From positions 1 through 33,592 of the forward strand of contig JAQULR010000010.1 in the NCBI GenBank assembly GCA_028749205.1: a DNA stretch of 33,592 nucleotides. Direction: 5' to 3'. The position numbers and the translations under genes were made by a program. This document shows, piece after piece, positions 1-33,592 of the stretch. Under the pieces are notes generated by a model. It did not search any database and was not told where the DNA came from. It saw only the letters and a program-made list of their open reading frames with translations. This DNA comes from Acidobacteriota bacterium. Its GTDB lineage: Bacteria > Acidobacteriota > Aminicenantia > Aminicenantales > Saccharicenantaceae. The first letter of the stretch is position 1. The number at the start of each line of letters is the position of its first letter.

Positions 1-42
1 GTTCCTGAATAAGGAGTGCGGGTTCGATTCCCGCTCTGCCCA
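1..42 (+). tRNA. tRNA 3' part (long variable arm; Leu more likely than Tyr)
   Basis: Only the 3' part lies in the window. Bases 18-34 form a perfect T arm (GCGGG, loop TTCGATT, CCCGC). Bases 35-41 (TCTGCCC) would be the 3' acceptor strand and A42 the discriminator. CCA is not encoded. Bases 3-15 form a small hairpin (TCCT/AGGA), which fits the extra arm of a type II tRNA. Discriminator A argues against tRNA-Ser. A tRNA-Leu just before tig is a common arrangement in several bacterial groups, so Leu is the better guess. The anticodon is outside the window, so identity is inference. Confidence 0.8.
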
Positions 43-47
43 TTGTC

Positions 48-94
48 AGCTTCCAGGAGTGTAAAATCCAGTTTATACCCTGAGGGTGGAAGCT
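48..94 (+). repeat. Inverted repeat between the tRNA and tig
   Basis: AGCTTCCA (48-55) and TGGAAGCT (87-94) are perfect 8-bp inverted repeats separated by 31 bases. The region between contains a smaller hairpin, ACCC-TGA-GGGT. The structure ends 24 bases before the tig start. It could be a processing structure in a tRNA-tig transcript or a leader hairpin. There is no long T run after it, so it is not an obvious intrinsic terminator. Confidence 0.35.
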
Positions 95-118
95 TAAGTA
101 TTATTTAGAGGAAAAACC

Positions 119-1396
119 ATGGAAAAAACCTTAAACCAGGAAAAACTAAAGTTAGTGAGCCCCACAGTTCGGGAGCTGAACTTGGAGATTCCGGCTGGGG
201 AGGTCCAAAAAGAATATGAAAAGGTACTTAAAGATTACCTGAAAAAGGTGAAGCTGCCCGGCTTTAGAAAGGGCTATGCTCCCAGAGAAATGGTTCAGAG
301 AATGTTCGAAGCTGAGATTAAAGAGACTGTTCTAGACAACTTAATTCCTGAAAATCTTGGACAGGAGCTGAAAAGCCTTCAGGTTAGTCCGGTCAATATT
401 CCTTCGGTTAAATCAATTGAATTTGATCTGGAGAAGGGCATCAAATACCAGGTTTCGTTCGAAGTCTGGCCTGATTTTGAGTTACCTTCAGATTACCTGG
501 ATCGGAAGATAGAAGCGGAAAAAACAGAGGTCGACGAGAAAGAAATAGAAGCCGTTTTGAACAATATAAGAGAAAATGCAGCTGAATACCTTCCCGTCAC
601 TGACAGGGGAGTACAGGCTGGTGATTATGTAGTTGTTGAGATTCAGGGGCGAGACCTTAAGTCAAAAAACATTATGCCACTGGAAAAAATTGTAGTTTTA
701 GCTGGACATCCTGAAAACGAGCCTAAACTCAATGAAGTTTTACCAGAGATGAAGCCAGGTGAGGAGAAGAGCTTTTTAGTTCAATATCCAGCGGACTATC
801 AGCAAAAAAAGTTTGCGGGCAAAGAAATCGAGTATCGAATAAAAGTTCTGGAAATAAAAGAGAAAAAACTCCCCGAGCTTGATGATGAATTTGCTCGGGC
901 CGTTAGCGAAGTTTCAGGATTGGAAGCCTTGAAGAATAAGATTTATCAGGATCTGATCGAGCAAAAAGAACGCCAGAGCGAAGATAGAGCCCTGAACCTG
1001 TATTTGGAAAACCTGGCAGCCGAGATTAATCTGGTGGTTCCTGAAAGTATAGTAGCGGAGGAGGCTCAAGCAACCATCCAACGCCAATTCAAGGAAGAGG
1101 AACTCAAAAAGATACCTCAGGACCTCTGGCCAAGATTACAGGAACAAGCCCGAAAACAGGCCGAAAACCGCCTTAAAAATAATATTCTCCTCCAGAAAAT
1201 TGCCGAAAAAGAAGGTTTGTCGATAACTGAAGAAGAGTTTGAAGAAGAATTAAAGAAAATCTCAGCGGCCCAGAACATTCCATTGAATCAGCTAAGATCT
1301 GTTCTTAGCAGGGAAAATAAAGAAGCAGAATGGAGGCTGAACCTGCGATTGAGAAAAACAGTTGACTTTTTAGGGGAGAAGGTTATAATTAAATAA
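119..1396 (+). CDS. tig: Trigger factor, ribosome-associated chaperone / prolyl isomerase
   Basis: Trigger factor binds beside the ribosome exit tunnel and protects nascent chains; its middle domain is an FKBP-type prolyl isomerase. The 425-residue length is normal. The N-terminal ribosome-binding signature GFRKGYAP is at about residues 48-55. The FKBP-like segment spans roughly residues 150-250 (starting near GVQAGDYVVVEI and ending near the KVLEIKEKKLPELDDEF stretch), followed by the long helical C-terminal chaperone arms. The start is ATG with AGAGGA a few bases upstream. It lies just after a tRNA and, after a 353-base gap, before lon. The usual downstream clpP and clpX are not here. All three domains look intact. 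Confidence 0.95.
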   Translation: MEKTLNQEKLKLVSPTVRELNLEIPAGEVQKEYEKVLKDYLKKVKLPGFRKGYAPREMVQRMFEAEIKETVLDNLIPENLGQELKSLQVSPVNIPSVKSIEFDLEKGIKYQVSFEVWPDFELPSDYLDRKIEAEKTEVDEKEIEAVLNNIRENAAEYLPVTDRGVQAGDYVVVEIQGRDLKSKNIMPLEKIVVLAGHPENEPKLNEVLPEMKPGEEKSFLVQYPADYQQKKFAGKEIEYRIKVLEIKEKKLPELDDEFARAVSEVSGLEALKNKIYQDLIEQKERQSEDRALNLYLENLAAEINLVVPESIVAEEAQATIQRQFKEEELKKIPQDLWPRLQEQARKQAENRLKNNILLQKIAEKEGLSITEEEFEEELKKISAAQNIPLNQLRSVLSRENKEAEWRLNLRLRKTVDFLGEKVIIK

Positions 1397-1749
1397 AGCT
1401 TTCCCCAATGGTTTTGATTCCATTTGTTAAAGAATCCGAGATTGGTACTAGATGCCAAATTAAGATAAACATTAGGCTGGCAAGAAAGAATATTATTTGG
1501 TTTTATCACTGAAGGCTGCAATCGCTCTGGCTACCGGGCATTAATGATATTAGGTAATAATTCATTGCTTGCTGATTAGATAGCTGAATAGATATTATAT
1601 ATCCAGGCGAGGCAGATAATACCTGGTCGATTTCAGAGGCTCCAAAAATGGATATTTTTTGGAGATGATTATCGGGAGATTGTTGAAGAGCTTAAAAGAA
1701 ACTATGATGAATGTTAGAATAGATATAGAAAGGTATTTGGAGCGTCAAA
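1397..1749. other. Gene-less interval between tig and lon
   Basis: No convincing gene is visible. A stop-to-stop reading frame on + from about 1590 to 1716 encodes about 41 residues ending in FFGDDYREIVEELKRNYDEC, which looks protein-like but has no start codon; it may be the decayed end of a lost gene. No piece resembling clpP or clpX was recognised. The lon ribosome-binding site (GGAG, 1739-1742) is at the right end. No clear intrinsic terminator for tig was found. Confidence 0.5.
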
Positions 1750-4173
1750 ATGGCTGAATCGCATGAAAACTCTGAACTTATAAAAAATGTGCCTTTAATC
1801 CCGCTCAGAGATTTAGTGGTTTTTCCAGCTACCTTGGTTCCGTTTGTCGTTGGCCGGCCTTCATCAATAAAAGCCTTGGAAAAAGCTTATGAAAAAGACA
1901 AAATTGTTTTCCTGGCCGCCCAAATAGATGCTAATATTGATAACCCAATGCCGCGGGACATCTATAGCCTGGGCATTACTGCCAGAGTTATCCGGACAGC
2001 CAAGACTGATGACAGGAATATGAAGGTAATCGTAGAGGGTCTAAACCGGGCCAGGATCGTAGAATTCCTCAGCACTTACCCCTATTACCAGGTCCTGGTC
2101 AAGGAGGGAAAGACAATTGAGGATAAAACCCCAGAAACTCTCGATTTGCTTAAAAAAGTCCTGGCTCTTTTTGAAGAGTACCTCAAAATAAATCAGAATG
2201 CTAATCTAGATTCTATAATTCCTGCCCTCAGAGAAAATAGCCCCGATCGGATAGCTGATATCATTTCATCGCATCTTTATTTGCCAGTCGAGGAAAAGCA
2301 GAATCTTCTGGAGACAGTTAACCCGCGAGAGAGGCTTAATAGACTTAAATTTCTGCTCCAGGAATCACTGGTAAGTTTTATGGGGAGAGAACCAGCTACC
2401 GGAGCTTCAAGAAGAAGGGGAGGCTACAAAGAATCCAGTCAACGGACTTTTATCCCCGGAAACCAGTTCAAGAAAGAAGACCAACCTAATGAAATAGAGA
2501 ATCTTAAGCAAAAAATTAACAAAGCTCAAATGCCGCCAGATGCCCATGAAAAGGCTATGAAGGAGATTGAGCGACTGGAGACCATGCCCCCGATGTCAGC
2601 TGAAGCAACTGTCAGCCGTAATTATCTGGATTGGTTAATTGCCTTGCCCTGGAACAGAAAATCAAGAGAGAAGAGAAACCTGAAAGAAGCAGAAAAAATC
2701 CTCAACGAAGACCATTATGGATTGGAGAAGGTTAAGGAAAGAATTTTGGAGTATTTAGCTATTCGGCAATTGGTCAAAAATCCGAAAGGGGTTATCCTGG
2801 CATTTATAGGACCTCCCGGTGTGGGTAAGACCTCTCTTGGCAAATCAATTGCCCGGTCTACAGGAAGAAAATTTGTCAGGCTATCTCTGGGAGGTGTCCG
2901 GGACGAGGCAGAAATTCGGGGACATCGCCGGACTTATATTGGAGCTTATCCCGGCCGGATAATCCAGATGATTAAAAGGGCCGGAACCAAGAATCCGGTA
3001 TTTTTGCTGGATGAAGTGGACAAAATGAGTATGGATTACAGGGGAGATCCAGCCTCAGCTCTGATGGAAGTCCTGGATCCCGAGCAAAACAAAGAATTTC
3101 TTGACCATTATATAGACACAGATTTCGACCTCTCCCAGGTAATGTTCATAGTTACTGCCAATTCTATTGACCCTATTCCCCGGGCTTTGCTTGACAGGAT
3201 GGAGGTTATTAGACTCCCCGGTTATACTGAAGATGAAAAAGTCCAGATTGCCAAGCAATTCTTGATACCAAAACAGCTAAAAGCTCATGGGCTCGGAAAG
3301 AAAAATCTTGAATTTACTGATCAGGCCATCTTCAAGATAATAAGAGAGTATACCAGGGAAGCTGGTGTTAGGAATTTAGAAAGGGAAATTACCTCCATTT
3401 GCCGCAAAATGGTAAAGAAAGTTGTAACTAAAGGCAAGGATTATCACGAGAAGCTTTCTCCGAAATCGGTTGAGCAATATTTAGGGATTCCAAAGTACCG
3501 CCGACCAGAAATTGACCGGAAAGACGAGGTGGGGGTGGCCCTGGGAATGGCCTGGACCGAATTTGGCGGCGAGCTGTTAACCTTCGAAGCCACCAAAATT
3601 CAAGGAAAAGGCAGCTTGACTCTAACTGGCCACCTGGGAGAAATTATGCAGGAATCAGCTCAAGCTGCCTACAGTTATGTCAGGCACAAGCTCTATGAGC
3701 TTAACATGGGTAAAGAGTTGGAAAAGAATTTTGATATACATATTCATGTACCGGAAGGAGCTACACCCAAAGAGGGACCCTCCGCAGGTATTACTATAGC
3801 TACGGCCATTATCTCGTTATTGACTGGAATCCCGGTAAGCAAGAAAGTGACCATGAGTGGTGAAATTACTCTGAGAGGCAAAGTCCTGCCTGTGGGGGGA
3901 ATCAAGGAGAAACTCCTGGCAGCCTACCGTGATGGAATTACCGAGATTATCTTGCCGGTGGATAATCGCCCCGACCTCAAGGATCTACCTAAAAAGCTAA
4001 AACAAAATCTTAATATTCACCTGGTAGAAAATATGGACGAAGTTCTGAAAATTGCTCTGACTGGGGAGTTAGTGTCTAAGCCAAGTCCCCAGGAACCAGA
4101 GAAAAAGGAACTGGCAGAAGCGAACCGAGATTCAAGACCTGCTATATCTAAAGAGCCTGAGCTAACCAATTGA
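1750..4173 (+). CDS. lon: ATP-dependent protease La (Lon)
   Basis: Cytoplasmic AAA+ serine protease that degrades misfolded and regulatory proteins. The 807 residues show the full bacterial LonA layout. The N-terminal substrate-binding domain begins near [13 protein letters not shown] and is followed by a helical linker. The AAA module has Walker A GPPGVGKT at 354-361 and Walker B FLLDEVDK around 418-425. The protease domain has catalytic Ser678 in PKEGPSAG and Lys719 in GGIKEK. The tail after about residue 780 is charged and low-complexity. ATG at 1750 is supported by GGAG seven bases upstream. It follows tig without clpPX and precedes rho by 75 bases on the same strand, so lon and rho may share transcripts. 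Confidence 0.97.
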
Positions 4174-4248
4174 GGAAAGCCTGAAATAGCCCTATTAAGT
4201 TTCTCAAAATAAATCAAAAATAAAACTATGGAGTAAGAGGTACTAAAG

Positions 4249-5529
4249 ATGAAAGAATACAATCTGATAGACCTGGAAGAAAAAGAACTACCTGCCCTTA
4301 AGAAAATCGCAACCTCGTTGAGCCTTGAAGACGATGAGCTGGAAAATTCCAGCCGGCATAACCTGATATTTAAAATACTTGAAGCTCAGGCCAAGAAGCA
4401 AGGCATGCTGTTTTCAGAAGGAGTGCTGGAATGCCTGGAAGATGGATTCGGTTTTTTGAGAGCTCCCGAATTTAGCTATTTACCAAGTCCCGATGATATC
4501 TATGTTTCGCCTTCGCAGATCAGGAAGTTTCAGCTCAGAACAGGCGATACCATTTCCGGAGTAGTTAGACCCCCAAAAAACGGGGAAAAATATTTTGCTC
4601 TGATAAAAATTGAAGCTATAAATTTTATGCACCCTGATGTGGTCCTGGAAGCCAGAAGAAATATCTATTTTGAACAGCTAACGCCCGTCTATCCTTTTGA
4701 GTTAATTAAACTCCAGGATGGAAATACCAAGAATATGAATGCCAGGGTGATGGAATTATTAACCCCGATAGGGAAGGGGCAGAGGGGTTTGATAGTTTCT
4801 CCACCCAGGGCTGGAAAAACAACCCTGTTAAAAACAATTGCCAAGTCAATTGAGAAAAATCACCCTGAAATATTCTTGATTGTTCTTTTGATTGCCGAGA
4901 GACCGGAAGAAGTAACCGATTTCAGAAGAAGCGTTAACGGAGAAGTTATTGCTTCAACCTTTGATGAACCGCCGACCCGGAATGTTCAGGTAGCTAATAT
5001 CGTTCTGGAAAAGGCTAAAAGGCTGGTTGAGTTGAAACGGGACGTGGTTATTTTGCTCGATTCTATTACCAGGCTAGCCAGGGCTCATAATGCCATAGTG
5101 CCACCCTCAGGAAAAGTTCTGTCGGGTGGAATTGATGCTAATGCTCTCAACAAACCCAAAAAATTCTTTGGTTCAGCCAGGAAAATTGAAGAAGGTGGCA
5201 GCCTGACTATTGTGGCCACCGCCTTGATAGATACCGGAAGCCGAATGGATGATGTAATTTTCGAAGAATTCAAGGGAACTGGTAACATGGAGATAAATCT
5301 TGACCGCAGACTGGTGGACAAAAGAATATTCCCAGCCATCGATATCAGCCGGTCAGGGACCAGGAAAGAAGAACTGCTTATTCCTGATAAAGACCTTAAC
5401 CGAATCTGGATATTACGCAAGATTCTTAGCCAGTTGAATGAGGTTGAAGCCATGGAGCTTCTCTTAGATAAGCTCTCAAAAACCAAAACCAATTCAGACT
5501 TTCTTGAGGCCATGAGTAAGGGACTGTAA
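4249..5529 (+). CDS. rho: Transcription termination factor Rho
   Basis: Hexameric RNA-dependent ATPase that ends transcription at Rho-dependent sites. The 426-residue length is typical. It has the Rho_N helical segment (about 1-50), a cold-shock-like RNA-binding domain starting near [16 protein letters not shown] (about 60-130), Walker A SPPRAGKT at about 184-191, and Walker [15 protein letters not shown] near 266-279. The downstream Q-loop and R-loop region ([31 protein letters not shown]) is intact. ATG at 4249 has AGAGG eight bases upstream. No G+C-rich hairpin plus T-run terminator follows it. Its presence fits the scarcity of clear intrinsic terminators in this window. Confidence 0.97.
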
Positions 5530-6090
5530 CAACAAGAAAATTGCCTGAGCTGTAAATAATCTTTTATTAGATATATTAAATCACTCGTCTATTAAAATCA
5601 CTGATACCAGAAAATCAAACCCAAGCCACGATTAAAATCGCGGCCTAATGATAACGGCTTCATTCGATCAAAACCCATCTATAGCTGCGAAATATAATAA
5701 AGCCCACCAGAGAGACCGGCGAGCCTTTCGCTGGCACCCAGCATTCTAAACTTATATTTTAAAAAACAGGCTATAAAATAACTATTTAAAGTTTATAATT
5801 CAAAAAATATCTATTACGTTTATAGTTAACAGATCCCATGTAGATATTTTTCCACAGTTGAACAAAATTAGGGCAATTGAAATTTCCACAAATTAACAAA
5901 CTAACTAACTAGTTGAAAATAAATAAGATAAGAAAATGCCAGATATTATGTCGCATAACAAATATTATGTAAACTATTATTATTAAAGAGCCCCTCTTTT
6001 CTTAAATGACCACCGATTTAAAAATCTTTGAAATACCCGAGCCAATCGTTAGTTGTTTAGTCTAAGTCAATAGACTTAAGGGGTTTTTAT
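5530..6090. other. A+T-rich gene-less region between convergent rho and parB
   Basis: No gene is supported. The stretch 5750-6000 is strikingly A+T-rich. Visible structure: a 7-bp hairpin CCGGCGA/TCGCTGG at 5716-5734; TTTTCCACA (5848-5856) and ATTTCCACA (5882-5890), both one or two mismatches from a DnaA box; a direct repeat ATATTATGT at 5943-5951 and 5962-5970; an inverted repeat TTATG-TCG-CATAA at 5946-5958; and a stem TAAGTC-AATA-GACTTA at 6063-6078 near the parB stop. The last could help end transcription, but its T run is on the side that serves + transcripts. Origin activity is possible but not well supported (see rejected items). Confidence 0.45.
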
Positions 6091-6930
6091 TCATTCTGAC
6101 TTAAGATGATTAATGATATCTTCCAGTATATTTATAAGCTCTTGCCTTGAGACAACCTGTTTTCTGAATTCTATGCGCAGTTTATATGATTTATTTTCCT
6201 TAGGCACATATTTAAAGACAAAATATTTTTGCTTTTCTTTAGCCTCGTTTTTTTTAAATAGCTTTGTTAAGTCTCTGGTATCGTTCCTGGTTGAGCGTCG
6301 GGCAATTATTTGATCCACTAAATCGGACATTTGCTCGACGTCTTCAATTTTTGAAATCTCAACAATTGTACTACGGCTATTAATTGCGGCCTGCCTCAAT
6401 TTATCTCTGATTTCGTGCGGTATCCGAGAGACAGAAATTATTTCTGTTATCGTTGATCTGGCTTTTCCAATTTTATCAGCAATATCCTGGTGGCTATAGT
6501 TATATAAGGTCATCAGGGCCTTTAATCCATCTGCTTCTTCAAATATATCCAAGTCTTTTCTCTGGAGATTTTCGATTAGACTGATTTCCATAGCCTCTTC
6601 ATCAGTTACTAACATCTCGAGGCAAGGGATTTCTTTCAGTCCAAGCTTTTTTGAAGCCATATAACGCCTTTCTCCAGCAATTATCTCGAACTTTTCTCCA
6701 TGAGGCCTTACAATGATTGGTTCTAGAATACCTTTGTTTCTAATAGATTCCATAAGCTCCTGTATATTTCCAAGTTCACTTCTTGGTTGCCTTGGGTTTG
6801 CTTCAAGACGGTCGATAGGAATCATTCTTATTCTAGGTGCTGAGGTTTTAGAGGCAATTAGTTCGACAAAATGTGGATCATGCCTCATAATGAGGTTATT
6901 TGGTAAGCCAGTTTTTTTATTTTTTGACAC
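6091..6930 (-). CDS. parB: ParB/Spo0J-type chromosome (or plasmid) partition protein
   Basis: DNA-binding CTPase clamp that loads at parS and works with ParA to segregate DNA. The 279 residues contain the ParB boxes NPRQPR (45-50), GERRYMA (86-92) and ENLQRKDL (120-127), a helix-turn-helix at about 146-167 (YSHQDIADKIGKARSTITEI), and a C-terminal dimerisation tail. The HTH recognition region departs from usual chromosomal ParB versions (typically GKSRxxVxNxLRLL), suggesting an altered target site. The start is GTG at 6930, preceded by AGAGGAG, and overlaps the end of parA by 14 bases, so translation is probably coupled. By eye it is A+T-richer than the peptidase and glycogen genes. Confidence 0.93.
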   Translation of the reverse strand: MSKNKKTGLPNNLIMRHDPHFVELIASKTSAPRIRMIPIDRLEANPRQPRSELGNIQELMESIRNKGILEPIIVRPHGEKFEIIAGERRYMASKKLGLKEIPCLEMLVTDEEAMEISLIENLQRKDLDIFEEADGLKALMTLYNYSHQDIADKIGKARSTITEIISVSRIPHEIRDKLRQAAINSRSTIVEISKIEDVEQMSDLVDQIIARRSTRNDTRDLTKLFKKNEAKEKQKYFVFKYVPKENKSYKLRIEFRKQVVSRQELINILEDIINHLKSE

Positions 6931-7681
6931 GGTTTATTAACTCCTCTGCTATTAATTTATATTGCTTTGCTCCAATTGAATCTGGAGCATAGGTAAATAT
7001 ACTTTCTTTATAAGCTGGACTCTCTTCTAGTTTAACACTCTTTGAGATTTGGGTATTAAATACTTTATCACCGAAGACCTCAAATATTCTATCCACTACG
7101 TCCTTAGAAATGTTAGTCCGTTTGTCATGCAGAGTTATGATAATTCCAAGTATTTGAAGATCGGGATTAGCTATTCTTTTCACTTTCTCAATTGTCTCAA
7201 GTAGATCATCAGTACCCTCAAGACTTAGGTAGGAAGATTGAATAGGAATTATGATATGAGTAGCTGCAACCAAGGCATTTAAGGTTATTATTCCCAACGT
7301 AGGCGGAGTATCTATGAATATATAATCATAATCATCCCTGACTATGTTTAGGGCGTCTCTTAACCGATAATGGCCGTCAAATTCTCCTATAAGAGATGGT
7401 TCCAATTTAGCCATTGAAATTCTTGATATGGCTACATCAAGACCTGGAACGGTCGATTTCACAATCACTTCAGATATTTTTCGAGTTTTGTTCAGCAGGA
7501 CATCGTACAAAGAATATTGCATATCCTGTGGATCTGCCACTATTGATATAGTGCTATGAGCTTGAGGATCCATATCAGTAAGAAGAACTCTATGTCCCAT
7601 CAATGCCAGGGAGGCAGATAGGTTAACACAGGTTGTGGTCTTCCCTACTCCACCTTTTTGGTTGGTAACTGCTATAATCAA
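6917..7681 (-). CDS. parA: ParA/Soj-type partition ATPase
   Basis: Deviant Walker ATPase that forms nucleoid-bound gradients and moves ParB-DNA complexes. The 254 residues carry the deviant Walker A KGGVGKTT (9-16), the motif DMDPQAHST near residue 37, and Walker B-type DYIFIDTPPTLG around 120. There is no N-terminal helix-turn-helix, as in short chromosomal Soj/ParA rather than P1-type plasmid ParA. The start is TTG at 7681 with GGAGG five bases upstream. It is first of a two-gene operon with parB. A perfect 16-bp palindrome lies about 93 bases upstream and could be parS or an operator. Confidence 0.94.
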   Translation of the reverse strand: MIIAVTNQKGGVGKTTTCVNLSASLALMGHRVLLTDMDPQAHSTISIVADPQDMQYSLYDVLLNKTRKISEVIVKSTVPGLDVAISRISMAKLEPSLIGEFDGHYRLRDALNIVRDDYDYIFIDTPPTLGIITLNALVAATHIIIPIQSSYLSLEGTDDLLETIEKVKRIANPDLQILGIIITLHDKRTNISKDVVDRIFEVFGDKVFNTQISKSVKLEESPAYKESIFTYAPDSIGAKQYKLIAEELINRVKK

Positions 7682-7773
7682 ACCGTCCTCCGGATAAAAT
7701 AATTATATAATTTATTTAGATGAAAAGTATCTCATAAAGATAAGATTATTTGCAACAAAAAATATAGTTAAAT

Positions 7774-7789
7774 TGTCGGCCGGCCGACA
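7774..7789. promoter_or_regulatory. Perfect 16-bp G+C-rich palindrome, candidate parS-like site
   Basis: TGTCGGCCGGCCGACA equals its own reverse complement over all 16 bases and sits in otherwise A+T-rich DNA upstream of parA. Canonical chromosomal parS is also a 16-bp palindrome beginning TGT and ending ACA (TGTTTCACGTGAAACA), but the centre here is wholly different. No second full copy was seen in the window. It is either a divergent partition site matched to the divergent ParB HTH, or an operator for parAB or the neighbouring BNR gene. The assignment is inference; the symmetry is directly visible. Confidence 0.5.
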
Positions 7790-7836
7790 TAGCCGTAAGT
7801 AATTGAAAACAAATAAAATAATGAATTATTATATTC

Positions 7837-10800
7837 TCAGTCATTAATATCAATTATTCCGGGAACCTCAGGGGGAGATAATCCTATAGACTTTATTGAC
7901 TGATTAAATCCTTCCAGGTCATTCTTAATAAACCTGTTAAGGTCTTCTGTCGAAGAGATAATCTGTCTGGCAATTTCTTCTATCTGCTGCAACTCTGTGG
8001 CCGTGGGTTGAGATGGGAAAGAAGCAATACCCTGAATGAGCATTAATAGTTGAATATTTAAGGGACCTCTTAAGGATTTTTCGTATGGCATATTAAGGCC
8101 TGTTAAAGTCCCTTCAGTTTGGAAAATTTCTGAGAGCCGATTGAATTTAATTAAAAGCTCCTTATAGTTTGATTCTAGATCTGACTTTGTCTTTGGATCT
8201 GTTATAGTGCCAATATTATTTCGAGCAAATTCAAGACTTTTAATTATATTCCTGGTTGTGGCCACAGCCTTAGCATAAATGTTATTAATTCTTACCAGTT
8301 CAGCTAAAGGCTCATATTGCTTCTTCAGACTTTCCGGGTCAATCTTGAATCTCGGGTCTGGAGAAACTCTTATCAATGTTTGGTGTTCCTTATCATTGAT
8401 TTTAACTGAAGCCAGGTAATCATCGGGAATAACATTACTCATGATATTAACGAGGCCAACTGGGGTTCTCTTTTTGCCTTGACTGGATGGAGGAAGAAAT
8501 TGTAAATTCCAAATAGTCCGGCTAAAACCAGCTTTTTTGTTCAGAGGAAGTTCCATTATATTCTCTCCGGCTGAGTTAACAATGATAATCCGGAGGTCTC
8601 CGGAGAGGTCGCCTTTTTTAAAATAAGTAATATTAGCTCCCGTGGATGGATTTTTACCTCTGAAGATGGCTCCAGTATAGGGATCGCCTTTAACTGCCAT
8701 ATATAGCTGGTTAGCTTCTCTGGAGATAAACAAATGGAACTCTGAGTTAAGAATATCCTCATTTAATTCACTGAGAAAGACAATATCGTCTAGGACCCAG
8801 ATTCCACGTCCATGAGTGCCAATAATAAGATCATTTTCTTGAGGATGAATAGCAATGTCGTGAACCGAGACGGTAGGTAGATTTGTACCGCTAATTTCAA
8901 TCCAATATAACCCAGAGTTATAAGAAACATATATTCCAAATTCAGTTCCAACAAATAGTAAATTATCGTTAGCAGGATGTTCTCTTATAACATGAATCCA
9001 GCCTAAATCAGGAAGATTAGACCTGATAGATTTCCAAGTTCGGCCAAAATCGGTAGTCTTGTAGACATACGGAGAATAATCATCAGTTCTATGATTATCG
9101 AAAGAAACATAAGCTGTAGCTTCATTAAAATGAGAGGGTTCGATTCTTGAACACCAGGAATTTTTGGGAAGATGTGGGATATTCTCGGTAAGATTGAACC
9201 ATTTTTTCCCTCCATCTCGAGATAATTGAATATTTCCATCGTCAGTCCCACACCAGAAAATCCCGGGTTTGACTGGTGATTCAGCAATCGCGGTAATTGT
9301 ACAGTGGATTTCTGCTCCACTGTTTTCAATAGTTATAGGGCCAACTCCATCGATTTTCTTTTCAGGATCATTAGTGGTCAGGTCCGGGCTTATTTTTTCC
9401 CAGCTATAGCCTCCATCAACTGAGCGAAAAAGATAATTTCCTCCGCAATAAATTGTTTGGTTATCGTGAGGAGAAATCAACAGCGGAGCATTCCAATTAA
9501 AGCGGTATGGGGGCTCGTTTAGGGAAGCTACAGGTTTAATACCCTTTCCCAAACCATGTCTAAGATCTTTTTTAACCAGGCCATTATTCTGAGAACTGGT
9601 ATAGACAATGAAATTTTCCTTTGGATCTGGCCTGACAAAGAATCCATCACCTCCGTTAATAAACTCCCAGTGTTCATTTAGGATTCCTCGACTATCGAGA
9701 GAATTAGATAGGCCTCCCCAGCAACCATTGTCCTGAAGCCCGCAATAAACCCTGTAAGGGGTGCTGAAATCATAACCAATCTGATAAACTTCAGCCGCAT
9801 CTATACTGGTCACCGGCATCCAGGTCTTTCCTCCATCGTAAGTGATATCTATTCCCCCATCATTGCCGTCTATTAAATGAAGCGGGTTGTCTGGGTCAAT
9901 CCATAGAGCATGATGGTCAGGATGGATCCCCTGTCCAATGGCCTGAAATTTTTGCCCCATGTTCTTAGAAACATAAAGCCCGGTTGATTGGACGTATATG
10001 GTCTGGTCATCATGTGGATCAACATAGATATGGCTATAATAAAAAGGCCGGTTGTTGACGTTTTTACAGGTTTGACTATCACAGGTCCTTTTCCAGGTTT
10101 GACCGTGGTCTTCTGACCTCCAGATGCCCGCCTCTTGATGTTCGATAAGAGCATAAACTACTCCTGGCTTATTTCTGGCTACCGCCAGCCCTATTCTACC
10201 CATTATTCCTTCAGGAAGATCACGTTTTAACTTCTCCCAGCTCAGTCCCCCATCTGATGATTTATAAACTCCACTTCCCGGCCCTCCACTAACCATATGG
10301 TAAGGTTTCCGCCGATGTTCATAGGCAGCCGCATAGAGTATCTGAGAATCTCCAGGGTCAACTTCCAGGTCGCAGATGCCGGTATCAGCATTTATATAAA
10401 GCACTTTTTGCCATGTTTTACCTCCGTCAATTGTCTTGAATACTCCCCTTTCGGTGTTAGGCCCCCAGAGATGGCCCAGGGCTGCTACATAAACAATGTT
10501 GGGGTCTCCCCTGCTGATTATAATCCTGCTTATATGCCTGGTTTCTTTTAGCCCCATGTTGGTCCAGGTTTTTCCTCCATCAATCGATTTGTAAACGCCG
10601 TCTCCTATGGTTACAGAATTACGGCTGGAGGCTTCACCGCTACCAACCCAAACTATCTCTGGTGAGGATTGAGCCACTGCCACCGCCCCCACAGACACTG
10701 TGGCTTCGCGGTAGAACACCGGAAACCAGCTGATACCGTTGTTTTCTGATTTCCACAGCCCGCTAGGGCCAACCGCAGCGTAGATAACCCAGGGTTCATT

Positions 10801-11016
10801 CTCTACCACTGCTAGATCCACTGTCCGGCCTCCGGGCAAAGCCGGGCCTATATTTCTCCAGGTTATGAAGCTGTTAAGATGTTCAGATATTTTGTTTTGA
10901 TTTTGAGCGTATCCTATTGATAATAAATTAATTAAAATAACAAAAAAAAATATCCCAATGATGATTACTGGTCGACCAAAGAAGAAATATTGGCCAGGCT
11001 GGTTTTCATTATTCAT
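7837..11016 (-). CDS. Exported BNR/VPS10 (sortilin-like) repeat protein
   Basis: About 1059 residues starting at ATG 11016, chosen over an upstream ATG at 11058 because AGGAG sits just before it. The N-terminus has a hydrophobic segment (VIIIGIFFFVILINLLSIGYA) that acts as a signal peptide. At least ten Asp-box-type repeats of the form S-x-D-x-G-x-x-W are visible (SIDGGKTW, TIDGGKTW, SSDGGLSW, SEDHGQTW, TYDGGKTW, SVDGGYSW, SRDGGKKW, TTDFGRTW and degenerate copies), indicating one or two large beta-propellers. A C-terminal beta-sandwich-like region follows (near ITYFKKGDLSGDLRI), then a helical tail. Such proteins are often annotated glycosyl hydrolase, but the repeats do not define a reaction. 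It probably acts as a periplasmic or surface binding scaffold. Neighbours give no firm role. Confidence 0.85.
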   Translation of the reverse strand: MNNENQPGQYFFFGRPVIIIGIFFFVILINLLSIGYAQNQNKISEHLNSFITWRNIGPALPGGRTVDLAVVENEPWVIYAAVGPSGLWKSENNGISWFPVFYREATVSVGAVAVAQSSPEIVWVGSGEASSRNSVTIGDGVYKSIDGGKTWTNMGLKETRHISRIIISRGDPNIVYVAALGHLWGPNTERGVFKTIDGGKTWQKVLYINADTGICDLEVDPGDSQILYAAAYEHRRKPYHMVSGGPGSGVYKSSDGGLSWEKLKRDLPEGIMGRIGLAVARNKPGVVYALIEHQEAGIWRSEDHGQTWKRTCDSQTCKNVNNRPFYYSHIYVDPHDDQTIYVQSTGLYVSKNMGQKFQAIGQGIHPDHHALWIDPDNPLHLIDGNDGGIDITYDGGKTWMPVTSIDAAEVYQIGYDFSTPYRVYCGLQDNGCWGGLSNSLDSRGILNEHWEFINGGDGFFVRPDPKENFIVYTSSQNNGLVKKDLRHGLGKGIKPVASLNEPPYRFNWNAPLLISPHDNQTIYCGGNYLFRSVDGGYSWEKISPDLTTNDPEKKIDGVGPITIENSGAEIHCTITAIAESPVKPGIFWCGTDDGNIQLSRDGGKKWFNLTENIPHLPKNSWCSRIEPSHFNEATAYVSFDNHRTDDYSPYVYKTTDFGRTWKSIRSNLPDLGWIHVIREHPANDNLLFVGTEFGIYVSYNSGLYWIEISGTNLPTVSVHDIAIHPQENDLIIGTHGRGIWVLDDIVFLSELNEDILNSEFHLFISREANQLYMAVKGDPYTGAIFRGKNPSTGANITYFKKGDLSGDLRIIIVNSAGENIMELPLNKKAGFSRTIWNLQFLPPSSQGKKRTPVGLVNIMSNVIPDDYLASVKINDKEHQTLIRVSPDPRFKIDPESLKKQYEPLAELVRINNIYAKAVATTRNIIKSLEFARNNIGTITDPKTKSDLESNYKELLIKFNRLSEIFQTEGTLTGLNMPYEKSLRGPLNIQLLMLIQGIASFPSQPTATELQQIEEIARQIISSTEDLNRFIKNDLEGFNQSIKSIGLSPPEVPGIIDIND

Positions 11017-11251
11017 TTTATTCTCCTGTTTTTGTTGTTTACTTTTATATATCTTCATTATAAGATAGCGAAGTTAAAATAAAAATAAATATAAGATAAG
11101 AAAAATAAGACGCTGGAGCAGAAAAGACCCGAAGAATTCTGGTTGAACGTAATCATATAAAATCCCTTTTTTTGATGCTTCTGCCGTTATGATTAATGGT
11201 AAATTTATCAATTAAATAGAGGTTTTTTTGATCGATAAAAAAGGAGGAGGC

Positions 11252-13294
11252 ATGTCCAGATTAAAATTGATTAGGGTATTTAGTCTATTAATTTTGAGCT
11301 TTTTTATTTTTTCTGTACCTCTTTTCTGTGGGCAGACGGCTAATTACCAATCCCAGGCTGAAATAGGGCAAAGCCTAAAAAAATTAGCCGGGAAATACCC
11401 AAATTTATGCCAACTATCTTCAATCGGGAAATCGCATGGAGGGCTGGATATTTACCTCCTGGAAATTGCTGGTAGCAGAAATAAAATTAAACCCGAAGAT
11501 CGGCAATCAGTTCTGGTAGTGGCTAATTCCGAAGGAGTTCATCTGCCAGGGACTGAAGCTGCTTTAGGCTTGGCTGAAACTATACTCTCCGCTTATGGGA
11601 AGGATAATTACTGGACCGATTTTCTAAATAAGAGAACTATTTATATCATCCCCCTTCTCAATCCTGAGGCAGCCTCAGCTTATTTTTCCTCTCCCAGGGT
11701 GGAAAGAACCTATAATGGCCGTCCAGTTGATGAAGATAATGATGGTTTGATTGATGAAGACGGCCCGGAAGATTTAAATGCTGACGGTCTGATAACCATG
11801 ATGAGAGTAAAATCGCCTGAAGGCCGCTGGATTGCTGATCCACAAGAACCACGGTTGATGAGACTGGCTGACCCTAAAAAAGGAGAAAAAGGTGAATATC
11901 TGCTTTATATTGAAGGCTATGATAATGATAGCGATGGAGAGATTAATGAAGACGGTCCTGGTGGAGTAGAAATCAACAGGAATTTTCCTCATGATTTTGA
12001 ATATTATAATAAGCGGTCTGGGCTTTATCCAGCTTCTGAGCCAGAAACACAGGCTATTCTCAAGTTTATGTTCGACCACAACAACCTAGCTGCAGTCATC
12101 AATTTTTCCACCGAAAATAATCTTCTTAATATGCAACAAACAGGGAGGGCCAGAGCCGGGGCTGATAGAGTCAGAGTGCCCAGACGGTATGCCACTTTTC
12201 TCGGTCTTGAACCAGATGCTGACTACAGCCTGAGAGAAATAGCCGAGGCGATGAAAAGTTCCGGAATGGTCGGAGAGGTGGAAATTGACGAAAATCTGGT
12301 TGCTACTTTTCTGGGTTTAGGTCCAGCCATGACTTTAGACCGTTCTGACCAGGCTATCTACCTGGAGTTTCAGAAAGAATACAGAGACGGCTTAAAAGAG
12401 GCTGGGCTTGATTATCTGGAAAAGAGAGCTCGGGGCGTCGGTCGCGGCTCCTTCTCTGCTTTTTGCTATTACCAGTATGGAGTGCCGGTGTTTTCTTTTG
12501 ATCTGTGGCAGATTCCTGAGCTAAAGGGCGAGAAAAAAGAGAGTTTGACCTCGGACAGAATAAAATCTATGTCTTCTGATGAGTTTCTGGCCATGGGAGA
12601 AGAAAAAATAGCTGCCTTTCTCAAAGAACAGGGGGCTCCTCCAAATCTCACGGCCGGGATGGTGATAAAAATGTTTCAGTCCGGCCAGATGACCCCGGCC
12701 AGAATGGCCGAAATGCTGGAAAAGATGCCTGGGGCTGTCGGGGGGATAGAAAAAGATAATCCTGAGGCTTATCTTTTGAACTATTCAGACACTGTTCTTA
12801 AAGGAAAAGGCTTCGTAGACTGGAAAGCCTTTAACCATCCGGATTTGGGTCAGGTTGAAATAGGTGGCTTTATCCCCCATCTTAAGCAAGTCCCTCCGAC
12901 CGACCAGCTTAAAAACAGTCTTGAATTTCATATCCAGTTCAGCCAGAAACTAATGCAGAAATTACCAGTTCTGTCTGTCAAAGAGACCAAGACTGAAAAG
13001 CTCGGGACAGGACTTTATCGGGTAACCATCTACCTTCAGAATGAAGGCTGGTTGCCAACCTCTTTAGCTCAAGGACGACGGTCCCTGGCCGCTTATCCCA
13101 TAAGAGCTAGCTTGAAACTAAGTGAGCAACAAAAGCTTTTTGCTGGAAGCCCGGTCGAGATGATTCCTGTCCTTCAGGCTGGCGAAAGCCAGAAACTGCA
13201 ATGGACTGTTCAGGCTAAAAAGGGCTCCAATCTCGAAGTGAAAATCTGGAGTAACAGGATTAATCCTGTAGCAGTTCTGATTAACCTTGATTAG
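11252..13294 (+). CDS. Secreted M14-family (zinc carboxypeptidase-like) protein with altered active site
   Basis: 680 residues from ATG 11252, chosen because GGAGGAGG lies directly before it; an upstream TTG at 11228 lacks this. It has an N-terminal signal peptide and an M14-like fold clearly paralogous to the next gene. The metal site is changed: where the partner has H-G-N-E, this protein has E94-G-V-H97 (positions swapped); the third His is replaced by Ser286 (NFSTE); the catalytic Glu position appears as Asp417 (FSFDLW). The carboxylate-binding-type Asn242-Arg243 (NRNF) remains. Two acidic inserts (160-172 and 224-236) have the pattern D-x-D-x-D-G-x-x-x-E-D-G-P, suggesting calcium binding. 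It is probably a pseudopeptidase or has a rearranged metal site. It is ten bases ahead of the intact M14 gene. Confidence 0.85.
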   Translation: MSRLKLIRVFSLLILSFFIFSVPLFCGQTANYQSQAEIGQSLKKLAGKYPNLCQLSSIGKSHGGLDIYLLEIAGSRNKIKPEDRQSVLVVANSEGVHLPGTEAALGLAETILSAYGKDNYWTDFLNKRTIYIIPLLNPEAASAYFSSPRVERTYNGRPVDEDNDGLIDEDGPEDLNADGLITMMRVKSPEGRWIADPQEPRLMRLADPKKGEKGEYLLYIEGYDNDSDGEINEDGPGGVEINRNFPHDFEYYNKRSGLYPASEPETQAILKFMFDHNNLAAVINFSTENNLLNMQQTGRARAGADRVRVPRRYATFLGLEPDADYSLREIAEAMKSSGMVGEVEIDENLVATFLGLGPAMTLDRSDQAIYLEFQKEYRDGLKEAGLDYLEKRARGVGRGSFSAFCYYQYGVPVFSFDLWQIPELKGEKKESLTSDRIKSMSSDEFLAMGEEKIAAFLKEQGAPPNLTAGMVIKMFQSGQMTPARMAEMLEKMPGAVGGIEKDNPEAYLLNYSDTVLKGKGFVDWKAFNHPDLGQVEIGGFIPHLKQVPPTDQLKNSLEFHIQFSQKLMQKLPVLSVKETKTEKLGTGLYRVTIYLQNEGWLPTSLAQGRRSLAAYPIRASLKLSEQQKLFAGSPVEMIPVLQAGESQKLQWTVQAKKGSNLEVKIWSNRINPVAVLINLD

Positions 13295-13304
13295 GAGAGA
13301 GATT

Positions 13305-15089
13305 ATGAATAAGACTATAAAAATTATCAGTCTAATTTTCATCATATTAGCTACGACGAGTTCAGGTCTGATCTTGGCAGCTCAGGGTGGGAAAGCTAAA
13401 CCAGAAATCAAACTTAGTTTTGACCATTTTTATGACCAGGCCGAGTTAACTTCCGCCTTAAAACAGCTTCAGGCTGCTTACCCGGAGCTGATGGAGCTAA
13501 TTTCCATTGGGAAATCTTATCAAGGGCGGGATATTTGGGCAGCAATCATCAACAATAAGGCAACAGGCCCGGCCGAAAGAAAACCTGGTTTTTATATCGA
13601 TGGAAATATTCACGGCAATGAAATCCAGGGTACTGAGGTAGCTCTCTACACGATTTATTATCTCCTAAAGAACTCCGGGAAACTGGAATTTGTCGACCGC
13701 CTACTCTCTGACCGGGCTTTTTACATTGTTCCCACCATGAATCCTGACAGCCGAGATTATTTCCTTCATTTAGCCAGCGATTCTAACTCGCCTCGTTCAG
13801 GCCTCGTACCATATGATGATGACCGGGACGGCTTAATGGATGAAGATGGGCCGGATGACCTTGATAAAGATGGCCATATAAGTTATATGCGAAAACGAGA
13901 CCCAAGAGGAAACTACCGGGTCAGCCCTGAGAATCCCATGGTCATGATACCCTGCCGGCCAGGAGAAAAGGGCGAATTTATCTTTCTCGGCTCTGAAGGT
14001 ATTGACAATGATGGAGACGGCCTGGTTAATGAAGACGGCCCTGGTGGATATGATATGAACCGAAACTTCGGCTTTAACTGGCAGCCTAACTATGTTCAGC
14101 GAGGTTCCGGGCCATACCCTTTTTCCTGGCCTGAGACCAAGGCTATAAGAGATTTTATCATGGGCCATCCAAATATCATGGGGGCCCAGACTTTCCATAA
14201 CTACGGTGGGATGATCCTCCGTGGCCCAGGAGCTAAGAATTTAGGCGAGACTCTGCCACCAGACCGGCAAGTTTATGATTTTATCGGAAAGAAAGGTGAG
14301 ATAATTCTTCCTGGTTATCGTTATATAGTTATCTATAAAGATATGTACACTGTCTACGGCGGGAGTCTGGACTTCTTTTACAACCTTCTCGGAATCTTCA
14401 CCTTTTCTAACGAACTGGATTTTGACCAGTATGTCGGGACGATGCCGGCCGAGCGGAGAAGGTCTTCAGAAGAGGATGAAGACTCCAGTGCCAGAAGAAG
14501 GTTTGGTCCTGTCGGCAACCTGGAGGAAATTATTTATCATCAACTGGTTTTAATGGGTGAGCAGTTAGTAGAGTGGAAGCCTTATAAGCACCCGCTTTAT
14601 GGTGATATTGAGATTGGTGGTGTCAAAAAAATGGGTCGCCGGGTACCGGCCCTGTTCAAGTTGGCTGAAACCTGCCACCGAAATGCTGCTTTTTGCCTCT
14701 ATCATGCCGACCAGCTTCCCAGGCTAAGCTTTGAGGAGGTTAAAGTAAAAAAACTGGCTAGTGGGCTTTTTCAGATTGATCTTACAGTCGGCAACCAGCA
14801 GGTTACTCCCTCAATCTCAGCTCTGGCTGTTCAGAAAAAATTGCACCGACCGGATTTTTTAAAGGTTAAAGGCAGAGCTAAAATTGTTTCAGCCGGGATT
14901 CTGACTGACCGCTTTCGAGAACTAACCGAGCCAGTAAAGGTTCGTCAGGACTATCTGATAGTAGAAAATGGCCTTCCTGGATTTAGCTATGTGGACCTTA
15001 GGCTACTTATTGAAGGGTCAGGTGATATTAATTTAATATATGATTCGCTTAAAGGGGGTTATCTGGAGAAAAAGATCAGCCTGAAATAG
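13305..15089 (+). CDS. Secreted M14-family zinc carboxypeptidase
   Basis: 594 residues from ATG 13305, with AGGAG six bases upstream; the stop of the preceding gene is at 13294, so the two form an operon. It has an N-terminal signal peptide (IISLIFIILATTSSGLILAAQ). Complete M14 machinery is visible: zinc ligands His103 and Glu106 in NIHGNEIQGTE, Asn252-Arg253 in MNRNF, third ligand His298 in TFHNYGG, and a candidate catalytic Glu370 in FSNELDF. Acidic inserts at 171-183 and 234-246 repeat the D-x-D-x-D-G-x-x-x-E-D-G-P pattern of the neighbour. It probably removes C-terminal residues from peptides outside the cytoplasm. The C-terminal 150 residues look like a beta-rich accessory domain. Confidence 0.9.
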   Translation: MNKTIKIISLIFIILATTSSGLILAAQGGKAKPEIKLSFDHFYDQAELTSALKQLQAAYPELMELISIGKSYQGRDIWAAIINNKATGPAERKPGFYIDGNIHGNEIQGTEVALYTIYYLLKNSGKLEFVDRLLSDRAFYIVPTMNPDSRDYFLHLASDSNSPRSGLVPYDDDRDGLMDEDGPDDLDKDGHISYMRKRDPRGNYRVSPENPMVMIPCRPGEKGEFIFLGSEGIDNDGDGLVNEDGPGGYDMNRNFGFNWQPNYVQRGSGPYPFSWPETKAIRDFIMGHPNIMGAQTFHNYGGMILRGPGAKNLGETLPPDRQVYDFIGKKGEIILPGYRYIVIYKDMYTVYGGSLDFFYNLLGIFTFSNELDFDQYVGTMPAERRRSSEEDEDSSARRRFGPVGNLEEIIYHQLVLMGEQLVEWKPYKHPLYGDIEIGGVKKMGRRVPALFKLAETCHRNAAFCLYHADQLPRLSFEEVKVKKLASGLFQIDLTVGNQQVTPSISALAVQKKLHRPDFLKVKGRAKIVSAGILTDRFRELTEPVKVRQDYLIVENGLPGFSYVDLRLLIEGSGDINLIYDSLKGGYLEKKISLK

Positions 15090-15203
15090 CCAGAATTTCT
15101 GAGCTCAAAGCCATTAAAAACCCACTGGCTGGAAGCTCTTCCTAACTTTCAGATAAAAGCAGCCGCTTCAAGAACCAGTAGCTTGATCCGTAGGCCTAAC
15201 TTC

Positions 15204-16538
15204 TTATTCACCACCAATCTGTAATGATTTTATCCGTAGAGTTGGAGCTGTTCGAGAACGGTTTAGATCCAGGTCATTACCCAGCATATCGATTCCATTA
15301 AGCATCTCGTCGGCCGTCCCGGCAATGGTAATGCCTTTGACTGGAAAGACAATTTTCCCATTTTCAATCCAAAGGCCCGACGCTCCCCCGCTGAAATTGC
15401 CATTGACCGGGTTAATTCCATAGCCAGTAACTTCTTTTACCAGCACTCCCCTTTCGGTGGCCGCTATAATTTCTTCCGGCTTCATTTTCCCAGCAGTTAT
15501 ATAGAAATTGTGCGGGCCTATTCCCGGCAGGCTGTTAAACCCTGAACGGGAAGCATTGCCGGTACTCTTGACCCCTGCCCGACTGGCTGCATAAGTGTTA
15601 TACAAGAAACCTTTTAGGACCCCATTTTCTACGATGATCCTTTTCTGAGTTGGGACCCCTTCTCCATCAAAAGGAGCACTGGACAGCCCTTTTTCCAGAG
15701 TTCCATCATCAATGATAGTTAGGTGTTCAGCAGCAATCTTTTGACCAAGCCTTTGGCCAAGAAAACTAGCTCCCTGGAGAACCCTCTCCCCATTGATGGC
15801 CTGGATTATTCCCCCCAATATAGAATAAGCTACATCTGGGTCAAAAATAACCGCGGCCCGCTGGGTTTTAATTGGTTGAGGATCTAACATTCTCAAAGCT
15901 TTCTCGGCTGCCTGGCTGGCAATTTCCTTAGCTGGTTTAAGGTCAGAAAAGAACCGCCTGGAACAGGATTCATAGCCGGTTGATTTTTGGTCACCCTTTT
16001 CGGCAATTACTCCCAAACCAAAGCCACAACCAGTATCTTTATAGTCTTTAAGCAGACCAAGAGAGTTAGCTATAATGATTTCCCCTTCTCCCTCACTATA
16101 ACTAGCTCCAGCGCTTTTAGCAATCCCTGGAACTTTCAAAGCTAAGGCTTCAACTTCTTTAACTAAGGCTATCTTTTTATCCATGGGGACTTTAGTTAAA
16201 CCAGAGTCATAAATTCCTTTTACCTGAGACATTCCAGGCTCATCAGGCAAAAGATTATTTTCGTCAGGGCTTAAAGCTTTGGCAAAATTCAAGGCCCGGT
16301 TAACAGTTTCTTCCAGACTTTCTGGCCGGAAATCATTGACATAGGCAAAACCAAGTTTTTTGTTAATAATTACCCTTAAGCCAAGGCCATAACTGCTGGC
16401 TTCTTGAATGCTTTCTACTTCGCCATTTCTGATTCTAAGGCTAAGATTTCGGCCACTAGTCAGAAAAGCTTCAGCCAGGTCTGCCCCTTTTTTCTGGCAA
16501 ATCTTGATAACCTGTTCAGCTATTGCTTTGTAATCCAT
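15204..16538 (-). CDS. tldE: TldE/PmbA-type subunit of the TldD/TldE protease
   Basis: 444 residues with the TldD/PmbA family fold: N-terminal domain containing LRIRNGEVESIQEASSYGLG and a C-terminal domain ending in glycine-rich strands (GYGINPVNGNFSGGASGLWI). There is no HExxxH metal motif, which marks it as TldE/PmbA rather than TldD. In characterised systems TldD and TldE form one heterodimeric metalloprotease that trims unfolded peptides, including microcin and antitoxin substrates. No signal peptide is visible. ATG 16538 is preceded by AAGGAGG. The upstream tldD ends 11 bases before it, indicating an operon. The absence of an export signal contrasts with its partner. Confidence 0.92.
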   Translation of the reverse strand: MDYKAIAEQVIKICQKKGADLAEAFLTSGRNLSLRIRNGEVESIQEASSYGLGLRVIINKKLGFAYVNDFRPESLEETVNRALNFAKALSPDENNLLPDEPGMSQVKGIYDSGLTKVPMDKKIALVKEVEALALKVPGIAKSAGASYSEGEGEIIIANSLGLLKDYKDTGCGFGLGVIAEKGDQKSTGYESCSRRFFSDLKPAKEIASQAAEKALRMLDPQPIKTQRAAVIFDPDVAYSILGGIIQAINGERVLQGASFLGQRLGQKIAAEHLTIIDDGTLEKGLSSAPFDGEGVPTQKRIIVENGVLKGFLYNTYAASRAGVKSTGNASRSGFNSLPGIGPHNFYITAGKMKPEEIIAATERGVLVKEVTGYGINPVNGNFSGGASGLWIENGKIVFPVKGITIAGTADEMLNGIDMLGNDLDLNRSRTAPTLRIKSLQIGGE

Positions 16539-16549
16539 GGTTTTCCTCC

Positions 16550-18076
16550 TTATCTTCTCTGCCTCGTCCCGCCTACGGTAATGCCTCTAATCCGAACAGT
16601 AGGCTGACCGGCGGTTACTTCAGCTGATTGTCCCTTACCGCAGATGCCTGGGCCAAAATCTAAGTCATCGCCAATCCCATCTATCCTGGTGATTATATCT
16701 AAGCAGTTTCCGATTAAAGTAGCTCCTTTGACCGGGACGGTTTTTTTGCCGTTCTCAATGAGATAAGCCTCTCGGCAAGTAAAGTTAAAAACCCCAGTGG
16801 TAGGGTTAACGCTGCCACCACTCAGGCTCTGGACATAAAGACCACTTTTGGTGGAAGCCACAATGTCAACAGGTTTATCTTTTCCTTTCTCAATAAAGGT
16901 ATTGGTCATTCTCGGTATGGGGTAATATCTGAAACTCTCTCGGCGACCGTTTCCAGTTCTTTCCATTTTGAGTTGCTTGGCGGAAAGAATATCGGTCATA
17001 TATTTAACCAAAAGGCCATCTTTAATAAGCACATTCCTTTTCATTTGAGTACCTTCATCATCAAAATCAGTTGTTCCACGGAAATTTGGTAAGCTACCAT
17101 CATCAACCATAGTAAAAATGTCAGCCGCCACCTTCTTTCCAAGTTTACCGACGAAAGCTCCCGTTTCCCTGGCAATGTTATCAGCTTCGAGAGGATGGCC
17201 GACAGCTTCATGAACCAGGACTCCTCCCCAGCCATTTTGAATGACCACATCCATCTTGCCAGCGGGAGCCTCTTTGGCTTCCAACATCGCTATAGATTCT
17301 CTGGCCGCCTCTCTGGCTGCTTGTTCTGGTGGAAATTTATCGAACATTTCGATTCCAGCATGCTGGCTGAGACGTTCTCTGCCCATATGAGAAGTGTTAT
17401 TACCTATGGCCAAAGGTTGCACTATGAAGAAAATGAGAGGCAAACTACTTTTAAGAAGCAAACCCTCGCTGTTGGCAATAAGCCGGTCTCTGATTTCATC
17501 ATAATAATCGATGCTAACCATTTTAATTCTGGGATCATAGCTCAAAGCTGCTTCTTCGGCCCTCTTCATTATTTCCATCCTTTTATCATCAGCTACTTTT
17601 TGAAGTGGAATTTTGACCTTAACATAAGAAGGCCTTTTTTCTTCTTTTAATTCCACGGGTTGAATTCTTTTCCCAGAACTGGCAATGATAGAAGCTACCT
17701 CGGCTGCTCTTATAATCTTTTCTTCCGTCAGCTCATCAGTGTAGGCATATCCAGTTTTATCTCCGTCAATAACCCTAACCCCAGCCCCGCGAATCAGGCC
17801 AAAAACCGCACTTTTGTACTTGCCCTCTTCCAGAATGATACTTCTCGTAATCCGATTCTCGACATATAGATCGGCAAAATCGCCGCCTCTTTTAAGGGCC
17901 GTAGAGATAGCTTTTTTCATCAAGTCATCTGATAACTGAAGCCTCTGCCCCTCGACACCTGCCAGTAGACTCTTTACTAAAAGTGGACTGGCAGCTATGG
18001 CCAAACTACCCTGAAGGCTCAGACTCAGAAACTTTCTTCTGTCAATCGGCTTAATTTCTGAGAAAAGTTCTTTCAT
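16550..18076 (-). CDS. tldD: TldD metalloprotease subunit with Tat signal
   Basis: 508 residues from ATG 18076, chosen over ATG 18106 because AAAGGAGG lies six bases before it. The active-site motif HEAVGH is at 289-294 and the conserved late cysteine is Cys479 in PGICGKGQ; in known TldD these regions bind the metal. The N-terminus reads IDRRKFLSLSL (twin arginine at 13-14) followed by an alanine-rich hydrophobic stretch ending near AASP, a clear Tat-type signal. Cytoplasmic TldD of enterobacteria lacks this. It is first gene of a tldD-tldE operon, with a possible promoter at 18166-18194. Export of only one partner raises the possibility of piggy-back Tat export of the folded heterodimer. Confidence 0.93.
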   Translation of the reverse strand: MKELFSEIKPIDRRKFLSLSLQGSLAIAASPLLVKSLLAGVEGQRLQLSDDLMKKAISTALKRGGDFADLYVENRITRSIILEEGKYKSAVFGLIRGAGVRVIDGDKTGYAYTDELTEEKIIRAAEVASIIASSGKRIQPVELKEEKRPSYVKVKIPLQKVADDKRMEIMKRAEEAALSYDPRIKMVSIDYYDEIRDRLIANSEGLLLKSSLPLIFFIVQPLAIGNNTSHMGRERLSQHAGIEMFDKFPPEQAAREAARESIAMLEAKEAPAGKMDVVIQNGWGGVLVHEAVGHPLEADNIARETGAFVGKLGKKVAADIFTMVDDGSLPNFRGTTDFDDEGTQMKRNVLIKDGLLVKYMTDILSAKQLKMERTGNGRRESFRYYPIPRMTNTFIEKGKDKPVDIVASTKSGLYVQSLSGGSVNPTTGVFNFTCREAYLIENGKKTVPVKGATLIGNCLDIITRIDGIGDDLDFGPGICGKGQSAEVTAGQPTVRIRGITVGGTRQRR

Positions 18077-18165
18077 AAAGGGCCTCCTTTGCTTATCTCT
18101 TTTCATTTATAAGTTATACAACCCATTTCAATTAAATCAGATCTTGGCATCTCTTTTCTTTAATC

Positions 18166-18194
18166 TTCTTACCCTATTCAATCCATCCGGTCAA
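18166..18194 (-). promoter_or_regulatory. Candidate sigma70-type promoter for tldD-tldE
   Basis: Read on the minus strand, TTGACC (18194-18189) and TAAGAA (18171-18166) are separated by exactly 17 bases, about 90 bases upstream of the chosen tldD ATG. The -35 matches five of six consensus bases; the -10 is weaker. This is pattern matching only. Confidence 0.35.
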
Positions 18195-18225
18195 GTTTTT
18201 TCTTTTATTTAGGTGTTTTTTACTT

Positions 18226-18237
18226 GTTGATATCAAC
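18226..18237. promoter_or_regulatory. 12-bp perfect palindrome upstream of the tldD promoter
   Basis: GTTGATATCAAC is its own reverse complement. It ends about 30 bases upstream of the candidate -35 box of tldD, where a dimeric activator or repressor could bind. No second copy was noticed. Palindromes of this length occur by chance at modest frequency. Confidence 0.25.
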
Positions 18238-18543
18238 CATCCATGCCATGCTATTAAAACTGAACCTGATCCAAGCTCTCTAATTCCAATTAATGATAAA
18301 ACCGGGATATAGAAATGGCAGGAAGGGAAATGGGTAGATGAGCTGATTTTTTTAAATCGTTTTGTCTCCTTGATTCTCCCAGATGTATTAATGAGGCCAA
18401 GGATATCTCTTGGGTTTCAGGCCAGAAATCTGCTCTATTGATAGAATAAACTGTCCCCAATATAGCATTTTCAGAAACGAGAACTCGCCGAAAGCTAACC
18501 CAAAAAATTATGTCCTGGAAACTATCACAACACTATAGCTGGC

Positions 18544-19947
18544 TCAGACCAAGGTAGTTTCATCAAGGTAATCCGGAACTTCTACCGGCCAATCTGTCTT
18601 GGCTTCGATCTCCCGGGCAAAATTCTGGATCACATCTTTTTCACCATGAATTAAAAAAATCTTTTTAGGGGTTTCTTTAAAAGATTTCAGCCATTTCCAA
18701 AGTTGTTCCCGGTCAGCATGAGCTGAAAAGCCATAAATCTGGTCAATTCTGGCCCGGACCTGGTACATCTGATTATATATTCTTACCGGAGATTGGCCTT
18801 CCAGGATTTGTCGCCCCAGAGTTCCTTTAGCTTGATAACCAACAAAAAGAATGGTTGATTCAGGCCGTCTAATATTATTTACCAGATGTTGTTTGATTCT
18901 TCCGCCAGTACACATGCCGGATCCAGCCATAATGATGGCTGAGCCCCCGACCTCGGCAATCTTTTTAGATTCATTATAATCCTGGATAAGTTTAAGTCCC
19001 GGGAAGTCGAAAGGGTTTTGGCCTGAAGAAAATAGAGACTGGCTTTCTTTATCCAGATATCTCAAATAATTGTCAAAGACATTGGTAACACTGACCGCCA
19101 TAGGGCTATCTAAGAAGACAGGTAGCTTAGGTATTTTTTTGCTTCTGACCAGCAAATTTAGATGATACATTAGTTCTTGAGCCCGTTCTATAGCAAAGGT
19201 TGGTATGACCAGATTGCCACCCTTTTTGTAGACCTGGTTTACGTTTTCTGCTAATCTTTCTGGGACTTTTTCTGGCTGGTCATGATTGCGGTCACCATAG
19301 GTTGATTCCAGAAAGATATAGTCAGCCTGGCTAAAGGTATCCGGATTGCGAACCAGAGGTTTATTCCACTGGCCCAGATCCCCAGAAAATAGAATTCTTT
19401 TCTCCACCGAGCTATTCGCAACGAGAATTTCAATTATGGAAGAGCCAAGAATATGGCCAGCTTCGTTAAAAACCACTTTGACTCCCGAGCCTAAATCAAT
19501 TTTTAAGTGGTAGTCAACCGCTTCTACTAAAGGTAAGGCCTTTTCCACATCAGAGGTGGTGTAAAGTGGAATTTCAGGATACGGCCCCCGGCGACCTTCC
19601 TTTTGGTGACGTTTTTTCTTAATTATGGCATCTTCTTCCTGCAGCTTGGCTGTATCGAATAGGACTATAGGCAACAATTCTGAAGTTGGCGGAGTGCAAA
19701 GAATCCGACCACGGAAACCTTCTTTAACTACCTTGGGAATCAAGCCACTGTGATCGAGATGGGCATGGGTTAGCAGAAGATAATCTATCCTGGCTGGTGG
19801 AAAAGGAAAGGGTTGCCAGTTTCTTTTCTGAAATTCCCTTTCCTGATAAAGCCCGCAATCAACTAAGAGATTGAGTCCATTAACTGAAAGTAAATAACAA
19901 GACCCGGTGACCTGGGAAGCCGCCCCCAAAAATTTTACTTTAATCAT
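18544..19947 (-). CDS. Beta-CASP metallo-beta-lactamase fold RNA nuclease (CPSF73/YSH1-like)
   Basis: 467 residues of the bacterial COG1236-type family, related to the mRNA 3'-end nuclease CPSF-73 and to TTHA0252-like RNases. The zinc motif HAHLDH is at 61-66. Further metal motifs are EAGHILGSS and FSGDLGQ. The beta-CASP insert begins around residue 210 (IPTFAIERAQEL), with the conserved MAGSGMCTGGRI and the late histidine motif YGFSAHADREQL. All expected ligands are present, so it is probably an active RNA endo- or exonuclease. ATG 19947 overlaps the stop of the upstream membrane-protein gene in an ATGA, so translation is coupled. It is the last gene of the operon starting near 23532. Confidence 0.92.
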   Translation of the reverse strand: MIKVKFLGAASQVTGSCYLLSVNGLNLLVDCGLYQEREFQKRNWQPFPFPPARIDYLLLTHAHLDHSGLIPKVVKEGFRGRILCTPPTSELLPIVLFDTAKLQEEDAIIKKKRHQKEGRRGPYPEIPLYTTSDVEKALPLVEAVDYHLKIDLGSGVKVVFNEAGHILGSSIIEILVANSSVEKRILFSGDLGQWNKPLVRNPDTFSQADYIFLESTYGDRNHDQPEKVPERLAENVNQVYKKGGNLVIPTFAIERAQELMYHLNLLVRSKKIPKLPVFLDSPMAVSVTNVFDNYLRYLDKESQSLFSSGQNPFDFPGLKLIQDYNESKKIAEVGGSAIIMAGSGMCTGGRIKQHLVNNIRRPESTILFVGYQAKGTLGRQILEGQSPVRIYNQMYQVRARIDQIYGFSAHADREQLWKWLKSFKETPKKIFLIHGEKDVIQNFAREIEAKTDWPVEVPDYLDETTLV

Positions 19948-20810
19948 ACTTTATCCTTTCTCTTAGAATAATAACTAAACTCAACCCCAATAAATAGTTG
20001 TCTGGCCAGCAGGCGGAACATCAAAAAAGCTTGAGCTAAGATTATGCTAATCAATATTCCGGCTAAATGGTTTGAAGAGATCTGTTGACCTACCAACAGC
20101 CATCCTAAACAAATTAAGGCTACAACCAGCCCCAGAAGAAGATAAAGACCCCAGAAACTAAAGAAATGCCGGCTTAAAAATTTAATGGCCAGGCAGTAGG
20201 CCGGCCAGACTTTTTTTGATTCAGTTACTATTATTATTCTGACCAGATCCAGCAAGAGTTTGAAAGCTGCCAAGAGAAGAACAAAAAGCAGCAATTTTAA
20301 GTTGGCCGAGATGATTACCGGCCATTCGGTTACTGCCCCATCTGACCAGGCCTCAAGAGGAGCAGCTAATAATCTGAAAAGAAGAAAGAATATAAACAAA
20401 AATGGTAGGAAAATGATAAGGGATAAAAGAAATTTCCAAAAGTAGCGGCTGCCATCAGCCAGAAAGTTACTGATGTTAATTCTGTTATCCTGATTCAACA
20501 TGCGGCCAAAAAGCCCCCCTTTAAGAAAAATAAATAACAGCATCGAGATTAGCACTATGGCTATCAGAAAAACAGTATAGGGAGCAAAAATATTCTGGTT
20601 AGAGATTAATACCTCAACTATATTGAGTTCAAAGGGCATTGATAGGTCTTGAGATAAGGTCAGGTGTCCCAGATTGCTTCTAACCAATGAACCTATAGGA
20701 GTAATGGCTATTAAAGCCACTACCGAAATTATCAGCCATAAGTAGAGAGCTATTTTGAACCTGGAAAGGGCTCGGTTAAGCCCAGCTTCGAGGTAATTAC
20801 CCAGACTCAT
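19944..20810 (-). CDS. Multi-spanning membrane protein, unknown function
   Basis: 288 residues with about six strongly hydrophobic segments: near 20-45 (IALYLWLIISVVALIAI), 75-95, 125-150, 170-195, 215-240 and 245-265. It resembles the loose class of glycerophosphodiester phosphodiesterase-type or 'DUF' integral membrane proteins only in general appearance, and no family can be named. ATG 20810 is preceded by AAGGAG. It starts 16 bases after the M1 peptidase stop and overlaps the beta-CASP nuclease start by four bases. The coupling suggests co-expression, but the functional link is not evident. Confidence 0.8.
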   Translation of the reverse strand: MSLGNYLEAGLNRALSRFKIALYLWLIISVVALIAITPIGSLVRSNLGHLTLSQDLSMPFELNIVEVLISNQNIFAPYTVFLIAIVLISMLLFIFLKGGLFGRMLNQDNRINISNFLADGSRYFWKFLLSLIIFLPFLFIFFLLFRLLAAPLEAWSDGAVTEWPVIISANLKLLLFVLLLAAFKLLLDLVRIIIVTESKKVWPAYCLAIKFLSRHFFSFWGLYLLLGLVVALICLGWLLVGQQISSNHLAGILISIILAQAFLMFRLLARQLFIGVEFSYYSKRKDKV

Positions 20811-20826
20811 GCTATTCTCCTTCCAG

Positions 20827-22950
20827 TCACAACAAATTAAAAACTGATAACAGCAGGCTCTGCATCAGCCAGAGGAAGTCACCAGTCAATCCCGATATTT
20901 TTTCCCTGGATCCTTTTAGGGCGTAATAGTTATTAGAAAGATTGGTATCGACCAGCCAGATGGCTTCAGGGTCCAGAACTGCTTGTCTCATCTTCACTGG
21001 TTTTTCAAAGTTAAATCTAACCCAACGGCTTTGACCATCCCATTCCCTCCATTCCAGGCTACCATCCTCGAATTCTACCTTCAATTTAATAGTTACTTCT
21101 GGCCCCAGCCGGGCCTGACCGTAGCGTCTTAGAGTAACAGAGGTTTGATAGATCTTTTCACCTGCTTTCTCAGTAGTCTCGTCCTGGTTAGTCTTGGTTT
21201 GAGGTGAATGCTTAGTGGGGAGATCATCAAATATCCCTAAAAATTTTTCTGGTTTAATTCGGGTCTCTACTGCTCCTATGGCATAATCAAAATCCTTAGC
21301 TTTAAAGAAAAATTCCTTAAAAAACCAGTTCAAATCTTTAGCTGAAACTTCTTTTACTACCTGGATAAAATCTTCAATTGTCGGATGCTTAAATCGGTAT
21401 CTCATATGGTAGGTCCGCATTATCTTAGCCCAGCTTTTCTCTCCTAAATATCTTTCTAAGGTCTGCAGGCAAGTAGCTGCCCGGTAGTAGACATTTAGGG
21501 AATAGCTGACGGAGTTGTAGAATTTCCATGATTCTTTAACAATAGGATCAAGCTTAGCCACCGGGCCAGAAATTAATCTGCCAAGTTGCCAGTCATAAAT
21601 GGCTGGAGTTTTAAGAAGCCAGTTGAGTGGCAGCCCGTTAAATCTAACAGGAAGACAGCTGGGACCATAGGCAGCTTCCAGCACCTTGGCAGTCGAATAG
21701 GTGTTAATCCCCTCATCGAGCCAGGCTTCTTCAAATTCGTTATTAGCCACTAAACCGTACCAATAGTTGTGGCCAAATTCATGAACAATGACCTGCTCTG
21801 GAGACAACACCTTTTTGTCAAGAATAACAGAAGTCCCGGCGGTAAAAAGCGTTGGATACTCCATACCACCACTTCCGGTACGGAAAGGAGGGTCAACCAT
21901 AGTTATAGTCCGATAAGGATAAGGCCCGTACCACAAGCCATAATATTTAATGGCTGCCATTAAAGCCTTAAAATGGCGTTCTGCCTGATGTTGATGCTGT
22001 TTTTCAATTAGCAAAATCATCCGGACATCAGGCAATTTTATTTCTTCAGGAGTCAATTCTAAAAGCTCAGCAATTGTTTGGTATTCTTCTGGGCTAACCT
22101 GATCTTCTGCTCGGAACCAGCGTTCGATCTTGATAAACCTGGGTGAAGCTGTCCAGGCAAAATCATGGATGTCCTGTTGCTCAAAGGTATAAGTAGTCTT
22201 GCCAGTAACCGGGTCATCAATTCTTTCTATTTCTTCTCCACAGGCTCCGACAACGAGATTTTGGGGCACCGTTATCCGAACCTTAAAATCAGCAAAATCA
22301 GCAAAAAACTCAGAGTTCAGATGATACTGGTGACAATTCCAACCTTTTCCTTCTTCATAAACTCCTGGTTTGGGAAACCACTGGGATATAAAAAAACCAT
22401 CTTTATAACACCCAACCCTAATTCCATTCTGTGGCACTTTCGCCTGAAATTGCAGCTTAAGGATAATAGACTGGCCAGGTGCCAGAGGTTCAGGCAAATC
22501 AACTTTAAGGACAGTTTGGTCATCAGGATTGGGCGGTTCATCCGGGCTGATAAAAGCAGCTGTTGGCATTAGGTCATAGCCATCGACAGTGGTCAAAGAG
22601 GTTATCTTGAGATAACCCCAGTCATCTTTTCTGACCTGGTATCTTTTGTACATTGTTTCTCTTCTGGCTTCCTTGGCCATAGTCGACAGTTCATTTTTGA
22701 AAGCATTCCAGTAAAGGTGAAGCTGAATATCGGGCACATAATCCTGGCTAAGATTGCTCCAAACGATAGTTCCCCTGGCTTGAATCATTCGGACTTCAGG
22801 CAGAAGCTCAACTTCAAGATCATATCTGAGAGGTTTATCTTCAGCTTGCCCAGCCCAGCTCTTAAGAAATACAAGACAGATAAACCAAAACATGAGAAGG
22901 ACTGCTTTTAAGGTGTCTGGCTTTTTTTTCAAGACTATTCTCCCATCCAT
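20827..22950 (-). CDS. Exported M1-family (gluzincin) aminopeptidase
   Basis: 707 residues. A hydrophobic N-terminal segment (AVLLMFWFICLVFLKSWAG) indicates export or membrane anchoring. The M1 hallmarks are present: GGMEYP at 361-366 (the exopeptidase GxMEN-like motif), HEFGH at 390-394, and third zinc ligand Glu413 in WLDEG, nineteen residues after His394. It should cleave N-terminal residues from peptides outside the cytoplasm. The ATG at 22950 has no strong ribosome-binding site; a TTG six codons later has GGGAG seven bases before it and is a plausible alternative start. It sits 96 bases after a small membrane-protein gene and 16 bases before another, in an apparent four-gene operon. Confidence 0.93.
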   Translation of the reverse strand: MDGRIVLKKKPDTLKAVLLMFWFICLVFLKSWAGQAEDKPLRYDLEVELLPEVRMIQARGTIVWSNLSQDYVPDIQLHLYWNAFKNELSTMAKEARRETMYKRYQVRKDDWGYLKITSLTTVDGYDLMPTAAFISPDEPPNPDDQTVLKVDLPEPLAPGQSIILKLQFQAKVPQNGIRVGCYKDGFFISQWFPKPGVYEEGKGWNCHQYHLNSEFFADFADFKVRITVPQNLVVGACGEEIERIDDPVTGKTTYTFEQQDIHDFAWTASPRFIKIERWFRAEDQVSPEEYQTIAELLELTPEEIKLPDVRMILLIEKQHQHQAERHFKALMAAIKYYGLWYGPYPYRTITMVDPPFRTGSGGMEYPTLFTAGTSVILDKKVLSPEQVIVHEFGHNYWYGLVANNEFEEAWLDEGINTYSTAKVLEAAYGPSCLPVRFNGLPLNWLLKTPAIYDWQLGRLISGPVAKLDPIVKESWKFYNSVSYSLNVYYRAATCLQTLERYLGEKSWAKIMRTYHMRYRFKHPTIEDFIQVVKEVSAKDLNWFFKEFFFKAKDFDYAIGAVETRIKPEKFLGIFDDLPTKHSPQTKTNQDETTEKAGEKIYQTSVTLRRYGQARLGPEVTIKLKVEFEDGSLEWREWDGQSRWVRFNFEKPVKMRQAVLDPEAIWLVDTNLSNNYYALKGSREKISGLTGDFLWLMQSLLLSVFNLL

Positions 22951-23046
22951 ATAAAGATCGATCTTATCTTCTTAAGGCTGAGGGTCGAATTGAAGATTTT
23001 AGATCTCCAGGTAGAAGCTCTGTCTCAGGGATTAATTGCCCGGCGG

Positions 23047-23532
23047 TCACCGGCTGCCCTCAGTTTCGGTCTGACTCAAAATCCAGTCTTCCCAGGCCTG
23101 GCGGCGAGGAAAGAAAATAAACAGCACAATTATCGAAACAACCAGAAGAATATAAAAATCACGGTAGAGACCGTGGATCAAAAACATTATCAGGCCGAAG
23201 AGCGCCGGAAGTTCACTCATGATTAGCACAATGAGAGAAGTTCGGTGTAATCTATTAAGAAGGTCTTGAGCCTTACTCCCAGCTTTCCTTCTCAACAGCC
23301 AGGATTGGAGAACCCTGGCCAGGATCACACTAATAGCTGACAGGCCGTAACCTAGGTATCTGATTTTAGTTATAGCCTGGATGCTGGACACTGGATAAAG
23401 CCCATAGAACGGAGCCATTGTCCGCCTGATCAATTCAACCAAAACCAGATATAAAACCAGGGCACCAAAGACTGAATAACCAACCAGGGCGGCAATTCGA
23501 TGAGTTCTTTTGATTACTTGCCTGAATTCCAT
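23047..23532 (-). CDS. Small membrane protein with about four transmembrane segments
   Basis: 161 residues. Hydrophobic segments lie at about 12-35 (AALVGYSVFGALVLYLVLV), 52-72, 96-118 and 123-145 (YILLVVSIIVLFIFF), with a basic N-terminus and a charged C-terminal tail. No family was recognised. The ATG at 23532 has only a weak purine-rich stretch upstream. It is first in the minus-strand run that continues with the M1 peptidase, and is divergent from the small ORF and glgA. It is probably real because the hydrophobic pattern and codon choice match its neighbours. Confidence 0.7.
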   Translation of the reverse strand: MEFRQVIKRTHRIAALVGYSVFGALVLYLVLVELIRRTMAPFYGLYPVSSIQAITKIRYLGYGLSAISVILARVLQSWLLRRKAGSKAQDLLNRLHRTSLIVLIMSELPALFGLIMFLIHGLYRDFYILLVVSIIVLFIFFPRRQAWEDWILSQTETEGSR

Positions 23533-23678
23533 TGGTTACTTTCTCTAAGCTATTATATTTTTTTTTACTTTGGCTAGCAACTAACATCTAACCTAAATGA
23601 GCAACTTTATTGTCATAACCAAATTTTGCTGGTAATATTTATCCTTTATAAATTCTGTTGTTAGAGATTGATGAAGAT

Positions 23679-23879
23679 ATGAAAAATCTAACTTATGATT
23701 TTAGTAATCAAAGCTCAATTGAACCGGCCAGTTATTACTGCCAGCGAAGGCCTCTCCCTTTTGACTATCAGGAAGTCTGGCTGATGAATTTTTTCAGGTT
23801 TGAAGCCCTGGAAGTTAATGGCCGTAAAATAGAACCTTCAATTGGTTGGGCTCTCAGTGTTCATGGAATTTATGATTGA
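23679..23879 (+). CDS. Possible small hypothetical protein upstream of glgA
   Basis: 66 residues from ATG 23679 (an in-frame TTG at 23658 would give 73). The composition is balanced, with several Trp, Pro and Phe residues (QRRPLPFDYQEVWLMNFFRF) and codons like those of the neighbouring genes, which favours a real gene. There is no hydrophobic segment and no recognised motif. The ribosome-binding site is weak (GATGAAG). The stop is 65 bases before glgA on the same strand, so it could be co-transcribed with it. It could also be chance. Confidence 0.35.
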   Translation: MKNLTYDFSNQSSIEPASYYCQRRPLPFDYQEVWLMNFFRFEALEVNGRKIEPSIGWALSVHGIYD

Positions 23880-23944
23880 CATATTCCGGAGCATTTTCCC
23901 GGATGATAATTATTAATGATTCAATTAAAGTTTAAGGAGTAATA

Positions 23945-25411
23945 ATGAATTCAGCTGACAAGATTAGGGTGACTATTCTTACCTCAGAACTGGCCCCACT
24001 GGCTAAGACCGGAGGTCTGGCGGATGTAGCTGGAGCTTTACCTAAATATCTCAGCCGAGATAATCGGCTGGAAGTCATAGCTATAATGCCTCGCTACCGG
24101 GAGGTGAAGAAAAAAAGCTTGCTCCAAAAGCTGGTTTTTGAAAACCTTCAGGTTGACTGGCCTGCTTCAGAAAAAAACTTCTCTGTTTACCAGGCCAGAT
24201 TGGAAGGCTTTACTATCTACCTTATCGATAATGAAGCCTACTATGATCGGGAATATCTTTACAGCACTCCGGAGGGAGATTATCCAGATAACGGAGAAAG
24301 GTTTGCTTTCTTTTGCCTGGCAGCTCTAAAATCGATTCAAGCTTTAAACTTCCAGCCAGACCTGATTCATGCCCACGATTGGCAATCAGCCCTGACCTTG
24401 GCCTACCTTAAACACCGTCCTAAAGCCGATGGCTATTTTAGGAAGACTAAGTCGCTGTTCACTATACATAACCTGGCCTATCAAGGTCTATTCTCTCCAG
24501 ACATTCTCGACCGGGTTGGCTTGCCTGAATTTCTTTTCAATTCAGAAGATCTGGAGTTCTATAGTAAGGTAAATTTTTTAAAAGCCGGTCTTCTTTATTC
24601 AGATGCTATCAGCACTGTTAGCCCAACTTACAGTCAAGAGATCCAGACCCCGGAATTTGGTTTTGGCTTAGAAGGAGTTTTGAGGAAGAGAGCAGACCGC
24701 TTGTTTGGAATTCTGAATGGTATTGATTATCAGGAGTGGAATCCAGAAACCGACCCGGCTCTTCCAGCTCACTATTCAAGTGATAATCTAGCTGGAAAAT
24801 CGATTTGCCGAATAGAATTGCTCCAGTCCTTCAATTTTCCTGTAGAGACCTCCTGGCCCATTATTGGCATGGTGTCCAGATTGGCCGGACAAAAAGGTTT
24901 TGATCTTCTAATTAGAAGTCTGGAAGGAATTTTTAAAAGACCGGTTTATCTCATAATCCTTGGAACTGGAGAAAAGGAAATTCAGAATCTCTTGCTGGCC
25001 AGTTCCAAGAAACATTCCGAACGTTTTGGCCTCAAAATTGCTTTTGATGACCGCTTAGCTAGACTTATATATGCCGGTAGTGATTTTTTTCTAATTCCCT
25101 CACGCTATGAGCCGTGTGGTCTAACTCAGATGTACAGTTTGAGATATGGGACGATCCCGATTGTCAGGGGTACTGGTGGATTGAAGGATACTGTAGTCGA
25201 GTTTAATCCGAAACTTCTTCAAGGTAATGGGTTCCTTTTCCAGGAATATGAGGCTGTAGACATGCTGGGGGCTATTGACCGAGCCATTTCTTTTTATAAA
25301 AAGGAGCCCGCCTGGTCAAAGTTGCTGGACAATGCTCTTAATAGTGATTTTTCCTGGGAGAAATCAGCCAGAAATTATTTTGAGCTGTATCAGAAAATTC
25401 TCAGCTTTTAA
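23945..25411 (+). CDS. glgA: Glycogen synthase (ADP-glucose type, GT5)
   Basis: Transfers glucose from ADP-glucose to the growing alpha-1,4-glucan. The 488 residues are full length. The N-terminal KTGGL motif (Lys21) of GT5 bacterial and plant synthases is present, with HAHDWQSAL (the conserved HxHDW region) near residue 140 and the C-terminal nucleotide-binding signature PSRYEPCGLTQMYSLRYG, with the nucleophile-region Glu. ATG 23945 has AAGGAG seven bases upstream. It is convergent with the GalT-family gene, their 3' ends overlapping by 11 bases. glgC and a GH57 enzyme lie further right on the other strand, completing an alpha-glucan cluster. Confidence 0.96.
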   Translation: MNSADKIRVTILTSELAPLAKTGGLADVAGALPKYLSRDNRLEVIAIMPRYREVKKKSLLQKLVFENLQVDWPASEKNFSVYQARLEGFTIYLIDNEAYYDREYLYSTPEGDYPDNGERFAFFCLAALKSIQALNFQPDLIHAHDWQSALTLAYLKHRPKADGYFRKTKSLFTIHNLAYQGLFSPDILDRVGLPEFLFNSEDLEFYSKVNFLKAGLLYSDAISTVSPTYSQEIQTPEFGFGLEGVLRKRADRLFGILNGIDYQEWNPETDPALPAHYSSDNLAGKSICRIELLQSFNFPVETSWPIIGMVSRLAGQKGFDLLIRSLEGIFKRPVYLIILGTGEKEIQNLLLASSKKHSERFGLKIAFDDRLARLIYAGSDFFLIPSRYEPCGLTQMYSLRYGTIPIVRGTGGLKDTVVEFNPKLLQGNGFLFQEYEAVDMLGAIDRAISFYKKEPAWSKLLDNALNSDFSWEKSARNYFELYQKILSF

Positions 25412-26444
25412 GTTGAATTTCTTTCTTTAAGTATTCTGCTGACACCTCTGGAGGGACAGGATTGATGTAATAGCCTGTGCCCAGTTCAAAGCCAGCTACT
25501 TTAGTCAGGATTGGCAAAAGCTCAAGGTGCCAATGATAATAGCGATCAATTCCTGGCCAGGCTTTTTCAGAAACCTTAGGATTAGGAGCCTGGTGAAAAA
25601 CTAAGTTATAGGAAGGGTCTGATAACTGGGTTTTAAGACGAGATAAAGCCTGTTTAATAGCCTTAGCCAGCTGAAAGGTCTCCTGGTCACTTATCTTACG
25701 GAAGTAAGCCGAGTGATTAAGGGGAAAGATAGCCATCTCAAAGGGAAAGCGGGAAGCATAAGGAGTTAGAACTACAAACTGATCATTCTGAAAGACCAGC
25801 CGCTCGCCAGAAACCTGCTCTTCCTTTATCATTTGGCAAAAAACGCATTCCCGGATTTGATTGCGGAACAATCTTTCTGCTCCATAAATCTCTTCTTTAA
25901 TTCTCTTTGGCACTATAGGAGTAGCTATCAGTTGGGAGTGGGGATGAGAAAGAGAAGCTCCGGCTTCCTTACCCTTGTTCTTGAATATTTGAACATATTG
26001 GTGGTGGAAATGTTCTTCAATTTCTATCGTCCGGAGGCGAAATACCTGAAGAATCTGAGCCAAATGTTCCTCTGGTAAATCAGACATTTCTTGTTTATGG
26101 TCAGGGGTTTCTATGATGACTTCATGAACCCCAACTCCTTCCATCCACTGATAGAGTCTCTTGGTTTTTTTTGGAGGTGGTGGACCTGGCTGAAGGGCTG
26201 GAAATTTGTTTGGCACTACTCTTATTTTCCAGCCTGGCTGGTCTGGCGAGGAATCATTCTCTCTTATGGCGAAAACTTCTGGTGGAGTCTTGGCTTCGTT
26301 ACCAGAGCAAAAAGGGCAGAAAACCAAATTTTCCTTATCTGGATTTATTACCTGTTGAGGACGAAAATCATCCGGCCTTTTGCTCCTTTCAGTTGAGATT
26401 ATGACCCAGCGGCCCGTAACGATATCTTTTCTTAATTCAGGCAT
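25401..26444 (-). CDS. galT: GalT-family hexose-1-phosphate nucleotidylyltransferase
   Basis: 347 residues of the HIT-superfamily GalT group. Zinc-type CPFC is at 43-46 and the active-site HPH triplet at 167-169 (SLSHPHSQ), His169 being the expected nucleotidylated residue by family rule. The C-terminal YHWHLELLP motif is present. The usual job is UDP-glucose plus galactose-1-phosphate exchange (Leloir pathway). Next to glgC and glgA, an ADP-glucose phosphorylase-like or broader activity is also possible; sequence alone does not separate these. ATG 26444 has AGAGGTG upstream. It starts 38 bases after the receiver gene, as the last gene of the glgC-kinase-receiver run. Confidence 0.9.
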   Translation of the reverse strand: MPELRKDIVTGRWVIISTERSKRPDDFRPQQVINPDKENLVFCPFCSGNEAKTPPEVFAIRENDSSPDQPGWKIRVVPNKFPALQPGPPPPKKTKRLYQWMEGVGVHEVIIETPDHKQEMSDLPEEHLAQILQVFRLRTIEIEEHFHHQYVQIFKNKGKEAGASLSHPHSQLIATPIVPKRIKEEIYGAERLFRNQIRECVFCQMIKEEQVSGERLVFQNDQFVVLTPYASRFPFEMAIFPLNHSAYFRKISDQETFQLAKAIKQALSRLKTQLSDPSYNLVFHQAPNPKVSEKAWPGIDRYYHWHLELLPILTKVAGFELGTGYYINPVPPEVSAEYLKKEIQLKS

Positions 26445-26482
26445 ATTAATTTCACCTCTTCCGACTCTGGTTTTAGACTGTT

Positions 26483-26836
26483 TTAATCTTTCAAGAGATC
26501 CTTTATTTTTTCCTTTAATTCATCCATCGATGAGGATTTGGTAATGTAGGCATCAGCCGCCCAGGTCATAAAATCACCTTTATAACTCTGATAGGCAGTA
26601 TTGATGATTATTGGAATGTCTTTCCTCAAACCCATAATGCTGGATATTAATTCAATGCCATCCTTACCCGGCATTCTAATATCGGTGATGATAAGGTCAA
26701 AATGACCAGCATTAACCTTTTCAAGTGCTGACTCAGCATCATGGGCTACGACTATTTCATAGCCTTCCTTGGCTAATTCTTCCTCATAAAGGAGGCATAA
26801 ACTTTTATCATCTTCTACTAACAGGATCTTTTTCAT
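26483..26836 (-). CDS. Stand-alone receiver-domain response regulator
   Basis: 117 residues from ATG 26836, chosen because AAGGAG lies eight bases upstream; a longer reading frame to 26947 runs inside the kinase gene and has no family support. It has the acidic pair Asp9-Asp10 in VEDD, phospho-acceptor Asp52 in DLIITDIRMPGKDG, the switch Thr in IIINTAY, and the conserved Lys in YITKSSS. No DNA-binding or enzymatic output domain follows. It overlaps the 3' end of the histidine kinase gene by 29 bases, so the two are surely cognate. The output must be a protein-protein interaction, possibly with a partner kinase, an enzyme or a further phosphorelay step. Confidence 0.92.
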   Translation of the reverse strand: MKKILLVEDDKSLCLLYEEELAKEGYEIVVAHDAESALEKVNAGHFDLIITDIRMPGKDGIELISSIMGLRKDIPIIINTAYQSYKGDFMTWAADAYITKSSSMDELKEKIKDLLKD

Positions 26837-28181
26837 TGTTGCTACTCCTTTCTTTTGATAAAAAATAAAGTCTAAACATAGCTCCATGGCCGGGTCGGCT
26901 CTTGACCTCCACCTTACCACCGCAGGTTTCCATAACCTTTTTAACAAATAGCAGACCCAACCCCAAACCGCCTTCTTTAGTTGAAAAAAATGGGCTAAAC
27001 ATTTTTTCCTGAGCCTTTTGATCCAGGCCCGGTCCAGAGTCTTTTATAATTATGGTGACCCATTTCTTATTTCTCTGACTGGCTCTTATGTAAATTTGCC
27101 CCCCGGAAGGCGTTACGTCAAGGGCATTATCCAGGAGGTTGGTTATGGCCTCTTCAAAATAAACTGGATCGCATAGAATAAAAGGAGTTTCTTCGGGCAA
27201 TCTCAGTATTATTTGTTTATCCTTAGCCTTGGCCATAATATCCGGTCTTTCCAGAATTCCTTTTATAATGGGCTTAAAATCAATTGCTACTAATTCCTTA
27301 ATATTTATTCGGAGAAAATGGCTTATCTTATAAATGATATTTTCCAAGTGTTTGATTTCCTCTTGGATGATGTTTAAATTCCTCTGGCATTTGTCCCGAT
27401 CACAAGGATTATTCAATAGTTGGCTGGTAAATCCTCCAATCGCTACGATAGGATTCCTTAGTTGATGAGATACTAGGGCTGCCATTTCACCCAGGGCCGC
27501 CATTTTCTCCATCTCTACCACCCTTTTATAAAGCCGAGTAGTGTAAATATAATTGCCTGCTAACAAAGCACAGAGGCTGGCCAGCTCAATGTCTTTTAGG
27601 GTTATCGGAGCATGAGTGATAGCATTATCAGCCACTATTATTCCCATAACTTCATCATGAGCTGGCAAGGGCAAACAAAGAAATTCATCAACCTGAACAA
27701 AATCCATAAAATTTGGGTCAACTGCGGGTTCTGTTTTAGCCTGCTTAACCAAAATTATTTCTTTATTTTTGGCCGCCAGAGCTGGCAATTTGAAGTAGTC
27801 ATCTTCTAAGGAGTAAGTCAAGACTTTGAGCCTGGGCTGCAGATCGGTCATAGTCCTGGTGAGCAGTTCTCGGTTATGTTCTACTATCTCCGCATAGCCA
27901 ATACCCGGTGATGACAGCAAAGTCCAAATGGCTGCAGCTTCTTCAGGTGATCTGGGCCCAAGCCACATGGCAGCCTTGAGCTTATCGCCTTCTTTAAGAA
28001 AAAGAGCAGCCCGGTTAAAACCTATACCGGCGCCAGAAGTCAGAGCTGTCAGAATAACCAGCAGGTTATCTTCAAGAGAGAAAGGCTGGAAAAAGCTCTG
28101 GGCAATGATAGACAGAAGAACTAATTCTTTTGGAGTATCAGGATTAAAATTAGCTGGCTGAAACTTATAGGTCTCAATCAT
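26808..28181 (-). CDS. Soluble GAF-domain sensor histidine kinase
   Basis: 457 residues from ATG 28181; the ATGA overlap with the glgC stop and GGAG six bases upstream decide this start over a GTG at 28193. Domains: an N-terminal GAF-like sensor (about 25-215; GAGIGFNRAALFL) and a dimerisation/phosphoacceptor region with His239 in VSHQLRNPIVAIGG. The HATPase_c domain follows, with N box EEAITNLLDNALDV, G1 DSGPGLD and G2 GGLGLGL. No transmembrane segment is visible, so it senses something in the cytoplasm. It sits between glgC and its receiver in one overlapping operon. Confidence 0.93.
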   Translation of the reverse strand: MIETYKFQPANFNPDTPKELVLLSIIAQSFFQPFSLEDNLLVILTALTSGAGIGFNRAALFLKEGDKLKAAMWLGPRSPEEAAAIWTLLSSPGIGYAEIVEHNRELLTRTMTDLQPRLKVLTYSLEDDYFKLPALAAKNKEIILVKQAKTEPAVDPNFMDFVQVDEFLCLPLPAHDEVMGIIVADNAITHAPITLKDIELASLCALLAGNYIYTTRLYKRVVEMEKMAALGEMAALVSHQLRNPIVAIGGFTSQLLNNPCDRDKCQRNLNIIQEEIKHLENIIYKISHFLRINIKELVAIDFKPIIKGILERPDIMAKAKDKQIILRLPEETPFILCDPVYFEEAITNLLDNALDVTPSGGQIYIRASQRNKKWVTIIIKDSGPGLDQKAQEKMFSPFFSTKEGGLGLGLLFVKKVMETCGGKVEVKSRPGHGAMFRLYFLSKERSSNNEKDPVSRR

Positions 28182-29362
28182 TCCAATCTCCACCCCTTGG
28201 GAATAGTTCGGATTCCCCCTGGACTGATCTTAAAGTTAGCACTATCTTTATCCAGGTCATAACCTACCTGAAAATTCTCAGGCAAAACCACATTCTTATC
28301 TATAATCGATTTTTTGATCTTGTCTCCCTTTTTGATGATGGTACCCTCAAAAACAATTGATTGCTCAACAATAGCTCCAGGCTCAACGGATACACCCGGG
28401 GATAAAATTGAATCCCGGATGGTTCCTCCTCGAATTTGGCAGCCGGCTCCCAGAAGAGAGTTCTGAACATTTCCCTTAGCTAAGTAGGCTGAAGGGTATT
28501 GTGGCTTGTAAGTCCGTATCGGCCAAGAGGGATCGTTTACCCTAATTGGAGGGTTTTCTGACAGAAAATCCATATTAGCTTCCCAGTAGGCATCGATAGT
28601 ACCGATATCCTGCCAGTAATCTTCAAATATGTAAGCATAAGTTTGGTTCGATTTGATTAATTCTGGCAGCACATCTTTTCCGAAATCATGACTGGATCTG
28701 GAATTTTTGGCATCCTTTATCAAAGCTTTGACCAAAACCTCGGTGCCGAACAGATAAACACCCATGGAAATTAAGACCTGGCCTGGGGACCAGGGAATAA
28801 CCGGAGGTTTTTTTGGCTTTTCCAGAAAATTTTTAATTCGGCAGTCCTCGTCGATAGAAATAACTCCAAAACGGCTGGCTTCTTCAGCAGGCCAGGTATG
28901 AGCCATAACCACCGCCTCAGAATTTTTCTCCAGGAAAAAGTTCAATATCTGGCGGTAATCTGATTTATAGACATGGTCACCTGACAGAACCAGAATTACG
29001 TCAGGATTTTCCTGCTGGATCGTATATATGTTTTGAAACACGGCGTCAGCTGTTCCTTCATACCAGTGTTCACTAACCCGGCCCTGGGCTGGAAGGGAAA
29101 TTATGTATTCATTGCCTTCTGGATGGAAAATACTCCATCCTTGAAGAATATGTCTTTCCAGAGATAATGACTTATATTGGGTAAGCAGAGCAATTTTCCT
29201 GAATCCAGAATTCATGGAGTTCGACAGACTGAAATCTATTATCCTATAGGAACCGGCAAAAGGAACAGAAGGCTTGGCTCGATCTCTGGTTAAAGGATAA
29301 AGCCTTTCGCCTTTTCCGCCACACAAAATAATCACCAGGACTTTTTTATAAAAGGTTTCCAT
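28178..29362 (-). CDS. glgC: Glucose-1-phosphate adenylyltransferase (ADP-glucose pyrophosphorylase)
   Basis: Makes ADP-glucose from ATP and glucose-1-phosphate, the committed and usually allosterically controlled step of bacterial glycogen synthesis. The 394 residues show the signature CGGKGERLYPLTRDRAKPSV near the N-terminus, GTADAVFQN around residue 103, LSGDHVYKSDY around 125, the sugar-phosphate Lys in FLEKPKKP, and a C-terminal left-handed beta-helix with hexapeptide-like repeats. AAGGAGG lies upstream of ATG 29362 at a slightly long spacing (about 11-12). It overlaps the following histidine kinase gene by four bases. It lies 295 bases after GH57 on the same strand. Confidence 0.96.
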   Translation of the reverse strand: METFYKKVLVIILCGGKGERLYPLTRDRAKPSVPFAGSYRIIDFSLSNSMNSGFRKIALLTQYKSLSLERHILQGWSIFHPEGNEYIISLPAQGRVSEHWYEGTADAVFQNIYTIQQENPDVILVLSGDHVYKSDYRQILNFFLEKNSEAVVMAHTWPAEEASRFGVISIDEDCRIKNFLEKPKKPPVIPWSPGQVLISMGVYLFGTEVLVKALIKDAKNSRSSHDFGKDVLPELIKSNQTYAYIFEDYWQDIGTIDAYWEANMDFLSENPPIRVNDPSWPIRTYKPQYPSAYLAKGNVQNSLLGAGCQIRGGTIRDSILSPGVSVEPGAIVEQSIVFEGTIIKKGDKIKKSIIDKNVVLPENFQVGYDLDKDSANFKISPGGIRTIPKGWRLE

Positions 29363-29657
29363 CGGATAAGACTACCTCCTTGGCCTTTCTTAAATTTTAA
29401 TTGCCTTGACATTAAATATTTACGATTTTCTATTACTTTCTGGCTCCTTAAGAAAAAAATTATATCATATAGGTTTAAGAAAAAAAGACTTTTTCTGGCC
29501 TTCCACAAACCGATTCGGGGATTTTCTGGCCTTCCCTCACCGTGTAAACCAGGCCTCGGCTAGCCCGGTTCTTGCCCAAAAACAAGGTTGTAGTCAAAAT
29601 TCTGGCGAGTTTTCGGTCAGAGTCCTTCTGTTTTTCAAATTAAGTTAGCCACGGATT
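29363..29657. other. Leader/promoter region upstream of glgC
   Basis: No gene is supported; a + strand frame (29406-29648) has neither ribosome-binding site nor protein-like composition. On the minus strand a TATAAT (29464-29459) lies about 97 bases before the glgC ATG and could be a -10 box, though no good -35 is seen. Two copies of a 14-bp repeat (29491 and 29522) lie just upstream of it. The region is long enough for its own promoter, so glgC need not depend on GH57 transcription. Confidence 0.45.
29491..29535. repeat. 14-bp direct repeat pair upstream of glgC
   Basis: TTTTCTGGCCTTCC occurs at 29491-29504 and again at 29522-29535, a period of 31 bases (about three helical turns). The pair lies 27-76 bases upstream of the candidate glgC -10 box, a position suited to an activator or repressor bound on one face of the DNA. 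Confidence 0.4.
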
Positions 29658-31649
29658 TTAGCTTAGGGAGATTTTATCCAACCGTGACCTGATATCATGG
29701 TGGCCTAAGGTCATAAACAAAACCTGTTTTTCACCACTGGTCATTTTAAGCCTCCAGACAGGGTGAAAACTTATGCCCTGAGTGATTACTTCATAATCTT
29801 TTTCTGATTGAGAAACAGTCCTGACCCTAAAATCCCAGATCGCCTCGGCCTCAGGAGCTTCCAGTGATAACCGGCCATCGAAGAATTTTACCTGGTTCCT
29901 CCCAAGCTGATAATCCTGTTCAAAAAAGGCCAAATTCCATTCTGAGGTCAAGGTCAGGTCAATTTCGCTATCCCCCAGATTTTCTATTTCATAGACAAAA
30001 AGCAAGGCTTTAAGTCCAGCTCTTATCCTTTTGGTTAATCCTATCTTAGCCAGACCTGAAGGCAAGATAACTTCAGCTTGGCGCTTAATTACTAAAGAGT
30101 CCTCTTCTAAAAAGGCAGTATAAGGCTGTTCAATAAAATCTCCGGTTTGCTGGTAATAAATGTTTTCATATTGTTCTCTTTTGATGTCCTGCGGTAAAAA
30201 CCTTTCCAGAAAAGACAGCCGGCGGTAGTTATCAAAGGTAAGCCAGGGTTTAGCTTCTGCTGGCAGCTGCCTACTGATTTCATGAATCGATCTGGCCTCT
30301 GAACCTTCATTGCTGGAAGTAGCATAAAGGTGATAGAATTCCTGTCGTTTGGTCAGGACATCACTCAAATTAATACCATGATATCTATCATCAATTTCTG
30401 TGATACCCCCTCCGCTTCCAGGTTTAACCCAAAGAAAGAACGAAGGAGTTTTTAATTGGTATTCATCCTGGCCGTCGAGATCAAAATCAAATTTCTCCCA
30501 GCCACCGACGAATGGTATTTTCAACTCAGCTGAAATCAGCTTCTGATAGACCGCCCTTCTCAGATGAGGCAGGTATAGACCTCCGAATATCCCGTGCCAA
30601 TAGGCATCATTGCATTGAGCCTGGTAGAGATTTTTTTTGGCTTCTGGATCATGGCTTTGACTGACCTCAGCTGAAACCTGAAGCTGTCGGCAGCGCAAAT
30701 GGTGACTTTCAGGATATTTCAGGGAAAAATCCCTATACAGTCCTCCCCTAAGAAACCGCCGAGCTTTTTCAGGCAGGTAGCTTTTCAGCTCAAGATATTC
30801 TTTTTGGTCTTCAGGACTTAGTACCCATTCCATCATTTCTTCATAGGAAGCAGGAGGTATATAAATCTGTCCCAGGGATGGTCTACTCTCTAAGTATTGA
30901 CTGAAGGTTATCATCTCAACCGACCCCGATTCGATAAACTCCAGAAAACTCTTCAACCAGCCATCCTCATAAACCCATTTGTTGGTTCCAGGCCACAGGC
31001 CAAATTTTTCACCATCATCACCGATAATAGCTGTATCCCGGCCTGAATTCTGGAGCTTTTGAAAATAATTTTGAAGCTCGGTTAGAGGCCTAAACGGTAT
31101 ATAATAGCGGAGGGTTTTATCAATAGGAAACAGGCTGAGCTTTAAACCTTGATCTTCGGTCAAGTAATATCCATGAATATTGGTGACGCCAGCATAATTG
31201 AAATGCTGTTCATCCAGGAGTGTGTACTTAAAGCCAGCTTGGTGGAGCAGGCTGGCCAGATGAGGTTCCCAGACTCTTTCAGCCAACCATAGTCCCTTGG
31301 GTTTACAACCGAAAGTATCTACCAGAAATTCATTCATCAAATTCAGCTGAGCTAAGCGGTCTTTTTCAGGTATTTGGGTCAAAATAGGTTCATAGTATCC
31401 TCCCCCTAAAAGTTCTACCTGACCAGACTCAACCATACTTCGGATAAGGTCAACGGCTTCTCGAGCCTGGCTCATCAGATAATCCCAGAGAAAGCCAGAA
31501 AAATGCAGGGCGAAGCGAAAATTCGGGAAGCGGCTGACTGTTTCCAAAAAGGGCCAATAAGCCTGGTCAAATGCCCGGCGAAAGACTTCAGGAAAATTGC
31601 CCAAGGGTTGATGATTATGGACACCAAAAAGAAAGGTTAGTTTGTTCAT
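29658..31649 (-). CDS. GH57 family 4-alpha-glucanotransferase / alpha-amylase type enzyme
   Basis: 663 residues from ATG 31649, chosen because AGGA lies directly before it and the family N-terminus FLFGVHNHQPLGNF follows at once. It closely resembles Thermococcus-type GH57 4-alpha-glucanotransferases in length and motifs: HNHQPLG; HFSG; nucleophile Glu124 in WLAERVWEP; Asp211-Asp212 in IGDDGEKFGLWPG, which holds the acid/base; and LRYYIPFRPL. The C-terminal half is beta-rich, as in the DUF1925/1926 region. There is no signal peptide, so it acts on cytoplasmic alpha-glucan, presumably remodelling glycogen or maltodextrins together with GlgA and GlgC. The choice between transferase and hydrolase is not settled by sequence. 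Confidence 0.92.
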   Translation of the reverse strand: MNKLTFLFGVHNHQPLGNFPEVFRRAFDQAYWPFLETVSRFPNFRFALHFSGFLWDYLMSQAREAVDLIRSMVESGQVELLGGGYYEPILTQIPEKDRLAQLNLMNEFLVDTFGCKPKGLWLAERVWEPHLASLLHQAGFKYTLLDEQHFNYAGVTNIHGYYLTEDQGLKLSLFPIDKTLRYYIPFRPLTELQNYFQKLQNSGRDTAIIGDDGEKFGLWPGTNKWVYEDGWLKSFLEFIESGSVEMITFSQYLESRPSLGQIYIPPASYEEMMEWVLSPEDQKEYLELKSYLPEKARRFLRGGLYRDFSLKYPESHHLRCRQLQVSAEVSQSHDPEAKKNLYQAQCNDAYWHGIFGGLYLPHLRRAVYQKLISAELKIPFVGGWEKFDFDLDGQDEYQLKTPSFFLWVKPGSGGGITEIDDRYHGINLSDVLTKRQEFYHLYATSSNEGSEARSIHEISRQLPAEAKPWLTFDNYRRLSFLERFLPQDIKREQYENIYYQQTGDFIEQPYTAFLEEDSLVIKRQAEVILPSGLAKIGLTKRIRAGLKALLFVYEIENLGDSEIDLTLTSEWNLAFFEQDYQLGRNQVKFFDGRLSLEAPEAEAIWDFRVRTVSQSEKDYEVITQGISFHPVWRLKMTSGEKQVLFMTLGHHDIRSRLDKISLS

Positions 31650-31819
31650 CTTTATTCCTTGCTTGACCAGTTTTGTCAAAACAACTCGCCTACCTTTATC
31701 AATAAAAAAGGAAAGCTAATATATTCTTGTGGTGTTTAGGAACTATGTACACCAACCCAGATTCTGGTTTGTTTTTTTTGCTCACAGCTGTATTTAGAAA
31801 AAATATCTTGGGACTTGTA

Positions 31820-32902
31820 TCATCGATGAAGAAAACATCTTTCGCAATCAACTTCTCCTGGTTTTCTGGTAACCATCATTACCATTCCCAATTGGTCAGC
31901 TCGGTCAATGATTTCCTGGTCTCTAATAGAACCCAGGGGGTAGATAATCCCGGTAATTCCGCTTTCGGCAGCCAACTCTACTACATCGGGAAAAGGCATA
32001 AAGGCGTCAGAAGCCATAACACAACCCCGATGGCCATAGCCACGGTTAGATAGACGGATGGCATCTTCAGCAGCATCAATCCGGCTGCGCTGGCCAGAAC
32101 CTATGCCATGAATCTTGTCTTCAGTACCAATGATAATAGCGTTCGAGCGAGTATAACAGGCGACTGTCCAGCAAAGAAGAGCCGCCTTGAGCTGAGTTTC
32201 ACTTGGCTTCTTTTTCGAAACCACATCTAGGTGCTCGGAAGATACGATCCTTGAATTAAACCTTTTCTGAATCAGCAGTCCGCCAGCCACCCGCTTGACT
32301 TCTAACCCATTATCTTTGGCCGGTTGGTCCAGGGTAGCACCCATTTTAACCACCCTCAAAACTTTCCTGGAGCTGAGAACTTTGAGAGCTTCTTGGCTGA
32401 AATCAGGCGCATAAACTACTTCAATATTCCTGGAGCTCTCTACCAGAAGCTTAGCTAGCTCTTCCTCTACTTTAAAATTAAAAATATCGACACTGCCGAA
32501 GTTAGATAGAGGGTCAGTCCCCCAGGCTTTCTTAAAAGCTTCCAAACCGCATTCAGCCATGGCCACACCACTGGGCATCTCATGTTTGATGATAACCGCC
32601 AGACATTTTCTTGGGAATATTTCAGCTAATTTTCTAATCAGGCGCTGTCCTAGATCCATATCCCCTACATTTATGTAGCTCAGCCCTTTTGTTCCTTCCT
32701 GCAACACCTCCATCGTAGCCATATTAGGTCCGCTGGCTCCTTCCTCCGCATAGAAAGCGGCTGGGTAGCCCGGGTTCTCTCCATAACGCATGGAAATTTT
32801 CTTGGTGAATTTCGTCTCTCCCACCATCAGCGAGACAGGAAAATCCTCCTCAATCTTGGTCTTGTACTGAGTTCTTTCTGTTCTCTGATTTTTGCCTTCC
32901 AT
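31820..32902 (-). CDS. purH: Stand-alone AICAR transformylase (PurH C-terminal domain only)
   Basis: Adds the formyl group from 10-formyl-THF to AICAR, the ninth step of de novo IMP synthesis. Its 360 residues correspond only to the AICARFT half of PurH; the MGS-like IMP cyclohydrolase half is absent. Visible motifs are MRYGENPGYPAAFY (residues 38-51), the catalytic Lys106-His107 in KHEMPSGVA (classical PurH has KHANPCGVA), GSGQRSRIDAAEDA and SDAFMPFPD with the GSIRDQE loop. ATG 32902 is preceded by AAAGGA within the end of the purO-type gene. The stop of that gene is three bases upstream, so they are one operon. A short tail with two cysteines (DCERCF) is unusual compared with classical PurH ends. 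Confidence 0.92.
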   Translation of the reverse strand: MEGKNQRTERTQYKTKIEEDFPVSLMVGETKFTKKISMRYGENPGYPAAFYAEEGASGPNMATMEVLQEGTKGLSYINVGDMDLGQRLIRKLAEIFPRKCLAVIIKHEMPSGVAMAECGLEAFKKAWGTDPLSNFGSVDIFNFKVEEELAKLLVESSRNIEVVYAPDFSQEALKVLSSRKVLRVVKMGATLDQPAKDNGLEVKRVAGGLLIQKRFNSRIVSSEHLDVVSKKKPSETQLKAALLCWTVACYTRSNAIIIGTEDKIHGIGSGQRSRIDAAEDAIRLSNRGYGHRGCVMASDAFMPFPDVVELAAESGITGIIYPLGSIRDQEIIDRADQLGMVMMVTRKPGEVDCERCFLHR

Positions 32903-32905
32903 CTT

Positions 32906-33592
32906 TTATCCTTTATTTTTGTTAATAATCTTGATTTCTTGGACATCTCCTGCTGTGGCTGAGGCCCTGAGACAGGCCACCGCCACTCGGAAATCTTTCT
33001 TGTCGGGAGCGGGTTCCAGAGAATTGAAAACCTGGTTAGCCACTTCATCAGCACTATTTCCTAAAATTTCCAAGAATACTGGTTCCCCAAAAAATGAAGG
33101 CAGTGGGTCAATGTTAATTCCCATATAAGTCATCACTAACCAGCCTCTTCCTGGAATTAATGGTAGCTCAGAATAGTTTCTGATGACTGAACCAAATTCT
33201 CCACGTTTTATTACACTCACCGCCAGGTTAAATCCCCCAGCAAAAGCCAGGCTGATGCGTGGAGTATAAATTGGGGCGTCGGGCTCATATTTCCAGTCTT
33301 TTAGGGCTCTGACTAGTGCTAACAAAGGGTTGTGAACAGATTCCAGGGATCCCATTATGTCAGTTGTATGCTGGCCATTTGAAACGACAAAGCCCGAGGC
33401 TGAATACAAAATGGCCGGATAAATAAGTAGCTCGGGATTCCCCGACATAATCAAAGCTGCATCAGTTGGTTCAACCCAGATTCCATTTTCTTTCTTTACC
33501 AGGCGTCTGGCCTGGCTGGCAGCAGATCGTCCTGTTAAACCATAGACCAGACAGATATCATCGCCAGTTTCAAACTGACCAGCAATGATAAA
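32906..33592 (-). CDS. purO: PurO-type IMP cyclohydrolase (5' end beyond the window)
   Basis: Closes the ring of FAICAR to give IMP. The frame is open to the last base of the window, so the gene starts outside; at least 228 residues are present. It matches the archaeal/clostridial IMP_cyclohydrolase family rather than the PurH N-domain: GLTGRSAASQARRL near the window edge, YPAILYSASGFVVSNGQ, EPDAPIYTPRIS, LVMTYMG and LPSFFGEPVFLEILG. An internal TTG at 33454 would give only 183 residues and lose the GRSxxSQ region, so it is not the start. It is translationally close-coupled to the AICAR transformylase gene. Confidence 0.88.
   Translation of the reverse strand, partial: FIIAGQFETGDDICLVYGLTGRSAASQARRLVKKENGIWVEPTDAALIMSGNPELLIYPAILYSASGFVVSNGQHTTDIMGSLESVHNPLLALVRALKDWKYEPDAPIYTPRISLAFAGGFNLAVSVIKRGEFGSVIRNYSELPLIPGRGWLVMTYMGINIDPLPSFFGEPVFLEILGNSADEVANQVFNSLEPAPDKKDFRVAVACLRASATAGDVQEIKIINKNKG

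Follow-up and report, generated by a model that had tools for sequence, protein, structure and literature searches.

Few metallopeptidase families are larger or better studied than M14. Most descriptions of M14 pseudopeptidases concern eukaryotes, where they include domain III of CPD, AEBP1, CPXM1/2 and Ecm14 (PMC11266112). Domain III of CPD is joined to active M14 domains and is thought to present substrate (PMC11266112). The M14 cases given in the review of metallo-pseudopeptidases come from vertebrates and yeast, and none of them is bacterial (PMC11266112). Within M16B, two-gene operons of an inactive and an active member are conserved together, and the peptidase requires its inactive subunit (PMC11266112). 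TldD and TldE (PmbA) are another case of active and inactive paralogs lying side by side. These two proteins are known to form a complex, TldD/E.

Here we compare with these systems a pair of genes, A and B, from a window of 33,592 nucleotides that belongs to a Candidatus Saccharicenans-type member of the Acidobacteriota; this window makes up contig 12 of a genome of 2.1 Mb, which is 92% complete and holds several further M14 genes. Both proteins share the fold of the M14/PF00246 enzymes (carboxypeptidases T, A and M; MEROPS M14), but all catalytic residues of these enzymes are present in B, whereas the zinc-binding and catalytic residues are missing in A. Additionally, A and B share two elements that the matched part of the PDB enzymes lacks, an acidic insert (DxDxDG) and a C-terminal region (HPxLGxVEIGG). 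Protein A resembles CPD-III, AEBP1, CPXM1/2 and Ecm14 in being an M14 domain with no predicted catalysis; however, those proteins are eukaryotic, have other substitutions and always keep H69, while A is encoded by a separate bacterial gene paired with an active paralog. The combination of an inactive and an active paralog is found in the bacterial M16B alpha/beta operons and in the mitochondrial MPP, but these belong to the unrelated family M16 (HxxEH), and the heteromer is proven there, whereas we infer it for A and B. TldD/TldE are also of an unrelated family, with PmbA_TldD domains and an HExxxH motif. An M14 homolog without activity and the pairing of active with inactive paralogs are thus each of a known kind, and it is their combination in a bacterial M14 that appears to be new. 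The literature that we searched, with subscription papers mostly outside its scope, held no earlier description of bacterial M14 pseudopeptidase operons or heterodimers, and the novelty is to be taken as provisional.

Results

The two open reading frames are complete and consecutive on the forward strand, with the following features (the source of each assignment in brackets):

11252-13294, + strand: gene A, predicted M14 pseudopeptidase of 680 aa (ORF, Pfam, family alignment)
13293-13299, + strand: ribosome-binding site of gene B (aggagag), overlapping the stop codon of gene A (sequence)
13305-15089, + strand: gene B, intact secreted-type M14 zinc carboxypeptidase of 594 aa (ORF, Pfam, alignment)

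Gene A begins with the ATG at 11252, preceded by a strong Shine-Dalgarno sequence (AGGAGG, 11243-11248), and ends with the TAG at 13292-13294 (680 aa). The initial annotation was right in describing a full-length gene with a good start. The encoded protein consists of an N-terminal hydrophobic signal-like segment, the M14 domain with the acidic insert, and the C-terminal HPxLGxVEIGG region. The ATG of gene B (13305) lies 10 bases past the stop codon of gene A, and we call the operon spacing tight because the ribosome-binding site of B overlaps this stop codon. Promoter and terminator scans gave matches at chance level only. The hydrophobic N-termini imply that both proteins would be secreted. 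A TldD/TldE-type pair is located directly downstream, at 15204-18106 of the window.

Both proteins can be assigned to M14. Peptidase_M14 (PF00246) was matched by A with 91.4 bits and by B with 161.5 bits at a cut-off of 21.6, and the same domain was found in all 25 A-family members checked. No other Pfam family was matched by A or B, neither of them has the M16 fold or the HxxEH motif of M16B, and NCBIfam has no model for either protein. Foldseek related the AlphaFold2 model of A to CPA1 and CPT with a probability of 1.00, though with a large rmsd. By domain match and by fold, A belongs to the M14 family.

The active-site positions of the two proteins, with residue counts in their families, are:

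11531-11542, + strand: A, E94-G-V-H97 at the H-x-x-E zinc-ligand positions (phmmer, family alignment)
11975-11992, + strand: A, N242-R243-N-F-P-H247 (Asn and Arg both in 29/61; H247 in 57/61)
12107-12109, + strand: A, Ser286 at the position of the third zinc ligand, His (Gly 40, Ser 19, Asp 2, His 0 of 61)
12500-12508, + strand: A, Asp417 at the catalytic-Glu position, with W419 included (Asp 42, Pro 16, Asn 2, Arg 1, Glu 0 of 61)
13611-13622, + strand: B, H103-G-N-E106 zinc ligands (56/56 each)
14058-14063, + strand: B, N252-R253, predicted to bind the substrate carboxylate (57/57)
14196-14198, + strand: B, His298, third zinc ligand (57/57)
14412-14414, + strand: B, Glu370, catalytic base (55/56, the sole exception being a truncated copy)

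The residues named by the initial annotation (E94, H97, S286, E288 and D417 in A; H103, E106, H298 and E370 in B) were all found as described. In the phmmer alignment with human carboxypeptidase M, the segment 'ansEgvHlpgtea' of A is aligned with 'anMHGDETVGREL', which places E94 at the position of the His ligand and H97 at that of the Glu ligand. One would argue that an exchange of this kind could come from a slip of the alignment. However, the alignment of A with B is free of gaps at the first two ligands and anchored by N92, G95, G100, T101 and E102, and the phmmer alignment agrees with it, which rules out such a slip. The AlphaFold2 models are of moderate confidence (pLDDT 63 for A and 64 for B). 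In the model of A, E94 and H97 are in a loop with a strand before it and a helix after it, S286 comes just past a strand ending at 285, and D417 just past a strand ending at 415, in each case at the same place as in B. Modeling might have put other residues at the canonical ligand positions, as the initial annotation had allowed; instead, those of A were found at the strand ends equivalent to those of B.

For protein B, phmmer aligned H103, E106, H298 and E370 with the ligands and the catalytic Glu of carboxypeptidase T. The residues H103, E106, H298, R164, N252, R253 and Y348 have no exceptions in the B family, and we take N252-R253 to be N144/R145 of carboxypeptidase A. Judged by its residues, B would be an active M14 enzyme, with the zinc ligands and the equivalents of R127/N144/R145, Y248 and E270 in place. 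The equivalent of Ile255 of carboxypeptidase A is Leu355 in B and is mostly aliphatic across the B family, which, by what is known of the M14 family, suggests a preference for hydrophobic C-terminal residues.

The A family comprises about 60 copies from 56 of the 396 sampled genomes of the phylum Acidobacteriota; its alignment has 62 rows representing 61 copies, one of which is split by stops, and some positions could be scored in 60. Not a single copy has HxxE (0/60), the third His (0/61) or the catalytic Glu (0/61), so the state of A is no product of chance. Position 94 is never His but Glu in 50/60, whereas Glu is never found at position 97, which has His in 33/60. The E-x-x-H pair is present in 30/60 copies, in two deep subclades, the rest having EGTV, EGxQ, SGxD and other forms. 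Among the 29 Asn-Arg-bearing copies, 26 also have H97. The exchange of the first two ligands and the retained Asn-Arg, both emphasized by the initial annotation, are therefore real in the window copy but mark a subset of the family, namely the Saccharicenans-like clade and a second deep subtype, A', with the form EGDH / Gly / Pro-Gly-Trp. Only three changes are needed to explain the presence of H97 on the FastTree phylogeny, and it is plausible that EGxH was ancestral and was later lost in the EGTV clade. As the active-site residues differ among subclades, there is no single pseudo-site function common to the whole A family. Active M14 enzymes have H69, E72, H196 and E270 where A has E94, H97, S286 and D417, and on this sequence evidence A is judged unable to form the canonical zinc site.

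The initial annotation had also considered a rearranged metal site. Protein A would then be a metalloenzyme whose chemistry is altered and whose site draws on E94, H97 and acidic residues close to them. The E-x-x-H pair in half of the copies and the closeness of Glu288 to the lost His in the window copy fit this idea. However, H97 is missing in 27/60 copies and E288 in 46/61 (it is present in 15), no copy (0/61) has the third His, and Asp, Pro, Asn or Arg stands where the catalytic Glu would be. Because no alternative set of His, Glu or Asp ligands is conserved across the A family, the rearranged site is disfavored, and we regard it as very improbable.

The strongest conservation in the A family is found in the acidic insert, which has its counterpart in B:

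11729-11785, + strand: A, acidic loop 1, D160 to D178 (DEDNDGLIDEDGPEDLNAD), calcium-loop-like (family alignment)
11921-11953, + strand: A, acidic loop 2, D224 to D234 (DNDSDGEINED; D224, D226, D228, E233 and D234 in 61/61)
13815-13871, + strand: B, acidic loop 1, D171 to D189 (family alignment)
14004-14036, + strand: B, acidic loop 2, D234 to D244 (D234, D236 and D238 in 57/57; E243 and D244 in 55/57)

In loop 1 of A, D162, D164, E169 and D174 are found in 61/61 copies and D168, D170 and D178 in 57-59/61; in loop 1 of B, D171, D173, D175, D179, D181 and D185 are found in 57/57, and D189 is Asp in 42 and Asn in 15. The acidic DxDxDG loops are thus invariant or nearly so in both families, and their likeness to calcium-binding DxDxDG loops suggests that the inserts of A and B may bind calcium. 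Next in conservation in A are D366, G399 and Y406 (61/61), F245, H247, W419 (57/61) and the C-terminal HP-x-LG-x-VEIGG.

Pairwise comparison within the genus gave a dN/dS of 0.08-0.10 for A and of 0.05-0.07 for B, A being the faster-evolving of the two. A duplicate decaying without function would account for this difference, for the loss of the active-site residues and for in-frame stops in a few copies from metagenome-assembled genomes (MAGs). Nevertheless, the dN/dS of about 0.09 indicates that A is under strong purifying selection, and its phylum-wide retention, invariant loops and full length also argue against decay, which we consider to have practically no chance of being correct. The reading of A as a local pseudogene is ruled out by the same dN/dS and the phylum-wide conservation: the homologs lack the zinc site too, and the window copy, which might have owed its exchanged ligands to nearby frameshifts, has none. 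Judging from these data, A is an M14 non-peptidase homolog that has retained the fold under purifying selection and lost the catalytic residues. As most of the loci come from MAGs, either errors or decay may lie behind the in-frame stops of L037 and L042.

Wherever the 3' flank is complete (56/56 copies), an intact B lies directly downstream of A on the same strand and in the same order, and the remaining 4 copies of A reach the contig edge before a 3' neighbor. The initial annotation had proposed a conserved pseudopeptidase beside an intact copy, and this is what the homologs show, although the E-x-x-H/Ser form, whose conservation it wanted checked, is not general (E-x-x-H 30/60, Ser 19/61). 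Across the 396 genomes, A was found in 56, B-clade genes in 55 and both in 54; in the three discordant genomes (G079, G090 and G017) the gene sits at a contig end. The maximum likelihood tree of 94 proteins places A and A' all on one side of a branch (SH-aLRT 98) and B and B' in one group (SH-aLRT 99), and the subclades of the A side are mirrored on the B side. The mirror-tree correlation, in which shared species history is still contained, is r=0.891 against a maximum of 0.131 in 2000 permutations. In five genomes, which serve as the control for species history, an A/B pair is accompanied by an A'/B' pair, and every partner groups with its own type; therefore the two genes of a pair move and duplicate together. 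Gene order and phylogeny together indicate joint inheritance of A and B. A sortilin-type beta-propeller gene adjoins the pair in 9 loci, which represent 5 families. Because genes of this type are multicopy, with about 7 in the genome of the window, we rejected it as a core third member, leaving an association only.

The systematic genome search covered the Acidobacteriota (the 396 sampled genomes). The single-sequence scan of genome contigs returned close relatives only (Candidatus Saccharicenans and other Acidobacteriota MAGs). The plasmid searches gave no pair; they yielded one intact M14 standing alone in a haloarchaeon (Halomontanus, HATEL form) and otherwise weak actinobacterial and Photobacterium matches, and there were no matches in the viral sequence scan. 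In this haloarchaeal M14 the acidic loop is partly present, as DLDGDG, hence the loop is probably older than the A/B pair.

Discussion

Our data fit best with one secreted or periplasmic carboxypeptidase whose two dedicated halves are A and B; the dead A would most likely bind the catalytic B, and we consider this explanation rather likely. The dead A is probably a working partner and not a decayed gene, since A and B stay adjacent and evolve together throughout the phylum. According to this explanation, B would be the catalytic zinc subunit and A an ancient, catalytically dead paralog. Most likely, A forms a heteromer with B, in which A could either stabilize B or shape and feed the substrate cleft of B. 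Where a sublineage has kept Asn-Arg, as that of the window copy has, A may also hold peptide C-termini in its empty pocket. As adjacent, co-inherited active and inactive paralogs, A and B are of the same kind as M16B alpha/beta and TldD/TldE, and by analogy with the M16B operons and TldD/TldE a physical A-B complex probably exists; for A itself, we infer a role in substrate handling or stability.

The active-site variation among the subclades of A counts against the reading as two halves, and mirrored trees and adjacency are also seen in enzymes of the same pathway that never touch. Protein A could accordingly be a separate binding protein for peptide or cell-wall ligands, co-expressed with B in its pathway, that delivers or sequesters substrate with no stable complex. 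The pseudo-pocket of A is still constrained (F245, H247, W419, D366), about half of the A copies keep Asn-Arg, the M14 binder of the C-terminal carboxylate, and the animal M14 pseudopeptidases work by binding (PMC11266112). However, the strict adjacency, order and co-occurrence across the phylum and the acidic loops common to A and B favor a closer partnership. Thus it is unlikely, though worth consideration, that A acts as a separate binder.

A partnership of another sort would make A a dedicated folding helper or inhibitor of B, equivalent to an intramolecular prodomain but acting in trans. Gene A is first in the operon and would be made before B, the two constantly co-occur, and neither open reading frame has a long N-terminal prodomain before the M14 domain. 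Against this notion, A is a full-length M14 with a C-terminal region and is bigger than the known pro-regions, which makes the helper or inhibitor quite improbable.

Returning to A and B as two halves of one enzyme, we give about even chances to the broader notion that obligate heteromeric M14 carboxypeptidases, in which a dead M14 subunit is required by its active paralog, exist throughout the Acidobacteriota. If a deep bacterial lineage has indeed retained an inactive M14 next to an active one, the 'dead partner' principle would reach the M14 fold as well, and the A/B pairs would be simple systems, of two genes each, in which to study how a pseudopeptidase serves its partner. Additionally, Pfam calls both A and B zinc carboxypeptidases; an M14 match alone is thus no proof of an active enzyme.

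Neighbours of the M14 pair

In the window, the M14 pair (a pseudopeptidase gene followed by that of an intact zinc carboxypeptidase) has the following neighbours:

7837-11058 (-), Sortilin-Vps10/BNR beta-propeller protein of 1073 aa, adjoining the M14 pair
15204-18106 (-), PmbA/TldE-TldD pair, directly downstream of the M14 pair and convergent with it

A Sortilin-Vps10/BNR gene adjoins the M14 pair at 9 loci from 5 families (including the window and the sampled loci L046, L047, L054, L064 and L065), and at some loci it immediately precedes the pair in the same orientation, the open frames touching or overlapping. These genes are multicopy in the genomes that carry them beside the M14 pair.

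The larger gene of the PmbA/TldE-TldD pair contains a HEAVGH motif. This pair is kept beside the M14 pair in the genus and also at L066 and L080; the window holds two adjoining active/inactive peptidase pairs.

An interrupted pair and single M14 genes

At L037 (genome G021) in-frame TAG codons break the reading frame of the pseudopeptidase, and its zinc carboxypeptidase partner is truncated immediately ahead of the catalytic Glu region. Both members may be decaying together, or the stops and the truncation may be errors of the MAG.

M14 genes also occur singly:

L086:4959-6620, haloarchaeal gene, Halomontanus rarus plasmid
L058:2851-4851, separate group
L128:2925-4949, separate group
L129:3177-5144, separate group
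L130:2826-4784, separate group
L133:2414-4768, separate group
L134:2948-5110, separate group

The haloarchaeal gene shares the architecture of the M14 pair, with a partial acidic loop and the HPxLGxVEIGG end; its HATE site is intact and no pseudopeptidase neighbour lies beside it at the plasmid locus. The separate group retains H-x-x-E (RHSGE/RHAGE) and the catalytic Glu, while the third His ligand is replaced by Asp and the Asn144 position is occupied by His (GLDLHRNYP). These proteins may harbor an H/E/D metal site.
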